Under the pieces are notes generated by a model. The model was not told the DNA's origin and did no database searches. It saw only the letters and a program-made list of their open reading frames with translations. A stretch of DNA of 64,000 nt from Natrarchaeobaculum sulfurireducens (lineage in GTDB: Archaea; Halobacteriota; Halobacteria; Halobacteriales; Natrialbaceae): positions 682,001 through 746,000 of the forward strand of contig NZ_CP024047.1 in NCBI RefSeq assembly GCF_003430825.1, given 5' to 3'. Position numbers and translations under genes: made by a program. The stretch's first letter is position 1, and each line of letters starts with the position of its first letter. Shown here in pieces: positions 1 to 64,000 of this stretch.

Positions 1-56
1 AAAAGAGAGGATATTACAGCAACCCTCTTTCTCCCCCCTCACTCGAAGTAGCTAGT

Positions 57-1184
57 ATGTCTAGCCATTCGACGAGCGACGGTCACCCGGGGCCACCTCG
101 AGGGCGCCGGTACGACCGGACGCCGCTCGTGATCACCTGGGAGGTAACCCAGGCCTGTGCTCTGGCGTGTGACCACTGTCGCGCCGACGCGACGCCGGAT
201 CGGGACCCGAACGAACTCACGACCGGGGAAGGCATCGACCTCTTCGAGCAGGTCGCCGACTTCGGCGATCGGCCACCGATGCTCGTCCTCTCCGGAGGCG
301 ATCCCCTCGAGCGTCCCGACCTGTTCGAGTTGCTCGAAGGAGCGAGAGACACCGGGCTCGTCCCCTCGGTGACGCCAGCGACGACGCCGTCGCTCGACCG
401 GGAAACGCTCGCAGCCCTCGCTGACGCCGGCGTCGGCCGCGTGGCAGTGAGTCTCGACGGAGCGACCGCAGAGCGCCACGACGCCTTCCGCGGCGAAACA
501 GGTACGTTCGACACCGCACTCGAGGCCGCCAGCGCGGCCAGCGAGCTGGGGCTGTCGATCCAGGTCAACACGACCGTGACCGCGCGAACGGCCGCCGATC
601 TCCCCGAAATCGCCGACCTGGTCGAGGAACTCGGCGCGGTCATGTGGGAGGTGTTCTTTCTGATCCCGGTTGGCCGCGGGGCCGAACTCGAGCAGCTCTC
701 GCCACCGGAGGCCGCGAACGTCGCGGCGTGGCTGGCCGAGCGCTCGCGAGAGGCGCCGTACCGGATCATCACCGTCGAGGCGCCGTTTTTCCGGCGCGTC
801 TCGAACGAACGCCGCCGGGCGCGCGGTGAGGAGCCCGCGACCGTCGGGACGACCGGCGCGGGCAACGGCTTCGTCTTCGTCAGTGCCACCGGCGAGGTCT
901 ACCCCTCGGGGTTCATGCCGACGAGCGCCGGCAACGTCCGCGAGGAGTCGCTCGTCTCGATCTACCGCGACTCGCCGCTCATACAACGACTGCGCGACCG
1001 GACGGCGTTCGACGGCCCGTGTGGGGCCTGTCCAGCCGCAGAAACCTGCGGCGGGTCACGCTCGAGGGCGTTCGCGGCGACCGGCGAGCCGACGGGGAGC
1101 GATCCGCTCTGTCCGTGGGTGGCGACCGACCACGGGTTCGACGCCGACGAGATCGATCCGGACTGGGTGGGCCGGCTGGCGTGA
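57..1184 (+). CDS. Radical SAM/SPASM domain protein (TIGR04053-like)
   Basis: Cytoplasmic radical SAM enzyme of unknown substrate, 375 residues. The N-terminal region has the [4Fe-4S]-binding CxxxCxxC motif (CALACDHC, residues about 33-40). A glycine-rich SAM-binding stretch (LVLSGGDPLER) follows. The C-terminal Cys-rich segment (CGACPAAETCGG) is a SPASM-type auxiliary cluster region. The overall pattern fits the TIGR04053 family found in haloarchaea; related SPASM proteins modify peptides or act in haem-related chemistry, but neither role can be assigned here. The ATG at 57 gives a normal N-terminus. It is convergent with the lipoprotein gene that follows and has no operon partner in the window. 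Confidence 0.85.
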   Translation: MSSHSTSDGHPGPPRGRRYDRTPLVITWEVTQACALACDHCRADATPDRDPNELTTGEGIDLFEQVADFGDRPPMLVLSGGDPLERPDLFELLEGARDTGLVPSVTPATTPSLDRETLAALADAGVGRVAVSLDGATAERHDAFRGETGTFDTALEAASAASELGLSIQVNTTVTARTAADLPEIADLVEELGAVMWEVFFLIPVGRGAELEQLSPPEAANVAAWLAERSREAPYRIITVEAPFFRRVSNERRRARGEEPATVGTTGAGNGFVFVSATGEVYPSGFMPTSAGNVREESLVSIYRDSPLIQRLRDRTAFDGPCGACPAAETCGGSRSRAFAATGEPTGSDPLCPWVATDHGFDADEIDPDWVGRLA

Positions 1185-1202
1185 CTCGAGGCGGAGAAAC
1201 GG

Positions 1203-1745
1203 TTAGCAGTCGACGAGTTCGGATTCCATCGTCTCGTCGACGGTGTCGTCCGTGACCAACACGGCCTGGGTCGACCGATTGCAGTCGATCCACTCGGGGT
1301 CGACCGCGACGGCTCCGTCGCTCGAGTCGGCCACGACCTCGACCGTGTAGGCGTCCGGCGCCTCGAGTCGAAACAGTGCGTACGCCGCGGGCGACAGCTC
1401 GGCGGTCATTTCGTAGAGCCCCTCGCCAGCGGAATCGAGGACGGTGAGCGTCACGTCGATCGGTGAGGCTGCCAGAATGACGACCTCGTGACTGTCGTCC
1501 GAGGACCCGATTCGAACCGCGTCGGCCGCAGTCACGTCGTCTGCGACCTCGAGATCCCACGTCGTCTCGTACAGGTGAACCGAGACGTCGCCGTCGTCGG
1601 GATCGTACTCCGTGACGGAGACGCCCCGTTCGCCCGCCGGCTCCAGATCGGCCGGGTCGTCCGTCGACTGAGACGGCACGGCACAGCCGGCAACGCTCAC
1701 GCTGGCCGACGCCACGAGCGTCGACAGGACGGCACGACGATTCAT
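1203..1745 (-). CDS. Predicted Tat-exported lipoprotein, unknown function
   Basis: A 180-residue protein starting MNRRAVLSTLVASASVSVAG followed by Cys: an RR pair, a hydrophobic stretch and a lipobox Cys at about residue 21, so export through Tat and lipid anchoring outside the cell are likely. I prefer the ATG at 1745 to upstream starts because it puts the signal peptide at the N-terminus. The rest is acidic and probably beta-rich, with no catalytic motif I recognise. It lies downstream of thrB and a small membrane protein on the same strand, with a 95-nt gap before it, so co-transcription is possible. Confidence 0.7.
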   Translation of the reverse strand: MNRRAVLSTLVASASVSVAGCAVPSQSTDDPADLEPAGERGVSVTEYDPDDGDVSVHLYETTWDLEVADDVTAADAVRIGSSDDSHEVVILAASPIDVTLTVLDSAGEGLYEMTAELSPAAYALFRLEAPDAYTVEVVADSSDGAVAVDPEWIDCNRSTQAVLVTDDTVDETMESELVDC

Positions 1746-1840
1746 ACGGTCGATCGTTCCGTCGAACACAAGTGTTTTCTGGAGGATGACGTGACTCGAG
1801 CGCTGAAACGAGGGACGCACTCGAGTCTCGGCCACGGTGT

Positions 1841-2167
1841 TCACCCGACGAAAGTGACGACGAACAGAAAGCCGAGATACGCCACCAGCGCGCCAATCAC
1901 GAACGAGAGAACGATCGATGGAGCGACGAGCGCCCCGACGGCGATACCCACCAGTGAAAAGGCGATGGCGGCGGCCTGGACGAGCGACCGGTCCCAGTAG
2001 CGTCGGACGAGGGCACGCTCTCGAGTCGCGACGGCCTCGAACACCAGGGTGCCGACGCCGCCCGCGACGCCAGCGGCTATCGAGAGCGACGCCTCGACGA
2101 ACACGACGGCGACGACGGCGACAGCCAGGACGATTACGGCGAGTGCCGCGTCGCGACGGGATCCCAT
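1841..2167 (-). CDS. Small multi-pass membrane protein, unknown function
   Basis: A 108-residue, very hydrophobic protein with two hydrophobic stretches in the first 50 residues, a charged central loop (ATRERALVRRYWDRS) and two more hydrophobic stretches, so about four membrane segments. No family-defining motif is visible. It starts 13 nt after the stop of thrB on the same strand, which suggests a shared transcript, although the function need not be related to threonine synthesis. Confidence 0.65.
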   Translation of the reverse strand: MGSRRDAALAVIVLAVAVVAVVFVEASLSIAAGVAGGVGTLVFEAVATRERALVRRYWDRSLVQAAAIAFSLVGIAVGALVAPSIVLSFVIGALVAYLGFLFVVTFVG

Positions 2168-2180
2168 CGGTATCTGGCCG

Positions 2181-3068
2181 CTACGGCTGGGAGTGATAAC
2201 ACGTCGCTCCCTCCCCGACGGTCGTCTGGTAGGCCCGACTCTCGATACCGACGGCGTCGAAGGCGTCGATCATCGCGCCGGCGACGGCGCGCTGGCTCGA
2301 GGGATAACAGACCGCGAGGATGCCCGGACCGGCACCGCTGACGGTGACGCCGGTGGCACCGGCCTCGAGGGCGGCCTCGCGGACGCGGTCGTAGCCGTCG
2401 ATGAGGGCGGTTCGCTCGGGCGTGACGATGGCGTCTTCCATCCCGCGGCCGACGAGTTCCGGATCGTTACGGGTCATCCCGACGGCGAGCGTCGCGGCGT
2501 TGCCGACGGTGTCGACGACGTCCGAGAGTGAGGCGCGGTCGGGGACGACCTGGCGTGCGTCTCGCGTCGAGACGGTCGTCTCGGGGAGACAGGCCACGAC
2601 GGGGATCGAGGCGTCGACCTGGGTAACGACGCCGTCGGCGACGATCGTGAACCCACCCAGAAGTGACGGGGCGACGTTGTCAGCGTGGGCTTCGCCAGAG
2701 ACGAGCGCCTCGCCTTCGGCGGCGATCGGCACGAGTTCTTCGCGGGAGAGTCCGCGGTCGTACAGTTCGTTGAGCGCAACAGCAGCCCCGGCTGCGCTGG
2801 CGGCCGACGAGCCAAGTCCCGAGGAAGGCCGGACACCCTTGTCGATGCAGATTCGGGCGGGGGCGTCTAACGCCTCCGCGACCGCACCGACGGTGTTCTT
2901 GGCTGGGTCTTCGGGGATGTACTGGCTGCCGACCCCCGTGACCGAAATTTCCGTCTCCGGGGCGCGTTCGACCCGGACGACGTCGGCCGGCGTCCCGAGA
3001 GCGACACCGAAGACGTCGAAGCCGCTCCCGAGGTTCGCGCTCGTCGCCGGGGCCCGAACGGTAAGCAT
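2181..3068 (-). CDS. thrB: Homoserine kinase
   Basis: A 295-residue GHMP-family kinase that phosphorylates homoserine to O-phosphohomoserine, the step before threonine synthase. The N-terminus MLTVRAPATSANLGSGFDVF is typical of ThrB. The ATP-binding GHMP motif PSSGLGSSAASAAG lies near residues 81-94, and a glycine-rich C-terminal motif (VSGAGPGILAV) is also present. Length matches the family. The start of a threonine ammonia-lyase gene, which consumes threonine, is at the far end of the window, but the two are not linked. Confidence 0.93.
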   Translation of the reverse strand: MLTVRAPATSANLGSGFDVFGVALGTPADVVRVERAPETEISVTGVGSQYIPEDPAKNTVGAVAEALDAPARICIDKGVRPSSGLGSSAASAAGAAVALNELYDRGLSREELVPIAAEGEALVSGEAHADNVAPSLLGGFTIVADGVVTQVDASIPVVACLPETTVSTRDARQVVPDRASLSDVVDTVGNAATLAVGMTRNDPELVGRGMEDAIVTPERTALIDGYDRVREAALEAGATGVTVSGAGPGILAVCYPSSQRAVAGAMIDAFDAVGIESRAYQTTVGEGATCYHSQP

Positions 3069-3195
3069 GAAGATTGCTTGCTACAGTGCAGCCAAAAAGG
3101 TAGCGAACGACGACGGCGCGACAGCGAACCGGATCCGCCCACACTCGACACCACTTCTGACGTGACAGCGGATGACCACCGGCTGGTCTCCGGCG

Positions 3196-6075
3196 TTACT
3201 CGTCGACCGAGTCCTCGCCGAACGTAAAGCTGGTCCCAGCGGTCTCGTCGTCCTCGACCTGTTCGTTGTCTTTGACCTGTTCGTTGTCTTTGACCTGTTC
3301 GTCGTCGGCAGGCGCACTCTCGTCGCCTTCGAGGTCGTCGGCTCCCTCGAGCGGATCGACAAACTCGTCGGTCCCGTCGTCGACGGCTGTCGGCTCGGCG
3401 AGCGGGTCCGCGGCGGCCCCAGCGTCGTCCGAATCAGCCGCCTCCTCTACGAGCGGGTCGACGGGATCGGGCGCCAGCGGATCGACTGACTCGTCGGTTT
3501 CGGCCGCCGACCCCTCATTGGCCACCTCCGCTGCCCACGTCGATTCGGCTGCGTCATAATCGGCCGCGGACGGCTCGGTCGCGAGTGGGTCCGTCCCGAG
3601 TGAGTCACTCGGCCCGTCTTCCGACCCGGAGTCGCCGGACTCGAACGTGATTCCGCCTTCGGACGGCGACTCGGCTGGGTCGGCGGGCTCGCCCATCTCG
3701 AGCGGGTCGGTTGGATCGGCGGGCTCGTCTGCCTCGAGGTCGGTCGACACGGACTCGAGGTCGGTCGAGACTTCGACCGACTCCCGCACCGATGTTCCAT
3801 CCACGTCAGTCTCGAACCGATCGAGGCCGTCGGAAAGCTGGGTCGATTGCGACGAGAGATCCGACGCCGCCTTGGTGACTTGCGTCAGCGCGCTCGTCTG
3901 TTCTTCGGCTGCTGCGGCGACGTTCTCGGCTTCCGAAGTGGTCTCTTCGGAGACCGTCGACGCATCGTCGACCATCGCGACGACCTCCTGGGTTGAGGCC
4001 GCCTGTTCTTCCGTCGCAGCCGAGATCTCCTGGACGCCGACGTTCGTCTTGTGTGCGAGGTCGGTGATCTCCTCGAGCGCCTCGACGGCCTCCTGGACTC
4101 GATCGCCCGCGTCGTCGATGTCCGCGCTCGTACCCTCGACCTCGCCGGTCGACTGTTCGGTCCGTTCACGGATCGCCTCGAGACGGTGTTCGGCCTCGTC
4201 GGCCGCGTTCGCGACGTCCTCGGAGAGCGCTTTGACCTCCTGGGCGACGACCGCAAACCCTTCCTCGTCGTCACCGCTGGCCGATCGGGAGGCCTCGATG
4301 TTGGCGTTCAGTGCGAGCATATTCGTCTGGCGGGCGATCTCGGAGATCGTCGCGATCAGTTCGTCGATCTGCTGGACTTCCGATTCGAGACGGCGCATCT
4401 CGGCGACCGCGTCTTCGGCTTCGCTCCCGACCCGCTCCATCGCTTTAATCGCCTCCTGGGCGGCCTCCTGGCCTTCCTTTCCGGTGTCGACCGTCCGTGA
4501 AGCGATATCTGCGACCTCGTTCGAGGAGGCCGCGATCTCTTCGGTGGTCGTCGAGAGGCCGCTCATCTCCTGGTTGACCGACTGCAGCGACTGGTTCTGA
4601 TGTTCCGCGCCGTCGGAAATCTCCTGAATCGACTCGGTCACCTGTTCGGAGGCCGACTGGACCTCCTCGCTCGAGGCGGTCACCTGCTCCGAGGCGGTCG
4701 CGACGTCGGTCGCGAACGAGTTCAGCTCCGCGACCGTCCGTTCGATCTCCTCGAGCATGGCGTTGAACTCGGCGGCGATCGCGTCCATCGCCTCGTTCTC
4801 GCCGTCGGCGTCCATCCGGGCGGTCAGGTCACCGTCGGCAGCGGCCTCCATCACGTCGCTGTACTCGTCGGCCGTCCGTTCGAGCTGGTCGTTGATCTCC
4901 GCGATACGCTCGCGTTCGCGTTCGGCCTCCTCACGGGCGGCTTCTGCTTCTTCGATCTGTTGGCGGAGGGCAACGCGCATCGAGTCGAAGCCGTCGTACA
5001 GTCGCCCGATGTTGTCGATCCGGTTGGTCTCGAGGTCGACCTCGAGATTCCCCTCCTCCATTTCGCCGGCTTTGTGGGTGAGTCGGTCGATCGAGACTGC
5101 CGTGTTGCGCCCGAGGACGGCCCCGATGAGGCCGATCAGGACGACCCCGGCGGCCGTGGCGTAGTGCCCCCACTCGTTGACGGTGTGGACGAACCCGAAC
5201 GCCTGGCTCTCGGGTTCGTGTGTCAGCACGACCCAGTCGGTGCCGTAGACGCGCGCAGCGCTCACGACGTACTCCTCCGAGGGGAACTCGTAGGTATCGA
5301 GGACGCTCGCGGTTCCGGCCGACAGTTGTTGGGTCGTTGCTCCCTCGGTTCGGGCGGCAGCGACGATCGGCGTGTCGTCGTACTCGAGGCCGAGCGTCTC
5401 GTACTCGTCGAGGTAGCCGGCGTTGTCGAGGACGATCTCGTCGTCGCCGTCGACGACGACCGTCGTCACGTCCCCGGCCGCCTCGAGGTCGTGTGCCTCG
5501 AGTTCGGCCGTGTAAACGATCGCTCGGTCTTCGGCGTCGGGAACGGTCTGGACGTAAGTGATCACGGCGGCCTCTTCGCCGAGTTCACCCTCTGTGACGT
5601 ACGGAGACGATGTCCAGGGAACGTCCGCTGTCGCCTCGTCGTACGCCGCTTCGTCGACACCGTCGAGATCGCCGAGCGTTCCGTCGCGGAGGGCGGCGTC
5701 GGTACTCGAGAGCACCGTTTCGCCCTCGAGATCGACGTAACTGATCGTGAACGTATCGTCGGCAAGGTGCTCTTCCCACTCGAGCAGTCGATCCTCAACG
5801 ACCGCTGGGTCGTCGCTCGCGACGGCATCAGAGTGGGCCATGACGCTGATGGTCCGTTCGTTCTGTTCGGTCCACATCTGCAGTCCCTGTGCTTCCTGGC
5901 TGGCGAACGCCGTCTGGTCGTTCTCGACACGATCTTCGACCCCACTCGTGAGTTCGGCCGTCGCGACGAAGCCGATCAAACCGACCGACAGACCGAGTAT
6001 CAAGAGCGCGATTCCGAACTTGACCGCGTACCTGCGTCTGATCGCTGCCGGTACCAGTCGTCGGGCGATGTCCAT
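3196..6075 (-). CDS. Methyl-accepting chemotaxis transducer (Htr type) with long acidic tail
   Basis: A 959-residue membrane chemoreceptor. TM1 is at about residues 19-40, an extracellular sensing domain (dCACHE-like in size) at about 45-300, TM2 at about 304-324, then HAMP-like segments and a long coiled-coil signalling domain. The conserved hairpin tip ARQTNMLALNANIEASR is at 581-597. Residues after about 756 form an unusually long, very acidic, Pro-rich tail with six DPL tripeptides and a tandem NEQVKD repeat. The gene is divergent from a LivK-type binding lipoprotein, the arrangement of the Halobacterium BasT/BasB transducer-binding protein pair. A TATA-like element about 28 nt upstream suggests a leaderless mRNA. 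Confidence 0.92.
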   Translation of the reverse strand: MDIARRLVPAAIRRRYAVKFGIALLILGLSVGLIGFVATAELTSGVEDRVENDQTAFASQEAQGLQMWTEQNERTISVMAHSDAVASDDPAVVEDRLLEWEEHLADDTFTISYVDLEGETVLSSTDAALRDGTLGDLDGVDEAAYDEATADVPWTSSPYVTEGELGEEAAVITYVQTVPDAEDRAIVYTAELEAHDLEAAGDVTTVVVDGDDEIVLDNAGYLDEYETLGLEYDDTPIVAAARTEGATTQQLSAGTASVLDTYEFPSEEYVVSAARVYGTDWVVLTHEPESQAFGFVHTVNEWGHYATAAGVVLIGLIGAVLGRNTAVSIDRLTHKAGEMEEGNLEVDLETNRIDNIGRLYDGFDSMRVALRQQIEEAEAAREEAERERERIAEINDQLERTADEYSDVMEAAADGDLTARMDADGENEAMDAIAAEFNAMLEEIERTVAELNSFATDVATASEQVTASSEEVQSASEQVTESIQEISDGAEHQNQSLQSVNQEMSGLSTTTEEIAASSNEVADIASRTVDTGKEGQEAAQEAIKAMERVGSEAEDAVAEMRRLESEVQQIDELIATISEIARQTNMLALNANIEASRSASGDDEEGFAVVAQEVKALSEDVANAADEAEHRLEAIRERTEQSTGEVEGTSADIDDAGDRVQEAVEALEEITDLAHKTNVGVQEISAATEEQAASTQEVVAMVDDASTVSEETTSEAENVAAAAEEQTSALTQVTKAASDLSSQSTQLSDGLDRFETDVDGTSVRESVEVSTDLESVSTDLEADEPADPTDPLEMGEPADPAESPSEGGITFESGDSGSEDGPSDSLGTDPLATEPSAADYDAAESTWAAEVANEGSAAETDESVDPLAPDPVDPLVEEAADSDDAGAAADPLAEPTAVDDGTDEFVDPLEGADDLEGDESAPADDEQVKDNEQVKDNEQVEDDETAGTSFTFGEDSVDE
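3256..3306 (-). repeat. 18-bp tandem repeat inside the transducer tail
   Basis: The 18-bp unit gacctgttcgttgtcttt occurs twice in full and a third time in part. On the coding (minus) strand it encodes repeated NEQVKD near residues 927-942 of the transducer. The copies are almost identical in DNA, which points to recent slippage or duplication. It keeps the reading frame. Confidence 0.85.
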
Positions 6076-6101
6076 GGATACCGAACGGTAATGGTGTCAA
6101 C

Positions 6102-6110
6102 ACATAAATT
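6102..6110 (-). promoter_or_regulatory. TATA-like element for the transducer gene
   Basis: On the minus strand this reads AATTTATGT and ends about 27 nt upstream of the transducer ATG at 6075. That spacing is expected if transcription starts at or near the start codon. No Shine-Dalgarno sequence is visible in between. Confidence 0.5.
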
Positions 6111-6250
6111 GTAATCCGCGATTATCAATGCCGATAATTACAGCGAACAACCTGTCGGATGCAGGTGAACGTCCACGGCGCGGCAGGAAACGGCTGCAAC
6201 CGAAATCAGGACCGGGACGTCGATCGACAGCGGTCGTGTTAGCTTTCCAC

Positions 6251-6260
6251 AATTATTAAG
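6251..6260 (+). promoter_or_regulatory. TATA-like element for the binding-lipoprotein gene
   Basis: AATTATTAAG lies about 27-36 nt before the ATG at 6287, in the AT-rich part of the divergent intergenic region. It would give a leaderless or nearly leaderless mRNA. The two divergent TATA-like elements are about 140 bp apart, so joint regulation is possible but not shown. Confidence 0.5.
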
Positions 6261-6286
6261 CAGATCAAATACCGAGAGATACAACC

Positions 6287-7657
6287 ATGACTAAAGCTAC
6301 GCGGGGAACGAACGGCTCGGATGCTTCGAGTTCGTCCGGCTCGAGCCGGGGGTGCGCTCGAGGCCGTCGACGGTTCTTGCAGGCGACAGCGGTTACCGGG
6401 GGCCTCTCGCTCGCTGGCTGTGTCGACACGTACAACACGGTCCGCGACGACGTCGTTGGCTCGACCGACGAACCGGACGAGGACGTCGTGACCATCGGGC
6501 TGCTCGCACCGGACCCGGAGAGCGACTTCGTCGGCCAGTCTATGGTTCGGTCGGCGGAGATCGCCGTCGCCGACCTCGAAGACGACGGTGGGATCGACGG
6601 CAAAGCCGTCGAGTTGGTCGTCGGCAACACCGCCGCCAACCCACTCGAGGCTCGTCGTGAGTACCAGCGACTCGTTCTCGAGGAGGGGGCTGACGTGACG
6701 GTCGGAATCTTCGACAGCCCCTCGCTCGTCAACGTTATGGACGACATCGCCGAACAGGAAACGATCCACCTGACGGCGGGGGCGGCGACTGCTGACGCCA
6801 GTCGACTCGTCGTCGATGACTACGACCGGTACAAGTACCACTTCCGCGTTGGTCCGCCAAACGACTACGACCTGGGCCAGGTCCAGATGGACTTTCTCGA
6901 GGACATCGCCCCCGAGGTCGGCTGGGACTCGATCGCGTTGTTGGCCGAAGACTACGACTGGACGGCTGGCCCGTGGTCGGTCTATCAGGAACAGCTGGGC
7001 GATACCGGTGTCGACGTCGTCCTCGAGGAGCAGTATCCCCCGGCGGTTGACGACTTCTCGTCACTGTACGACGAGGTCGTCGAGGCAGATGCCGACGTCG
7101 TCCTCGCGACGATGGCACACACGGGAACCGACGCGGTACTCGACTGGGCCCATCCCAACCGGCCGGCCGACACCCCAGAGCCGTACCCGTTCGCGTTCGG
7201 CGGGATCCACGTCCCAATGCAGCTACCGACCTACTACGACCAGACCGACGGCGCCTGTCGCTACGGCTTTGGCCAGATCAGCGCGACGGCCGAAAGCGAG
7301 ATCGGCGCACTCACCGACGAGTTCGTCACCGCCTACGAGAGTGCCCACGGCGACACGCCGGTTTACAACGGCTATCACACCTACGACGGAATCAGGCTGT
7401 TCGCCCAGGCGGTCGAGCAGGCAGGAACCCTCGAGTCGGATACGCTGGTCGAGACGCTCGAGGAAGCGTCGCTCGACGGTACGGTTGGCACGGTCGAGTT
7501 CTACGATCGGGATCACGAGTTCGCTCACGACTTCGTCTATCACGAGAACGAGATGCTGTACTTCCAGTGGCAAGAACGCGACGGTGAGGGCGTCCAAGAG
7601 ATCGTCTGGCCGGACGAACACGCGACAGCTGAGTTCGTCTCTCCGGAGTGGATCTGA
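6287..7657 (+). CDS. LivK-type substrate-binding lipoprotein (BasB-like)
   Basis: A 456-residue extracellular binding protein. The N-terminus carries a Tat motif (RRRFLQATAVTGGLSLAGC) with the lipobox Cys at 45. The mature part starts VVTIGLLAPDPESDFVGQS and continues with two alternating lobes typical of type I periplasmic binding proteins for branched-chain amino acids, amides or urea. No permease or ATPase gene is next to it. Instead it is divergent from a chemotaxis transducer, as for BasB, which presents amino acids to the BasT transducer in Halobacterium. I infer a chemotactic rather than a transport role; the ligand is unknown. Confidence 0.85.
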   Translation: MTKATRGTNGSDASSSSGSSRGCARGRRRFLQATAVTGGLSLAGCVDTYNTVRDDVVGSTDEPDEDVVTIGLLAPDPESDFVGQSMVRSAEIAVADLEDDGGIDGKAVELVVGNTAANPLEARREYQRLVLEEGADVTVGIFDSPSLVNVMDDIAEQETIHLTAGAATADASRLVVDDYDRYKYHFRVGPPNDYDLGQVQMDFLEDIAPEVGWDSIALLAEDYDWTAGPWSVYQEQLGDTGVDVVLEEQYPPAVDDFSSLYDEVVEADADVVLATMAHTGTDAVLDWAHPNRPADTPEPYPFAFGGIHVPMQLPTYYDQTDGACRYGFGQISATAESEIGALTDEFVTAYESAHGDTPVYNGYHTYDGIRLFAQAVEQAGTLESDTLVETLEEASLDGTVGTVEFYDRDHEFAHDFVYHENEMLYFQWQERDGEGVQEIVWPDEHATAEFVSPEWI

Positions 7658-7729
7658 ACCAGGTTCGATGCCGGCGGACGGCTGAGACAGCCCGCTATCC
7701 GCACGACCGCCGCATCCTTGCCAGACTCG

Positions 7730-8995
7730 TTAGTCGTCTGTGCCCGTCTCGACGCGTTTTCCCGCACCGACGAACCGATCGAGACCGACGGCCAGCACCG
7801 CCGAAAGAACTGTGCCGACGACCGCGAAGCTCGCGATCACGAGGAAGAACGTCGCCGTCGAGAATCCCCCGAGAACGTAGCCCCCAATGGCAATGCTCGC
7901 CGCCCCGAGGCCGAACTCGCCGAGGTAGGTGTAGCCGTAGGAAAGTCCGCGCGTGTCCGCGGGCGTGTAAACGGCGACGGCGTCCTGGTAGAACGGCTGG
8001 ATGGCAAAGAGGAAAAAGCCGAAGACACCACAGAGGACGACGATCGCACCCAGTCCCATTTCCGTGACAGGGACGAACGCGACGGCAAGGGCCGCAAGGA
8101 CGACGAACAGCCCCGCAAGGCCGTGGGCGGGCTCGAGACGGTTGGTCAGCTTTCCGCCGACGTACTGGCCAGCCATTCCGACGACGAGCAGCCCGACGTA
8201 GATGTAGTCGGCCGGCTCGATCCCCTCGAGGCCGTCGGGGAGGACGAGTGCGTCCATTGCGGGTAGCCCGTGAAGGATCTCGGGGAGATAGGTGAGCATC
8301 CCGCGGTAGTACAGTCCCTCGAAAGTGACGATGACGAAGATGAGGCCGAACGCGCCCGCGAACAGTGCACGGGAGTTCGTGACCAGTTCGGAGAGCGAGA
8401 GCGCCTCGGACGGGCCGGCGTCGACGTCGTCTTCGACCGCCGCCGTGGGATCGAACTCGGCGGTGATACCGTACGCGAACGCGAAAAGCCCAGGAACGGC
8501 GAGGATCGCGGCGACGAGCTGCCACTCGAGGAAGATCAACAGCGTCGCGGCGACGAACGGGCCGAGCGCGATACCGACGTTGCCGGCGATGCCGTGCCAG
8601 GCGAAGACGGTGCCGCGGTCCTCGACACCGGTGCTGATCAGTGCGAGTCCGGCGGGGTGGTAGATGCTCGCGGCGACACCCCAGAGGACGAGGGCAAACG
8701 CGAGCGTGACGATCGAGTCGCTGACCGCGAGGACGAGGAAGGCACCGCTCATTCCGGCAAGACAGGCCAAAACGAGCCGTTTCGGTCCGTAGCGGTCCGC
8801 GAGGATGCCGGCAGGGAGCGCACCGAGGCCGAAGGGAGCGTAGCCGAGTGCGACGACGAGGCCGAGCAACGCGACGCCGACGTCGAACTCGGCGAGCCAG
8901 ACGACCAGAAAGATCGGGATCGAGGTCTCGAACCAGTGGACGAGGCCGTGGCCCGCCATCGTGAAGCCAGCGATCGATCGATCGTTCGAATCCAT
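7730..8995 (-). CDS. MFS transporter (Fsr-like)
   Basis: A 421-residue, 12-helix major facilitator. The N-terminal motif GHGLVHWFETSIPIFLVVW resembles the fosmidomycin-resistance-type subgroup, and the MFS loop motif ADRYGPKRLV follows helix 2. The ATG at 8995 is chosen because the upstream extension is short, basic and non-hydrophobic. A minus-strand TATA-like element (9027-9034) lies about 32 nt upstream. It is convergent with the binding-lipoprotein gene. A clear paralogue is encoded at 53497-54753. Substrate unknown. Confidence 0.88.
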   Translation of the reverse strand: MDSNDRSIAGFTMAGHGLVHWFETSIPIFLVVWLAEFDVGVALLGLVVALGYAPFGLGALPAGILADRYGPKRLVLACLAGMSGAFLVLAVSDSIVTLAFALVLWGVAASIYHPAGLALISTGVEDRGTVFAWHGIAGNVGIALGPFVAATLLIFLEWQLVAAILAVPGLFAFAYGITAEFDPTAAVEDDVDAGPSEALSLSELVTNSRALFAGAFGLIFVIVTFEGLYYRGMLTYLPEILHGLPAMDALVLPDGLEGIEPADYIYVGLLVVGMAGQYVGGKLTNRLEPAHGLAGLFVVLAALAVAFVPVTEMGLGAIVVLCGVFGFFLFAIQPFYQDAVAVYTPADTRGLSYGYTYLGEFGLGAASIAIGGYVLGGFSTATFFLVIASFAVVGTVLSAVLAVGLDRFVGAGKRVETGTDD

Positions 8996-9026
8996 GTCGG
9001 TCTTCTCGTTGGAACGGCGACGGCGC

Positions 9027-9034
9027 GTATACTT
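9027..9034 (-). promoter_or_regulatory. TATA-like element for the MFS gene
   Basis: Reads AAGTATAC on the minus strand and ends about 32 nt upstream of the ATG at 8995, so a very short leader is expected. Confidence 0.45.
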
Positions 9035-9097
9035 AGCCCCACTGGTACAACGAGCGCGACCACACACGACGAGTCGATCACCCGAGGACTATAGTAG

Positions 9098-9310
9098 CCA
9101 CTGCACGTCAGTGCGCACCTGCTCGCCAGTCGGATTGGCGATCAGTGTGCAACTCGGTGCAGTTGTTACTAGGGGCCGTCCGAAGCCCTGTGAGTGGGGA
9201 CGGGAACTCGGAAGAACCAGATGGTTGAGGGACGATAGCATCAACCACGTTAATGAAACCCATTGCCGAACCTTGAAATCTACAGAACTGACGTGCAAGG
9301 AGGTAACGCC
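9098..9310 (+). ncRNA. Structured non-coding region; possible IS200/IS605 (TnpB) end remnant or sRNA
   Basis: The gap between the divergent MFS and oxidoreductase genes holds strong secondary structure. Three nested stems pair CTGCAC (9101-9106) with GTGCAG (9157-9162), GCGCAC (9113-9118) with GTGTGC (9145-9150, one G-U), and CGCCA (9124-9128) with TGGCG (9136-9140). A second perfect 7-bp hairpin pairs TGGTTGA (9222-9228) with TCAACCA (9241-9247). A consensus AAGGAGGT Shine-Dalgarno-like sequence follows at 9297-9304, before a GTG at 9311 whose frame runs into the next gene. Structured ends of haloarchaeal TnpB-type elements and of MITE-like derivatives look similar, but no TnpB gene is present. 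The assignment is uncertain and the strand is a guess. Confidence 0.3.
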
Positions 9311-9399
9311 GTGAAACGTTGGTCGACTTTCCTCGGTATCGAACGACGTACGTTTCGACGTTTCAGCTCGAGGGAGCGGATAGACGAGATAGCAACCGA

Positions 9400-9407
9400 C
9401 TTTAACC
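9400..9407 (+). promoter_or_regulatory. TATA-like element for the FAD/NAD oxidoreductase
   Basis: CTTTAACC centred about 26 nt upstream of the ATG at 9429, giving a leaderless transcript. It lies inside the frame that opens after the Shine-Dalgarno-like sequence at 9297-9304, which argues that the upstream frame is not a real gene. Confidence 0.45.
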
Positions 9408-9428
9408 CGGATTACGAACCATCCGGAT

Positions 9429-10667
9429 ATGACTCAGTACGTTATCATCGGGGACGGGATCTCGGGCAGTTCAGCTGCTGAGACACTCCGGGAAGAGGAC
9501 CCGGACGCCGACATCACCGTCATCACCGATGAGGGGGAGCCTTTGTACAACCGCATTCTGATCAAAGAACACGCGAAAGGCAAGCTTCCCGAAGCGCCGA
9601 TCTCGATCCACGACGAGGAGTGGTACGACGATCGCGACATCGACCTCTCGCTCAACACCCACGTCACGACGGTCGACACCGACGAGAAGGTCGTCCGGAT
9701 TTACGACGGCGAGGACATCGCGTACGACAAGCTCCTCGTCGCGACGGGCGGAACCCCGACCCAGCTGCCGGTCGAGAACAGCGACGCCGACGGTATCCAC
9801 CACTTCTGGACGTTCCAGGACGCCCGCCGGATCCGCGAGAGCGCCGAGAACTCCGAGCAGGCAGTCATCGTTGGAGCCGGCTTGCTCGGAATCGACTTCG
9901 CCGCCATCTGTGGCGCTCAGGACGTCGAGGGCACGTACCTGATGCGCGGCGACCGCTGGTGGCGCTACGCGCTGACGAGCGAAGGTGCGGAGATTATGCA
10001 CCAGGCGATGCGCGACGTCGGCGTCGAGCCAGTCTTCGACAGCGGTGTCGATCGGTTCGAGGTCGACGACGATGGCTACGTGACGGGCGCCGTCGATCCG
10101 AACGGCGATCACTATGCATGTGACTGGGCCGGCGTCGCCATCGGCCTGACGTTCAACACCGAATTCCTCCAGGACACCGACGTCGAACAGAACAACGGCG
10201 TCGTCGTCGACGAGTTCATGCAGACGAACGTCGAGGACGTCTACGCGGCCGGCGACATCACCCGCTTCTACGACGTACTGCTCGGTGAGCAGGCCCAGAA
10301 CGGCTCCTGGGGCTCGGCAAAAGAGCAGGGCCGGGTCGCTGCCGTCAACATGGCCGCCGACGACGAGACGGAGGAGTTCAAGTGGGTCTCTTCGTACTCG
10401 ATCACGCACTTCGACTTCCCCTTCCTCTCGTTTGGCCACCCGACGATCGGCGACGAACACGCCGAGCGCAAGTATTCGGACACCGAGTGGCGTCGCATCG
10501 CCTTCAAAGACGGCAAGATCGTCGGCGGTGTCCTGATCGGCGATCTCTCCCCACAGAGCAAGTTCAAACAGCTCATGCGCGAACAGCGCGTCGTCGCCGA
10601 CCAGACAGAGGTCCTCCTAGAGCAGTCCGTCGACCTGGACGACCTCGCGCCCGCACAGGAGCAGTAG
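9429..10667 (+). CDS. NAD(P)/FAD-dependent oxidoreductase (NirB / rubredoxin-reductase-like)
   Basis: A 412-residue pyridine nucleotide-disulfide family flavoprotein. The N-terminal FAD Rossmann motif is IGDGISGSSAAE (7-18), the NAD(P)H motif is VGAGLLGIDFAA (148-159), and the second FAD contact is VYAAGDITRF (about 272). There is no CxxC redox pair, so it probably passes electrons to another protein, as in NirB- or rubredoxin-reductase-like enzymes. The next co-directional gene, about 180 nt on, encodes an NrfD-type membrane subunit. A functional link to the quinone pool is a reasonable inference but not shown. Confidence 0.85.
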   Translation: MTQYVIIGDGISGSSAAETLREEDPDADITVITDEGEPLYNRILIKEHAKGKLPEAPISIHDEEWYDDRDIDLSLNTHVTTVDTDEKVVRIYDGEDIAYDKLLVATGGTPTQLPVENSDADGIHHFWTFQDARRIRESAENSEQAVIVGAGLLGIDFAAICGAQDVEGTYLMRGDRWWRYALTSEGAEIMHQAMRDVGVEPVFDSGVDRFEVDDDGYVTGAVDPNGDHYACDWAGVAIGLTFNTEFLQDTDVEQNNGVVVDEFMQTNVEDVYAAGDITRFYDVLLGEQAQNGSWGSAKEQGRVAAVNMAADDETEEFKWVSSYSITHFDFPFLSFGHPTIGDEHAERKYSDTEWRRIAFKDGKIVGGVLIGDLSPQSKFKQLMREQRVVADQTEVLLEQSVDLDDLAPAQEQ

Positions 10668-10847
10668 CCTTCCCTCGAGTTCAGTCGAATCGGTCGTCAC
10701 CGTCCGGCCGCCGCTTTTATCGACGATTGTGAGTCAACTCCCGCCTCGAGCCAGCTCGCCGCATCCGTCGGTCCCGACCGACGCCGCCTTGCAGCGTCAT
10801 GCTACCATACGACATAATTGGCGACGGTAGGTTGGGGGAGCTTTGGA

Positions 10848-12191
10848 ATGAGTACGAAAACGCCAAACGAGGCCGATATCCTGCGGCCGATACTGCAGAC
10901 GACGTCGAAGTATTACGCGCTGGTCGCCGTTGCTGGCCTGGCCTTTGCCATCTTCCTGGTTGGCTGGCTGTACCAACTCCACGAGGGACTCGTCGTGACT
11001 GGACTCTCCGACTGGGGTACCGGTGGCGGTGTCACCTGGGGGATGTACATCGGGGCGTTCATCTGGTGGGTCGGCATCGCTCACGGCGGAATCATCCTTT
11101 CGGCGGCGGTTCGCCTGCTCGGGATGGACCGATATATGCCGGTCGCCCGGCTCGCAGAGCTGTTGACGATCGCCGGACTCTCCGCGGCTGGCTTTTTCAT
11201 CATCGTCCATATGGGCCGGCCGGACCGGATGGTCACGAGCGTCATCGGCCACTACAACATCACGGTTCACAACTCACCGCTGGTGTGGGACGTAACCGTC
11301 ATCACGGCGTACTTCGTCCTGACGGCGACCTACCTCGGACTCACACTTCGATACGACGTTTCACGGCTGCGCGACCAGCTGCCCGATCACTTCGGTCCGA
11401 TCTACACGATGGTGACCATCGGCTACACCGAGCGCGAGGACGAGGTCGTCCAGCGGATGGTCTGGTGGCTCGCGCTCGCGATCATCATTATGGCACCGCT
11501 GTTGCTCCACGGCGGCGTGATCCCGTGGCTGTTCGCCGTCCTGCCGACGTATCCACGGTGGTTCGGCTCGGTGCAGGGGCCACAGTTTCTCACGATCGCG
11601 CTCACGTCGGCGATCAGTGGCGTCATCGTCCTCTCGTATGCCTTCCGGCGAGCGTACAACTGGGCACACATCATCACTGACGACGTCTTCCGCGGGCTAA
11701 CGCTGTGGCTCGGCTTTTTCGCGCTGTTGTTTCTCTGGCTCCAGCTCCAGCAGATCACGACGGGGACGTTCTTCCCGCCCGTCGAACTGGAAATCGCCTG
11801 GCTCGCGACCATCGAACATCCAATCTACATCGTCTCGATGACTCTGGTCGCGCTCGTGTTGGCGTACATCTTCGCCCAGACGATCCGACCCGCGCTGTTC
11901 ACGAAAAAACGCGCCGTCCTCAGCGGCCTGGCGGTCCTCACCGCGACGCTGCTGGAGAAAGTGCTGTTCGTCATCGAGGGCTTTCTGCACCCGTCCTTCG
12001 AGATCTACTACTCGACGCCGGGGATATACGTGCCGAGTCTGATCGAACTCTCTTCGATTCTCGGGACGATCGGCATGGTGACGCTGTTTTTCCTCGGCGT
12101 GGCCAAGGTGTTCCCCGTGGTTGAACTGCACGCGATCGAGCACCTCCGTGGACACGGCGACGACTACGAGGAGCCGGAAACGCACGACTAG
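10848..12191 (+). CDS. NrfD/PsrC-type quinone-interacting membrane subunit, orphan
   Basis: A 447-residue, highly hydrophobic protein with about ten membrane segments and the NrfD signature features WGMYIGAFIWWVGIAHGG and FIIVHMGRPDR. NrfD/PsrC subunits exchange electrons between membrane quinones and a soluble Fe-S subunit in polysulfide, DMSO or nitrite reductase complexes. I choose the ATG at 10848 because a GGGGAG ribosome-binding sequence precedes it by about 10 nt. No four-cluster Fe-S subunit or molybdopterin enzyme is encoded nearby, which is unusual. The possible partner is the upstream flavoprotein. Confidence 0.85.
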   Translation: MSTKTPNEADILRPILQTTSKYYALVAVAGLAFAIFLVGWLYQLHEGLVVTGLSDWGTGGGVTWGMYIGAFIWWVGIAHGGIILSAAVRLLGMDRYMPVARLAELLTIAGLSAAGFFIIVHMGRPDRMVTSVIGHYNITVHNSPLVWDVTVITAYFVLTATYLGLTLRYDVSRLRDQLPDHFGPIYTMVTIGYTEREDEVVQRMVWWLALAIIIMAPLLLHGGVIPWLFAVLPTYPRWFGSVQGPQFLTIALTSAISGVIVLSYAFRRAYNWAHIITDDVFRGLTLWLGFFALLFLWLQLQQITTGTFFPPVELEIAWLATIEHPIYIVSMTLVALVLAYIFAQTIRPALFTKKRAVLSGLAVLTATLLEKVLFVIEGFLHPSFEIYYSTPGIYVPSLIELSSILGTIGMVTLFFLGVAKVFPVVELHAIEHLRGHGDDYEEPETHD

Positions 12192-12252
12192 GGGTGCAGG
12201 TCTCGTTCGCTCTCTGTTCCGTATCAGATGGGGACCGCTCGAGCGTGACCGA

Positions 12253-12930
12253 TCAGTCCGGAACTGCCGCCGCGATCGAGCGGAGCCAGCCCTCTCTGTC
12301 GGTGGCCTCGACTGCCGCGGAGGCGGCACCCGTCGCGTCGACGCCGCAGGCGAACGCGCGTTCGACGTCTTCGGCGGTCCGAACGCCGCCGCCGACGAAC
12401 ACCGACGTCCGGGGACTCTCGTCGGAGACGAACTCGACGAACCGCTCGATCCGCTCGGGGTCGGTCCGAACCATCCCATCGTCCGAGGCGATGTCCGACG
12501 GTCGCTCGTACAACAGACAGTCGGGATCGAACGAAAGCGCCGCCCGCGCCGTCTCGCGGTCAGAAACCCAGACGATCGACTCGAGGCCGAGGTCCCGACA
12601 ACGAGCGATCCGGGGGCCGACGGACTCGAAGCCGACCTCGAGGCCGGGGTGCGTGACGAAGACGGCGGCCGCGCCGGCGTCGGCGACGGCCTCGATCGTC
12701 GCGTCCCCCATCCCGGCATCGCTCCGCGGGATGGCAGCCTGAGCGACCACTGGGAGCGAAGTCCGCTCGGCGATCCACCGGAGGTCGGGAAGCTGTGGGG
12801 CGACGGCGAATCGAGTGTCGGTCGCCTCGCTCACGCGCTCGATGGTCTCGATGAAGGCCAGGCCGTCATCACCGGCCGTTTCCTCGTAGCTCTTGAAGTT
12901 AACCAGAAAGTATGGGGAGAGACGTCTCAT
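12253..12930 (-). CDS. Triosephosphate isomerase family paralogue (divergent)
   Basis: A 225-residue TIM barrel. Features of archaeal TPI remain: the N-terminal Lys (LVNFKSY, about residue 13), the substrate-binding AVAPQLPDL, a His in VFVTHPGLEV at the catalytic His position, a Glu in LLYERP at the catalytic Glu position, and the phosphate loop VFVGGGVRTAEDV. The usual HSE motif is changed to HPG, and the loop 6 IGTG motif is replaced by IASDDG. It may therefore act on another phosphorylated sugar or be a low-activity paralogue. A 49-residue protein gene ends 7 nt upstream, so the two are probably co-transcribed. Confidence 0.7.
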   Translation of the reverse strand: MRRLSPYFLVNFKSYEETAGDDGLAFIETIERVSEATDTRFAVAPQLPDLRWIAERTSLPVVAQAAIPRSDAGMGDATIEAVADAGAAAVFVTHPGLEVGFESVGPRIARCRDLGLESIVWVSDRETARAALSFDPDCLLYERPSDIASDDGMVRTDPERIERFVEFVSDESPRTSVFVGGGVRTAEDVERAFACGVDATGAASAAVEATDREGWLRSIAAAVPD

Positions 12931-12937
12931 CCGTTGG

Positions 12938-13087
12938 CTACTCCGAGTAGCCTTCCTGGAGGAATGTGCCTTCTGTCTCGAAGATGCACACCAGTTCTTC
13001 GACGAACTCCTCGCGTGTCTCGCCGTCCTCCCGGTGGCTGTCGATTCGCTCCGCGAGTTCGTCGCTGATCTCGAGTGTCTGTGACAT
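12938..13087 (-). CDS. Small acidic haloarchaeal protein, RHH/antitoxin-like (DUF7557-like)
   Basis: A 49-residue protein starting MSQTLEISDELAERIDSHRE. The pattern of a short beta strand (TLEIS) followed by two amphipathic helices resembles small ribbon-helix-helix proteins that haloarchaea encode in many copies. The ATG at 13087 is chosen because it begins this typical N-terminus; the longer upstream extension has no coding character. It is separated by only 7 nt from the TPI-like gene downstream. No toxin gene is adjacent. It may be a small regulator. Confidence 0.65.
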   Translation of the reverse strand: MSQTLEISDELAERIDSHREDGETREEFVEELVCIFETEGTFLQEGYSE

Positions 13088-13302
13088 GGATGACTCTGAC
13101 GGAGATCCGTCGGTGAAGCTCTCGTCGTCGCCGCTCAAATAGTCTGGGGGCACTCGTCGTCGCTGACCCACCAGCTGGCAGCCCACCGGGTGCTTTTCAG
13201 GGCGTACGGCGGTCGACACACGGCTGCTCGAAGCGCTCGGTCGAGCACGCAGCCACCTTACGACCCCAAAAGATAGATTACGTGACCGTCCGTTGCAAGA
13301 GC

Positions 13303-13338
13303 CATGACACGAGCTGTCCACCCCGTGACTGGAGGCTA
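13303..13338 (+). CDS. Possible leader mini-ORF upstream of cheC
   Basis: An 11-codon frame encoding MTRAVHPVTGG. Its ATG is about 28 nt after an AT-rich GATAGATTA (13271-13279), so it could be read from a leaderless transcript. Its stop is 5 nt before the cheC ATG, and the cheC Shine-Dalgarno GGAGG (13330-13334) lies inside it. Translation of this frame would pass over that site. It could be chance; there is no protein evidence. Confidence 0.3.
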
Positions 13339-13343
13339 GCCCG

Positions 13344-14546
13344 ATGGAAATCGACATCCGCTCGCTCGAGACCTACAACGAACTCGCCAGAGACGGTGCC
13401 GAGTCCGCAGCCGCGGCGCTCTCGGAGCTGACGGGCATCGAGGCGCGCGTCGAAGTGACCGACGTCTCGTTGCGGTCCCAATCGGACCTGCGCGCTGCGT
13501 TCGGCGACCGCGGGTTCGCTGGCGTTAGCGTCTCGCTTGGCGAGCCACTCTCGGGCGAGACGGTTCTGTCGTTCGACGACAGCGGACGCGAGGCCATCAC
13601 GAACAGCCTCGTTCCGACGGACGATCCCGAACGGGCTCGAAGCGCCATCGTCGAAGTCGGGAACATCATGGTGAACGGCTTCGTCGGCGGCTGGGCCGAC
13701 CACCTGGACACGAAAGTCGAACTCACGCCGCCGACGTACGTCGAGGGGACAGGCGTCGACGCCTTACCGGAGACGGCGACCGACGGCGACGGCTACGTCC
13801 TCGTCTTCCGAAGTCGTGTCCAGACCGTCGGCGACGACGTCGACTTTCGGCTCCTCCTGGTGCCGGAACTCGAGTCCCTCGAGCGGCTGGTCGAGCGTCG
13901 CGCCGATAGCGGCATCTCCCTCGAGAAACTCGCGGTGTTCAGCGAGATGACCGAACGCGGAGCCACGCGGGCAGCCGAGAACATCACCACGATGACCGGC
14001 CTCGAGGCGGCCGTCGAGGTGAACCGGGTAACGTTTACCTCCATTACGGACATCCCCGTCCACGTCGGTGACGACCAGCGGGTCGGCACCGTCGTCCAGT
14101 ACTCCGGAACGCCGAGTGGGTATCTCGCCGTCCTCTTTGATCCCGACTCCGCCAGAGCGAGCGTTGCCCCCCTGTTCTCCGGCTCGAGCGAGCGCGACTG
14201 GGAGTGGGACGAAATCGAACGCGGTGCACTCGAAGAACTCTGTAACGTCGTCGTCAGCGGCTTCGTCGACGGCTGGGCGAACGTCTTGCAGACGTCGATC
14301 AAACACTCCCCGCCGTCGTTCGTCACCGACATGGGCTCTTCGATCGTGAGCCCGATCATCGCCGACGTCGGGCGCGAGGAGAACTACGCGTTCTTGCTCG
14401 ATTCGACGATCGAGACAGGCGACATAGACTCCGTCGGCTGTCAGCTATTCGCCCTTCCGCGCCCGGCCGAACTCGAGCGGGCACTCGACGAACTGCTCAT
14501 CGAACGCGCTGAACAGACCAGAGCAGACCCTCGCGACGTCTTCTAA
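13344..14546 (+). CDS. cheC: CheC-type chemotaxis protein with two tandem CheC domains
   Basis: A 400-residue protein made of two similar CheC units (about 1-185 and 190-400). Each has the phosphatase helix signature: EVGNIMVNGFVGGW (E104, N107) and EELCNVVVSGFVDGW (E298, N301). CheC proteins dephosphorylate CheY-P and bind CheD, linking adaptation to signalling. The ATG at 13344 is preceded by a GGAGG. The gene is convergent with cheD, and the two stop codons overlap by 4 nt. No other che core genes are nearby, although two transducers are in the window. Confidence 0.92.
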   Translation: MEIDIRSLETYNELARDGAESAAAALSELTGIEARVEVTDVSLRSQSDLRAAFGDRGFAGVSVSLGEPLSGETVLSFDDSGREAITNSLVPTDDPERARSAIVEVGNIMVNGFVGGWADHLDTKVELTPPTYVEGTGVDALPETATDGDGYVLVFRSRVQTVGDDVDFRLLLVPELESLERLVERRADSGISLEKLAVFSEMTERGATRAAENITTMTGLEAAVEVNRVTFTSITDIPVHVGDDQRVGTVVQYSGTPSGYLAVLFDPDSARASVAPLFSGSSERDWEWDEIERGALEELCNVVVSGFVDGWANVLQTSIKHSPPSFVTDMGSSIVSPIIADVGREENYAFLLDSTIETGDIDSVGCQLFALPRPAELERALDELLIERAEQTRADPRDVF

Positions 14547-15034
14547 TAGCGTCTGCGTTCTCCGCCAGCGGTCTTGACTACCAGTTCACCAGTGGCCGGA
14601 TCGAACGTCACCATGCGACCGACGTCGCCGCCGATGTCCGTCCCTCTGAGAGGAATGTGGTGATCCTCGAGGATTTCCTGTGCGGCTTCGGCGTTGCGGT
14701 CGCCGATCGGCCGGTCGAAGGCGTCGAAGTCGAGCATCTTCGCGCCACCTGCGAGTTTTGCCCACGCACGTCTGGGTTTGCCGCCGGCGGCTTCGAACTC
14801 CGTGAGCATCGCCTCGAGGCCCGTATCGGCGTACTTCGCTGGCGGATCGCGGGCCGACCGCGACTCCGCCCGCGGGAGCATGAAGTGTAAGAGACCGCTG
14901 ACACCCGCACGCTCGTCGTGGAGAGCAACGACGACACAGGAGCCGACACCGCTGGTCCGGAGCGGGCGCTCGTCGGTCGTCAGGGCGTACTCTGCGACGC
15001 CGACGGGTATTACCTCGAAGTCGTTTCCCTCCAC
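14543..15034 (-). CDS. cheD: CheD chemoreceptor glutamine deamidase
   Basis: A 163-residue CheD, which deamidates specific glutamines of transducers so that they can be methylated, and binds CheC. The catalytic triad is visible with the family spacing: T27, C33 (in GVGSCVVVAL) and H50 (in LLHFMLP). Other conserved elements are WAKLAGGAKM and IGDRN. Length is normal. It is transcribed towards cheC and overlaps its end by 4 nt, unlike the usual co-directional cheC-cheD order. Confidence 0.95.
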   Translation of the reverse strand: MEGNDFEVIPVGVAEYALTTDERPLRTSGVGSCVVVALHDERAGVSGLLHFMLPRAESRSARDPPAKYADTGLEAMLTEFEAAGGKPRRAWAKLAGGAKMLDFDAFDRPIGDRNAEAAQEILEDHHIPLRGTDIGGDVGRMVTFDPATGELVVKTAGGERRRY

Positions 15035-15199
15035 CTGATCACCTCGAGCGCGACCGATCCGAACTCACCGGAGATACCCGGTCGCGCCCGGTCGTCGTCA
15101 ACCGGTTTCGACGCTGCAGTCATGAGTGTTGTTGCCGGAAAGACGGTCTCGACGGCCGAACCGTCAGAACGAACAGCTAACAGCCCGTGGAATGGATCG

Positions 15200-16336
15200 A
15201 TGGATCCGATAGCGATACGAGACGAGATGCCAGCGCTCGAAAACGGCGTCTACTGCAACTGGGGTGCGGGCGGCCCGAGCCCGCGTCGCGTCGTCGAGGC
15301 AGGTGAGGCGGCCCTCGAGCACCACGAGTACGATGCCCCGAGAGGCGACGGGATGTACGCGGCAGCGCTCGAGGGCTTCGAGGAGGCCCGGACGGCCGTC
15401 GCCGACCTTCTGGGAGCCGCACCGACCGAGATCGCCCTGACGGAGAGCACGACCGACGGGATCAATCGCGTGGCGAGCGCGCTATCGTGGGACGAGACGG
15501 ACGTCGTCGTCCGCACCGACCTCGAGCACGCCGCTGGCATCCTGCCCTGGCAGCGTCTCGAGCGCGAGCGTGGAATCGACGTCCGGGTTCTCGAGACGAC
15601 CGCGGGTCGACTGGATCTCGAGGACGTGAAAGCGGTCGCATCGGAGGCCACGCTGTTCTGTGTGAGTTCGCTCACCTGGAGCCACGGGACCCGACTCCCC
15701 ATCGCGGACCTCGTCGACGTCGCCCACGACGAGGACGCGCTCGTGTTGGTCGACGCCGTCCAGGAGCCGGGACAGGTACCCGTCGACGTCGAGGAGTGGG
15801 GCGCTGATTTCGTCGTCGGTGCCGGTCACAAGTGGCTCTGTGGCCCCTTCGGCTCGGGCTTTCTGTACGTCAGAGAGGGCGTCGAGTCGGGCCTCGCCCC
15901 CGCGTCGATCGGCTATCGCAGCGTCCAGGACGCGACTGCAGCCGAGTACGTCTACGCACCCGGTGCCGCACGGTTCGAAGTCGGCACCTCGAGCCCGACG
16001 CCCTACGCGGGCCTCCGGGAAGCGATCGAGCTGATCGAGGCCATCGGAGTCGAACGGATCGAGCGTCGGATCGAGTCGCTGACGAACCGGTTCAAGGCCG
16101 GAGTGACGGACGAGCGGCTGCTCAGTCCCCGCGAGTTCGAGTCGGGCCTCGTCACCGTCACTGCCGACGATCCCGAGGCGACCGTCGAGCGACTCGCCGA
16201 GGACGAAATCGTCGTCCGATCGCTGCCCTACCCCGAGGCGGTCCGCGTCTCGCTACACGCGTTCAACACCGAAGATGACGTCGATGCAGTGCTCGAGGCG
16301 CTCGAAGACGAGCCGTCGTCGGGAAACCGCGCTTAA
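15200..16336 (+). CDS. Class V aminotransferase (selenocysteine lyase / cysteine desulfurase-like)
   Basis: A 378-residue PLP enzyme. The N-terminal YCNWGAGGPSP and the Schiff-base Lys at 211 (VGAGHKWLCGPFGSG) mark the class V fold; VLVDAVQEPGQVPVD holds the PLP-contacting Asp. I do not see the mobile-loop catalytic Cys of true cysteine desulfurases, so an aminotransferase, epimerase or lyase activity on another amino acid is as likely. The ATG at 15200 is chosen because it begins MDPIAIRDEMPAL; the upstream extension antisense to cheD is spurious. The universal stress gene follows 24 nt downstream. Confidence 0.85.
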   Translation: MDPIAIRDEMPALENGVYCNWGAGGPSPRRVVEAGEAALEHHEYDAPRGDGMYAAALEGFEEARTAVADLLGAAPTEIALTESTTDGINRVASALSWDETDVVVRTDLEHAAGILPWQRLERERGIDVRVLETTAGRLDLEDVKAVASEATLFCVSSLTWSHGTRLPIADLVDVAHDEDALVLVDAVQEPGQVPVDVEEWGADFVVGAGHKWLCGPFGSGFLYVREGVESGLAPASIGYRSVQDATAAEYVYAPGAARFEVGTSSPTPYAGLREAIELIEAIGVERIERRIESLTNRFKAGVTDERLLSPREFESGLVTVTADDPEATVERLAEDEIVVRSLPYPEAVRVSLHAFNTEDDVDAVLEALEDEPSSGNRA

Positions 16337-16360
16337 GTGTCCCGCCGGCGAAGACCGACC

Positions 16361-17203
16361 ATGTTCGACCGGATCCTCGTGCCGACCGACGGGAGCGGGC
16401 CGGCCAACGCGGCGCTCGAGTACGCCGGCGAGATCGCGGCCCGCGAGGACCTCACCGTCACCGTGTTGCACGTCGTCGATCCCGACGACGACCCACCCGA
16501 AGCCAGCGTCGAGGACCTCCTCGAGGAGGGCCGCACGTGGGCTGCCGAGGCGGACGCACCGATCATCGACGCGGTTCGGACCGGGACGCCGCGGGAGGCT
16601 ATCCTCGAGTTTGCAGCCGATCGTGACGTCGATGCGATCGTCATGGGCTCTCGTGGACGACGCGGGATCGGTCGACTCGTCCTCGGAAGCGTCACGGAGG
16701 GCGTCGTCCGCGAGGCCGACGTTCCGGTGCTCGTCGTCCGGGGCAGCGCCGACGTCAGGCGACGCTACCCCGTCGAGACCGTGCTCGTGCCGACCGACGG
16801 AAGCGTCCATGCAGACGCCGCCCTCGAGCACGCGCTCGCGATCGGCGACCACCTCGAGGCTGACGTCCACGTGGTGACGTCGGTCGACGTCTCGCCCGCC
16901 GAACTCGGTGAGGGAACCGACCTCCGACTCGACCGACTCGAGACACACGCCCAGTCGGTCGTCGACGACGCCACCGACCGCGCCGCCAGTGTCGGCCTCG
17001 AGGTCACGACGGCAGTCCGTCACGGCTCGATCGCGCGTACGATCGGGGCGTACGCCGACGAACACGACGTAGACCTGCTCATCATGGGAACTCACGGTCG
17101 AAGCGGGATCGATCGACTGCTCCTGGGCAGCGCCACCGAGCGTGTGCTTCGGACGGCCCCGGCACCGGTCCTGACGATCCGGGCTCCAGAGACCGACCAG
17201 TAA
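16361..17203 (+). CDS. Universal stress protein, two tandem UspA domains
   Basis: A 280-residue protein with two UspA domains. The first begins MFDRILVPTDGSG and ends with the nucleotide-binding loop GSRGRRGIGRLVLGS; the second begins VETVLVPTDGS and ends GTHGRSGIDRLLLGS. Both loops match the ATP-binding G-x2-G-x9-G-S type, so each domain may bind ATP. The ATG at 16361 starts the first domain directly. It is close behind the aminotransferase gene and may share its transcript. Confidence 0.9.
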   Translation: MFDRILVPTDGSGPANAALEYAGEIAAREDLTVTVLHVVDPDDDPPEASVEDLLEEGRTWAAEADAPIIDAVRTGTPREAILEFAADRDVDAIVMGSRGRRGIGRLVLGSVTEGVVREADVPVLVVRGSADVRRRYPVETVLVPTDGSVHADAALEHALAIGDHLEADVHVVTSVDVSPAELGEGTDLRLDRLETHAQSVVDDATDRAASVGLEVTTAVRHGSIARTIGAYADEHDVDLLIMGTHGRSGIDRLLLGSATERVLRTAPAPVLTIRAPETDQ

Positions 17204-17271
17204 CAGTGTGTCACCCCGCCGGTTGCGGTACTGTCTACGGGAGGCTCATCCCCGGAAGCATCGAACCGGTG

Positions 17272-17784
17272 TCAGTCGTCTTCGTCGTCGGCTTCTGCGA
17301 GCGCCTCGACGAGCGTCTGTCGATCAGGAAAGTACGCCGGCGCGTCGTGGTCGATCTCGAAGTCGACGATCCGCTCGAGCGCTGTCGTTCCATCGTCGAC
17401 GTCCTCGGAGAGATCCGTCGCGAGGTCGGCGTAGCCGGCCGCCAGTTTCTGGAACGCCTCCATTCGGGCCTGCTTCGCCTCGACGAGCAGCTGTTTCTCC
17501 TCGAGGTCGGACTGTAACTCCTCGAGTTCCGCCACGTCGACATCGGCGTCGTTCCCGGCGTCGACACCGGGCGGTTGCTCGGCCGTCGGCGGCCCCTCGG
17601 TCGCGGCGGTCCGGCCCTCCTCGAGTCGCTTGCGGATCTCGCCGACGCGTTCGTCGACCTCGGCGAGTAGTTCGTCGGCTTCCTCGCCCATCCGTTCGAC
17701 CTGGCCGGAGAGGAGGCCGGCCTGGATCCGACAGTACTCGACGAACTCGTCGACCGACAACGTCGGCTCGGTGTCCTCGTCCAT
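17272..17784 (-). CDS. Acidic coiled-coil protein, unknown function
   Basis: A 170-residue, Glu/Asp-rich protein with heptad-like helices at about residues 15-50 and 80-120 (ELEELQSDLEEKQLLVEAKQ). No domain is recognised. The ATG at 17784 (MDEDTEPTLSVDEFVEYC) is chosen over a longer upstream frame that lacks the acidic composition. The gene is convergent with the stress protein and divergent from uvrA. The function may be structural or regulatory, but nothing in the sequence decides this. Confidence 0.65.
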   Translation of the reverse strand: MDEDTEPTLSVDEFVEYCRIQAGLLSGQVERMGEEADELLAEVDERVGEIRKRLEEGRTAATEGPPTAEQPPGVDAGNDADVDVAELEELQSDLEEKQLLVEAKQARMEAFQKLAAGYADLATDLSEDVDDGTTALERIVDFEIDHDAPAYFPDRQTLVEALAEADDEDD

Positions 17785-17913
17785 GCGACCACGTTCGCAC
17801 TCCCCCGCGAAGTCACTTTGGACCGTTTCGGCGTCGACCGGCGAAGGATCGCCTGAGAAACGCCGCCCCAGATGGGGTGCTAGCACTGACCACGTCATGC
17901 TGCTTTCAGACCC

Positions 17914-17919
17914 GTTAAG
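17914..17919 (+). promoter_or_regulatory. TATA-like element upstream of uvrA leader
   Basis: GTTAAG about 27-32 nt before an ATG at 17946 that opens an 18-codon frame ending on the uvrA start. This places the likely transcription start near 17946, about 53 nt upstream of uvrA. Confidence 0.35.
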
Positions 17920-17945
17920 TCGCTCGGGCCACTGACGCTATCACG

Positions 17946-18002
17946 ATGAACCGGGCACCGAGTCGCGCGACGAACCCGTCACTACCCACCACGAGATTAT
18001 GA
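17946..18002 (+). CDS. Possible leader mini-ORF overlapping the uvrA start
   Basis: An 18-codon frame (MNRAPSRATNPSLPTTRL) whose TGA stop overlaps the uvrA ATG as ATGA. The ATG is placed as a leaderless start relative to GTTAAG. There is no Shine-Dalgarno before uvrA, so terminating ribosomes could restart at uvrA. Such an overlap can arise by chance, and peptide function is not implied. Confidence 0.3.
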   Translation: MNRAPSRATNPSLPTTRL

Positions 18003-20962
18003 GCAAGGAGACCATCGAGGTACGGGGCGCAGAAGAGCACAACCTCAAAGACCTCGACGTGACGATTCCCCGTGAGTCGTTCACCGTCGTCACCGGCCTC
18101 TCGGGGTCGGGCAAGTCCTCACTGGCGTTCGAGACCGTCTATGCCGAGGGCCAACGACGGTACATCGAGAGCCTCTCGGCGTACGCCCGGAACTTTCTCG
18201 GCCAGATGGACAAACCGCAGGTCGAGACCGTCGAAGGGCTCTCACCGGCAATCTCGATCGACCAGAAAAACGCCGCGAACAACCCCCGCTCGACAGTGGG
18301 GACTGTCACCGAACTCCACGATTATCTTCGACTCCTCTATGCCCGCGTCGGAACCCCACACTGTCCCGACTGTGGCCGTGAAGTCGGCGAGCAGTCCGCC
18401 CAGAACATGGTCGAGCGCATCCTCGAGTTACCCGAGGGGACGAAAGCCAAACTCGCTGCGCCGGTCGTCCGCGACCAGAAGGGTGCCTTCGAGGATCTCT
18501 TCGACGAACTCGTCTCGGCAGGATACTCCCGCGCCGAGGTCGACGGCGAGGAACACGACCTCACCCTCGAGAAACCCGACTTAGACGAGAACTTCGATCA
18601 CACGATCGACGTGATCGTCGACCGCGTGAAGGTCTCGACCGAATCGCGCCCGCGGATCATCGACAGCGTCGAGACCGCACTCGAAGAGGCGGAGGGCGTC
18701 TTAAAACTCATCCTTCCGGACCCGCCCGAAGGGGTTGCCGAAGAACTCGGCGAGGAAGCCCGACGAACCGGTGCCCTCGGTGACGAGCGCGAAGACGACG
18801 GCCGGTTCGTCGTCGAGTTCTCGAAGGACCTCGCGTGTACCCACTGTGGGATCGACGTCCCCGAGATCGAAACCCGGAGTTTTTCGTTCAACTCGCCCCA
18901 TGGCGCCTGCCCGGAGTGTGAAGGACTCGGCGAGACCAAAGAGGTCGACGAGGACCTCGTGATTCAGGACCCCTCGAAGCCACTGAAACACGTCTTCGAG
19001 CCCTGGAGCTACAACCGCTCGTACTACCAGACGCGCCTCGACGCCGTCGCGGCGCATTTCGACGTCTCGCTGTCGACGCCCTACGAGGACCTCGACGAAC
19101 GGATTCAACAGGCGTTTCTCTACGGGACGAACGAGCAGGTGACCTTCGAGCGCAGCACCCGCAACGGCACGCGACGCAAGCGCAAACGCTTCGAGGGAGT
19201 CATCCCCAACCTCGATCGGCGGTACCTCGAGACCGACTCGGAGTCGACGCGCGAACACATCGAGGACTACATGTCTGTCACCGAGTGTCCGGCCTGTGAC
19301 GGGACCCGGCTCAAACCCGCCAGCCGTGCGGTGCTCGTCGACGGCACCTCGATCACCGAGATCAACGCGATGAGCATCGGTGACGCCTTAGCACACTTCG
19401 AGTCGCTCGAGGCGAACTTCACCGAACGCGAGCGGGTGATCGCCGAGGAGATTTTAAAGGAGATCCGTGCTCGCCTCGGATTCATGTGCGAGGTCGGCCT
19501 CGAGTACCTCACCCTCGACCGCGAGGCGTCGACGCTGTCGGGCGGTGAGAGCCAGCGGATTCGGCTGGCAACCCAGATCGGCTCCGGGCTCGTGGGCGTG
19601 CTGTACGTCTTAGACGAGCCCTCGATCGGGCTCCACCAGCGGGACAACGACCGCCTGCTCGATACGCTCTGTGAACTCAGGGATCTGGGCAACACCTTGC
19701 TCGTCGTCGAACACGACGAGGAGACGATGCGCCGGGCTGACAACGTCATCGACATGGGTCCCGGTCCCGGCAAGCGCGGGGGCGAGGTCGTCGTCAACGG
19801 CCCCGTCGAGGAGGTCAAAGCCTGCGAAGAGTCGATTACCGGCGACTACCTCTCCGGTCGACGCCAGATTCCCGTCCCCGAGGAGCGACGTGATCCCGAC
19901 GGCGCACTGACGATCCTCGGCGCCCGCCAGCACAACCTCGAGGACGTCGACGTCGACATCCCACTGGGCTGTTTCACGGCCATCACGGGCGTCTCGGGCT
20001 CCGGAAAGTCGACGCTCATGCACGAGGTTCTCTACAAGGGACTGGCCCGCGAGATGAACGACAACACGAGCGTCATTCCGGGCGACCACGACAGTCTCGA
20101 GGGCCTCGATGCGATCGAGACTGTCCGGTTGATCGATCAGTCGCCGATCGGTCGCACACCGCGGTCGAATCCGGCCACGTACACCAACGTCTTCGACTAC
20201 ATCCGGGAGCTGTTCGCCCAGACCAAACTCGCGAAACAGCGCGGCTACGAGAAGGGACGGTTCTCGTTCAACGTCAAGGGCGGCCGCTGTGAGGAGTGTG
20301 GCGGCCAGGGTACCGTCAAGATCGAGATGAACTTCCTTTCGGACGTCTACGTCCCCTGTGAGGAGTGTAACGGCGCTCGCTACAACGACGCCACGCTCGA
20401 CGTCACCTACAAGGGCAAGACGATCGCCGATGTCCTCGAGATGGAGGTCGACGAAGCCTACGACTTCTTCGAGTCGAACTCCCAGATCCGCCGCCGACTC
20501 AAACTGCTGAAAGACGTCGGCCTCGACTACATGACTCTCGGCCAGCCCTCGACGACGCTGTCCGGTGGCGAGGCTCAGCGAATCAAACTCGCCGAAGAAC
20601 TCGGGAAGAAAGACTCCGGCGAGACGCTTTACCTGCTCGACGAGCCGACGACCGGGCTGCACCACGAAGACGAGCGCAAACTCATCGACGTCCTCCACCG
20701 GCTGACCGACGACGGCAACACGGTCGTCGTCATCGAACACGAACTCGACCTCGTGAAAAACGCCGACCACGTCATCGACCTCGGCCCCGAAGGCGGCGAA
20801 CACGGCGGACAGATCGTCGCCACCGGCACCCCCGAGGAGGTGGCCCGTCTCGAGGACTCCCATACCGGTCAGTACCTGCGGGACCTGTTGCCCGACGTCG
20901 ACCTCGAGGGGCCACGCGGCGAGCGTGTCGAGCCCGTGACGGCGTCGATGGACGACGACTGA
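17999..20962 (+). CDS. uvrA: UvrABC excinuclease subunit A
   Basis: A 987-residue damage-recognition ATPase of nucleotide excision repair. It has two ABC modules: Walker A motifs GLSGSGKSS (about residue 33) and GVSGSGKST (about 663), signatures LSGGESQRI and LSGGEAQRI, and Walker B LDEPSIGLH and LDEPTTGLH. Zinc sites appear as CPDC (about 122), the pair CTHC/CPEC, CPAC (about 431) and the CEEC-x19-CEEC type finger near 763-785. Length is typical of haloarchaeal UvrA. uvrB and uvrC are not in the window. The mini-ORF before it is described separately. Confidence 0.98.
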   Translation: MSKETIEVRGAEEHNLKDLDVTIPRESFTVVTGLSGSGKSSLAFETVYAEGQRRYIESLSAYARNFLGQMDKPQVETVEGLSPAISIDQKNAANNPRSTVGTVTELHDYLRLLYARVGTPHCPDCGREVGEQSAQNMVERILELPEGTKAKLAAPVVRDQKGAFEDLFDELVSAGYSRAEVDGEEHDLTLEKPDLDENFDHTIDVIVDRVKVSTESRPRIIDSVETALEEAEGVLKLILPDPPEGVAEELGEEARRTGALGDEREDDGRFVVEFSKDLACTHCGIDVPEIETRSFSFNSPHGACPECEGLGETKEVDEDLVIQDPSKPLKHVFEPWSYNRSYYQTRLDAVAAHFDVSLSTPYEDLDERIQQAFLYGTNEQVTFERSTRNGTRRKRKRFEGVIPNLDRRYLETDSESTREHIEDYMSVTECPACDGTRLKPASRAVLVDGTSITEINAMSIGDALAHFESLEANFTERERVIAEEILKEIRARLGFMCEVGLEYLTLDREASTLSGGESQRIRLATQIGSGLVGVLYVLDEPSIGLHQRDNDRLLDTLCELRDLGNTLLVVEHDEETMRRADNVIDMGPGPGKRGGEVVVNGPVEEVKACEESITGDYLSGRRQIPVPEERRDPDGALTILGARQHNLEDVDVDIPLGCFTAITGVSGSGKSTLMHEVLYKGLAREMNDNTSVIPGDHDSLEGLDAIETVRLIDQSPIGRTPRSNPATYTNVFDYIRELFAQTKLAKQRGYEKGRFSFNVKGGRCEECGGQGTVKIEMNFLSDVYVPCEECNGARYNDATLDVTYKGKTIADVLEMEVDEAYDFFESNSQIRRRLKLLKDVGLDYMTLGQPSTTLSGGEAQRIKLAEELGKKDSGETLYLLDEPTTGLHHEDERKLIDVLHRLTDDGNTVVVIEHELDLVKNADHVIDLGPEGGEHGGQIVATGTPEEVARLEDSHTGQYLRDLLPDVDLEGPRGERVEPVTASMDDD

Positions 20963-21137
20963 TACGGTCGGGCAAAGCCATCGTGAGAATTTTCACGCCC
21001 GTCCGGCGAACGCGCTTCAGTGACTTCTGTCCGACAGTATGAGCGACACCCGCCCATGGAGGGGAGGCAGGCTATGCCGACCCGGCCGCTAGGACCGATA
21101 CCGCCGTCCGCACAGCCGCGGACCGACGGACGACACA

Positions 21138-21263
21138 ATGGCCAAACACGACACACCCGCAACCGCGACCGGCTGTCTGAAGTGTGGTACCGAAATGTCT
21201 GACGCTGGCGGCCGTCTCAGCTGCCCGTCCTGTGGCTGGGGCGTCTGCTTCGGCGCAGACTGA
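21138..21263 (+). CDS. 41-residue zinc-ribbon protein
   Basis: A very small protein starting MAKHDTPATATGCLKCGTEM with a second knuckle CPSCGWGVCF. Two CxxC pairs 13 residues apart (CLKC and CPSC) make a rubredoxin-like zinc ribbon. HVO_2753-like zinc micro-proteins of this kind are common in haloarchaea. It sits alone between uvrA and the beta-propeller gene. No ribosome-binding site or clear TATA element was found, which lowers confidence. Confidence 0.6.
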   Translation: MAKHDTPATATGCLKCGTEMSDAGGRLSCPSCGWGVCFGAD

Positions 21264-21436
21264 GACGAACGAAACTGATCGGTCACAAACGGGCTGTTTT
21301 ATCGGCGGTCGAGACGCCGCGAGTCGACGATGTCGGTGGTCGTCCATCGAGCCGACGGCGACACCGGAACCCGACGACAGGGCTCAGGTCCCTGAGTGGG
21401 AAACGACTCTTACATCCAGGCGACGTACGCCGTCTC

Positions 21437-22465
21437 ATGCCGACCGCGTACGCGGCTCTCGAGGATCGACTGCTGGTCTGTGTCGACACAACGGGATCAG
21501 GCTGGGAGACGAGCGTCCGCCTCGAGGGCTACCGCCTCGAGTGCGTCGCCGTCTCACCCGACGCGCCTGAGCGGGCGTTCGTCGGGACGTTCGAAGACGG
21601 GCTCTTTCGCTCTTCAGACGCGGGCGACTCGTTCGAACCGCTCGAGACGCCGTTCGTGAGCGAGGCCGTCACCTCGCTCGCGATCAGTCCGCACGACCCC
21701 GACGTCCTGTATGCAGGAACGGAGCCGAGTCGCGTCTACCGCAGCGAGGACGCAGGGGATTCCTGGGAACCTCTCGAGGGCATCGTCGACCTGCCCTCGG
21801 CGGAGGAGTGGTTCTTCCCGCCGCGGCCACACACTCATCACGTCCGCTGGCTCGAGGTCGATCCGTTCGATCCCGACCGCCTCTACGTGGGGATCGAAGC
21901 GGGCGCGTTCGTCTACAGCGACGATGGCGGGGAGACCTGGCAAGAACGGCCGACAGGTTCGCGACGGGACAACCACACCCTCGCCGTCCACCCCGACCGC
22001 AGAGGACGGGTCTACACCGCCGCGGGCGACGGCTACGCCGAGAGCGACGACGGCGGCGAGTCATGGCACCATCCCCAGGAGGGGCTCGAGCACACCTACT
22101 GCTGGGGGTTGGCCGTCGATCCTGGCGACCCCGATTCAGTCATCGTCTCGAGTGCGAGCGGCGCGCGCTCGGCGCACAGCGCCGACACTGCGTCGTCGTA
22201 CGTCTACCGGCGATCTACCGCCGGGAGCGAGGACGCTGCCGAGGCGAGCTGGGAGCGACTCGCAGACACCGGCCTCCCGACGGGTGACGGCGTCGTCCGT
22301 GCGCTGTTCGATACGACCGACGAGCCGGGCGTCGTCTACGCGGTGAACAACCAGGGCCTGTTCGTGAGCGAGGACTTCGGCGGCCGCTGGGAGTCGCTGG
22401 GACTCGAGTGGTCCGAAGAATACGAGGAGCAGACGCCGCGCGGGCTAGCGGTCGTCGACACATAG
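21437..22465 (+). CDS. BNR/Asp-box beta-propeller protein
   Basis: A 342-residue, probably cytoplasmic, protein with repeated Asp-boxes (S-x-D-x-G-x-x-W/F): SSDAGDSFEPL, SEDAGDSWEPL, SDDGGETWQE, SDDGGESWHH and SEDFGGRWESL. These are the turns of a sialidase- or Ycf48-like beta propeller. No sialidase catalytic residues can be identified and there is no signal peptide. Similar proteins are often annotated as glycosyl hydrolase or WD40/YVTN-like, but the function is unknown. Confidence 0.8.
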   Translation: MPTAYAALEDRLLVCVDTTGSGWETSVRLEGYRLECVAVSPDAPERAFVGTFEDGLFRSSDAGDSFEPLETPFVSEAVTSLAISPHDPDVLYAGTEPSRVYRSEDAGDSWEPLEGIVDLPSAEEWFFPPRPHTHHVRWLEVDPFDPDRLYVGIEAGAFVYSDDGGETWQERPTGSRRDNHTLAVHPDRRGRVYTAAGDGYAESDDGGESWHHPQEGLEHTYCWGLAVDPGDPDSVIVSSASGARSAHSADTASSYVYRRSTAGSEDAAEASWERLADTGLPTGDGVVRALFDTTDEPGVVYAVNNQGLFVSEDFGGRWESLGLEWSEEYEEQTPRGLAVVDT

Positions 22466-22556
22466 TCGGAAACCGGCGAGGAAAACCGAGTCGGAAGAGA
22501 ATGCTCTGTCGAGTGAACCCGACGACGGTTCCGGGCGGGTGGATCGGAACCAGTGA

Positions 22557-22931
22557 CTACTCACAGTCGCCGTCGAACGTCGTGGCCTCGAGAATTGCGT
22601 CTGCGAGTGACGTCGTCGTGTAGTATCGCCAGCGGCCGTCTTTCCGTCGTGTAACCAGGTCCACACCGTGAAGCGTGGACAGCGCCTGGCTGATTGCACT
22701 CTGTCCGACGTCGAGTGCGTCTTCTATCTCACAGACGCAAATCTCCTCGTCGACAGTTCCGAGAAGAACGAGGACTCGATACCGTGTTTCGCTTCCGAGC
22801 GCAGCAAAGCGGGCGACTGCGTCGTCGACTGACTCGTCCTCGAAGCGCGCCGATAGCGTCTCCGCCGTCGCCTCGTCGAGGACGAGTTCGCACCCGTCTC
22901 GGTCTGCGTCCTGGTCGCCTTCAGTAGCCAT
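22557..22931 (-). CDS. ArsR-family metal-responsive repressor
   Basis: A 124-residue winged-helix protein. The helix region ETRYRVLVLLGTVDEEICVCEIEDAL carries the CxC pair of the ArsR As(III)/Sb(III)-type site (ELCVCDL in classical ArsR), followed by the recognition helix QSAISQALSTLHGVDLV and a wing with RRKDGRWRYY. It probably represses a metalloid-resistance promoter and is released by arsenite or antimonite. No ars transport gene is adjacent; the neighbours are the propeller gene (convergent) and rps24e (divergent). Confidence 0.88.
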   Translation of the reverse strand: MATEGDQDADRDGCELVLDEATAETLSARFEDESVDDAVARFAALGSETRYRVLVLLGTVDEEICVCEIEDALDVGQSAISQALSTLHGVDLVTRRKDGRWRYYTTTSLADAILEATTFDGDCE

Positions 22932-23094
22932 TCACGAGACCGTAAGATGGTCGTCCGAATAAACGTGTCTCGTCGAACGGCAATCGAGCGAGACGAGTGT
23001 TGGGCGTGTTGACTCGGCGTCGATACCCCATTGACCCGGGTGGGTGCTTCGAAATCCTTTTAGTCGCGACAGGGGGATAGTAGGGTAACTGATC

Positions 23095-23415
23095 ATGGAA
23101 ATCGACATCATCTCCGAAGCGGAGAACCCCATGTTGCATCGGACCGACGTGACCTTCGAGCTCACTCACGAGGACGCGACGCCCGAACGGCTCCAGGTTC
23201 GAGACAGTCTCGCCGCGAAACTGAACAAGGACGCAGACGAGGTCGTCGTCCGCAAACTCGACACCAAGTTCGGGATGCGAAAGACCGTCGGTCAGGCGAA
23301 AGTCTACGAAACCGCCGACCACGCTCGCGACGTCGAGCAGGACCACATGCTCGAGCGAAACAAGATCGGTGCCGCCGAAGACGGCGAGGCCGAAGCCGAA
23401 GCGGAGGAGGCCTAG
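23095..23415 (+). CDS. rps24e: 30S ribosomal protein S24e
   Basis: A 106-residue protein starting MEIDIISEAENPMLHRTDV with the S24e core (DSLAAKLNKDADEVVVRKLDTKFGMRK) and an acidic C-terminal tail. It stops immediately before the rps27ae start, with no nucleotides between, the conserved archaeal order. A CCTTTTAG element lies about 35 nt upstream. Confidence 0.97.
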   Translation: MEIDIISEAENPMLHRTDVTFELTHEDATPERLQVRDSLAAKLNKDADEVVVRKLDTKFGMRKTVGQAKVYETADHARDVEQDHMLERNKIGAAEDGEAEAEAEEA

Positions 23416-23550
23416 ATGGCGCGCTACGAACTCTACGACGAAGACGGCAGCACGGACCGCGAACAGTGTCCCCGCTGTGGCGACACCTTCCTCGCCGACC
23501 ACGGCGACCGCACCCACTGTGGCAAGTGCGGCTACACCGAGTGGGAATAG
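23416..23550 (+). CDS. rps27ae: 30S ribosomal protein S27ae
   Basis: A 44-residue zinc-ribbon ribosomal protein starting [20 protein letters not shown]. Its two CxxC knuckles are CPRC and CGKC, and it ends CGYTEWE. The ATG directly follows the rps24e stop, so translation is coupled. The order rps24e-rps27ae-kae1 is widely conserved in Euryarchaeota. Confidence 0.96.
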
Positions 23551-23579
23551 CGAGACGCCGAGCGGAGCGGGGAATAACG

Positions 23580-23606
23580 TCACGGACGGGCACGTCGTGT
23601 CCGTGA
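23580..23606 (+). other. Perfect 8-bp hairpin after rps27ae
   Basis: TCACGGAC (23580-23587) pairs exactly with GTCCGTGA (23599-23606) across an 11-nt loop. It lies in the 111-nt gap between rps27ae and kae1. No T-run follows, so it is not a bacterial-type terminator. It might separate expression of the ribosomal genes from kae1 by RNA processing or stability. Confidence 0.4.
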
Positions 23607-23661
23607 TCGGCTGACGTCCCTCTCCAGTTGCGCATCGAGTTTCTACCGGTGACCATCACAC

Positions 23662-25356
23662 GTGAGTTCTACCACCCGAATACTCGGCATCGAAGGCACC
23701 GCCTGGGCGGCCAGCGCCGCGGTGTACGACGCCGAAACGGACGACGTCTTCATCGAGAGCGACGCCTACCAGCCCGACAGCGGTGGCATTCATCCGCGCG
23801 AGGCCGCCGAACACATGCACGACGCGATCCCGCAGGTGGTCGAGACGGCCCTCGAGCACGCTCGAGCGACCCACGACGGGCCAGCCGACGAACCGCCGGT
23901 GGACGCGGTCGCCTTCTCTCGAGGGCCGGGACTCGGCCCCTGTCTGCGGATCGTCGGGACCGCCGCCCGTGCGTTGAGTCAGTCGCTCTCGGTGGCGCTC
24001 GTCGGCGTCAATCACATGGTCGCCCACCTCGAGATCGGCCGGCACAGCGCCGACTTTACCGATCCTGTCTGTCTGAACGCCAGTGGCGCGAACGCCCACC
24101 TGCTGGCCTACCGCAACGGCCGCTATCGCGTGCTAGGCGAGACGATGGACACCGGGGTCGGCAACGCCATCGACAAGTTCACCCGCTACGTCGGCTGGAC
24201 CCACCCCGGCGGGCCGAAGGTCGAACAGGCGGCGACCGAGGGCGAGTACGTCGACCTACCCTACGTCGTCAAAGGGATGGACTTCTCGTTTTCGGGGATC
24301 ATGAGCGCCGCCAAACAGGCCTACGACGACGGGACGCCAGTCGAGGACGTTTGTTACTCCCTCCAGGAGAACGTCTTCGGAATGCTGACCGAGGTCTCCG
24401 AACGGGCGCTGTCGCTGACCGGCAGCGACGAACTCGTCCTCGGCGGTGGCGTCGGCCAGAACGCACGCCTTCGGGAGATGCTCGAGGAGATGTGCGACCA
24501 GCGTGGGGCAGCCTTCTGCGCCCCCGAACCCCGCTTTCTGCGCGATAACGCCGGGATGATCGCCGTCCTCGGCGCGAAGATGTACGACGCAGGCGAGACG
24601 CTCGCCCTCGAGGAGTCCCACGTCGACCCCAACTTCCGGCCCGACCAGGTGCCGGTGACCTGGCGCACGAGACGCGAGGCGTCTCGAGACGGCGAGCGGG
24701 GAGCGAAGCGACCTGCGAGCGAAGAGGCGTTTGAACCGGCGGGCGGAAGCGAAGACGACGGGCCGGTCCAGGGGGCCGAAGCTATCGTCGACTTGGCGAC
24801 CGAAGCCAATCGCGTGCGGAAACGCCGCCGCGAGAAGAGCTATCGCCACCCCGAACTCGACGCCCGCCTCCGGCGCGAGCGGACGACACTCGAGGCCCGA
24901 CTGACGAGCCTGGCCCGACGCGAAGGCGTTCCGACGCCCGTCCTGTCGGACGTCGATCTCCTGGAAGCTCGACTCGAGTTCGAGTACGTCGGCGACTCCG
25001 ACCTTCGGGACGGACTCACCCCGGCTGCCGTGGGGGACGTCGGCCGCCACCTCGCACGAGTACACCGTGCCGGCTTCGTCCACGGCGATCCGACGACGCG
25101 AAACGTGCGGGTCACGCGGGGGCGAGATAACGGCCGAACTTACCTCATCGACTTTGGGCTCGGCTACCACACTGACCACGTCGAAGACTACGCGATGGAC
25201 CTGCACGTCTTCGATCAGAGTCTCGTCGGGACGGCCGACGACCCCGAACCCCTTCGTGGAGCGGTCCGCGAGGGGTACCGCGAGGTAGGCGAAGAGCGGG
25301 TGCTCGAGCGCCTCCGTGAGATCGAACGTCGAGGCCGCTATCTCGGCGACGGCTGA
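23662..25356 (+). CDS. kae1-bud32: Kae1-Bud32 fusion: tRNA threonylcarbamoyltransferase / KEOPS kinase
   Basis: A 564-residue fusion of two KEOPS subunits that make t6A37 in ANN-decoding tRNAs. The Kae1 part (about 1-330) starts TRILGIEGTAWAAS and has the metal-binding NHMVAHLE and the nucleotide loop LVLGGGVGQNARL. A charged linker follows (about 333-370). The Bud32 part has GAEAIV, KxYRHPELD, the catalytic VHGDPTTRNV and DFGLG. The start is GTG at 23662. It follows rps24e and rps27ae in conserved order and abuts the convergent small membrane protein. Confidence 0.96.
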   Translation: MSSTTRILGIEGTAWAASAAVYDAETDDVFIESDAYQPDSGGIHPREAAEHMHDAIPQVVETALEHARATHDGPADEPPVDAVAFSRGPGLGPCLRIVGTAARALSQSLSVALVGVNHMVAHLEIGRHSADFTDPVCLNASGANAHLLAYRNGRYRVLGETMDTGVGNAIDKFTRYVGWTHPGGPKVEQAATEGEYVDLPYVVKGMDFSFSGIMSAAKQAYDDGTPVEDVCYSLQENVFGMLTEVSERALSLTGSDELVLGGGVGQNARLREMLEEMCDQRGAAFCAPEPRFLRDNAGMIAVLGAKMYDAGETLALEESHVDPNFRPDQVPVTWRTRREASRDGERGAKRPASEEAFEPAGGSEDDGPVQGAEAIVDLATEANRVRKRRREKSYRHPELDARLRRERTTLEARLTSLARREGVPTPVLSDVDLLEARLEFEYVGDSDLRDGLTPAAVGDVGRHLARVHRAGFVHGDPTTRNVRVTRGRDNGRTYLIDFGLGYHTDHVEDYAMDLHVFDQSLVGTADDPEPLRGAVREGYREVGEERVLERLREIERRGRYLGDG

Positions 25357-25569
25357 TCAGTCGTCGTCAGTCGTCGTATCGATTCCGAGCAGGTAGTTCC
25401 CGCCACAAAAGCACGTCGTGGCGTTCTGGAGGAGCCCTACTCCGGCGACGGCTGCGATTGCGGCGCGTCCAGGGTTGTCGTCTCGGTAGGCCGCGGCCGC
25501 AACGACGACCAGCCAGATCCCGAGGACGCCGCGAACGATGCGATCGAGTCCGCCAACGTTCCGCTCCAT
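25357..25569 (-). CDS. DUF2892 small membrane protein
   Basis: A 70-residue protein starting MERNVGGLDRIVRGVLGIWL with two membrane segments and a conserved Cys pair in LLQNATTCFCGGNYLLGI. This is the YgaP-type DUF2892 layout. Function unknown; in bacteria the domain is often linked to rhodaneses. Its stop abuts the kae1-bud32 stop on the other strand. Confidence 0.8.
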   Translation of the reverse strand: MERNVGGLDRIVRGVLGIWLVVVAAAAYRDDNPGRAAIAAVAGVGLLQNATTCFCGGNYLLGIDTTTDDD

Positions 25570-25707
25570 GCATGAGCATTCGGCACGCGATGAAGTAGTC
25601 CTGTCGCCGCCTCACGACGACCGAACGAGCCGACGAGCGAGGTCGCAACTCTCGGTGGACGAGAGGAGCACACAATACTCTTATCAGGGGAGGACGTATC
25701 ACCGATC

Positions 25708-25986
25708 ATGGCAGATAAGCCGACCTCTGGTGAGATTCTCGGCGTACCGTACAACTTCGAGCGACCGAGCCTGAGCCGAATGCTTTCGTCGTACTGGCAA
25801 CCCGGCGAAGGGATGCTCGTCGAGAAACCGTTCGGCGTCGGGTACAGCCTGAATCTCGCAAACTGGCGGTCGTGGGTCGTCGTCCTCGTCGCCGGGGCGT
25901 TGCTCTGGCAGCAAGAACAGAGCAAGTCCGCCGCCGACGAGGACCGCGAAGACGAACCCGTCGAAGTGATCGTCGACGACGAGTAG
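25708..25986 (+). CDS. DUF5808-like small protein
   Basis: A 92-residue protein with LGVPYNFERPSLSRM followed by FGVGYSLNLANWRSW and a hydrophobic stretch (VVVLVAGALLW), then an acidic tail. The YNFERPS and GYSLNL motifs fit DUF5808, a domain found in small archaeal and bacterial proteins with a membrane anchor. A CTTATC element about 27 nt before the ATG suggests a leaderless mRNA. Confidence 0.75.
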   Translation: MADKPTSGEILGVPYNFERPSLSRMLSSYWQPGEGMLVEKPFGVGYSLNLANWRSWVVVLVAGALLWQQEQSKSAADEDREDEPVEVIVDDE

Positions 25987-26008
25987 ACGCCGTTTGCAGA
26001 ATCGTTTC

Positions 26009-26248
26009 TCAGTAGTGGCCGCACTCGGAGCGACTGGTGTGACCCTCCCCGAACGATCGAGGTGTGCCCTGCTCTGGGCAATCAGTCGAGGTGTGCACTG
26101 CTCCGGCGACCCGTCCAGACGAGACGCGTCGTCGAGCCGACGACCGATCCAGTCGTTCGATAGACTCGTCGACCGCTTGCTGTGTCGACTCGACGAACGG
26201 GAACAGAGACTCGATCACTGCAGGTGCGGATGCAGTCGCACGCATCAT
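26009..26248 (-). CDS. Doubtful small ORF in the 25987-26384 gap
   Basis: A 79-residue frame (MMRATASAPAVIESLFPFVE at its start) is the only reasonable candidate in this roughly 400-nt gap. The first 35 residues could form amphipathic helices, but the second half is Ser/Arg/Thr-rich and looks non-coding. A TTTATCT lies only about 10 nt before the ATG, too close for a normal promoter. It may be nothing; the AT-rich part at 26260-26310 is more likely promoter DNA for the next gene. Confidence 0.2.
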   Translation of the reverse strand: MMRATASAPAVIESLFPFVESTQQAVDESIERLDRSSARRRVSSGRVAGAVHTSTDCPEQGTPRSFGEGHTSRSECGHY

Positions 26249-26384
26249 CCGTGAGATAAACCTAGACTGTCTTCTGAATTGAATTTTGGCTTTGTGAATT
26301 ATTGATTTCTGGCCGTGAAATCTGCCGCAGTACGGTGGCTGAATACGCCTGCGTGACGAGAAGTGTACAAGGGTTGAAAATTCG

Positions 26385-26777
26385 ATGGTGTTTTCGAGAT
26401 ACGAAAACGGAACAGACGTTATCGAGCGATGGGATCGCGTGTTCGAGGCCGTCGCCGCCGAACCGCGTCGACAGCTCATCGTGTCGCTTCTCGATCGGGA
26501 ACCGGATCAGTCCGTTCGGCTCCCCGAGAGCGCAGTAAACCCGAACGTTCCTATCGCTCCAGAGCGCCTCGAGCGGGAACTCAAACACTGTCATCTACCG
26601 TTGTTGGCCGACGGCGGATACATCGAGTGGGAGTCAGACCCGTTCGTCGCCTCGCGCGGTTCGCGCTTCGAGGAGGTAGCCGTGGTCTTCGAGACGCTCC
26701 ACAGCTTCGCGGCCGACGTTCCTGACCAGCTGGTGCTTGGCTGCCAGCGGCTCGAGCGGGAACGACAGTTCGGGTAA
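26385..26777 (+). CDS. Winged-helix-like regulatory protein, haloarchaeal
   Basis: A 130-residue protein. The region WDRVFEAVAAEPRRQLIVSLLD resembles the first helices of haloarchaeal winged-helix regulators (DUF7344-like). It is followed by ELKHCHLPLLADGGYIEWESDP, which would be the recognition helix and wing, and a C-terminal helix that may dimerise. No known target. It ends about 60 nt before rdgB but is more likely a separate unit. Confidence 0.65.
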   Translation: MVFSRYENGTDVIERWDRVFEAVAAEPRRQLIVSLLDREPDQSVRLPESAVNPNVPIAPERLERELKHCHLPLLADGGYIEWESDPFVASRGSRFEEVAVVFETLHSFAADVPDQLVLGCQRLERERQFG

Positions 26778-26835
26778 CCGACCGCCTCAGCGACCAACCG
26801 ACGGCTATATTCGCGCGGAGTGCGCCGGCTCGCAC

Positions 26836-27384
26836 ATGCTCATTCGGTTCGTCACCGGCAACGAGGGGAAAGCCCGCGAAGCTCGATCGTACCTCGAGGG
26901 AATCACGGCCGTTAATCAGGTCGAGTACGACTACACCGAGATCCAGAGCGATTCGCTCGAAGAGATCGCCACCCACGGCGCACGCGAGGCCTACGAGGCG
27001 CTGGGTGACACCGAACCGGTGCTGGTCGACGACGCGGGGCTGTTCGTCGACGCGCTCGAGGGCTTTCCGGGGCCGTACTCGGCGTACGTCGAGGACACGG
27101 TCGGCGTCGAACGCCTCTGGAAGCTGGTCGAAGACGAGGAGAACAAACGCGCACACTTCCGGACGGTGCTCGCCTACGCCGACGCCGAACGCACCGAGAC
27201 GTTCGAGGGGGCGGTTGCGGGGACGCTCGTCGCCCCACGCGGCGAGGGCGGGTTCGGCTACGACCCCATCTTCGAGTACAACGGCCAGACGATGGCCGAG
27301 ATGAGTACCGAGGAGAAAAACGCCATCTCTCACCGCGGCCGCGCCCTGGCGACGTTCGCCGAGTGGTACGCAGACCAACACTAA
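26836..27384 (+). CDS. rdgB: XTP/dITP diphosphatase (RdgB/HAM1)
   Basis: A 182-residue house-cleaning enzyme that hydrolyses dITP, XTP and ITP to monophosphates. Signature motifs are FVTGNEGKAREA at the N-terminus, the catalytic DDAGLFVDALEGFPG, GGFGYDPIF and the terminal SHRGRAL. The ATG at 26836 puts the substrate-binding TGNxxK motif about 7 residues in, as in the family; the longer frame upstream is not conserved in character. Confidence 0.95.
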   Translation: MLIRFVTGNEGKAREARSYLEGITAVNQVEYDYTEIQSDSLEEIATHGAREAYEALGDTEPVLVDDAGLFVDALEGFPGPYSAYVEDTVGVERLWKLVEDEENKRAHFRTVLAYADAERTETFEGAVAGTLVAPRGEGGFGYDPIFEYNGQTMAEMSTEEKNAISHRGRALATFAEWYADQH

Positions 27385-27411
27385 TCCGCGAGCACAGGCC
27401 TACGAGCGTCC

Positions 27412-27885
27412 CTACTCGCGCGGGTCGCGATCCGGACCGGGATACGCACCGCCTTCGACGGCCTCATAGAGGCTCTCGGGATCGAACAACGTCGCGAAGG
27501 CGTCCGGCGATCTGATGCTAACGGAGACACGTGGCTGTAAGGAAAGGCCGGCTCGTGCCGAGCCGAGGGCATCGTCGTACGACAGCAGGTGCGCCGCCCC
27601 GCCGCGATAGGCCGATGCGAGCGCCGGATGATCTTCTTCGGGGTGATCGACCGACACGCGTTCTGCCTCGAGTCGCTCGCGGTGGACGGCTGCGAGGTCC
27701 GCGTCGGCGAGGGTCGCGACGACTCGCTCTGTCTCCTCGAGCAGGCGGTCGCTCGCGACGAGGTCGATCCACGAGTGACTCCGGACGTGATCGAGCGCCT
27801 CGCGGGCGTCGCCGCCGACGAGGAGGTCGGCCGCCAGTACGTCCACGTCGGCGACGACGCGCGCAGGATTCGGTCGGTTAGCCAT
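27412..27885 (-). CDS. PIN-like domain protein (DUF7384-like)
   Basis: A 157-residue protein. Acidic residues typical of a PIN nuclease fold are in VVADVDVLAADLL (D13, D15), LLEETERVV, DHPEEDHP and LLSYDDALG (D103, D104). PIN proteins often act as RNA-cleaving toxins or rRNA/tRNA processing enzymes. Its start overlaps the end of a 36-codon gene by 8 nt, so the two are probably translated together. It is convergent with rdgB. Whether it is active or toxic is not known. Confidence 0.7.
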   Translation of the reverse strand: MANRPNPARVVADVDVLAADLLVGGDAREALDHVRSHSWIDLVASDRLLEETERVVATLADADLAAVHRERLEAERVSVDHPEEDHPALASAYRGGAAHLLSYDDALGSARAGLSLQPRVSVSIRSPDAFATLFDPESLYEAVEGGAYPGPDRDPRE

Positions 27886-27988
27886 TCGATTCCTCCGTCC
27901 GTCCCTCCTCAGCGGTCGATCGGAGCGTTTCGTAGTCGACGTCGAAGGCTTCGGCCCGCTCGAAGAGGTCGGCCCAGCTCGCGGTCAT
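27878..27988 (-). CDS. 36-residue protein overlapping the PIN gene
   Basis: An acidic, helical peptide starting MTASWADLFERAEAFDVDYE and ending in a Glu-rich tail. Its TAA lies inside the first codons of the PIN-domain gene (8-nt overlap), the usual arrangement for translational coupling in toxin-antitoxin pairs. The WADLFERAEAFDVD helix pattern looks like a conserved haloarchaeal small-protein motif. Antitoxin function is inferred from context only. Confidence 0.6.
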   Translation of the reverse strand: MTASWADLFERAEAFDVDYETLRSTAEEGRTEESNG

Positions 27989-28074
27989 CGGTCTGAGATA
28001 CTGACTGCGCGGATAAAAGCACAGGTGGCTCGGTACCCAACCGGGGTGGGGCTATGCGTCGAGCAAACCAGCGG

Positions 28075-28530
28075 TCAGTGCTCGAGCGAGACCGTCGCTG
28101 GCGTTTCGTGGAGGATATTGTCACCGACGGGACAGCGACGTTCGACCTCGGTAAGCCACGCCTCGAGCGTTTCTTCGTCGGCGTCGGTGTCGGCAGAGAT
28201 CGTGACGTCGATCGACTGGTAGCCAGCGCGGACGTCGTCGCTCTGGCCGAGGAACCTGGCGGGGTCGAGGTCGCCCTCGAGGTCGATACTGACGTCACCG
28301 AGGTCGATGCCGCGCTCGTCTGCGACGGTGTGGGCGACGACGGTGAGACAGCCCGCCCACGCGCCGAGGAGGTACTCGACGGGGTTCGGGCCGTCGTCGG
28401 TCCCGCCGAGGGCAGGGGGTTCGTCGACGACGAACTCGAAGCCGCGGGTCGAGACCGTCGTCTTCGTCTCGCTGTCGGCTTCCGCCGAGACCGAAAACCG
28501 CTGCGTCTGTGACTGTGTCGAGTCGCTCAT
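28075..28530 (-). CDS. OsmC/Ohr-family protein
   Basis: A 151-residue OsmC-fold protein. The two redox cysteines are C61 (in PVEYLLGAWAGCLTV) and C133 (in RRCPVGDNI), both in family positions, so thiol-dependent reduction of hydroperoxides is likely. The ATG at 28530 (MSDSTQSQTQRF) is chosen because the short upstream extension is basic and unlike the protein. It is divergent from the SDR gene. Confidence 0.9.
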   Translation of the reverse strand: MSDSTQSQTQRFSVSAEADSETKTTVSTRGFEFVVDEPPALGGTDDGPNPVEYLLGAWAGCLTVVAHTVADERGIDLGDVSIDLEGDLDPARFLGQSDDVRAGYQSIDVTISADTDADEETLEAWLTEVERRCPVGDNILHETPATVSLEH

Positions 28531-28767
28531 CACTCGCCGTTTCGGCCAGTGGTACGTCAAACGCTCGGTCGGGGAACGCTCCGACTCGATCGCTGACGCA
28601 CTGTTGACTCACGAATCGACCACACGGGACTCGAGGACGACTCTGTGGGGTGTCGACGCCAGAACTCGAGTTCACAGGTACCGGCAATTCTTCGTCAGGA
28701 GCCGGCGAACGCCAATTTAGGGACAACAGCTGTAACTGAAAGTGGCGTGGTTAGTTACATCGGTAAC

Positions 28768-28776
28768 ACTATACGG
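28768..28776 (+). promoter_or_regulatory. TATA-like element for the SDR gene
   Basis: ACTATACGG centred about 27 nt upstream of the ATG at 28799. It supports that start rather than the upstream in-frame alternative, which would lie before the promoter. Confidence 0.5.
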
Positions 28777-28798
28777 CGATCGATCAACAAGAAACACG

Positions 28799-29596
28799 AT
28801 GCACGAACCCGACTACAGCGTCGCGGGCGACACCGCAATCGTCACGGGCGCAAGCCAGGGTATCGGCAAGGCAATCGCAGAGACGCTCGCTGCGAGCGGG
28901 GCGAACGTCGCGGTCTGCTCTCGATCGATCGACCGTGTGGGACCGGTCGCCGACGCGATCACCGATGCCGACGTCGCTGGCGAGGCGATAGCGGTCGAGT
29001 GTAACGTCCGCGAGCGCGATCAGGTGCAGTCGTTCGTCGACCGAACGGTCGAGGAGTTCGGCGACATCGACGTGCTCGTAAACAACGCTGGCGGCGAGTT
29101 CGTCGCCCCCTTCGAGGACATCTCCGAGAACGGCTGGAAGACCATTATCGACCTCAACCTCAACAGCACCGTCCACTGTGCCCAACTCGCCGGTGAAGTG
29201 ATGCGCGAGGGTGACGGTGGCTCGATCATCAACCTCTCGTCGGTCAACGGCCAACACGCCGCACCCGGCGAGAGTCACTACAGCGCGGCGAAAGCGGCGA
29301 TCATCCGACTGACCGAGACGTTAGCAACCGAGTGGGCCGGTGACGGCATCCGCGTCAACTGTGTTGCACCGGGACTGATTCAAACCCCCGGCGTCGCCGA
29401 GACCCTCGGCATCGAGAGCGACGACATGCCACCTCGAGAAAAGGCCGACCGCCGTATCGGCCACGCCGAAGAGATCGCCGATATCGTCCAGTTTCTCGCC
29501 AGCCCCGCCGCTTCGTTCATGAACGGCGAGACGCTCACCGCCAAAGGCGTCCCACGGGCTGGCAACTCGATGTCACAGGGACTCGGCCTCGAGTAG
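28799..29596 (+). CDS. Short-chain dehydrogenase/reductase
   Basis: A 265-residue classical SDR. The NAD(P)-binding TGASQGIG is near residue 16, NNAGG near 95, the catalytic Ser in INLSSVNG and the catalytic Tyr/Lys in HYSAAKAAI. ALERT residues after the first beta strand (VCSRSID) include an Arg, which suggests NADP preference. FabG-like and glucose-dehydrogenase-like enzymes share this layout, so the substrate cannot be given. Confidence 0.9.
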   Translation: MHEPDYSVAGDTAIVTGASQGIGKAIAETLAASGANVAVCSRSIDRVGPVADAITDADVAGEAIAVECNVRERDQVQSFVDRTVEEFGDIDVLVNNAGGEFVAPFEDISENGWKTIIDLNLNSTVHCAQLAGEVMREGDGGSIINLSSVNGQHAAPGESHYSAAKAAIIRLTETLATEWAGDGIRVNCVAPGLIQTPGVAETLGIESDDMPPREKADRRIGHAEEIADIVQFLASPAASFMNGETLTAKGVPRAGNSMSQGLGLE

Positions 29597-29664
29597 CGAT
29601 CTCTTTTGACTCGTCGCGTTCGAAGCCAACCGACAAGTACCGCGCGGCGAATCTCTCGTCAGAG

Positions 29665-30498
29665 ATGGTGTTCGGCCCCGCCCTCGAGAAGCTGGCAGCG
29701 TCGGACGGGTCGGTGTTCGGGCCGACGTCTTTTCGGTCCTACGTCACTCGCCACGACCTCGAGGCAGGGCCGCGGACACCCCGATACATCTCGGTCGACG
29801 CGCTCTCTGACCTCGCACCCGAACTCCGGGAAGCAGACGTCATGGTGCTCCGGACGGGGTCGGCCCCCGACGGTCGGGGGACGGGCTTTCTGCTCGTCGA
29901 GAGCCACGACGGCATCGAGGAGTTCTTCCTGTGCGACGAGTCGGCGTTTGACGGTTCTTCGTCCGAGCGGCTGTCGATGGCGGACGACGAGCGACTCGAG
30001 TCGTTCGAGCTGTTGCCGTCGCGCTCTGAAACGTCGCTGGTGAACCTCGGGCTGGCCTCGGGTGCGCTCGCGGAGGCGCTCTCGCTCGACCGGCCAGGTG
30101 CGCTTTCGCCGCCTGCGACGGGGCGTTCGACGTTCACCTTCGAGATGCGCCCCCACGGACAGCTCTCGGAGACGGTCACCCACCGAAACGGCCAGGTCGA
30201 GATCGACACGCTGTTCGTCGAACGACGCGGCGGCGAACGAACGCTGTTCGTCCTCGAGGCCAAGACCGGTCCACGGGCTTCACTCGCGAAGCACAAACTC
30301 GTCTATCCCGTATTGGCCCTCGCTGAGCGCGTCCCGCCTGCAGTCTCCATCGTCCCGGTCTACCTCCGCTGTCGTGACGGAGGCGAGCAGGTGACGTTCG
30401 CGGTCGCCGAGTGTACGCTGCCGGACCCCCGCGAGTCGATTCCGGGGGTCAATGACCTCGAGGTCACGCGTTCGTCGGTGATCGAACTCGAGCGGTAA
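29665..30498 (+). CDS. PD-(D/E)XK nuclease-like protein of unknown function
   Basis: A 277-residue protein I cannot assign to a named function. The C-terminal half has a PD-(D/E)XK-like core: an acidic strand QVEIDTLFVE (E179, D181), then LFVLEAKTG (E198, K200), and a following helix KHKLVYPVLAL (H210, Y214) resembling the QxxxY motif of this superfamily. The N-terminal half (FGPTSFRSYVTRH, LLVESHDGIEEF) looks like a binding domain. Haloarchaeal DUF6997-like proteins have similar motifs. No methylase or helicase is nearby, so it is a solitary candidate for DNA or RNA cleavage. Confidence 0.65.
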   Translation: MVFGPALEKLAASDGSVFGPTSFRSYVTRHDLEAGPRTPRYISVDALSDLAPELREADVMVLRTGSAPDGRGTGFLLVESHDGIEEFFLCDESAFDGSSSERLSMADDERLESFELLPSRSETSLVNLGLASGALAEALSLDRPGALSPPATGRSTFTFEMRPHGQLSETVTHRNGQVEIDTLFVERRGGERTLFVLEAKTGPRASLAKHKLVYPVLALAERVPPAVSIVPVYLRCRDGGEQVTFAVAECTLPDPRESIPGVNDLEVTRSSVIELER

Positions 30499-30556
30499 CG
30501 GCACACTCGAGAGTCGCGAGCGAAGGGGTTTACTCGAATCAGCGTGATCATTACCC

Positions 30557-31447
30557 ATGACACTTCGAAACGCACTCCGGGGGATCACCACCCCGCTCGT
30601 CACGCCGTTCGATCCGGAGACGGGCGACGTCGACGAACAGGCGCTCGAGGGGCTGGTCGATCACCTCCTCGAGAACGGTATCGACGGCCTCTTTCCCTGC
30701 GGAACGACGGGCGAGTTCACCAGCCTGACGCCCGGAGAACGGCGGCGGGTCCACGAGGTCGTCGTCGACCGCGCCGACGGCGAGGTGCCAGTGCTTGCGG
30801 GCACGGCCGCGACGTCCGTCGAGGAAGCGGTCGACTACGCCGAGCACGCTGCCGAGATCGGTGCCGACGCCGTCGTCGTCACCGAGCCGTACTATCACGG
30901 CCCAAACGATCCCGACGGCAATCGCCAGTTCTTCGAGCAGGTAGCCGACCGATCGCCCCTGCCCGTTCTGCTGTACAACATTCCGCCGTGTACTGGCGGT
31001 TCGATCGCCCTCGAGACCTTCGAGGCCGTCGCCACACACGAGAACGTGATCGGAACGAAAGACTCGAGCGGTGACCTCGAGTACCTGCTGTCGGTGATGC
31101 GCCGGACGCCCGAAGAGTTCGTCGTCCTCCAGGGCTACGACACCCTGCTCGTCGCCGCGCTCAGGATGGGTGCCGACGGTGGGCTGAACGCGGGGTCGAA
31201 CGTCGCGCCCGCAGCCTACGGCGAACTGTACGACTCGTTCGACGGCGAGCGCGGGATCGAACTGCAGGACGCCATCGAGCCGCTGTTTGACGCCTGTGCC
31301 GAGTACGGGTTCGCGCCAGCGACGAAGGCCGCCCTCGAGTATCGTGGCGTGATTGCGAGCGATGCTGTTCGCCCGCCGCTCGTCCCGGTGTCGGAGGACG
31401 GACAGAACGGTGTGGAAGCGGGCGTCGACGCCTTGCTCGAGGGGTAA
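30557..31447 (+). CDS. DapA/NAL-family aldolase, probably KD(P)G aldolase rather than DHDPS
   Basis: A 296-residue class I aldolase of the dihydrodipicolinate synthase family. The Schiff-base Lys is K168 (VIGTKDSSGD), the Tyr of the proton relay is Y140 (LLYNIPP), and the Thr-Thr pair is at 50-51 (PCGTTGEF). The Arg that binds the carboxylate in dihydrodipicolinate synthases (NVPSRTG) is replaced by Cys (NIPPCTG). That points to a 2-keto-3-deoxygluconate-type aldolase. A KDG-type kinase is encoded about 5 kb downstream. GTTTAC about 25-30 nt upstream suggests a leaderless mRNA. Confidence 0.82.
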   Translation: MTLRNALRGITTPLVTPFDPETGDVDEQALEGLVDHLLENGIDGLFPCGTTGEFTSLTPGERRRVHEVVVDRADGEVPVLAGTAATSVEEAVDYAEHAAEIGADAVVVTEPYYHGPNDPDGNRQFFEQVADRSPLPVLLYNIPPCTGGSIALETFEAVATHENVIGTKDSSGDLEYLLSVMRRTPEEFVVLQGYDTLLVAALRMGADGGLNAGSNVAPAAYGELYDSFDGERGIELQDAIEPLFDACAEYGFAPATKAALEYRGVIASDAVRPPLVPVSEDGQNGVEAGVDALLEG

Positions 31448-31774
31448 ACCGTCGGCTCTCGGGTTTAACTCCGGAACTCGAGTTCAGGAGGTCTATCTCG
31501 AACGTCTCCCTGTCCAGTACCTCGAGTCGGCTGGGAAGGGCGTGGCGACTCATCGTTGCCACGATAGCAGGATACAAGCGAGGGTTTCGAGCAGAATCAA
31601 CGCCTATCGAAAGCTCGCTGGACCACCAGAGTCGTGAGTTCACTCCACACGAGACGAGGACACGCAAGGATTTTGCCGATCCGCCCGTCCTAGGCGAATA
31701 GTGAACGCGACTCGAGGCGCGTCGACCGGAAGCGGGGGAGCCGACGCGCACCGGCGGACAAAATCCAGCCAACG
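31448..31774 (+). other. Gap without a recognised gene before mutL
   Basis: This 327-nt stretch has no convincing gene. A 25-codon frame opens with GTG at 31701 and closes with a TGA (31776-31778) that overlaps the mutL ATG, like the uvrA leader frame, but no good TATA element precedes it. A plain GATTTTGCC at about 31669 is the only AT-rich candidate. Confidence 0.4.
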
Positions 31775-33946
31775 ATGACAGACGACACCGATATTCAGCA
31801 GTTAGACGACGACACCGTCGCCCGAATCGCCGCGGGTGAGGTCGTCGAACGGCCCGCGAGCGCGGTAAAGGAACTCGTAGAGAACAGCCTCGACGCCGAC
31901 GCCTCGCGCGTCGAAGTCGACGTCGAGGAGGGCGGCACCGAACTGATTCGCGTCGCCGACGACGGCGACGGGATGAACGACGCCGACCTCCGGGCGGCCG
32001 TTCGACAGCACACGACGAGCAAGATCGCAGGCCTCGAGGACCTCGAGGCAGGAGTCAGGACACTCGGATTCCGCGGTGAAGCCTTACACACGATCGGGTC
32101 GGTCTCCCGAATGACGATTCGTTCGCGCCCGCGAGACGCCGACAGTGCAGGGACGGAACTCGTCTACGATGGCGGCGACGTCGTCTCGGTCGAGCCCGCG
32201 GGCTGTCCCGAGGGGACCGTCGTCGAGGTCGAAGACCTGTTCTACAACACCCCCGCACGCCGGAAGTTCCTCAAAACGACGGCGACGGAATTCGCCCACG
32301 TCAACCGGATCGTCACGCGGTACGCACTCGCCAACCCGGACGTGGCCGTCTCGCTGACCCACGACGGCCGGGAGGTGTTCGCCACGACGGGCCAGGGAGA
32401 CCTCCAGGCTTCCATCCTCGCCGTCTACGGTCGCGAGGTCGCCTCGTCGATGATCGCCGTCGAGGCCGACGCCGAGACCGACGACCTGCCGCCGGGACCT
32501 CTCGAGTCCGTCACCGGACTCGTCTCTCATCCCGAAACGAACCGCTCGAGCCGTGAATACGTCGCGACGTACGTCAACGGGCGAGCGGTCACCGCCGACG
32601 CGATTCGTGAAGGAATCATGAGCGCCTACGACACCCAGCTGGGCGGCGACCGCTACCCGTTCGTCGCGCTCTTTCTCGAGGTCCCCGGCGACGTCGTCGA
32701 CGTGAACGTCCACCCCCGAAAGCGAGAGGTTCGTTTCGACGACGACGACGCCGTCCGCCGGCAGGTCGCCGCCGCCGTCGAGTCGGCACTCCTCGAGCAC
32801 GGCCTCCTTCGCTCGCGCGCCCCCAGAGGACGATCCGCGCCAGCGGAGACCGAAGTCGCGACGGAGCGATCGACGGTGGCCGACCACACTCGAGACACAG
32901 GCCCGGACGCCTCAGGTAAAGTCGGCGAAAAGAGCGATGATATACCCGAAGACGGGACGCAAGCGGAAGTCACAGAGCCGACTCGGACGGAAACCGCCGA
33001 CCGAACGCGAGACCACGTCGCCGAATCAGGTCGGAGCCAATCGACGTCGTCCACGGCCGCCACCGGTCTCGGAGAATCGGGGGACCCGACGGCAGACCGG
33101 TCCGCTGGCCCGTCGACGGGAGCGTCCGAACCAGCGCCCACACAAGCATCGACGGGCTCGAGTGACGGGGGAGCCGACCGGGACGACTCGACGGCATCGG
33201 TCTCGTCGGCGACCCCTGAATCGGACGCGAGCGAGCAAACGCAGGCTGACGGACGAGCCGAGGCCGACCGAAAGTTCGCCGCCGCGACCGAACAGCGAAC
33301 CCTCGGGGGCGAGGCTGCGACGGGCGAAGCGACCACATACGACTCGTTGCCGCCGTTGCGGGTGCTCGGCCAGCTTTCTGACACCTACGTCGTCTGTGAG
33401 ACGCCCGACGGACTCGCGCTGGTCGACCAGCACGCCGCCGACGAGCGGGTCAACTACGAGCGCCTGCAGGCCGCCTTCGCCGACGACCCCCCAGCCCAGG
33501 CGCTGGCGTCGCCGGTCAAACTCGAGTTGACCGCGGCCGAGGCCGAAGCGTTTTCGGGCTATCGCGACGCCCTCGCCCGGCTGGGCTTTTACGCCGACCG
33601 GGTCGACGAGCGGACGGTCGCCGTGACGACCGTCCCCGCGGTACTCGAGGAGACGCTCGCGCCCGAACGCCTCCGCGACGTGCTCACGTCGATCCTCGAG
33701 GGCGACCGTGAGGCCGGAGCCGAGACCGTCGACGCCATCGCCGATGAGTTCCTCGGCGATCTCGCGTGTTACCCCTCTATCACCGGCAACACCTCGCTGA
33801 CGGAAGGATCGGTCGTCGACCTGCTCGAGGCGCTCGATGACTGTGAGAACCCATACGCCTGCCCGCACGGTCGGCCCGTGGTCGTCCAGTTCGACGACGA
33901 CGAGATCGAGGCGCGTTTCGAGCGGGACTATCCGGGACACAGCTAG
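31775..33946 (+). CDS. mutL: DNA mismatch repair protein MutL
   Basis: A 723-residue GHKL ATPase. The N-terminal domain (1-330) has ARIAAGEVVERPASAVKELV, VADDGDGM, TLGFRGEAL and NVHPRKREVRF. A long acidic, Ser/Thr-rich linker (about 345-520) follows. The C-terminal domain has the endonuclease motif DQHAADERVNYE (about 551) and the zinc-site ACPHGRP, so it is a nicking MutL and not the E. coli type. mutS is not in the window. Confidence 0.97.
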   Translation: MTDDTDIQQLDDDTVARIAAGEVVERPASAVKELVENSLDADASRVEVDVEEGGTELIRVADDGDGMNDADLRAAVRQHTTSKIAGLEDLEAGVRTLGFRGEALHTIGSVSRMTIRSRPRDADSAGTELVYDGGDVVSVEPAGCPEGTVVEVEDLFYNTPARRKFLKTTATEFAHVNRIVTRYALANPDVAVSLTHDGREVFATTGQGDLQASILAVYGREVASSMIAVEADAETDDLPPGPLESVTGLVSHPETNRSSREYVATYVNGRAVTADAIREGIMSAYDTQLGGDRYPFVALFLEVPGDVVDVNVHPRKREVRFDDDDAVRRQVAAAVESALLEHGLLRSRAPRGRSAPAETEVATERSTVADHTRDTGPDASGKVGEKSDDIPEDGTQAEVTEPTRTETADRTRDHVAESGRSQSTSSTAATGLGESGDPTADRSAGPSTGASEPAPTQASTGSSDGGADRDDSTASVSSATPESDASEQTQADGRAEADRKFAAATEQRTLGGEAATGEATTYDSLPPLRVLGQLSDTYVVCETPDGLALVDQHAADERVNYERLQAAFADDPPAQALASPVKLELTAAEAEAFSGYRDALARLGFYADRVDERTVAVTTVPAVLEETLAPERLRDVLTSILEGDREAGAETVDAIADEFLGDLACYPSITGNTSLTEGSVVDLLEALDDCENPYACPHGRPVVVQFDDDEIEARFERDYPGHS

Positions 33947-33997
33947 CCCCTCTCGATCGGTGTCACTACCCCGATTGGCTACTGAGTCGCTGCGCGA

Positions 33998-35401
33998 TCA
34001 GTACTTGGGGTCCGCGCCGGTCGTCTCGTAGACGGCGTCCAGTAACTCATCACGCTCGCGCTGCCAGGCTGCGAGTCCGTCTGGACTCGAGGGATACGTC
34101 TCGTAGTGAGCGAGGAGGTCGTCGGCACGCCCTTTCGTCCGGTAGAGCGTCCGGAGGGTGTCCCAGTGGCCGCGGCTTTTATACAGGGTCTCGAGTTTGA
34201 GTTTCCAGCCGACGTTGGCGCTCCCTGAGTACAGCGCCTCCGAGAGCTTATCGCCGGGCATCGCGGCGATCAGTCCGGTGAGGTCGTCGAGGTCGGCGGC
34301 CATCACGAGGATGTTGTATACGTCCAGTGCGGCGAACCGAGCGCCGAAGTGATCCATAACGCGCTCGTTGTACCGCCAGAGGACGTCCTCGCTGACGTCG
34401 TCGCGGTCGATTGCCTCGACGATCTGTTCGCCGGCGTATGCACCGGCGTAGGCCGCACCCGCGATGCCGCCGCCAGTCGTGGGGTTGACGTGGCCAGCGG
34501 CATCACCGACGGCAACGTAGCCGGGATGGACCGCCGAGTCGTGTGGCCGCTTGGTCGGGAGCGCGGCCCCGAGTTTGTCCTTGACCGTCGCCCCCTGGAA
34601 CTCGTCGCGGTTCTCGAGGTCTCGTTTGAGGTCCTCGACGAGTTTCATCGGTTCTTCGGACATCTGGAAGCCGAGTCCAACGTTGATCTCCGTCTCGGTC
34701 CGTGGGAAGTACCAGAGATAGCCCGCAGACCGCTCGGTTGGCTTGATTACGAGCGCGTCCGACCACTCGACCGGTTCGTCGACGTGGACGATCTCGCGGT
34801 AGGCCGACGAAAAATGCGTGTAATCGACGTTGGTGTCGAACGTCGACGTCGAGAAGTCGACGCGGTCCTGAAGAAGCGATAGCGATCCCGCGCCGTCGAC
34901 GACGACCGTCGCCTCGTAGGTCCGTGCGTCGCCATCGCGGATCGCTTCCACGCCCGTCACGCGCCCGTCGTCGTCCTGTACGACATCCGTGACGACGGTG
35001 TCGTAGTGGATATCGGTGCCCGCCTCGGTGGTCGCCTCGATGATCCGTCGGCCGTACTCCCTGCGGTCGATAACGGCCAACTCGCCAGGGATGGGAATCT
35101 CGAGAACGGCGTCTTCCTGGGGGATCTCGAACCGACCGTGATCGACGTCGGTATTCGTAAAGGCCGGCTCGAGTTCGGATTTCGGGATCACGTCGGGGAA
35201 GTCCGCGGCCCCCTTCAACGCGTCGCCACAGGCGATGTGCCCGGCTTCCGATGCGGGCTTTCGCTCGAGGATGACGACGTCGTACCCCGCGTTCGCGATC
35301 GTGGCGGAAGCGTAACACCCGCCAGTCCCCGCACCGACGACGACGACGTCCCAGTGGTCGGTCGTCGCCGCGGCGTCAGTTGACTGCTCCGTCGTACTCA
35401 T
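33998..35401 (-). CDS. Geranylgeranyl reductase family flavoprotein
   Basis: A 467-residue FAD enzyme. It has the dinucleotide motif VVVGAGTGGCYASATIANAG, LERKPASEAGHIACGDAL, the family motif DGAGSLSLLQ, and YVAVGDAAGHVNPTTGGGI. Members saturate the isoprenoid chains of archaeal lipids (digeranylgeranylglycerophospholipid reductase) or the chains of menaquinone. The C-terminal helices (EALYSGSANVGWKLKLETLY) are typical of the archaeal group. The ATG at 35401 is close to the divergent rtcA promoter. Confidence 0.88.
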   Translation of the reverse strand: MSTTEQSTDAAATTDHWDVVVVGAGTGGCYASATIANAGYDVVILERKPASEAGHIACGDALKGAADFPDVIPKSELEPAFTNTDVDHGRFEIPQEDAVLEIPIPGELAVIDRREYGRRIIEATTEAGTDIHYDTVVTDVVQDDDGRVTGVEAIRDGDARTYEATVVVDGAGSLSLLQDRVDFSTSTFDTNVDYTHFSSAYREIVHVDEPVEWSDALVIKPTERSAGYLWYFPRTETEINVGLGFQMSEEPMKLVEDLKRDLENRDEFQGATVKDKLGAALPTKRPHDSAVHPGYVAVGDAAGHVNPTTGGGIAGAAYAGAYAGEQIVEAIDRDDVSEDVLWRYNERVMDHFGARFAALDVYNILVMAADLDDLTGLIAAMPGDKLSEALYSGSANVGWKLKLETLYKSRGHWDTLRTLYRTKGRADDLLAHYETYPSSPDGLAAWQRERDELLDAVYETTGADPKY

Positions 35402-35579
35402 ACCACCTCTCGTGACCGGTCGGAGAAAAAGATTGATAGCTCGCTTCGGAGTGACGGATCGTTTCGACGAAATTCGGCTGGAAACGGTCGAGGGGCCGTC
35501 ACCGACGCTACCGCGACCGGCTGGCTCGAAAGGATCGCAGCAGACAGATTTGAGGGATCCGAGCCCGTACCTCCCCAGG

Positions 35580-36659
35580 ATGACGAACACGCGCGAACTC
35601 GACGGCTCGAGCGCGGGCGGGCAGTTCCTCCGAACGGCACTCGCTCTGTCGGTGCTCGAGGGCGACTCGATCCGGATCGAGCACGTCCGCGGCGACCGGC
35701 CGACGCCCGGCCTCCGTCACCAGCACCTGGCGGTACTCGAGACGATGGCCGAGCTGACCGATGCCGAAGTGTCGGGGGCCGAGGTCGGTGCCGAGACGGT
35801 CGAGTTCGCACCCGGCCGGGCGGCCGACGGAGCGGCTGACCGACCGATCGTCGCCGGCGGGACGTACGAGGTGTCGATTGGCACCGCAGGGAGCATCACG
35901 CTGCTGTTCGACGCCATCTTGGCGCTCGCGACCGTCCTCGAGTCGCCGCTGTCGATTACGGCCTCCGGCGGGACCGATGTGAAGTGGTCCCCACCGATCG
36001 ACTACGTTACCGCGGTGAAGCTCCCGCTGCTCCGTCGACTCGGGTTCACTGTGGCCTGTGAGGTCCACCAGCGAGGGTTCTACCCCGACGGCGGCGGACG
36101 GGCGACGCTCCACCTGGCCCCCTCCAAGATCGACGCGATCGACCTCACCGAACGCGGCTCACTCGAGGGCGTCCGCTGTTACTCGACGGAAGCAACCGAC
36201 CTCGCAGATCGAGACGTCGCCCATCGCCAGGCCGAAGGTGCACTCGAGCGACTCGACGAGACACTCGAGTCGACCACCTGCGAACGCCGGGAGACGACCG
36301 CAACGAGTGCCTGCCCCGGCTCGGCGGTTGTCCTCCGACTCGAGCATGGAACCGGCGTCGCCGGATTTACCGCGCTCGGCGAACGTGGAACGCCGGCCGA
36401 ACGCGTCGGCGAAGCCGCCGCGAACGCCGCAAACCGCTTTTTCGAGGGCGACGCCCCCGTCGATCGACACCTGGGTGATCAGTTGCTCGTCGTTCTCGCG
36501 CTCGCGGGTGGACGGCTTCGAGTGCCCAGCGTGACCGACCACGTCGCGGCCAGTTGCGACTTACTCGAGTCGTTCGACGTCCCGGTCGACCGCGTTTCCG
36601 ACGGCGACAGTGCGCTTCTCGCGGTCGACCCGAGGGACGCGCTTGCCGGTGGATCGTGA
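35580..36659 (+). CDS. rtcA: RNA 3'-terminal phosphate cyclase
   Basis: A 359-residue RtcA that converts RNA 3'-phosphates to 2',3'-cyclic phosphates with ATP. The N-terminal ELDGSSAGGQFLRTALALS and VRGDRPTPGLRHQHLA are family hallmarks. The adenylated His is expected in the C-terminal motif RHLGDQLLVVLALAG. The ATG at 35580 begins MTNTRELDG. It is divergent from the geranylgeranyl reductase gene. Confidence 0.95.
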   Translation: MTNTRELDGSSAGGQFLRTALALSVLEGDSIRIEHVRGDRPTPGLRHQHLAVLETMAELTDAEVSGAEVGAETVEFAPGRAADGAADRPIVAGGTYEVSIGTAGSITLLFDAILALATVLESPLSITASGGTDVKWSPPIDYVTAVKLPLLRRLGFTVACEVHQRGFYPDGGGRATLHLAPSKIDAIDLTERGSLEGVRCYSTEATDLADRDVAHRQAEGALERLDETLESTTCERRETTATSACPGSAVVLRLEHGTGVAGFTALGERGTPAERVGEAAANAANRFFEGDAPVDRHLGDQLLVVLALAGGRLRVPSVTDHVAASCDLLESFDVPVDRVSDGDSALLAVDPRDALAGGS

Positions 36660-36758
36660 GAGGGACGGACGAACACTGCAGGACTTCGAGCCCACCCTAG
36701 CGGTGAAGACGTGAAACCGGCGATACAACTTTGAGGAAACGGCTGTGTTGATACACCA

Positions 36759-36806
36759 ATGAACATGTGCAAGCCGATCTCTGGGAGCGCGGAGGGCGAG
36801 CTGTGA
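36759..36806 (+). CDS. Possible leader mini-ORF overlapping the kinase start
   Basis: A 15-codon frame encoding MNMCKPISGSAEGEL. Its TGA overlaps the GTG start of the sugar kinase as GTGA, and the kinase's GGAGG ribosome-binding site (36791-36795) lies inside it. Translating ribosomes would therefore run across the kinase start site. The upstream TATA candidate (CTTTGAG) is weak, so expression is uncertain. Confidence 0.3.
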   Translation: MNMCKPISGSAEGEL

Positions 36807-37756
36807 GCGATATCGTCACGTTCGGAGAAACGATGCTTCGACTGTCCCCACCCGACGGCAACCGCCTCGAGCGAGCAACGGAGTTCGAGGTCCACGTCGG
36901 CGGTGCAGAGAGCAACGTCGCGGTCGCAGCCCACCGACTTGGTTCAGACGTGACGTGGCTCTCGAAGGTTCCCCGAACGCCCCTCGGACGACGCGTCGTC
37001 GAGGAACTCCGGGGTTACGGCCTCGAGACGAACGTCGTCTGGACTCAGGAGGGCAGACAGGCGACGTACTATCTCGAGCGAGCCGGAACGCCCCGCGGAG
37101 CGACCGTCATCTACGACCGGAGCAACTCGGCGTTTACGACGACGACTGCCCAGGAACTCGAGTTCGCTTCGATCCGCGATGCGGGGCTCTTTTTCACGAC
37201 GGGGATCACGCCCGCGCTCTCGTCGACGCTTCGTGAGACGACGACAAAGCTGCTCAAAGCCGCCAAACAAGCGGGGACGACCACCGCATTCGACTTCAAC
37301 TACCGGTCCAAACTGTGGCCGCCGACGGCGGCGAAAGAGACGCTTTCGTCTCTGTTCCCGGGAATCGATATCCTCGTAATCGCCGCCCGGGACGCCCGAA
37401 ACGTCCTCGAACTCGAGGGCGATCCCCGACAGCTCGCACACAAACTCGGTAGCCAGTACAATTTCGAGACCGTCGTCGTCACACGCGGTTCAGAGGGCGC
37501 CGTCGGCTGGCACGACACCGTCGTCCACGAACAACCTGCCTTCGAGACCGACACGGTCTCCGAAATCGGAACCGGCGACGCCTTCACCGGCGCGTTCCTC
37601 TCTCGCCGACTCGCCGGTGCAGACGTCCCGACGGCGCTCGAGTACGGCGCGGCGACCGCAGCCCTGAAACGGACGATCCCCGGCGATATCGCGCTCGTCA
37701 CGAAGTCCGAAGTCGACCGAATCGTCGAATCGGCTGCCGACGACGTCTCACGTTGA
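36803..37756 (+). CDS. kdgK: 2-keto-3-deoxygluconate kinase-type PfkB sugar kinase
   Basis: A 317-residue ribokinase-family kinase. I choose the GTG at 36803 because a perfect GGAGG lies 7 nt upstream and the resulting N-terminus (SDIVTFGETMLRLSPP) is that of haloarchaeal KDG kinases. PfkB signatures are VHVGGAESNVAVAAHRLG near residue 35 and the catalytic ETDTVSEIGTGDAFTGAF near the C-terminus, with the GTGD Asp. It makes KDPG for the semi-phosphorylative Entner-Doudoroff pathway; specificity is inferred. Confidence 0.85.
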   Translation: MSDIVTFGETMLRLSPPDGNRLERATEFEVHVGGAESNVAVAAHRLGSDVTWLSKVPRTPLGRRVVEELRGYGLETNVVWTQEGRQATYYLERAGTPRGATVIYDRSNSAFTTTTAQELEFASIRDAGLFFTTGITPALSSTLRETTTKLLKAAKQAGTTTAFDFNYRSKLWPPTAAKETLSSLFPGIDILVIAARDARNVLELEGDPRQLAHKLGSQYNFETVVVTRGSEGAVGWHDTVVHEQPAFETDTVSEIGTGDAFTGAFLSRRLAGADVPTALEYGAATAALKRTIPGDIALVTKSEVDRIVESAADDVSR

Positions 37757-37824
37757 GACGGTCGAAATCGCGTTGCTCACGGGTCGTACCTCCCCGTTCG
37801 CTATCTCGAGGCCTCGTTCGTTCC

Positions 37825-39114
37825 TCACTCGGCCTCGCTCTCCTCCACGATCTCGAGCCCACGGTTGTTGACCGCCATGGGGTCGAGCCCGACCTCCTGG
37901 AGGAACTGCTTGTACTCGCGCTCGCACTGTTCGGCGTCTTTTTGCTTGTCGCTCGCACGGTCACAGAGCTGAAGGAGGGTCTCTGGGACGTCGTTCTGGT
38001 AGACGATCCAGTGGTTGATCAGATCCGAGAGACGGCGAATGGGGCTCGTGAAGTGGCCGTAGATCTCGAAGTTCAACGCGTGGTGGCCGCCAAACGGGTC
38101 GTTCATGTACGTCGCCCGTGGCATCACCTTCATCACGGCCCACTGGATCTTATCGAGCTGGCGACCGGGTGCGGACTCGAGCGTCGCGTTGACGGCTTTG
38201 CGGGGGTCGTCCCAGGTGTCGCCGGGGATCGAAACGCCGTCGAGTTCTTGAATCTCCTGGAGGGCGTTCGACCACTCGTCGGGGCTTGGCTGTGGGTGAA
38301 CGCGGTACATCGCCTCGACGCCGCGATTCCACATGAGTTCGTGCGTGACAGCCTTGTTCGCTTTCAGCATGCACTCTTCGATGATCGTGTGGGCACGGTC
38401 ACGGGCCGGGTTGAGCACGAGCGATCCGTCTTCCTTGCGGATCTCGTGCATCCGGTCGGCGACCTCGTGGACGAGTTTGTTCTCCTCGTGTAGCGGGGCG
38501 TCGGGATCTTCGATTCGTTTCTCGGCTTGGGCGTAGGTCAGCCGCTCGTCGGACTCGATGACGGACTTGTAGATGTCGATCTCGTCGTACGAAAGCGTCT
38601 CCTTATCGAGATGCATCTCGACGGTGTGGGCGAAGCGCTCTTCGTTCGGGACGAGCGAGCAGACCGACTCCGCGAGCACCGGCGGCAGCATGTGGATCGT
38701 ATAGCCCGGCAGGTACACCGTGTTACCGCGCTCGACGGCCTCGTCCCACATCGCTGAGTCGGGGTGGACGTAGTGGGTCACGTCGGCGATGTGCACCCAG
38801 AGGACGTACTCGTCGTCACGCTCTTCGATCGAGATGGCGTCATCGAAGTCCTGGGCGTCGATCGGGTCGGTCGTCCAGGTCGTCAGCTCTCGGAGATCCT
38901 CGCGGTCGTCGATCTCGGCATCGATATCTCCCTGGACGTCGTCCGTGAGTTCTCGGGCCTCCTCGAGGACCGCCTCGGGGAACGCATCGCGGATCTCGAA
39001 CTTCTCGAAGAGTTCCTCGCGTTTGTTCTCGAGGTGGCGTGCGACCTCCTCACTAATCTCGACGGGGCCCTGCCCTTCGGCCGTGCCGGCTTCGGCCTGT
39101 GCGTCGTCGCTCAT
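37825..39114 (-). CDS. rnr: RNB-domain exoribonuclease (RNase R-like, catalytic domain only)
   Basis: A 429-residue 3'-5' exoribonuclease. It has the RNB core DAQDFDDAISIE with four Asp, PGYTIHMLPPVLAES, EECMLKANKAVTHEL and HFTSPIRRLSDLINHW. It lacks the cold-shock and S1 domains of bacterial RNase R (about 800 residues), so it is a stand-alone catalytic domain as found in haloarchaea, which have no exosome. The ATG at 39114 begins MSDDAQAEAG; the longer upstream frame is antisense noise. Confidence 0.9.
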   Translation of the reverse strand: MSDDAQAEAGTAEGQGPVEISEEVARHLENKREELFEKFEIRDAFPEAVLEEARELTDDVQGDIDAEIDDREDLRELTTWTTDPIDAQDFDDAISIEERDDEYVLWVHIADVTHYVHPDSAMWDEAVERGNTVYLPGYTIHMLPPVLAESVCSLVPNEERFAHTVEMHLDKETLSYDEIDIYKSVIESDERLTYAQAEKRIEDPDAPLHEENKLVHEVADRMHEIRKEDGSLVLNPARDRAHTIIEECMLKANKAVTHELMWNRGVEAMYRVHPQPSPDEWSNALQEIQELDGVSIPGDTWDDPRKAVNATLESAPGRQLDKIQWAVMKVMPRATYMNDPFGGHHALNFEIYGHFTSPIRRLSDLINHWIVYQNDVPETLLQLCDRASDKQKDAEQCEREYKQFLQEVGLDPMAVNNRGLEIVEESEAE

Positions 39115-39196
39115 ACCACCGCCTACGAACGACCGAGTGAAAGTCGTGTCGGGACGACGGGCGGGTGCACTCGAGTGACGACCAGCCTCCAATAGG

Positions 39197-39490
39197 TCAG
39201 GACTCCTCTTCGAGCGTCCCGTAGCGACGTTCGACCTCGGTGAGATACGCCGCCAGAAACGCCTCCCTGTTGGCGGTCTCTGCCTCGAGATCGACGAGGA
39301 GTTCCTCGAGTTCGTTCCGCGGGAGGTGACAGAGTTCGCGATGACAGGCCTTACAACAGTGTTCGAACGTCTTGTCCTCGCGGTCCCATCGGTCGCCGTG
39401 CTTGTCGTATTCACGGGCTGCAGACCGAGTGACCTGCTCGCCACAGGCGAGACACGTCACCCTCTCACTCCGACGCCGGGAGGGCCACAT
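39197..39490 (-). CDS. Small zinc-finger protein (DUF7562-like)
   Basis: A 97-residue protein with VTCLACGEQVTR (CxxC) and EHCCKACHRELC (further Cys/His), followed by a helical acidic region (NELEELLVDLEAETANREAFL). A zinc site with nucleic-acid or protein binding is likely; function unknown. A strong minus-strand TATA-like GCTAAATAGT (39511-39520) is about 25 nt upstream. It precedes the RNB gene on the same strand by 82 nt and may be co-transcribed. Confidence 0.75.
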   Translation of the reverse strand: MWPSRRRSERVTCLACGEQVTRSAAREYDKHGDRWDREDKTFEHCCKACHRELCHLPRNELEELLVDLEAETANREAFLAAYLTEVERRYGTLEEES

Positions 39491-39510
39491 ACGCTTCCAG
39501 AGGCTATGAT

Positions 39511-39520
39511 ACTATTTAGC
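39511..39520 (-). promoter_or_regulatory. TATA-like element for the zinc-finger protein
   Basis: Reads GCTAAATAGT on the minus strand and is centred about 25 nt before the ATG at 39490, giving a leaderless mRNA. It may drive both the zinc-finger gene and the RNB exonuclease gene. Confidence 0.55.
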
Positions 39521-39582
39521 GATTAACACACGTATCGGCAGCCACAACTATCAGTGGGGTCGATCGGTCGACGGAACGGGCC

Positions 39583-39590
39583 TTTTATTT
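39583..39590 (+). promoter_or_regulatory. TATA-like element for the PUA protein
   Basis: TTTTATTT centred about 27 nt before the ATG at 39614. It decides that start, because the longer in-frame alternative would begin upstream of the promoter. Confidence 0.55.
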
Positions 39591-39613
39591 CTGGACCGGT
39601 CGTTTCCCCCGCT

Positions 39614-40093
39614 ATGCAGGTCAAATCTCGCCACCATCTGCGAAGCGATGCCGTCTCCGAACTCGAGGACGCACTCACCGACGGACTGGGTGTTGTGCCC
39701 GACGGCGACGCCTACGAGCGCGTCGAGTTCGAGGAAACCGACTGGGAGGTCGTCCTCATCGACGGCGAGCCCCAGGTCGCGTACTTTGACGACGAGCCGT
39801 TCCTGACGGTTCGCGGCGCAAACGCCTACGAGCCGGATAGGCGCGTAGTCACGGTCGACACCGGAGCGATCTCGTTCGTCAGCGACGGTGCCGACGTGAT
39901 GCGGCCAGGGATCACCGAGGCAACCGAGGACATCGAACCGGACGATCTGGTCGTCATCGCTGAGGAAACCCACGGCAAGATGCTTGCGATCGGTCGCGCT
40001 CGAGTCAACGGCGAAGAGATGGTCGGCGACGAGGGCAAGGTCGTCGACTCGCTACACCACGTCGGCGACGACCTCTACGAGTTCGCCGGGTAG
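39614..40093 (+). CDS. PUA domain RNA-binding protein
   Basis: A 159-residue protein. Residues 1-75 are an arcTGT-C2-like small domain (LIDGEPQVAYFDDEPFLTVRG) and residues about 80-150 are a PUA domain (RRVVTVDTGAISFVSDGADVMRPGI, EETHGKMLAIGRA). This layout matches archaeal stand-alone PUA proteins related to the C-terminus of archaeosine tRNA-guanine transglycosylase. It probably binds tRNA or rRNA. Confidence 0.85.
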   Translation: MQVKSRHHLRSDAVSELEDALTDGLGVVPDGDAYERVEFEETDWEVVLIDGEPQVAYFDDEPFLTVRGANAYEPDRRVVTVDTGAISFVSDGADVMRPGITEATEDIEPDDLVVIAEETHGKMLAIGRARVNGEEMVGDEGKVVDSLHHVGDDLYEFAG

Positions 40094-40318
40094 ACCGAGT
40101 TCGCCAGCCGACTCGAGGGGCTTCGGGACTCGAGTGTTCCAGCACCTCATCACGAGGTAAGCGCCACCGTGTTGAACGGGTGCCAAAAGGGACAGTTCTG
40201 GACGAAGGACACGTTGCGGCGATGGACGGGGTCTTACACACCGAGAGACGATCGTCCGGCGCGCCACACCAGCTTCGTAACAGACTGGTAGAACTACTAC
40301 CGAGGCCGATAATTCAGG

Positions 40319-41089
40319 TTACTCGGGCTCGTCGGCGTCTTCCAGCGAGTCTTCCTCGTACGCCTCCTCGTACAGCGCCAGCGTATCCGCATACCCCTCG
40401 AGCGCGAGATCGTACGTCCGTCGGAGGTCGGCGATCGGCGTCTCGGTAGCATCGATTCGCAGGTCGTTGTACGGCGGGTCGACGGCGAACTCCTCGGTGG
40501 TTGTGACGACGAGCGCCGCACTCTGGACCGGCAGATGCTCGCGTTTGTCCCCACCCTCGAGGTGGCCCGCCGCGAGTGCGTCGATCAGCCGTTTGGCCAG
40601 CGGCTCGGTCTCGGCTGCCTCGGAGACGCTTCGGGGTCCCGTCCACGGGTCGCCCGTCTCGTGGACTGCACACTCGGCGTACGTGTCGGCAGTCGCCTCG
40701 AGTACCGATTCACTAACCAGTAGGTTCCCGGCAACGGTGAAGTGATCGTGCTCGTGGTGGCCGAACCAGTCGCCACAGTCCTCCCCGGAGAACACGAACG
40801 CACCGTCGGCGTCGACGCCGTGGAGTTGGCGCTGTGATGCACCATCGTCGGCGTTGAGCAACGCCTCGAGGGCGTCTTCGACGCCGAGTCCGTCGTCGAC
40901 GTAGCGAATGCCGTCCCGTCCGAGATCGACGTTGACGAGACTCTGGGTCGCGACCGCCCCGTTCTCGCTGACGAACGGACAGAGCGTCCCGACACCGGGA
41001 ATTCGGGTCGTCACCGCGACGCCGAAGCGCCGGTGGCTCTCCCCGTCGTCGTTCTCGTAGTGCTCACGAACGCAGATGCTGAACGTCAT
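40319..41089 (-). CDS. DUF1028 family protein (Ntn-hydrolase-like)
   Basis: A 256-residue protein starting MTFSICVREHYENDDG, followed by RRFGVAVTTRIPGVGTLCPFV and ATQSLVNVDLGRDGI, the characteristic DUF1028 start. The family has an Ntn-hydrolase fold with an N-terminal nucleophile after removal of Met, here Thr2. Substrate unknown. The acidic C-terminal part is haloarchaeal. It is divergent from sepF. Confidence 0.85.
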   Translation of the reverse strand: MTFSICVREHYENDDGESHRRFGVAVTTRIPGVGTLCPFVSENGAVATQSLVNVDLGRDGIRYVDDGLGVEDALEALLNADDGASQRQLHGVDADGAFVFSGEDCGDWFGHHEHDHFTVAGNLLVSESVLEATADTYAECAVHETGDPWTGPRSVSEAAETEPLAKRLIDALAAGHLEGGDKREHLPVQSAALVVTTTEEFAVDPPYNDLRIDATETPIADLRRTYDLALEGYADTLALYEEAYEEDSLEDADEPE

Positions 41090-41312
41090 CACTCGAGGGT
41101 ACGAACACCGAAACGAAAAACGTCAGGGCGGCATCGAACCGTGGCGGTGCGTCGACGCCCGAGCGAGACGCGAGCGCGTCGTGTCCCGGAGCTGACTCGA
41201 TCGGCGACCGTCCTCGAGCGGAGCGTTCGACTGTCCTCGAGCGGACAGAGGGGGTCTCGAACGGACCCAGGCCGCTAGCTGTACGGAGAACTGGATTTGT
41301 GTCTGACGTAAG

Positions 41313-41320
41313 AACTATAC
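41313..41320 (+). promoter_or_regulatory. TATA-like element for sepF
   Basis: AACTATAC centred about 28 nt upstream of the sepF ATG at 41345, consistent with a leaderless mRNA. Confidence 0.55.
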
Positions 41321-41344
41321 TGGCCGCGACAGTCGGTACGCCCG

Positions 41345-41707
41345 ATGGGACTCATGAGCAGAATTATCGGCGGGACCCAGTCCCGGTCCGCCGAGGATTA
41401 CGTCGAACTGGATATCAACGACGTCTCGACCGGGACGGCCCAGGCGGCGATGCAGGTACACATCGCCGAAGTCAACGGGCAGGCAGATGCGATCGACATC
41501 AAGGAAGCCGTCTACGACGGTGACATCGTCATCGCTGACATCACACGCCTGCGAACCGAAGACAAGACTGTCGAACACATCGTCGACGAACTCCGCCAGG
41601 TCGCCCAGGAGGTCGACGGCGACATCGTCCGGAAAGGCGACGACCAGATGATCATCACACCGACTGGCGTCCGCATCAGCCGCGAAAAGCTCGGCCAGTC
41701 GTTCTGA
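41345..41707 (+). CDS. sepF: Archaeal SepF cell-division membrane anchor
   Basis: A 120-residue protein. The N-terminus MGLMSRIIGGTQSR is an amphipathic membrane-targeting helix, then YVELDINDV and the SepF core with ADAIDIKEAVYDGDIVIADI and GDDQMIITPTGVRISREKLG. In haloarchaea SepF anchors FtsZ to the membrane and is needed for division. ftsZ is not in the window. Confidence 0.93.
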   Translation: MGLMSRIIGGTQSRSAEDYVELDINDVSTGTAQAAMQVHIAEVNGQADAIDIKEAVYDGDIVIADITRLRTEDKTVEHIVDELRQVAQEVDGDIVRKGDDQMIITPTGVRISREKLGQSF

Positions 41708-41748
41708 ACGCCCGGTCGGCGTCGAATCCGATCGAAGTCGGTTCGACG

Positions 41749-42528
41749 TCAGCCGCCGGACTCGAGGTGCTCGAGGAGCCGCTCGCGTCCGCGGACCGCC
41801 CGGTTTCGGCGTTCTTCGTGGGAGATTTCTTCTACTCCGACCGGTATCTCTCGATCGTGGCTCGCGTAATAGCCCTCGGGTGCGACCCAGTCGTTGTAGA
41901 ACTCCGGGACGGTCTCACCGATCATGGTTAGCGCGACGCGCGCGCCGTCGCCCGCGGCGACCAGGGCCTGATGGTGGGTGCTGCGCACGCGGCCCGCGGC
42001 GTAGACGCCGTCGACGTCGGTTCGACCGTCCGCATCAGCGAGAACGATGTCGACGGGCCCCGGCTCCTCCGGTTCCGTCGAGACGTCTAGGTCCTGTAGG
42101 TAGTCGCTGTCTGCCCACGAGGTGGCGATCACGGCGTCAGCGACTACCGACGTACCGTCGACGACGAGTTCGAACGTGTCATCGCTTTGGCGCGCAGTTT
42201 CGACGGTTCCCTCCCTGAGCGTACAGCCCGCCTCGCGGGCATGGTCCCGTATGAAAGCAAGCAGCGTTCGTGGCTCGATGCCCGCCGGGAAGCCGAGGTA
42301 GTTCTCGACGTAGGCGCACTTGGTGAGCGTCGAGCGACCGTTCGAGAGGACGACCGTCTCGAGGTCCGCTCGAGCACAGAAGACGCCAGCCGCACAGCCA
42401 GCGGGACCCGCGCCAACGACGGCGACGTCGTAGGAGTCGAGTCGCGTCGGTTCAGTTTGTGTCGGTTCAGTTTGTGTCAATTCAGTTCGCATCGATTCCG
42501 ATTTCGTGGTGGTGTTTGCGCTCGTCAT
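41749..42528 (-). CDS. Minimal FAD-binding oxidoreductase lacking an NAD(P)H domain
   Basis: A 259-residue protein from the ATG at 42528 (later and earlier ATGs in frame are possible). The FAD motif YDVAVVGAGPAGCAAGVFCA and the second FAD contact TDVDGVYAAGRVRSTHHQ are those of thioredoxin-reductase-like proteins. The NAD(P)H-binding domain that should lie between them is absent, and there is no CxxC pair. It may bind FAD but take electrons from a protein donor. It follows the ABC ATPase gene on the same strand and may be the last gene of that operon. Confidence 0.72.
   Translation of the reverse strand: MTSANTTTKSESMRTELTQTEPTQTEPTRLDSYDVAVVGAGPAGCAAGVFCARADLETVVLSNGRSTLTKCAYVENYLGFPAGIEPRTLLAFIRDHAREAGCTLREGTVETARQSDDTFELVVDGTSVVADAVIATSWADSDYLQDLDVSTEPEEPGPVDIVLADADGRTDVDGVYAAGRVRSTHHQALVAAGDGARVALTMIGETVPEFYNDWVAPEGYYASHDREIPVGVEEISHEERRNRAVRGRERLLEHLESGG
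42448..42477 (-). repeat. 15-bp tandem duplication in the FAD protein N-terminus
   Basis: The 15-bp unit cggttcagtttgtgt occurs twice in direct succession, with a diverged third copy after it. It encodes repeated TQTEP near the N-terminus, before the FAD motif, in a region that is probably disordered. Confidence 0.7.
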
Positions 42529-42570
42529 GAGATGGTGCGTACAGGAATTGCTGGTCTGGGACCGAGTCAT

Positions 42571-44742
42571 CTATCGGCGGCCGCCGTCGGGTTTCGCCCG
42601 CTTTGACTCCGCGTCGGCGACGTCTCCGCCCCCGAGTCGGTTGGCGACGTCGCCGGCGAAGTGACACTTCGACCGCACCGGCCCAACCGCCTCGAGCGGC
42701 GGTTCCTCGGTTCGACAGTCGGCTTCAGCTAGCGGACAGCGGGTGTGAAAGACACAGCCCGCGGGCGGATCGACCGAACTCGCCACGTCACCTTCGAGCG
42801 GGACGCCGCCGTCGCGGGCCGGGTCGATCGATGGGATGGCCTCGAGCAGCGCCTTCGTGTACGGGTGCGTCGGCTCGGTGAACACCCGGGCTGCGGGACC
42901 GACCTCCAGTAGCGTACCGAGATACAACACCGCGACGCGGTCTGCGACGTGGGCGACCACGTCGAGATCGTGGGAGATGAGCAGGTACGTCAACTCGAGG
43001 TCGGCTTGCAGATCGAGCAGAAGGTTGAGGATGCGGGCTTTCACCGAGGCGTCGAGCGCCGACACGGGTTCGTCGAGCACTACCAGGCGCGGCTCCAGCA
43101 CGATCGCGCGGGCGATCGCCGCCCGTTGGATCTGCCCGCCGGAGAGTTCATGCGGGTAGTTCGTCGCATGGCGCTCCGAGAGACCCACCCGGTCGAGCAG
43201 TTCGGCGATGCGGTCGGCACACCGGTCGCGGCCCCATCCCTGCTGGCGAAGCGGTTCGGCGATCGACCGCTCGATCGTCCGGCGCGGGTTAAAACTCGAG
43301 CGTGGGTTCTGGAAGACGACGCCGACGTCTGCGAGCAACTCCGTCGCCCGGTCCTCGAGGGAGCCGACCGGCTGGCCGTCGAATCGGATCGTTCCGGCAG
43401 ACGATGTCTCGAGGCCGGTCACGAGGCTCGCAAGCGTGGATTTCCCGCATCCGCTCTCGCCGACGAGCCCCAGCGTCTCGCCTGATCGAATCTCGAGGTC
43501 GACGTCGCCGACCGCCTCGAGCGTGGCGGGTTCGCCGAGCAGCCGATCGAGAAGCCCGTCATCGAGCGAGTAGCGTTTCGAGACGCCCTCGAGTCGGACG
43601 ACCGGTTCCTTCGAGTGGCTGTTGGCGGTGCCTGCGGACGGGTCCGGCGACGATGGCGGTTGGTCCGGGCCGTCGACCCCGGCTGGACTGGAGTGACTCG
43701 GGCCGCTACAGTGGGTACCCTCGAGCGCGATCGGTTCGCCGCAGGCGACAGTCCCTTCGCGGTCCTCGAGGTCGAGGACGGGAATCCCGCCGGCTCGACA
43801 GCCGTCGGTCGCGTGGACACAACGTGGGGCGAACGGACAGCCGGGTGGTTTCGCCGAGAGGTCAGGCGGCCGACCGTCGATCGCTGGCAGCCGGCTTTTC
43901 GGGGCCACACGCTGGGTCAGACACGCGAGTAACGCCCGCGTGTACGGGTGGCGGGGCTCCTCGAGGATGCGTTCGGTTGGCCCGGTTTCCATTACTTCTC
44001 CGGCGTACATCACGGCGACACGATCACAGACGTCGGCGACGACGCCAAGATCGTGGGTGATGAGGACCGTCGCGAGGTCGCGCTCGTCGGTGAGCGTTCG
44101 GAGCATCTCAAGCAGTTGCGCCTGGGTCGTCGTATCGAGCGCGGTCGTCGGTTCGTCGGCGATCAACAGGTCAGGGCTCGAAGCGAGCGCGATGGCGAGC
44201 ATCGCCCGCTGGCGCATGCCCCCGGAGAGTTCGTGGGGGTAGGCGTCGGCGCGGTCGCCCGGCGAGGCGATGCCGACCTGTTCCATGAGGTCGATGGCCT
44301 GGACTCGAGCGTTGCACCACTTCTCGCGGCGGCTGAACGGTGGCACGTGGAGGTAGTCGAGCAGCGTCTGAGAGTCGGGGCTGCGGTGAACTCTGACCGA
44401 CTCTGCGATCTGTTCGCCGACGTCGAAGACGGGATTCAGCGTTTCGGTCGGATCCTGAAACGCCATCGAAACCGTTTCCCCACGGAGTCTGCGAAGCGTT
44501 CGGTCGCTCGCTTTGGTGATGTCGACCCCGTCGACGACGATCGATCCCCGGACGATTTCTGCGGGCTCGTGGAGGCCGAGGATCGATCTAGCGGTGACGG
44601 ACTTACCGCTGCCGCTTTCGCCAACGATACCGACGACTTCGCCCGCGTCGACAGCGAACGAGACGCCGTCGACCGCACGAACGGTCCCGTCGCTCGTTTC
44701 GAACTGTGTGTGAAGGTTCTCGACGGTGAGTACGGTGGACAT
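42571..44742 (-). CDS. Dipeptide/nickel-type ABC transporter, fused DppD-DppF ATPases
   Basis: A 723-residue fusion of the two ATPases usually encoded separately. The first half has Walker [13 protein letters not shown], signature LSGGMRQRA and an oligopeptide-type C-terminal extension with CPFAPRC. The second half has [21 protein letters not shown] and [14 protein letters not shown]. The Cys clusters are those of the DppD/OppD family extension. It energises import by the DppB/DppC-like permeases encoded just upstream (2-nt gap to dppC). A Pro/Ser-rich linker (about 350-375) joins the halves. Confidence 0.93.
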
Positions 44743-44744
44743 GG

Positions 44745-45668
44745 TTAGGTCGGTTTCTCGAGAGTCGCCTCGTGTTTCGGATCGAGCAGGTCTCGGAGGG
44801 CGTCACCTAGTAGGGTGAACCCGAGGACGGTCAGCATGATCGCGACGCCGGGTGCGTTGGCAAGCCACCAGGCGTCTCTGAGGTAGTGTCGGCCGTCGGA
44901 GAGCATCGTCCCCCACTCGGGTGTCGGCGGCTGTGCGCCCAGGCCGATAAAGGAGAGTCCGGCCGTCGCCAGCACGACGGTCCCCAGATTCAGCGTCGCC
45001 AGCACGACGACGGGACTGATGACGTTCGGCAGCAGGTGCCTGATCGTAACTTGCACCCGCGAGGCACCCATCAAGCGTGCCGCGCCGACGAACTCCCGTT
45101 CTTTCGTTGAGAGGACGCTCCCGCGAACGATTCGAGCGTATGAGGCCCAGCCGACGACCGCGAGTGCGATCAGGACGTTTCGCAGGCTCGGCCCGAGGAT
45201 GCCTGCGATCACGAGTGCGAGAACCAGCCCCGGAAAGGCGAGTTGAACGTCGACCAGTCGCATCAACGCCTCGTCGACCCAGCCGCCGACGTAACCAGCG
45301 ACGAGGCCGATCGTCGTACCGAGTACCAGCCGGATCGCGGTCACCGCGACGGCGATTCCGAGCGAGATCCGTGTACCGTAGACGAGACGCGCGAGAACGT
45401 CACGGCCCAGTTCGTCGGTCCCAAGTGGGTGGGCGGCCGACGGCGCTTGAAGACTGTTCGTCAGATCCTGCGCCGTCGGGTCGTGTGGGACGATAACCGG
45501 GCCAAACACCGCGACGGCCGTGATACCAGCCACGATCGCCGTCCCGAGGAGGGCAAGCGGACTCGAGCGGATCGTCCGGACACCCCTTGAGGTGTTGAGT
45601 GCCCGGCACCGGTCGTACAGGCCAACCCCCAGTCGCCGGACGACTGAGCCGTCAGGTGGTCCGTTCAT
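44745..45668 (-). CDS. ABC transporter permease, DppC type
   Basis: A 307-residue inner-membrane permease with six helices. The N-terminal DppC segment FGPVIVPHDPTAQDL and DELGRDVLARLVYGTRISL are typical; the ATPase-docking EAA loop is EFVGAARLMGASRVQVTIRHLLPN. It forms the channel with the DppB-type permease, whose gene overlaps its start by 4 nt. Confidence 0.93.
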   Translation of the reverse strand: MNGPPDGSVVRRLGVGLYDRCRALNTSRGVRTIRSSPLALLGTAIVAGITAVAVFGPVIVPHDPTAQDLTNSLQAPSAAHPLGTDELGRDVLARLVYGTRISLGIAVAVTAIRLVLGTTIGLVAGYVGGWVDEALMRLVDVQLAFPGLVLALVIAGILGPSLRNVLIALAVVGWASYARIVRGSVLSTKEREFVGAARLMGASRVQVTIRHLLPNVISPVVVLATLNLGTVVLATAGLSFIGLGAQPPTPEWGTMLSDGRHYLRDAWWLANAPGVAIMLTVLGFTLLGDALRDLLDPKHEATLEKPT

Positions 45669-46609
45669 GACGCTTCGCCCCCCATCGAGACCCGCGGGTC
45701 GAGAGAGCGGTAGGCCAGATCGACGAACAGGTTCGTCACGACGAAAATCCCCGCCGCGATCAGCGTGATCCCCTGGATAACGGGATAGTCCCGATCGAAA
45801 ACGGCATCGACGAGCAGCAGACCCAGTCCGGGACGCTGAAAGACGACCTCGATGACCACTGCGCCGTTGAGCAACGAGCCGAACTGGAGTCCGATGATCG
45901 TCACCACGGGAATCAGTGCGTTTCGTAGCGCGTGCTTGTATCGGACGATCCGGCCGCGAAGCCCCTTCGAGCGGGCAGTGTCGACGTACGCCTCGGCGAG
46001 CACCTCGAGCATCGAGGCGCGGATCAACCGGGTCAGTACCGCCGCCATGCCGGTCCCGAGCGTCACCGCGGGTAACACGAGTTGGCCGGGGCTGCCAGCA
46101 CCCGCGACGGGGAGAACGCCGAGTGTCAGCGGGAACGCGAGGATGAGCAGATATGCGAGCCAGAAGTTCGGCATCGAGACGCCGACCAACGATCCCAACT
46201 GGCAGACGACGTCGACGCTGGTCCCCTGGTAGACAGCGCTGAGCACACCCGTCGGGACGGCAATCGCTAACGCGATCAGCATGGAGGCGACGGCGAGTTC
46301 CACCGTCACCGGCAGGGCGGTCCCGATCATCGACGTCACCTGCGTCTCGGCGTAGTAAGACGTTCCGAGATCGCCGCGGAGTACGTCGGTAAGCCAGCGG
46401 CCGTACTGGACGGGGACGGGATCGGTGAGTCCGTGCTCGGCCTCGAAGGCCTCGATCTCGGCCTGTGACGGCGGCCGATCCAGCCGCTCGGAAAGGATCA
46501 CCTCGGCCGGGTTTCCCGGCGTTAAAAAGATCATCCCGTAGGTCACGAGCGAGACGCCGATCATGACGATCGCTGACGTGCCAAGCCGGTACGCGAGGTA
46601 CGTGCGCAT
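45665..46609 (-). CDS. ABC transporter permease, DppB type
   Basis: A 314-residue permease starting MRTYLAYRLGTSAIVMIGVS with TPGNPAEVIL and the DppB sequence EAFEAEHGLTDPVPVQYGRW; the EAA loop is AYVDTARSKGLRGRIVRYKHALRNALIP. The ATG at 46609 is chosen because the long upstream extension is Arg-rich and overlaps the binding-protein gene in another frame. Its end overlaps dppC by 4 nt. Confidence 0.93.
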   Translation of the reverse strand: MRTYLAYRLGTSAIVMIGVSLVTYGMIFLTPGNPAEVILSERLDRPPSQAEIEAFEAEHGLTDPVPVQYGRWLTDVLRGDLGTSYYAETQVTSMIGTALPVTVELAVASMLIALAIAVPTGVLSAVYQGTSVDVVCQLGSLVGVSMPNFWLAYLLILAFPLTLGVLPVAGAGSPGQLVLPAVTLGTGMAAVLTRLIRASMLEVLAEAYVDTARSKGLRGRIVRYKHALRNALIPVVTIIGLQFGSLLNGAVVIEVVFQRPGLGLLLVDAVFDRDYPVIQGITLIAAGIFVVTNLFVDLAYRSLDPRVSMGGEAS

Positions 46610-46611
46610 CG

Positions 46612-48192
46612 CTACTGGGATCGCCGGAGGGAACGCCACTCGAGCAGCCGATCGATCGGATGAAGCTCGACGCCCTCGATGGTAGCGTCCATGGCGACGG
46701 CGTACTCCCGATAGGTAATCGGGATCACCACGGCCTCCTCCACGATGCGTCGCTGGGCCTCGACGTACGCCTCGTGTCGCTGCTCGGGGTCGTTCGACTG
46801 GAACCCGGTCTCGATGAGGTCGTCGACCTCCCCACCGAGATTGTGTAGGCCCGTTCCATCGGCCTCGTAGAGATCGATGTTGTCGACGCCTCGAGAGTGG
46901 AAGTTCTCCCACATGATGTAATCGGCACCGGGGCTGTTCGACTGGGTGCCGTCGATCGCCAGGTGGAACTCGCCGCGGCCGGTCCGGTCCTGGTACGCGG
47001 CGCGCTCGAGCAGTTCGATGTCGAGGTCGACGCCGACCGCGTCGAACTCGGACTGGAGAATCTGTGCGATCAGATCGTCGTCGTCCTGGTCGCCCCGTAC
47101 GAGGCAGGTCAGTTCTTCGCCGTCGTACGACGAGTCGGCGACGAGTTCACGCGCCGTCTCGTGGTCGCGCTCGTAGTCCGGCAATTCGTCGTCCGCCGCC
47201 CAGTCGATGACCGTCGAGATGGGGCCGCTTGCAGGGCGACCGAGGCCACCCAGGGCCTCCTCGACGATCTCGGACTGGGAAACCGCGTAGTTAAGCGCCC
47301 GACGCAGGTCCGCGTCGTCCGTTGGCTCCTCGTAGAGGTTGAACGAAACGAACGTCGATCCGGACGACTGCTGGGTTTCAACGACGAACTCGTCGCTCCG
47401 ACGCAACGAGGTGAGACGCGGTTTCGACGGTTCGAGGACGACATCGGCGTCGCCCGACTCGAGCAGGTTCGTCCGCGTCGTTTCGTCTTCGGCCGCACGA
47501 ACGGTGAGGCCGTCAGGAGCGACGTCGCCACCCCAGTAGTCGTCGTGGGTCCCGAGTTCGACGTACTGGCCGTCCTCGACGTCCTCGAGTGTGAATGGGC
47601 CGGTGCCGATGACGTCACCGTTCCACGGATCGGCCGACGGCGGGTGAACGTCGAGCATGTTGTGGCCGATCGTTCCTGGAAAGTCCGGAAACGGCTCGGT
47701 GTTGGTGAACTCGACAGTGTAGTCGTCTATCTTCTCGACGCTTCCCGGCTCGAGGTGGAGCCAGCCGTAGACGAAGTCACCGTAGCGCTCGAGAATGTCG
47801 TTTTCGTAAGAGTGGACGACGTCGTCGGCGGTCATCTCCGCTCCGTTGTGGAAGGTGACACCCTCCCGGAGTTCGAATACCCACGTTGTATCGTCGGTTA
47901 GCTCCCAGTCGGTGGCCAGCCAGGGTTTCGCGTGCATCTCTTTTGTTCCCCAGACCAGCGGTTCGACGACCCGAGTCCAGTAGGGAGTCATTCCGCTCCA
48001 CCGTTCCCACTGGTCGTCGCTGTCGGCCGGGTTGCTCGGCGGCACGATCGTAACAGTTTCTCCGTCGATGTCGTCGGATGCGCCTTCGGCACACCCAGCG
48101 ACCCCGGCCGTACAACCGGCAGCAATCGCACCGAGGAATCGCCGCCTCCGGAGCCGTTGATCTATCGGACGCTCGTCTTCGGTGGCCTTCAT
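46612..48192 (-). CDS. ABC transporter substrate-binding lipoprotein (SBP_bac_5; peptide/nickel type)
   Basis: A 526-residue binding protein. The N-terminus has a Tat motif RRRRFLGAIAAGC with a lipobox VAGCAEG. The mature part follows the family-5 pattern: LVWGTKEMHAKPWLATDWEL, WVFELREGVTFHNG, FTNTEPFPDFPGTIG and DADLRRALNYAVSQSEIV. It delivers di/oligopeptides, nickel or a related ligand to the permeases encoded next. Starts at 48192 or 48207 are both possible; I prefer 48192, as it lies just inside an operator-like palindrome. First gene of the operon. Confidence 0.9.
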   Translation of the reverse strand: MKATEDERPIDQRLRRRRFLGAIAAGCTAGVAGCAEGASDDIDGETVTIVPPSNPADSDDQWERWSGMTPYWTRVVEPLVWGTKEMHAKPWLATDWELTDDTTWVFELREGVTFHNGAEMTADDVVHSYENDILERYGDFVYGWLHLEPGSVEKIDDYTVEFTNTEPFPDFPGTIGHNMLDVHPPSADPWNGDVIGTGPFTLEDVEDGQYVELGTHDDYWGGDVAPDGLTVRAAEDETTRTNLLESGDADVVLEPSKPRLTSLRRSDEFVVETQQSSGSTFVSFNLYEEPTDDADLRRALNYAVSQSEIVEEALGGLGRPASGPISTVIDWAADDELPDYERDHETARELVADSSYDGEELTCLVRGDQDDDDLIAQILQSEFDAVGVDLDIELLERAAYQDRTGRGEFHLAIDGTQSNSPGADYIMWENFHSRGVDNIDLYEADGTGLHNLGGEVDDLIETGFQSNDPEQRHEAYVEAQRRIVEEAVVIPITYREYAVAMDATIEGVELHPIDRLLEWRSLRRSQ

Positions 48193-48194
48193 CA

Positions 48195-48212
48195 ATCTAA
48201 TTTTCATTAGAT
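48195..48212. promoter_or_regulatory. Operator-like palindrome at the Dpp operon start
   Basis: ATCTAAT (48195-48201), a 4-nt spacer and ATTAGAT (48206-48212) form a perfect inverted repeat directly before the chosen start of the binding-protein gene and after AT-rich TATA candidates on the minus strand. A dimeric repressor bound here would block transcription, as for metal-dependent regulators. The regulator is unknown. Confidence 0.5.
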
Positions 48213-48378
48213 AAAGTAGATTTGTTAAACGTTCCGATACTGATCGGCCGAACGCCGACATCGCTTTGCTGTACGGCCATACCGAGTTGACGACTGCACC
48301 GACTATTCGGATCGGTTTGTCCAGGGTGTATCACAGACCGACACTGACGTGAAAGGGGTAATCGGTACCCGCGCTTGA

Positions 48379-48405
48379 GGGGTATTTTCGGCCGTGTTTA
48401 ATCGC
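48379..48405 (+). repeat. IS terminal inverted repeat, transposase 3' side
   Basis: 27 bp from the GGGG at 48379 to ATCGC; pairs with the repeat at 49314-49340. The transposase stop codon (48398-48400) is within it. Confidence 0.65.
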
Positions 48406-49255
48406 ATGACGGGAGCGGAATTTCCTGTTTTGCGGCCTTCTTGATGTTGTAAACCGCACACATCAGCGCAATCTCACGAAATTCTCGGTACCATGTCCGC
48501 GCTCGCAGGGCGACGCCCAGCGAGCGCTTGACAGACGAGAAGACGGTTTCCGACATGGCTCGTTGACCGTAGAGTTCGTCATCAATCCGCGCGTTATGCG
48601 CGTGATCGTACGGTGCATGGACGCAGTGCTTGATCAACGGCCGAATGTCGAGTTCTCGGAGGTCTTCTCGAAGCCAGTTACAGTCGTAGCCCTTGTCCGC
48701 TGTGAGGACGCGCAACTCGCCCGCGTGCTTGCGGGCGAGTTGCTCACAGATTTCTGCATCACTTCCTTCCCACGTCGTAGTACAGTGAAGATCGAGAATC
48801 GCTTGCGTCTCTGTATCGACGAGTTTCGTCACTTTCATCGTCTGAACGTGGTAGTTTGTTCGTCGGCAGTAGTGGCGACTTGCACGAGAGCGGTCGAAGT
48901 ACGTCGCGTCGATCGTGCCGATCTCACCAGTCTCGTGCAGCTGCGCTGAATAGCGCAGCAGCACTCGGCACACACTCATCTCAAGTCTATCGAACGCTAG
49001 ACATAGTGTGGATGGATGAGGGAGATCGGCCGGTTCAAGGCCGATCTTCCGGATTATTCGTGGCATCTCCGTGAGGATGTCGATGGTCATCCGATAGGAC
49101 GTCCCGAGGTAAATTCGCAAGCAGTGAAGCGGAATCATCGCATAATCGGCGAACCCGCCGCCGCCTTCCGGGGCGGCGGGTTCGTCCGTGTCGTCAGCAA
49201 CTCTTTTAGCAGTCCAGACACAGCGTTCGGTGAAGCGGAAGATTTGGGTTGGCAC
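48398..49255 (-). CDS. IS5-family DDE transposase
   Basis: A 285-residue transposase. The DDE residues are in TIDATYFDRSR (first D), LTADKGYDCN (second D) and YGQRAMSETVFSSVKRS (E), the last matching the Y(2)R(3)E(6)K signature of IS4/IS5-type transposases. The start is GTG at 49255. No frameshift or premature stop. Confidence 0.93.
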   Translation of the reverse strand: MPTQIFRFTERCVWTAKRVADDTDEPAAPEGGGGFADYAMIPLHCLRIYLGTSYRMTIDILTEMPRIIRKIGLEPADLPHPSTLCLAFDRLEMSVCRVLLRYSAQLHETGEIGTIDATYFDRSRASRHYCRRTNYHVQTMKVTKLVDTETQAILDLHCTTTWEGSDAEICEQLARKHAGELRVLTADKGYDCNWLREDLRELDIRPLIKHCVHAPYDHAHNARIDDELYGQRAMSETVFSSVKRSLGVALRARTWYREFREIALMCAVYNIKKAAKQEIPLPSCD

Positions 49256-49313
49256 AACTTCCCGTCTTCCGCTTCAACACCGTGATTCTAACGACTCAAC
49301 TTGACGCAGTCTA

Positions 49314-49340
49314 GCGATTAAACAGAGCCGTATTTTCACC
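49314..49340 (-). repeat. IS terminal inverted repeat, transposase 5' side
   Basis: 27 bp; its reverse complement aligns without gaps with the repeat at 48379-48405. It ends about 51 bp before the HTH gene start, so the IS lies close to that promoter. Confidence 0.65.
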
Positions 49341-49391
49341 GAACGGGAATTGCAACGCCGGGTTATGAGACACTAGGCCGTAGAGTTGCGT

Positions 49392-50048
49392 ATGTCAGGA
49401 TTTCGCGCAACCGTCGTCGTTGACGATCCTGCGGACTGCCCGGTCGCCGAGGTCTCGGCGAACGTCGACGACCCGATCGACTCCGTTACCCGGACACACT
49501 CGAGCGCCAGCGGAAAGCCAGTCGTCGAGGAGTTCGGCGTCGAAGCCGACGCGGACATCGACGAGGTAGACCTGTCGGCTGACGTCGAGCTAACGCCGGT
49601 CCAGGCGAACGAGCAGGAAGCCGTGTACCGGTTCGAGCGGAACGAAAAGCCGGACTGTGCGTGCACTATCGTCGAGAAGACGGGGACACCGATCACCACG
49701 GTCCGTGCCCAGGACGGTGCCCTGTTGCTGTCGTTCCGGACGTTCGACCTCGAGGAGATCTCCGAGATCGTCGGCTCGCTTCGAGACCGGTTCGACGGCG
49801 TTCTCGTCGAGGACCTCACACAAGGACAGGGAAAAGACGCTGGTGACGCCGTCATCGTCGACCGCGACGTGTTGACCGACCGCCAACGTGAGATTCTCGA
49901 CACTGCTCACGAGATGGGCTACTTCGAGTACCCCAAAGGTGCGAACGCGACCGACGTCGCTGCAGAACTCGGTGTCGCCCGATCGACGTTCACCGAACAC
50001 CTCGCGGCCGCCCAGACGAAGCTAATGGATTCGATTCTCGAGGCCTGA
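49392..50048 (+). CDS. HTH_10 (bacterio-opsin activator-like) transcription regulator
   Basis: A 218-residue protein. The C-terminal domain LTDRQREILDTAHEMGYFEY with the recognition part GVARSTFTEHLAAAQTKL is the HTH_10 DNA-binding domain. The N-terminal 150 residues are a haloarchaeal Bat-like sensor domain without recognised ligand residues; DCACT holds two Cys that might sense redox or metal. A GGTTATGAG about 28 nt upstream may be its TATA element. It is divergent from the Dpp operon, with the IS between them. Confidence 0.85.
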   Translation: MSGFRATVVVDDPADCPVAEVSANVDDPIDSVTRTHSSASGKPVVEEFGVEADADIDEVDLSADVELTPVQANEQEAVYRFERNEKPDCACTIVEKTGTPITTVRAQDGALLLSFRTFDLEEISEIVGSLRDRFDGVLVEDLTQGQGKDAGDAVIVDRDVLTDRQREILDTAHEMGYFEYPKGANATDVAAELGVARSTFTEHLAAAQTKLMDSILEA

Positions 50049-50217
50049 AACGGCCGCTATACCGGATCACGAATCGATATCGGGTCAGCTGGACCAAACG
50101 ATTATTCGGCGTAGTTGATCGGCCGTCGACTGGAACGTCGCAGCCGACGGTGTTCTCGGGAGTGATAGCTTCAGGTCAGAATTTAAGAGGGTTCACTGTG
50201 GGCGAGAAGTAACGAGG

Positions 50218-52752
50218 ATGTTCCGGAAAGTCGTCCCGAACGTTATCCGTCGCAGTTATGCACTGAAGTTCATGATCGCCCTGCTCGTCCTCGGGTTGAC
50301 CGTCGGCGCAGCAGGGTACGCAGGAACCGAGCTAATCGCGGCTGAAACCGAAGAACAGACCTACGAACAGCAGGCGGAGTTCGCCGCCCAGGAGGCCAAA
50401 AACATCCAGAACCTCCACGAGCGGAACCGGTTAGTGACCGAATCGATCGCCGTCTCTGACGTCGTCGTCTCCGACGAGACCGCCTCGTCCGATCAGGTGG
50501 CCGAGTACCTCGCTACCGAACAGGCCAGACACGACGGTGCCGAGAACGTCCACCTCGTCGACGTCGACGAGCGCGACGTACTCTCGAGTTCGGACGACGA
50601 CCTCGTCGGCTCTGACTTCGACGACGTCCAGACGGGGTGGGCGAACCTGGACGCCGGATCGTTCGAGACCGACGACGAGACGTTCGGCGTCGAGGCCCAG
50701 TTCCTCGGTGAGTATACGGACCACGACGGCGAGTACGTCGTCGGCTACGCCGCCCCCATCCCGGACGGCGAGATGGACGAGGGAGCGTCCAGTCGCGTCG
50801 CCGTCTACGACGTCGGCCTCGAGCCGTTCGGCGAGGAGCTGATCGAAGCCGACGGCCAGATCTCGTATCTGGTCAATCCGGCCAACAACCGCATCCTGAT
50901 GGATCCGACGGGCGAGTCGATCTGGCACACCTACCGTGATGGGAGCGCACTCACCGCCCAGCAAGGATCACACTCGATCGGAGTGCCCGGCGACTCGACG
51001 GCGGCCTCGATCGAAGCGGCGAACGCGGGCGAGGGGTACGAGACCGAGCCGTACCTCGCCTCGTATGCGACCTTACCCGGCGAGACGAACTGGTATATCG
51101 TCACCCACACCCCCGAAGCGGAGGCACTCGGCTTCGTCGCCACCGTCCAGGAGTACGGCACCTACGCCTCCATCGCCGGAATCCTCGGCGTGGTCCTCCT
51201 CGGGGGGATCGTCGGGCGCAACACCTCCGCAGCGATCAACCGCCTCAGTTCGAAAGCCGAGCGGATGGGGGAAGGCGACCTCGACGTCGAGTTCGAATCC
51301 AACCGCATCGACAGTATCGGCCAGCTGTACGACGAGTTCGATACGATGCAAGAGTCGCTCCGAACACAGATCCACGCGGCCGAGTCAGCCCGCCAGGATG
51401 CCGAACAGGCCCGCCAGGAGACCGAACGGGTGAACGACGAACTCGAGCGGAAAGCCGACGAGTATCGCGACGTGATGCGGGCGTGTGCCGACGGCGACTT
51501 TACGATGCGGATGGACCCCGAAACCGACAACGAGTCGATGCGCGAGATCGCGACGGAGTTCAACGAGATGATCGGGGACATCGAACGAACGACGGCGCAG
51601 CTAACGGCGTTCGCAAACGACGTCGCCGTCGCCTCCGAACAGGTGACCGCCAGTTCCGAGAGCGTCCGGGCCGCCTCCGAGCAGGTCACCGAGTCCGTCC
51701 AGGAAATCTCGACCGGCGCCGAGCGACAGAACGACAGTCTCCAGTCCGTCAACCGGGAGATGAACGGCCTCTCGACGACGACCGAACAGATCGCCTCCGC
51801 ATCCAATCAGGTCGCCGACGTTGCCGAACGAACGGCTCGAGCGGGCGAGCGTGGCCGCGAAGCCGCCCAGGAGGCGATCGACGGCATCAGCGAGATCGAG
51901 GCCGAGTCCGAATCCGCCGTCGAGGCGATCGAGGATCTCCAGTCGGAGGTCGCACAGATCGACGACCTCCTCGAGTTCATCAGTGAGGTCGCCGAGCAGA
52001 CGAACATGCTGGCGCTGAACGCGAACATCGAGGCGTCACGATCTGCGGACTCGAACGAGGGCTTTGCGGCGGTCGCCGCCGAGGTCAAAGAGCTCGCTGC
52101 AGACACCAAAGAGGCCGCCGACGACATCGAACGGCGGCTTTCACAGATCGACGCCGAGACCGAGCGAACCGCCGACGAAGTTCGCCAGACCAGCGAGCGC
52201 GTCGCCGAACACGCGTCCTCGGTCGAAGGCGCGATCGCTGCACTCGACGAGATCGCCGGCTACGCCCAGGAGACCAACGACGGGGTCCAGGAGATTTCGG
52301 CGGCCAGCCAGCAACAGGCTGCCTCGACCCAGGAGGTCGTCGCCATGGTCGACGACGCGGCGACGATCGCCGAACAGGCAACGGCCGAAGCCCAGAACGT
52401 CGCCGCAGCCGCGGAAGAGCAGACTGCCTCGCTCGTCGAGGTCACCCAGAGCGTCAACGACCTCTCGAGTCAGGCCAATCAGCTCTCCGAAGCGCTCGAC
52501 CGGTTCGACACGGAGGTCGACGTCGACGGGCACGCGATCACCGCCGACCTCGAGGACGGACGCGAGGCCGGTTCGACCGATGGCGAGCGCACGGACGACG
52601 GGACGGAACTCGAGTGGATCGAAGACGCTGGCGACGAACCGGCAGACGGGGCCAGCGAGCCCCCACAGTGGGAGACGATCGACGAAGCGGCTGGGACCGA
52701 CGAGACTGCCGGACTGGGTGACGACGGACTCACCACGGACGACGGCCAGTGA
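50218..52752 (+). CDS. Methyl-accepting chemotaxis transducer (Htr type)
   Basis: An 844-residue chemoreceptor related to the one at 3196-6075 along its whole length. TM1 is at about 17-38, an extracellular sensing domain at about 45-305, TM2 at about 315-333, then HAMP and coiled-coil signalling domains with the tip AEQTNMLALNANIEASR. The acidic tail (about 85 residues) is shorter than in the paralogue. No binding-protein gene is adjacent, so it may sense its ligand directly. ATTTAAG (50181-50187) about 32 nt upstream is the likely TATA element. Confidence 0.93.
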   Translation: MFRKVVPNVIRRSYALKFMIALLVLGLTVGAAGYAGTELIAAETEEQTYEQQAEFAAQEAKNIQNLHERNRLVTESIAVSDVVVSDETASSDQVAEYLATEQARHDGAENVHLVDVDERDVLSSSDDDLVGSDFDDVQTGWANLDAGSFETDDETFGVEAQFLGEYTDHDGEYVVGYAAPIPDGEMDEGASSRVAVYDVGLEPFGEELIEADGQISYLVNPANNRILMDPTGESIWHTYRDGSALTAQQGSHSIGVPGDSTAASIEAANAGEGYETEPYLASYATLPGETNWYIVTHTPEAEALGFVATVQEYGTYASIAGILGVVLLGGIVGRNTSAAINRLSSKAERMGEGDLDVEFESNRIDSIGQLYDEFDTMQESLRTQIHAAESARQDAEQARQETERVNDELERKADEYRDVMRACADGDFTMRMDPETDNESMREIATEFNEMIGDIERTTAQLTAFANDVAVASEQVTASSESVRAASEQVTESVQEISTGAERQNDSLQSVNREMNGLSTTTEQIASASNQVADVAERTARAGERGREAAQEAIDGISEIEAESESAVEAIEDLQSEVAQIDDLLEFISEVAEQTNMLALNANIEASRSADSNEGFAAVAAEVKELAADTKEAADDIERRLSQIDAETERTADEVRQTSERVAEHASSVEGAIAALDEIAGYAQETNDGVQEISAASQQQAASTQEVVAMVDDAATIAEQATAEAQNVAAAAEEQTASLVEVTQSVNDLSSQANQLSEALDRFDTEVDVDGHAITADLEDGREAGSTDGERTDDGTELEWIEDAGDEPADGASEPPQWETIDEAAGTDETAGLGDDGLTTDDGQ

Positions 52753-52959
52753 GGCCGTCACCGCTGAGTGGTCAGTGAAGACGACAGGGAGTCGGTAAGA
52801 CCGGCGGGTCGTCGGCGAAAGCAAGGGAGAACCAGTGGACAGACACTACGGATCGGCTTTGCATCGACGGCAGAACCGACGTGCCTCGAGCGAACCACCA
52901 CGGAACGAGCCCCGAGCGTGCAGTTTGTTCCGTGCAGCGTGCGGGCTGTCCCGTTCGTG

Positions 52960-53397
52960 TCAGCGTCCAACAATTACTGTGCGGTCGGTCTCGCGGATCA
53001 CCTTCTGACTGACGCTTCCGAAGAGCGCCTTCCCGACCGGCGTACGCTTGCGAGCACCCAGCACGATCGCGTCGGCGTCCGTTTCCGCCGCCGTCTGGAG
53101 GATGCTCCTCGCCGTATCGCCGACCATCTGCTGGCGGTCGGTCTCGATCCCGGCGTCCTCGAGTCGGCGCTCGGCGGTGATAACGGAGTCGGGAAGCCCC
53201 TGGAGTTCGGGGAGCGATTCGTTCAGGTCCTCGATGAGTGTTGGACCGGCTTCGTCCGGTGGTGTCTCGATCTCTTCGATGACGTGGAGTATCGTCGCGG
53301 ACTTCTCGTCCGGTCCGCCAGGTAACGAACGGACGGTCTCGACCTGCTCGATCGCCCGACGTTCGTCGTCGTCGACCGGGATGAGAGCGTGGAACAT
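52960..53397 (-). CDS. Universal stress protein, single UspA domain
   Basis: A 145-residue UspA-fold protein starting MFHALIPVDDDERRAIEQ. The ATP-loop region GARKRTPVGKALFGSVSQKV fits the G-x2-...-G-S type. ATG 53397 is used because the upstream extension lacks domain character. It lies 99 nt downstream of the MFS gene on the same strand and may share its transcript. Confidence 0.85.
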   Translation of the reverse strand: MFHALIPVDDDERRAIEQVETVRSLPGGPDEKSATILHVIEEIETPPDEAGPTLIEDLNESLPELQGLPDSVITAERRLEDAGIETDRQQMVGDTARSILQTAAETDADAIVLGARKRTPVGKALFGSVSQKVIRETDRTVIVGR

Positions 53398-53496
53398 GGG
53401 CCATACTGTGATGCGTGGTTGGAAATACGTACCGATGGTGACCAGCGCTGGTGTGAGTGCTCGAGTCGTCGACAAAGTCGAAGTCGGGTCGATTCG

Positions 53497-54753
53497 TCAC
53501 TCACCGCGGCGTCGAAGGACGAACGCCGTCGCCGCAGCGACCGCGGCGATTCCCGCGAGGACGACGAACAGTTCGCGGACGGAGGCAACGGTGAGGACGA
53601 GCCCGGCGAGGCCAGCCCCGAGTGCGCCGATTCCGAAGATCGCGAGGAAGGTGTAGCCGAACGAGAGCCCGCGTGTTCCGGGTGGGGAGTGTTTCGCGAC
53701 CGCGGCCTGCTCGAGCGGCTGGATCGTAAAGACGGTCACGCCCAGCAATAACGAGATGGCGACGAACGTCGCCGGCGTCGCGCTGGCGGGAACGAACAGC
53801 AAGGCTAGCAGGACGAGCGAGCCGAAAACGTAGACGAGCGCACGTTCGACGGCCATCCGCTCGGCGAGGTACCCACCGAGGTACTGGCCGAAGACGCCGG
53901 CGATCAAGATTGCGACGTAGAAATATCGCGCGAGGTCGAACTCCTCGGCGTACGGACTCTCCGGATCGACGAGTTCGATGGTGACCAGGCCATCGATCAG
54001 ATCACCGAGCAAGTCCGGGAGAAAGGTGAGAAATGCCCGGTAGTACAGCCCGTTCATCATCACGACGACGATGACGAGTCCAAACGCGACCGTCGCGAGC
54101 GCCCGTGAGTCCTCGAGAACCGTCGAGAGCGTCACTTTCCCTTTGGTGTCGTTGCCACCCGCTGGATCACCGCCGTCGGCCGCGGCCGTCGACTGGGCGG
54201 CCGTCGGTCTCGTATCGACGAAGAACCCGAGGACGAGGACGACGACCGCGGGGATCGCGAGGAGCATCGAGACAACTCGCCAGTCGAACCAGAGCAACAG
54301 GACGGCAGTCGCGAGCGGCCCGAGCGCGATGCCGATATTGCCACCGATTCCGTGGTAGCCGAGTGCCATCCCCGTTCGCTCGACGCGCGTCGAGAGCAAC
54401 GCGAGTCCAGCAGGGTGATAGACGCTCGCAGTAACACCCCAGATACCGATCGCAAGCGCCAGCGAGAGGATCGATCCCGAGAGGCCGACGAGGACGAACG
54501 AAGCCGCCATGCCGCCGAGACAGGCGAGGATGAGCGGCTTCGAACCGTACCGATCGACGAGGACGCCCCCCGGGAGCGCACCCACGCCGAACAGGCCGTA
54601 GCCGATCGTCACGATCAGACCGAGCGTCGCTGCCGTCATCGAGAACTCTGCGAGCCAAACGGTCATCAGGATCGGAATCGAGAGCTCGTACGTGTGGACG
54701 AGCCCGTGGGCTGCAGACGTAAAGAGGACGATGCGACGGTCCGTGTGGTCCAT
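53497..54753 (-). CDS. MFS transporter (Fsr-like), paralogue of the one at 7730
   Basis: A 418-residue, 12-helix MFS protein. The N-terminal motif AAHGLVHTYELSIPILMTVW, the loop VDRYGSKPLILACLGG and the segment SVYHPAGLALLSTRVE match the MFS at 7730-8995 closely. Substrate unknown; efflux is the usual role. A CTATTTAAC on the minus strand about 30 nt upstream is the likely TATA element. Confidence 0.9.
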   Translation of the reverse strand: MDHTDRRIVLFTSAAHGLVHTYELSIPILMTVWLAEFSMTAATLGLIVTIGYGLFGVGALPGGVLVDRYGSKPLILACLGGMAASFVLVGLSGSILSLALAIGIWGVTASVYHPAGLALLSTRVERTGMALGYHGIGGNIGIALGPLATAVLLLWFDWRVVSMLLAIPAVVVLVLGFFVDTRPTAAQSTAAADGGDPAGGNDTKGKVTLSTVLEDSRALATVAFGLVIVVVMMNGLYYRAFLTFLPDLLGDLIDGLVTIELVDPESPYAEEFDLARYFYVAILIAGVFGQYLGGYLAERMAVERALVYVFGSLVLLALLFVPASATPATFVAISLLLGVTVFTIQPLEQAAVAKHSPPGTRGLSFGYTFLAIFGIGALGAGLAGLVLTVASVRELFVVLAGIAAVAAATAFVLRRRGE

Positions 54754-54918
54754 CGGCTCGAGGTTACTCGCGCCAGGTGCGTTAAATAGTCCGGTATATC
54801 ACGATCGTTGCCGGTATGATAGTGACCCACGCGATCGCAGTAGGCCGTCAGTGGAGTGGCACAGTCGGACGTATCGGCTGTCGATAACCCTTTGCAACGG
54901 CGTCCCATCGTCGATGGC

Positions 54919-55293
54919 ATGGACGTTATCCACACTGCACTCTGGGTCTCGGACATCGAGCAGACGCGGGCGTTCTACGTCGACGCGCTCGGGCTCGAGG
55001 AGAACTGGTCGTTTACGGCCGACGACGGCGTCGAAAACGTCTACATCGGCGGCCCATGCGGTGAGTTACAGTTCAAATACGATCCCGACGGCGGACCGAC
55101 GATCGATTCGGGAACCGTCGACCACATCGCCGTCGGCGTCGAGAGCACCGACGAGACGTTCGAGCGACTCCTCGAGCAGGCCGACCCGCCGGTTCACGAG
55201 GAGCCAACGACGATGGATGCGATCGATCGTCGCGTCGCGTTCGTCGAGGATCCGGACGGCTACGTCGTCGAACTGGTCGAGCGACTCGAGTAG
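54919..55293 (+). CDS. Glyoxalase/VOC family protein
   Basis: A 124-residue vicinal oxygen chelate protein. Metal-site candidates are His5 (MDVIHTALWVSD), Glu in GELQFKY, His in VDHIAVGV and Glu in YVVELVERLE, which is the glyoxalase I order. It could detoxify methylglyoxal or be a related lyase or dioxygenase. The ATG at 54919 begins the first beta strand; GATAACC about 27-33 nt upstream may be the TATA element. Confidence 0.85.
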   Translation: MDVIHTALWVSDIEQTRAFYVDALGLEENWSFTADDGVENVYIGGPCGELQFKYDPDGGPTIDSGTVDHIAVGVESTDETFERLLEQADPPVHEEPTTMDAIDRRVAFVEDPDGYVVELVERLE

Positions 55294-55389
55294 TCGCAGC
55301 CGATCGTGTTAGACAGTTGTTAGGACGTGGTGCTGGTGCAACCGCAATCGCGGTGCGCTCGTGGCGGTACCGACGGACGGCGGCCCGAA

Positions 55390-56589
55390 TTAGGCGTCGG
55401 TCGCGGCCGGTCTCGAGACGGGCGTCGTCGTCCGGGTGACGAGGACGAGCAGGCCTGAGGCGACCAGTACGAGCCCCGCAAGCAGGAGCCAGGAGGCGCG
55501 ATAGCCGATCGTATCGGCGAGGTAGCCAAACGCGGGTGGGGCAAAGAGCGCGCCGCTGGTCAGTGCGAGCTGACCGCCCGCGGTGGCACCGCCCATCTCC
55601 TCGGCGCGGACGAGCGTCGCCATGACGGAGTAGTAGACGCCAGTGTAGCCCAGAACGAAAAAGCCGAGCGCCGAGAACGCGAGCGTCGCACCGAGAACCG
55701 TCGTCGTCGACGCAACGACGACGAACAGTACGGCCCCGGCGAGCGACTGGACGATGAGGATCGACCCGATGCGAACCTGCGGATCTCCGGGCAAGACGTC
55801 GGCTAGCCAACCCGTGAGGACGCGACCGACGCTTCCGAACAGCTGGACGAGTGCGAGGACGACACCGCTGAACGCGACCGATGCGCCGATCGACTCCTCG
55901 ACGTACAACACGGTATAGCCAGTCGTGGTGAACAGCGCAGCACCGAGGAAGAGTCCCGCAACCGTCAACAGCACGTACGGTTGATTCGAGAGCAGCACCC
56001 GAAAGTCCGGATACTCGGCAGTTCCACCGGCGCTCGAGCTCGAATAGAGCCGGTAGAAGACGACGGCGACGACCAGTCCGAGCGCCGTCGCGATGAGAAA
56101 TCCAGCCTGCCAGAAGAGTACGCCGGCGAGCCCCGTCACGAGCAGCGCACTGATCCCGCTACCGCCCGTGACACCGACTTGCTTGATCCCCATTGCCAGG
56201 TTCTGCTTGCCCGGTTCGATGTTGTCGAAGACGGCCTTGTTCGTCCCCGGCATCGCCGTCCCGTACAGCGACCCGAGAACGAAAACCGCGGCGAGCAACA
56301 TCGCGTAGGTGGGAGACCCGGCTACGAGAGCGGCCCCGGTCGCGAGGCCCACGAGGCTGAGCGAGAGGGTGAGTCGTTCACCGAACCGATCGACGAGCGC
56401 GCCGAGTGGCAGGAGGAAAACGGCGTATCCGAGCGTAACCATCGTCACAACCACGCCGACCGAAAACCGGGAAAGGCCAAACGCATCGCGAAAGAACGGC
56501 GTCGCAGCGAACACTGAATAGTAGCAAATGCTCGCCGAAATCTGCCACATCGTCACGAGCGACACCGTTCGCCAGTACGACTGGGCCAT
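55390..56589 (-). CDS. MFS transporter
   Basis: A 399-residue, 12-helix MFS protein unlike the two Fsr-like ones. Its motifs include LGALVDRFGERLTLSLS after helix 2 and GTAMPGTNKAVFDNIEPGKQNLAMGIKQ in the middle of the first half, a pattern also seen in oxalate/formate and nitrate-type or CynX-like carriers. Substrate unknown. It is divergent from the TRAP transporter genes. Confidence 0.88.
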   Translation of the reverse strand: MAQSYWRTVSLVTMWQISASICYYSVFAATPFFRDAFGLSRFSVGVVVTMVTLGYAVFLLPLGALVDRFGERLTLSLSLVGLATGAALVAGSPTYAMLLAAVFVLGSLYGTAMPGTNKAVFDNIEPGKQNLAMGIKQVGVTGGSGISALLVTGLAGVLFWQAGFLIATALGLVVAVVFYRLYSSSSAGGTAEYPDFRVLLSNQPYVLLTVAGLFLGAALFTTTGYTVLYVEESIGASVAFSGVVLALVQLFGSVGRVLTGWLADVLPGDPQVRIGSILIVQSLAGAVLFVVVASTTTVLGATLAFSALGFFVLGYTGVYYSVMATLVRAEEMGGATAGGQLALTSGALFAPPAFGYLADTIGYRASWLLLAGLVLVASGLLVLVTRTTTPVSRPAATDA

Positions 56590-56858
56590 CGACCCGTACC
56601 GATTGAACGGCAGTTAAAAAGTGTACGGATACCGGAACGTTCGACGCGACCCGGTAAACTTGTCAATTATGGATATATTATTTACTGAGATTTATCACCA
56701 TAAGCAGTAAGCCCTGGCCATCGACGATATCAGTTCTAACCTAACCGACAATGTGGATACAATATTCCGATAGTAACGGAGGCAATAAAAAATCTTAATG
56801 AACGATACCGGTGTTTGACCAACAGATATTTATACGCCGAATTTAAATCGTTCCCAAT
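56590..56858 (+). other. AT-rich divergent promoter region
   Basis: The 269-nt gap between the MFS and TAXI genes is clearly AT-rich compared with its surroundings and has several TATA-like tracts (for example GATATATTATTTAC near 56672). No ORF of note. It probably holds both divergent promoters and regulator sites. Confidence 0.5.
56828..56835 (+). promoter_or_regulatory. TATA-like element for the TAXI gene
   Basis: ATTTATAC about 24-31 nt upstream of the ATG at 56859, placing the transcription start at the start codon. Confidence 0.55.
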
Positions 56859-57911
56859 ATGGCTGGTAATGGCAGACAGTCCAGACGGACGTTTTTAAAA
56901 GGTGCAACAGCAGCGGGGGTTGTGGGCCTCGCAGGGTGTCTCGGTGACGACAACGGCCACACGATCACGATCGCCGGCACCTCGAGTGGCAGCGCCTCCC
57001 AGGCAGCGGGTCAGGCACTCGCTCGTGGTGCGAACGAACACAGCGACGAACTCACAGTCGACGTTCAGGAGACGGAGGGGTGGACGGCGAACCTCTACGA
57101 GTTCGACGAAGGTGAGTTCAGTACGATCAGCGTCGACAACAACTCGTGGGCGGCCGCGCTCAACGAGGAAGAGGACTTCGCCGACGAACCCGTCGACGAT
57201 CTGCCGATGCAGGGGTTCATGTTCACGAGCCTCGAGATGCACTGGGTCGCGATGGACGGCTCCGGGATCGAGTCGACGGCTGATCTCCGCGACGGTGGAT
57301 ACACGATCTACCCGATCGAGCCCGGCTTCGGGACGCGACTGCTCACCGAGCAGTTGCTCAGAGAAGACGGCATCTGGGACGAAAACGACATCAACAACGA
57401 GGACACCGACGACATTCCGGGCGCAGTGGAGGAAGGGCGCGTCGACGCGCTCGCCCTCTACGGCTCGAACGGGATCGAGCTTGCTGGCTGGTGTCAGGAG
57501 GTCGACGTCAGGAGTGACGGACAGCTGTACGCGATCGAAAGCGACGACCAGTTCGTCGAGTCGATCGAGTCGATGGATGGTGCCGCTCACGTCCAGCAAG
57601 AGCCCTACGGCTACGAGCAGGACGTTCAGGACGAACTCGGTCTCGACGAGATCGACTTCTGGGCGCTGCAGGGCCAGTGGGCTTTCGGCCCGGACGTCCA
57701 CCCCGATGCCGTCTACGAGGCGGCTCGGGTTGCCTACGACCACCACGATACGCTTCGAGAGTCCGACCCGACGACGCTCGAATACACGCCAGAGGTCATG
57801 ACCGAGTCGATCATGCCGGACGTCGAAGTTCACCCCGGAATGGCCGAGTTCCTCCGAGAACACGACGCCTGGGACGACGACTGGACCGAGGGCGAAGCTG
57901 ACGCTGAGTAA
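56859..57911 (+). CDS. TAXI-family TRAP transporter solute-binding lipoprotein
   Basis: A 350-residue binding protein. The Tat signal is SRRTFLKGATAAGVVGLAGC with a lipobox. The mature part starts TITIAGTSSGSASQAAGQAL, the TAXI signature, and continues with FSTISVDNNSWAAAL. It captures an organic acid or amino acid for the fused TRAP permease encoded 78 nt downstream. Ligand unknown; TAXI systems known so far import glutamate, glutamine or ketoglutarate among others. Confidence 0.9.
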   Translation: MAGNGRQSRRTFLKGATAAGVVGLAGCLGDDNGHTITIAGTSSGSASQAAGQALARGANEHSDELTVDVQETEGWTANLYEFDEGEFSTISVDNNSWAAALNEEEDFADEPVDDLPMQGFMFTSLEMHWVAMDGSGIESTADLRDGGYTIYPIEPGFGTRLLTEQLLREDGIWDENDINNEDTDDIPGAVEEGRVDALALYGSNGIELAGWCQEVDVRSDGQLYAIESDDQFVESIESMDGAAHVQQEPYGYEQDVQDELGLDEIDFWALQGQWAFGPDVHPDAVYEAARVAYDHHDTLRESDPTTLEYTPEVMTESIMPDVEVHPGMAEFLREHDAWDDDWTEGEADAE

Positions 57912-57989
57912 CGCCTAACGAATACGTTCTTGTATTTCGACACTGAGTGATATGGTAGCCACCCGCGTGAATAACGGGCATTAGTAACA

Positions 57990-60197
57990 ATGGAAGACGA
58001 ACCACCGACAGACGACGCAAATATAGACAATTCAGACAACGACGCCGACGAGCCTATCGAAATCTCTGACGACGAGGCTGACGTCGTTGACGTCAACGAA
58101 GAACTGGCAGATCGACCGATCGGAGCCGTCCTCAAGGAGCGGCTCTCGAAGGAGAGTCTCCGCGAGAAGACAACGCTGTGGGGACTGTTTGCAGCCCTCT
58201 CGATCCCCTTCTGGTTCTATGTCATGTGGATGGCGTACCTCCAGGGGGCGATCACCGGCTCCTCGCCCTCTCGAGCACAGTTCGGGGCTGGATTTCTCGG
58301 CGGCATCATCACGTTGTACGCGCTCCACGAGATGATCAACCGTGTCGGTGGCGATCGGTTCATCACAACCGACGTGAAGGCCCTCTTCGCCAGGGAGAAC
58401 CTGTTAGACACGAGTCTGTTACTCGGCGTCGTTCTCATCACGTTACCGACGAGCATCTACGTCTACATCAACGCGATCGCACTCGCCCAGCGGGGGTACG
58501 TCACGCAACCGGAACTCGTCGTCGCCGTCTTCTTCACGATCGCGATCATCTACACGACCTGGCGCGCATTCGGGATCACGTTCCTGGCCGTCTTGCTGGT
58601 GGGGATCGCCTACGGCTACTTCGGCTACCTCGTGCCCGGCACGCTCGGCCATACCGGCATCGGTCACGAGCGGCTGCTCCGCATCCTCGTGATGACGACT
58701 GACGGTTTCTACGGCTTCCTGACCCAGCTCACTGCCGCGTGGATTGCGCTGTTCTTGCTGTACGCCGGGATGTTGAAGGCGTACGGCGCGTTCGACCTGA
58801 TCCTGCGTGCGGCAGTTCGCACCGGGAAGTATCTCGATTCGGGCGTCGCACAGACGGCCGTGATCGCAAGTGCGGTCATCGGCTCGGTCAACGGGAGCCA
58901 GACGGCGAACGCCGGCATGACCGGCTCGTTCACCATTCCGATGATGAAACGAAGCGGCGTCAAGCCGTCGACCGCCGGCGGGATCGAAGGCGTCGCGTCG
59001 ACCTCCGGCCAGGTGCTGCCGCCAGTGATGGGCGCCGGTGCGTTCGTCATGGCGACACTCATCCCGGGCGTCTCCTACCTCGACGTCCTCGTCGCCGGAT
59101 TGATCCCGGCGGCCATCCTGATGATCGTCATCTTCGTCGGGGTCCACTACGCGGCCGCCCCGCAGATCGAAGAGCCCGACATGGACGAGCTGTTCGACCA
59201 GCAACTGTCGCAGTTCGAACTCGCCCTCGAGGGGATCAAGTTCGGTATTCCGCTGATCCTCCTCGTCTACCTGCTTGGCGTCCTCCAGTTCACGATCGGG
59301 ACCTCAGCGTTCTGGACGGTCGTCGCCATGGCCGTCCTCGGCGTGACCGTTCCGACCGCAAAAGAGGCCTTCGACACCTCGAGCGTCCGACTGACGTTCT
59401 GGACGTTCGTCGGCGGGCTCAAACAGACGCTCAACGGCTTCCGCGAGGGTGCCATCGTGCTCGCTCCCGTGGCCATCATCCTGGCCGCGATCAACGGCGT
59501 CGTCGACATCCTGCAGGCAACCGGCGTGCCGACGGCGATTTCGCTTGCGCTAATGGACCTCTCCGGCGGTGTTCTGATCTTCGCTGCGATCATGGCGATG
59601 ATCATCTGCATCCTGCTCGGACTGGGGATGCCCACCACAGCAGCGTACACCATCGTCGCGATGCTGGTCGCACCCACCCTGATCGAGCAGTTCTTCCTGC
59701 CCGAGTTCGCGAGTCACTTCTTCGTCTTCTACGCGGCGATTCTGGCCGGTCTCACGCCGCCGATCGCCACCTGTGTGGCGGTGACCACCGGGATCGCCGG
59801 CTCGAACTTCTGGCGGACCTGTATCGAGGCGATCAAGATCTCCGCACCGTTGTTCGTCCTGCCGTTTTCGTTCATCTACCACCCCGAGATCGTCGACCAC
59901 GGCGGCGAGGTCGGCACCAGCGTGCTGTTAGTCAGCGCCATCGTCCTCGCGGGGGGACTGGTGATCATCCACGGGCTGAACTACCGGTTCGATCTCAACA
60001 GAACGCCGGCGTACGGGCTTCGTGCGGTCTTCTTCGCGCTCGGTCTCGTCGTTATGGTCCACCCGGAGCTGATGGTTCAGCTTGGTGCCCTCGGCGTCGC
60101 GACGTTCCTCTATCTCACCCAGGCAGCCGTCGGTGAAGCGACACCGCTCGAGAAACTCCGAAGCGTCACGACCGGCATCAACGGCCGACGAGAGTAA
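57990..60197 (+). CDS. TRAP transporter fused DctQ-DctM permease
   Basis: A 735-residue membrane protein of the 4TM/12TM fusion type. After an acidic N-terminus of about 60 residues come four helices (DctQ-like), then the large DctM-like part with GSVNGSQTANAGMTGSFTIPMMKRSG, EGVASTSGQVLPPVMGAGAF, GLGMPTTAAYTIVAML and GLTPPIATCVAVTTGIAG. It is a sodium- or proton-driven secondary importer that works with the TAXI protein encoded upstream. Confidence 0.93.
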   Translation: MEDEPPTDDANIDNSDNDADEPIEISDDEADVVDVNEELADRPIGAVLKERLSKESLREKTTLWGLFAALSIPFWFYVMWMAYLQGAITGSSPSRAQFGAGFLGGIITLYALHEMINRVGGDRFITTDVKALFARENLLDTSLLLGVVLITLPTSIYVYINAIALAQRGYVTQPELVVAVFFTIAIIYTTWRAFGITFLAVLLVGIAYGYFGYLVPGTLGHTGIGHERLLRILVMTTDGFYGFLTQLTAAWIALFLLYAGMLKAYGAFDLILRAAVRTGKYLDSGVAQTAVIASAVIGSVNGSQTANAGMTGSFTIPMMKRSGVKPSTAGGIEGVASTSGQVLPPVMGAGAFVMATLIPGVSYLDVLVAGLIPAAILMIVIFVGVHYAAAPQIEEPDMDELFDQQLSQFELALEGIKFGIPLILLVYLLGVLQFTIGTSAFWTVVAMAVLGVTVPTAKEAFDTSSVRLTFWTFVGGLKQTLNGFREGAIVLAPVAIILAAINGVVDILQATGVPTAISLALMDLSGGVLIFAAIMAMIICILLGLGMPTTAAYTIVAMLVAPTLIEQFFLPEFASHFFVFYAAILAGLTPPIATCVAVTTGIAGSNFWRTCIEAIKISAPLFVLPFSFIYHPEIVDHGGEVGTSVLLVSAIVLAGGLVIIHGLNYRFDLNRTPAYGLRAVFFALGLVVMVHPELMVQLGALGVATFLYLTQAAVGEATPLEKLRSVTTGINGRRE

Positions 60198-60360
60198 GTC
60201 ACGGCCGACGCCGGCCCCGCTCACGTACACGCGATGTCTGCTATGTTTTGGGAACTGCTCGGTCGACACACAATCGACGTCGCTAACTGACCGTCGATTA
60301 CCGTTTCAACTGACAGATGTGACGCCCCGTGAAAGCGAGCTATGCTAGCGGGCGAAAAGT

Positions 60361-60370
60361 GTATATTAAC
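60361..60370 (+). promoter_or_regulatory. TATA-like element for citrate synthase
   Basis: GTATATTAAC is the strongest TATA-like element before the gene. It predicts a leader of about 55 nt, unlike most genes here. A weaker CGATAATG at about 60408 would give a shorter leader. Confidence 0.4.
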
Positions 60371-60445
60371 TGACGTTTTCGTGTGTGGGTCGCGACCAGC
60401 GGCCAAACGATAATGCTTTTCCATGGGCGACTGAAACTGAAGAGC

Positions 60446-61594
60446 ATGGCAGACGACCTCAGGAAAGGGCTGGAGGGTGTCTTAGTTGCAGAGTCCGAAC
60501 TCAGCTCGATCGACGGTGATGCCGGCCGGCTGATCTACCGCGGCTACTCGATCGAGGAGCTCGCAGAAGGCGCGAGCTACGAGGAAGTCGTGTATCTCCT
60601 CTGGCACGGTCGCCTCCCGACTGAAGACGAACTCGAGTCGTTCGTCGAGTCGATCAACGAAGAGCGGGAGGTCAGCGAGGACGTACTCGCGACGATGGAG
60701 CGACTCGCGGCTGCCGATGAAGAGCCGATGGCCGCACTCCGTACTGCAGTGTCGATGTTCTCCGCGAGCGAGCCCGAAGGCGACGCCGACCCCGACGACC
60801 TCGAAGCAGCGCTTCGCAAGGGCCGACGAATTACGGCGAAAGTCCCGACCGCGCTCGCGGCGTTCGAGCGCTACCGCCTCGGTGAGGAGCCTGTCGACCC
60901 CCATCCTGACCTGGGACTTGCGGCGAACTTCCTGTACATGCTCTCGGGCGAAGCACCCGACGAGGTCGCCGCCGAGACGTTCGACCAGGCGCTCATCCTC
61001 CACGCCGATCACGGGCTGAACGCCTCGACGTTCACGTCCATGGTAATCGGATCGACGAAGGCGGACATCTACAGCGCCGTCACCGGCGGCGTGGCCGCCC
61101 TCTCCGGGCCACTCCACGGCGGCGCGAATCAGGACGTCATGGAAGTCCTATTCGAGATCGACGAGAGCGGACTCGATCCCCTCGAGTGGGTCGAACAGGC
61201 GACCGAGGAGGGCCGTCGCATCCCCGGCTTCGGCCATCGCGTCTACAACGTCAAGGACCCGCGCGCGAAGATCCTCCAGCGCCGGAGCGAGGAACTCGCC
61301 GAGACCGGCGAGTCGAAGTGGTACGACATCACAACGACGATCGAAGAGTACCTCACCGACGAGAAGGGGCTCGTCGAGAAGGGGATCGCTCCCAACGTCG
61401 ACTTCTACTCCGGCTCGGTGTACTACCAGCTCGGCATCCCGATCGACATGTACACGCCCATCTTCGCGATGAGCCGCGTCGGCGGCTGGGTCGGTCACGT
61501 CCTCGAGTACCAGGAGGACAACCGCCTCATCCGCCCCCGCGCCCGCTATACGGGCGCAGAAGACGAGGAGTTCGTCCCCGTCGACGAGCGATAG
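60446..61594 (+). CDS. citZ: Citrate synthase
   Basis: A 382-residue type II-like citrate synthase condensing oxaloacetate and acetyl-CoA. Catalytic residues are visible: His in SGPLHGGANQDV, His in PGFGHRVYNVKDPRA, and Asp in NVDFYSGSVY. The N-terminus MADDLRKGLEGVLVAESELS is typical of haloarchaea. ATG 60446 is preferred over an in-frame ATG 33 nt upstream on the basis of that N-terminus. It follows the TRAP genes in the same direction, about 250 nt away. Confidence 0.97.
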   Translation: MADDLRKGLEGVLVAESELSSIDGDAGRLIYRGYSIEELAEGASYEEVVYLLWHGRLPTEDELESFVESINEEREVSEDVLATMERLAAADEEPMAALRTAVSMFSASEPEGDADPDDLEAALRKGRRITAKVPTALAAFERYRLGEEPVDPHPDLGLAANFLYMLSGEAPDEVAAETFDQALILHADHGLNASTFTSMVIGSTKADIYSAVTGGVAALSGPLHGGANQDVMEVLFEIDESGLDPLEWVEQATEEGRRIPGFGHRVYNVKDPRAKILQRRSEELAETGESKWYDITTTIEEYLTDEKGLVEKGIAPNVDFYSGSVYYQLGIPIDMYTPIFAMSRVGGWVGHVLEYQEDNRLIRPRARYTGAEDEEFVPVDER

Positions 61595-61686
61595 CGCGGT
61601 CGATCGATTCGGTTTTCATCAGGCTACTGGAAGAAGCGACAGCAACGAAGCGCCGTCGGTGGGAAGTCCCCCAGTCCCCCGTAGCG

Positions 61687-62004
61687 TCAGTTCAGCTCCC
61701 TGACTAGCAGCGAGATACCGATGAGCGAGCCGAGCAACACGACCAGGTTGAACGCGGCGTGCATCAGCGGCTGGTGGCGGGGTTCGACCCAGAGATCGAT
61801 CGCCTCGGTGACGCTGCCGTACAGCTGAACGAGGGCGAAAGCCGCGAGCAGCGAGCAGATCGCGAGGGCACCCCAGGCGAGCAGTCGCCAGACGTCGACC
61901 TCCCGTCGCGGTCGGTTACCCGTGCGAGTGGGTTGGCCGGCGTCAGGACCGGAGGACTCATCGGTCGATTCCATCGGCGTCTCAGGTGTCGTGGTGTCAG
62001 TCAT
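61687..62004 (-). CDS. Small two-helix membrane protein in the PGF-CTERM unit
   Basis: A 105-residue protein: an acidic, disordered first 35 residues, then two hydrophobic helices (LLAWGALAICSLLAAFALVQL and, near the C-terminus, a stretch starting AAFNLVVLLGSLIGISLLV). Family unknown. Its ATG overlaps the stop of the PGF-CTERM protein gene by 4 nt (ATGA), so the two are translationally coupled and probably function together at the membrane. Confidence 0.75.
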   Translation of the reverse strand: MTDTTTPETPMESTDESSGPDAGQPTRTGNRPRREVDVWRLLAWGALAICSLLAAFALVQLYGSVTEAIDLWVEPRHQPLMHAAFNLVVLLGSLIGISLLVRELN

Positions 62005-63071
62005 TGATTTTTCCTCCGGGTGAGCGCAAGTACGCCGAGTAGTGCAGCCGCGACCACGATGGGTCCGAACCCGGGCGTGGCGTCGCCAGCGTCTTCGGCT
62101 TCCTCGTCGGGGACGTCACGAGCGGAGTCGTCAGCCGCATCTTCCTCGACGGCCTCGAGCGCCTCGTCGTCCTCTTCGAAGTCGCCAGCGTCGAGGCCGC
62201 GTTCGTCGGCGTCGCTCGCGTTCTCGACGACTGACTCGGGGCGCAGATCCGCACCTGCTCGATCAGTTGCAACGATCGTGCCGTCGAGCCAGAGGATCGC
62301 GTCGAGCTGATATCGGTACTCGTCGGGGACCTCGAGCGTCGCCGACGGGGTGGCGGTGTTCCCCGAATCGACGGCACCGACGTCGACCGTCTTCCGGTCG
62401 GCGACGATGTTCGAGTCCGCCTGGCGAGCTTTCAGTTCGACCTCGAGTTCGTCGGCAGTCTCGTCGCCGCCGTTGGTGAGATAGCTCGAAACGTCGAGTG
62501 TGGCCGTCTCGCCGTCGGCCGACTCGATCGAGTACTCGATCGCCGGCACGTCCGCGAGCGGACTGGCGCCGTCCTCGCCGAAGCGATGGAAGTCGAGGCC
62601 CGTCTCGGCGTATGCGGGTGTCAACGAGTCGAGTCCCGAAATCCGGTGGGTCGTCGATTCGACGCGCATCCCGTCGACGTAGACGAACGTTTCGATCTCG
62701 TGAGAGCCCTCCCGTGGAACGTCGATCGTCCCGGTAACGACGTCCTCGGTGTCGGGCTCGACGATGCCGACCTCGAGCGCGGTTGTATCTTCGATCAGAC
62801 TCGTGTCCGTGTTCGTCGTTCGGTGCACGATGGTTACGTTTTCGGCCGCCACGCCGCGGTCTTCGAGGTAGGTGTCGACCTCGAGCGTTGCCGTCTCGCT
62901 AGCGACGTCGTCGGCGGCGATCGTCACTTCGAGCAGCGCCGGTGGGGCATCGAGAGCGGCGTCAGTCTCGGATTCTTCAGGAGCTGCGATCGCACCCGAA
63001 AGGCCGAGCGTCGAAAGCGCAGCGACCACGACCACGAGGGCGACGATCGCGAGGAGGGACTCGCGGTTCAT
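62001..63071 (-). CDS. PGF-CTERM surface protein
   Basis: A 356-residue secreted protein. The N-terminal MNRESLLAIVALVVVVAALS is a Sec-type signal or anchor. Two beta-rich units with similar openings (DDVASETATLEVDTYLEDRG and SIESADGETATLDVSSYLTN) suggest tandem domains (DUF7490-like). The C-terminus has an acidic, probably disordered spacer and the tripartite PGF-CTERM signal TPGFGPIVVAAALLG with basic end (RRKNQ). An archaeosortase would cleave this and attach a lipid. ATG at 63071 is chosen as it gives the best signal peptide. Confidence 0.88.
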   Translation of the reverse strand: MNRESLLAIVALVVVVAALSTLGLSGAIAAPEESETDAALDAPPALLEVTIAADDVASETATLEVDTYLEDRGVAAENVTIVHRTTNTDTSLIEDTTALEVGIVEPDTEDVVTGTIDVPREGSHEIETFVYVDGMRVESTTHRISGLDSLTPAYAETGLDFHRFGEDGASPLADVPAIEYSIESADGETATLDVSSYLTNGGDETADELEVELKARQADSNIVADRKTVDVGAVDSGNTATPSATLEVPDEYRYQLDAILWLDGTIVATDRAGADLRPESVVENASDADERGLDAGDFEEDDEALEAVEEDAADDSARDVPDEEAEDAGDATPGFGPIVVAAALLGVLALTRRKNQ

Positions 63072-63201
63072 AACTGCCATCTCGAGAGATAGTATAAGTG
63101 TTTTGTGTAGTCAATCGAACAACACAATTTGCGTCGTCGACGAATGTTTTCGATTGAGTCGGTGCACAAGACCGAAGTATCGGGGCGGTAGAAGACCTCG
63201 C

Positions 63202-63603
63202 GTGTACGTCTTCGTCTACGGAACGTTGACCGATCGCGAGCGAGTCGACGAGGTACTCGAGCCCGATACGGACGCGTTCGCCGGCGAAGCAACGCTCGAG
63301 GGGTTTCACCGGGTCGATGGCCGCTACCCGACGCTCGCTCCGGGTGGGCACGTCGTGGGACGACTGCTCGAGGTCGACGACTACGCCTTGCGGCGACTCG
63401 ATCGGTACGAGAGCGTCGACAGCGGCCTCTACGTCCGCGTGACGGTACCGTTCGACGCCGAACGTGGCGAGGCGGCAGTGTACGTCGGAGATCCAAGCCG
63501 ACTCGGCCTCGAAGCCGTCGACTGGCCAGCGGGGCCGACGCTCGAGAGCCAGGTACGACGGTACGTCGCCGAAGCCGAACCCACGCTCGTACGGGGCGCA
63601 TGA
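63202..63603 (+). CDS. Gamma-glutamylcyclotransferase-like (AIG2/GGCT) protein
   Basis: A 133-residue protein from the GTG at 63202. The family motif VYVFVYGTLTDRERVDEV and the central Glu in RLDRYESVDSGLY (general acid-base position) are present. GGCT-fold proteins cyclise gamma-glutamylamines or gamma-Glu peptides; haloarchaea use gamma-glutamylcysteine, so a role in its turnover is possible. Substrate not proven. Confidence 0.82.
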   Translation: MYVFVYGTLTDRERVDEVLEPDTDAFAGEATLEGFHRVDGRYPTLAPGGHVVGRLLEVDDYALRRLDRYESVDSGLYVRVTVPFDAERGEAAVYVGDPSRLGLEAVDWPAGPTLESQVRRYVAEAEPTLVRGA

Positions 63604-63710
63604 CGATCGTCCGCCAACCGTCTGACGCAGTTGATAGGCGGCCTCTGTCTGGCGATTTCACTTCCACTCCGGAGGGATGGGATTTATAATGTCGGCGGCC
63701 CCCTCTCCAA

Positions 63711-63732
63711 ATGCACGTCACACGCCGTGCAT
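63711..63732 (+). other. Hairpin in the gap before threonine ammonia-lyase
   Basis: ATGCACG (63711-63717) pairs perfectly with CGTGCAT (63726-63732) across an 8-nt loop. A TTTATAA (63683-63689) lies about 27 nt upstream, so a transcript could begin at this hairpin. The 276-nt gap between the GGCT-like gene and the next start has no other obvious feature apart from the TATA palindrome at 63849. Confidence 0.35.
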
Positions 63733-63848
63733 CCTGTATTCCCTTTCGTGCTGTCAGGTCATCCACCGCGACAGCACGTCCCTGTCAACGCCGTCGAGCG
63801 GCGCGTTCCCCGTCGCGAGTGACTGACCAGCCGACAGATCAGTCCGAC

Positions 63849-63858
63849 AGTATATACT
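63849..63858 (+). promoter_or_regulatory. TATA palindrome before threonine ammonia-lyase
   Basis: AGTATATACT, a perfect palindrome, is centred about 26 nt upstream of the ATG at 63880. It is the clearest TATA element in the window and indicates a leaderless transcript. Confidence 0.6.
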
Positions 63859-63879
63859 GGATGACTTCCTATAACAGGT

Positions 63880-64000
63880 ATGCTCGAACTCTCAGACCTC
63901 CTCGAGGCTCACGAACGGGTTCGCGAGACATCGAGGCATACACCGCTCGAGCGTTCGCACACCTACTCGGCGATGACTGGCGCCGACGTCCACCTGAAAC
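63880..64000 (+). CDS. ilvA: Threonine ammonia-lyase, N-terminal fragment (runs off the window)
   Basis: Forty codons are present, beginning MLELSDLLEAHERVRETSRH and TPLERSHTYSAMTGADVHLK. The TPLxRS motif and the AHERVRET helix are typical of biosynthetic or catabolic threonine dehydratases, PLP enzymes that make 2-oxobutanoate for isoleucine. The PLP Lys should follow just after the window end (the KxE motif usually comes next), so catalytic integrity cannot be judged. Confidence 0.8.
   Translation, partial: MLELSDLLEAHERVRETSRHTPLERSHTYSAMTGADVHLK

Follow-up and report, generated by a model that had tools for sequence, protein, structure and literature searches.

The hairpin at 9089-9174 of the window (the whole 64,000-nt stretch of Natrarchaeobaculum sulfurireducens DNA analyzed here) is very likely a non-autonomous miniature transposable element (MITE), in an old copy that can probably no longer move; its 80-bp palindromic core lies between duplicated TA target bases. 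It is assigned to the IS630 type because TA is duplicated at CTAG and because its ends and target are common to the ISNma7/ISNpe3 group of IS630 elements. The first-pass annotation had spoken of a transposon end or a MITE-like derivative, which was the right neighbourhood, although the unit proved to be a complete miniature element and not an end: it is short, lacks a transposase gene, bears a terminal inverted repeat (TIR) at both ends and is present in many dispersed copies (Table 1).

Table 1. Coordinates of the MITE copy in the window and of long-form copies elsewhere.
Feature	Position	Strand	Basis or remark
Complete MITE copy with flanking target bases	9089..9174	+	86-nt unit; at least 66 genomic copies, 42-copy alignment, covariance model R1
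Target TA, left copy of the duplication; the C of CTAG precedes	9090..9091	.	Analogy with the sister-species empty site (C-TA-G / C-TA-[80 bp]-TA-G)
80-nt core, TAGTAGCC...TTACTA; imperfect hairpin with symmetric internal loops	9092..9171	+	Folds; cross-genome pair counts
Left TIR, TAGTAGCC	9092..9099	+	Same bases as the ISNma7-group IS630 consensus end
Right TIR, imperfect (TAGTAACA), reverse complement of the left end	9164..9171	-	
Long-form copy L247, G000:C3	2081075-2081200		
Long-form copy L248, G000:C3	1065460-1065586		
Long-form copy L249, G000:C3	996294-996413		
Long-form copy L250, G000:C3	2176585-2176710		
Long-form copy L251, G000:C3	1728753-1728884		
Long-form copy L252, G000:C3	27480-27604		
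Long-form copy L108 (G043)	1950-2072		Same oxidoreductase gene downstream as for the window copy

The nested stems previously noted at 9101-9162 are real, and folding showed a longer pairing, from about 9092 to 9171, within the element. The RNA fold of 9090-9320 (+) reached -81.4 kcal/mol (z -2.35), with 2 of 200 shuffles as low, while the 86-nt window copy folded alone forms a single hairpin of -44.4 kcal/mol, which was found again in the other genomic copies. The 86-nt consensus of 42 aligned copies (CTATAGTAGCCACTGCACGTCAGTGCGCACCTGCTCGCCAGACGGATCGGCGATCAGTGTGCAACTCGGTGCAGTTGTTACTATAG) likewise forms a single long hairpin (CTATAGTAGCC...GTTACTATAG). When the 42 copies were folded automatically as a consensus, a spurious 11-pair structure resulted; since both the copies and the consensus adopt the hairpin when each sequence is folded singly, all pair counts were made on it. 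The window copy is without the right-hand TA-G and reads CTAGGGG. It had been remarked that neither flanking gene explains the structure, and rightly so: the neighbours are an MFS transporter (-) and a Pyr_redox_2/rubredoxin-reductase-type oxidoreductase (+), the latter followed by an NrfD-like gene. Rfam gave no match, either for the window at the gathering threshold or for 9000-9430 at E up to 1, and a tRNA scan detected none.

Comparison of a sister-species pair led to a filled and an empty site. The filled site of G065 reads GACCATC-TA-[TAGTAGCC...GGCTACTA]-TA-GTCGTC and the empty site of G064 reads GACCATC-TA-GTCGTC, with flanks 98.8 and 97.2% identical, a core of 80 bp, a net gain of 82 bp, CTAG as target and TA as duplication. 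A 121-bp variant occupies a second site, whose empty form is GGGGA-CTAG-TCCC. Other, more diverged empty sites read TTAG, TCAG or CCAG, several of them TCAG or CCAG rather than CTAG or TTAG. Two congeners (G034 and G036) have no match to the element at the site that corresponds to the window copy, where intergenic DNA is too diverged for a base-exact junction; G034, with only about 25 kb of synteny, is likewise too diverged between genes for exact junctions. Duplication of TA is a mark of the IS630/Tc1-mariner superfamily, and insertion at the TA of CTAG with its duplication is what the sister-species pair displays. Such duplication has been shown in vitro for ISY100, and Tenzen and Ohtsubo (1991), cited in the same work, state in their title that IS630 prefers CTAG (PMC2170065). 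Two side observations concern single copies. At G061:C6:94601-94766 two MITE copies stand head to tail with a boundary hexamer common to both, as if one copy had been inserted at the end of the other. Furthermore, a copy in G064 (region coordinate 131199-131284) is represented only by its outer ends in G075:C3 near 22300, with a flank about 98% identical, which suggests a deletion through the hairpin.

The insertion sites also bear on the proposal of a TnpB-type guide RNA or an IS200/IS605 end. IS605 elements and palindrome-associated PATEs abound in haloarchaea (PMC3119063), and palindromic structured DNA would suit an end of this type, a PATE or an orphan omega RNA; nevertheless, IS605-type elements and PATEs have neither target duplication nor terminal inverted repeats (PMC3119063). 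Here true TIRs are present and match the ends of DDE_3 IS630 elements, Rfam offers no match, and the duplicated TA at CTAG means that the empty site already contradicts this reading, to which we assign a negligible probability. We give as little credence to a REP/RAYT-like palindrome mobilized by a Y1 tyrosine transposase. Such repeats are short, palindromic, intergenic and present in many copies, as is our element, but the TA duplication at CTAG, the TIRs spanning the whole unit and the existence of a DDE element with matching ends speak against them. The three Y1 loci of the genome are far from the copies and have no significant similarity to them, and no link to a Y1 transposase as helper was seen.

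The MITE was very probably moved by the enzyme of a full-size IS630-type jumping gene with the same ends, and from those ends (eight core TIR bases plus TA) and the target we infer the ISNma7 group as its helper. DDE_3 (PF13358) genes or elements were detected in 75 of the 125 genomes of the family. In 30 of the 32 DDE_3 loci examined, the gene lies within an element of about 1,060 bp with both ends TATAGTA..., a uniformity that is not independent, given that these first seven bases belonged to the search pattern. The IS630 consensus ends and those of the MITE coincide for ten bases (TATAGTAGCC, namely TA plus TAGTAGCC), an identity by which the MITE shares its ends with an autonomous element, and the reconstructed target of the 1.06-kb elements is CTAG in 25 of 30 cases. 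Public records annotate these elements as IS630-like ISNma7 or ISNpe3 (Natrialba magadii, Natrinema pellirubrum). In contrast to the MITE, they encode a DDE transposase in two overlapping frames, and their internal sequence is unrelated to it. The window genome contains no full ISNma7-group copy, only one 80-bp relic of its end (contig C2), and seems to have lost the full-length helper element. It does hold another IS630 subgroup, in four copies, with ends that share only TATAGT with the MITE; since this group begins in the same way, the superfamily of the helper can be named with more confidence than the helper itself. Mobilization by a transposase outside the ISNma7 group, for instance from another haloarchaeal IS630 subgroup, has a low probability, as further IS630 elements begin TATAGT and 50 of the 125 family genomes are without a DDE_3 match, yet 118 carry the MITE. 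However, the ISNma7-group match is four bases longer (AGCC) and includes the CTAG target, and the absence of the helper is explained if it was lost once an old burst was over, leaving a relic.

The other subgroup itself is about 1.13 kb long, with ends TATAGTGATG, and its four nearly identical copies (G000 C1:49475, C2:55897, C2:64453 and C3:3334278) suggest recent activity in the window genome. Elsewhere, a full IS630 element sits inside a MITE copy at an internal CTAG (GTGTGTAA-CTAG-TTGCAGTT; L213:1358-2510) and another inside a long-form MITE copy after the same GTGTGTAAC stretch (L234:795-2010). Some MITE subtypes therefore carry a target for their presumed helper.

Far from being an orphan, the window copy is one of at least 66 in its genome. 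A whole-genome search with 9085-9330 matched about 40 places with the first part of the query only, to about 9171-9181, while the covariance model retrieved at least 66 places at E < 1e-6, all on the main contig, a lower bound from a search in which 150 candidates were scored. Homologues elsewhere, on which the first-pass annotation had made its reading depend, were found in the genome, the family and the class: 118 of the 125 genomes of the same family (28 of 29 genera) and 137 of the 391 genomes of the class, in five families, have matches. The element is also borne by 28 haloarchaeal plasmid records (Natrialba, Natronorubrum, Natrinema, Haloarcula, Halomicrobium and others). None of the phage records searched holds it, and one IMG/VR contig matches exactly over 17 nt by chance, no element being present there. 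Although about 87% of the genome is coding, all 42 copies examined lie between genes (by a simple codon-usage gene caller), which fits selection against gene disruption. Convergent, divergent and tandem gene pairs flank 17, 16 and 9 copies, against about 21, 14.5 and 6.7 expected by intergenic base pairs; there is no bias, and nothing in this placement points to the copies acting as terminators or promoters. The distribution has some peculiarities. The smaller contigs C1 and C2 (267 kb, 7% of the genome) have none of the at least 66 copies, for which the chance is estimated at about 0.8%, whereas two Natrialba magadii plasmids have 16 and 12 element places. The element is absent from all six genomes of genus g2 (G001-G006), five of which are also without DDE_3 genes among those listed.

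Concerning the structure, copies within the genome and sequences from different genomes behave differently. Among the 42 copies of the window genome, bases pair in 87.8% of cells versus 88.0% in shuffled columns, and divergence is equal in stems (9.8%) and loops (9.4%). The copies are star-like, lying 8.7% from the consensus with a mean pairwise divergence of 15.1% versus 16.4% expected for a star. Taken together, pairing no better than shuffled, equal decay of stems and loops and the star indicate that the structure is not being maintained in individual copies; the one in the window resembles an inert fossil. In a set of 38 sequences, with most genomes contributing a single one, 95.4% of cells conform to these pairs. 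Two-sided compensatory cells number 34 versus 9.6 shuffled, under a control that does not remove relatedness, and the covariation score of 0.140 versus 0.079 was reached by none of 500 shuffles, with relatedness among the sequences again left in. Examples are CTGCAA/TTGCAG changing to CTGAAA/TTTCAG and GCC/GGC changing to GCA/TGC. The compensatory changes anticipated in the stems are thus strong between genomes and missing among copies within the genome. Pairing seems to be kept along the mobile lineage and not where copies come to rest, and covariation between genomes without preservation of pairs within one implies that the hairpin seems to matter to that lineage. The comparison separates selection on the mobile master from neutral decay of its copies, and this contrast is a useful control for covariation-based RNA claims in repeats.

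A long stable hairpin with strong covariation between genomes could also be read as a functional structure in an RNA or mRNA, be it an sRNA, a leader, a terminator or a stability hairpin, spread by duplication and kept for regulation. We consider this highly improbable, since within the genome pairs are kept no better than in shuffled columns and stems diverge as much as loops, which likewise makes the stand-alone sRNA proposed earlier unlikely. Furthermore, gene-pair orientation shows no bias against the intergenic background, the element is absent at the orthologous site in two congeners, and Rfam has no match. If "functional" is taken to mean selected at most sites, the reading is already refuted.

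As an IS630-type MITE, the element would be bound at its ends by the DDE (IS630/Tc1-mariner) transposase of the ISNma7 group, which would excise it and paste it into CTAG or TTAG sites, and host repair would then duplicate TA. Master copies would keep the hairpin by compensatory changes, pairing or the symmetry it reflects being needed for spread, while an inserted copy would have no function and decay neutrally. It is a rather doubtful step further to say that the hairpin itself, beyond the short TIR, is required for spread, with masters of different haloarchaeal families keeping their pairing by compensatory change throughout the 80-bp core. If true, the folded or extruded strand, or the full palindrome, would be read by a host factor or in a step of IS630-type transposition, which the standard cut-and-paste model does not include.

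Among known systems, the closest in kind is RUP, the repeat unit of pneumococcus, which is 107 bp long and mobilized by IS630-Spn1 (PMC2229807, PMC3049150). Both are short and gene-less, with TIRs matching an IS630-family element, a TA target and a hairpin fold, and RUP has about 100 intergenic copies. The present element differs in its unrelated sequence, archaeal host, almost wholly palindromic unit and CTAG target, as well as in its presence across several haloarchaeal families and its old and diverged copies in the window genome. It is of the same kind as RUP and, by analogy, would work like it. Correia/NEMIS elements of Neisseria also have TA termini, a long stem-loop and short and long forms, of about 107 and 155 bp with an internal 50-bp segment (PMC2229807), compared with 86 and 126 nt here, but they differ in sequence and host. 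The longer form of our element, about 120-130 bp, has an extra inner hairpin around GCGGTTCGGAGCGAG...GAACCGCG and recalls the short and long Correia forms. Haloquadratum walsbyi harbors MITEs and small mobile repeats (SMR-A, about 110 bp, and SMR-B HqIRS41, 80 bp), which are similarly haloarchaeal, short, TIR-bearing and without coding capacity (PMC3119063). Judged by their description, the SMRs are the nearest haloarchaeal relatives. They are reported to lack target duplication and to have TIRs unlike any transposon, SMR-A targeting IS605 ends (PMC3119063), whereas our element duplicates TA and its TIR matches IS630; both features contradict membership in a comparison of published descriptions, and identity with the SMRs keeps some probability. 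The kind of element, an IS630-type MITE, is therefore known, and the family is new to the papers searched; as most subscription literature and ISfinder were outside that scope, it may be noted elsewhere. None of these papers names ISNma7, ISNpe3 or "haloarchaeal MITEs", and the Natrialba magadii genome paper reports no MITE. With the element named, its copies in haloarchaeal genomes need no longer be taken, one after another, for regulatory hairpins or orphan RNAs; the covariance model finds it across families, and ISNma7-group IS630 is supplied as helper candidate.

The region downstream of the MITE had been described as part of the same structured element. The 7-bp hairpin TGGTTGA/TCAACCA (9222-9228/9241-9247) and the Shine-Dalgarno-like site AAGGAGGT (9297-9304) are indeed in the sequence, but they are single-copy and unrelated to the MITE: with 9085-9330 as query all other genomic matches end by about 9181, and 9175-9379 has no match in 29 orthologous loci. 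By a hand estimate, chance alone would give about 0.4 perfect inverted repeats of 7 bp per 200 nt. Further on, window positions 9379-9428, 50 bp upstream of the oxidoreductase start, are highly conserved in the family (96% identity in several other genera) and hold a ACTTTAACCC stretch resembling a promoter, with the MITE lying well outside.
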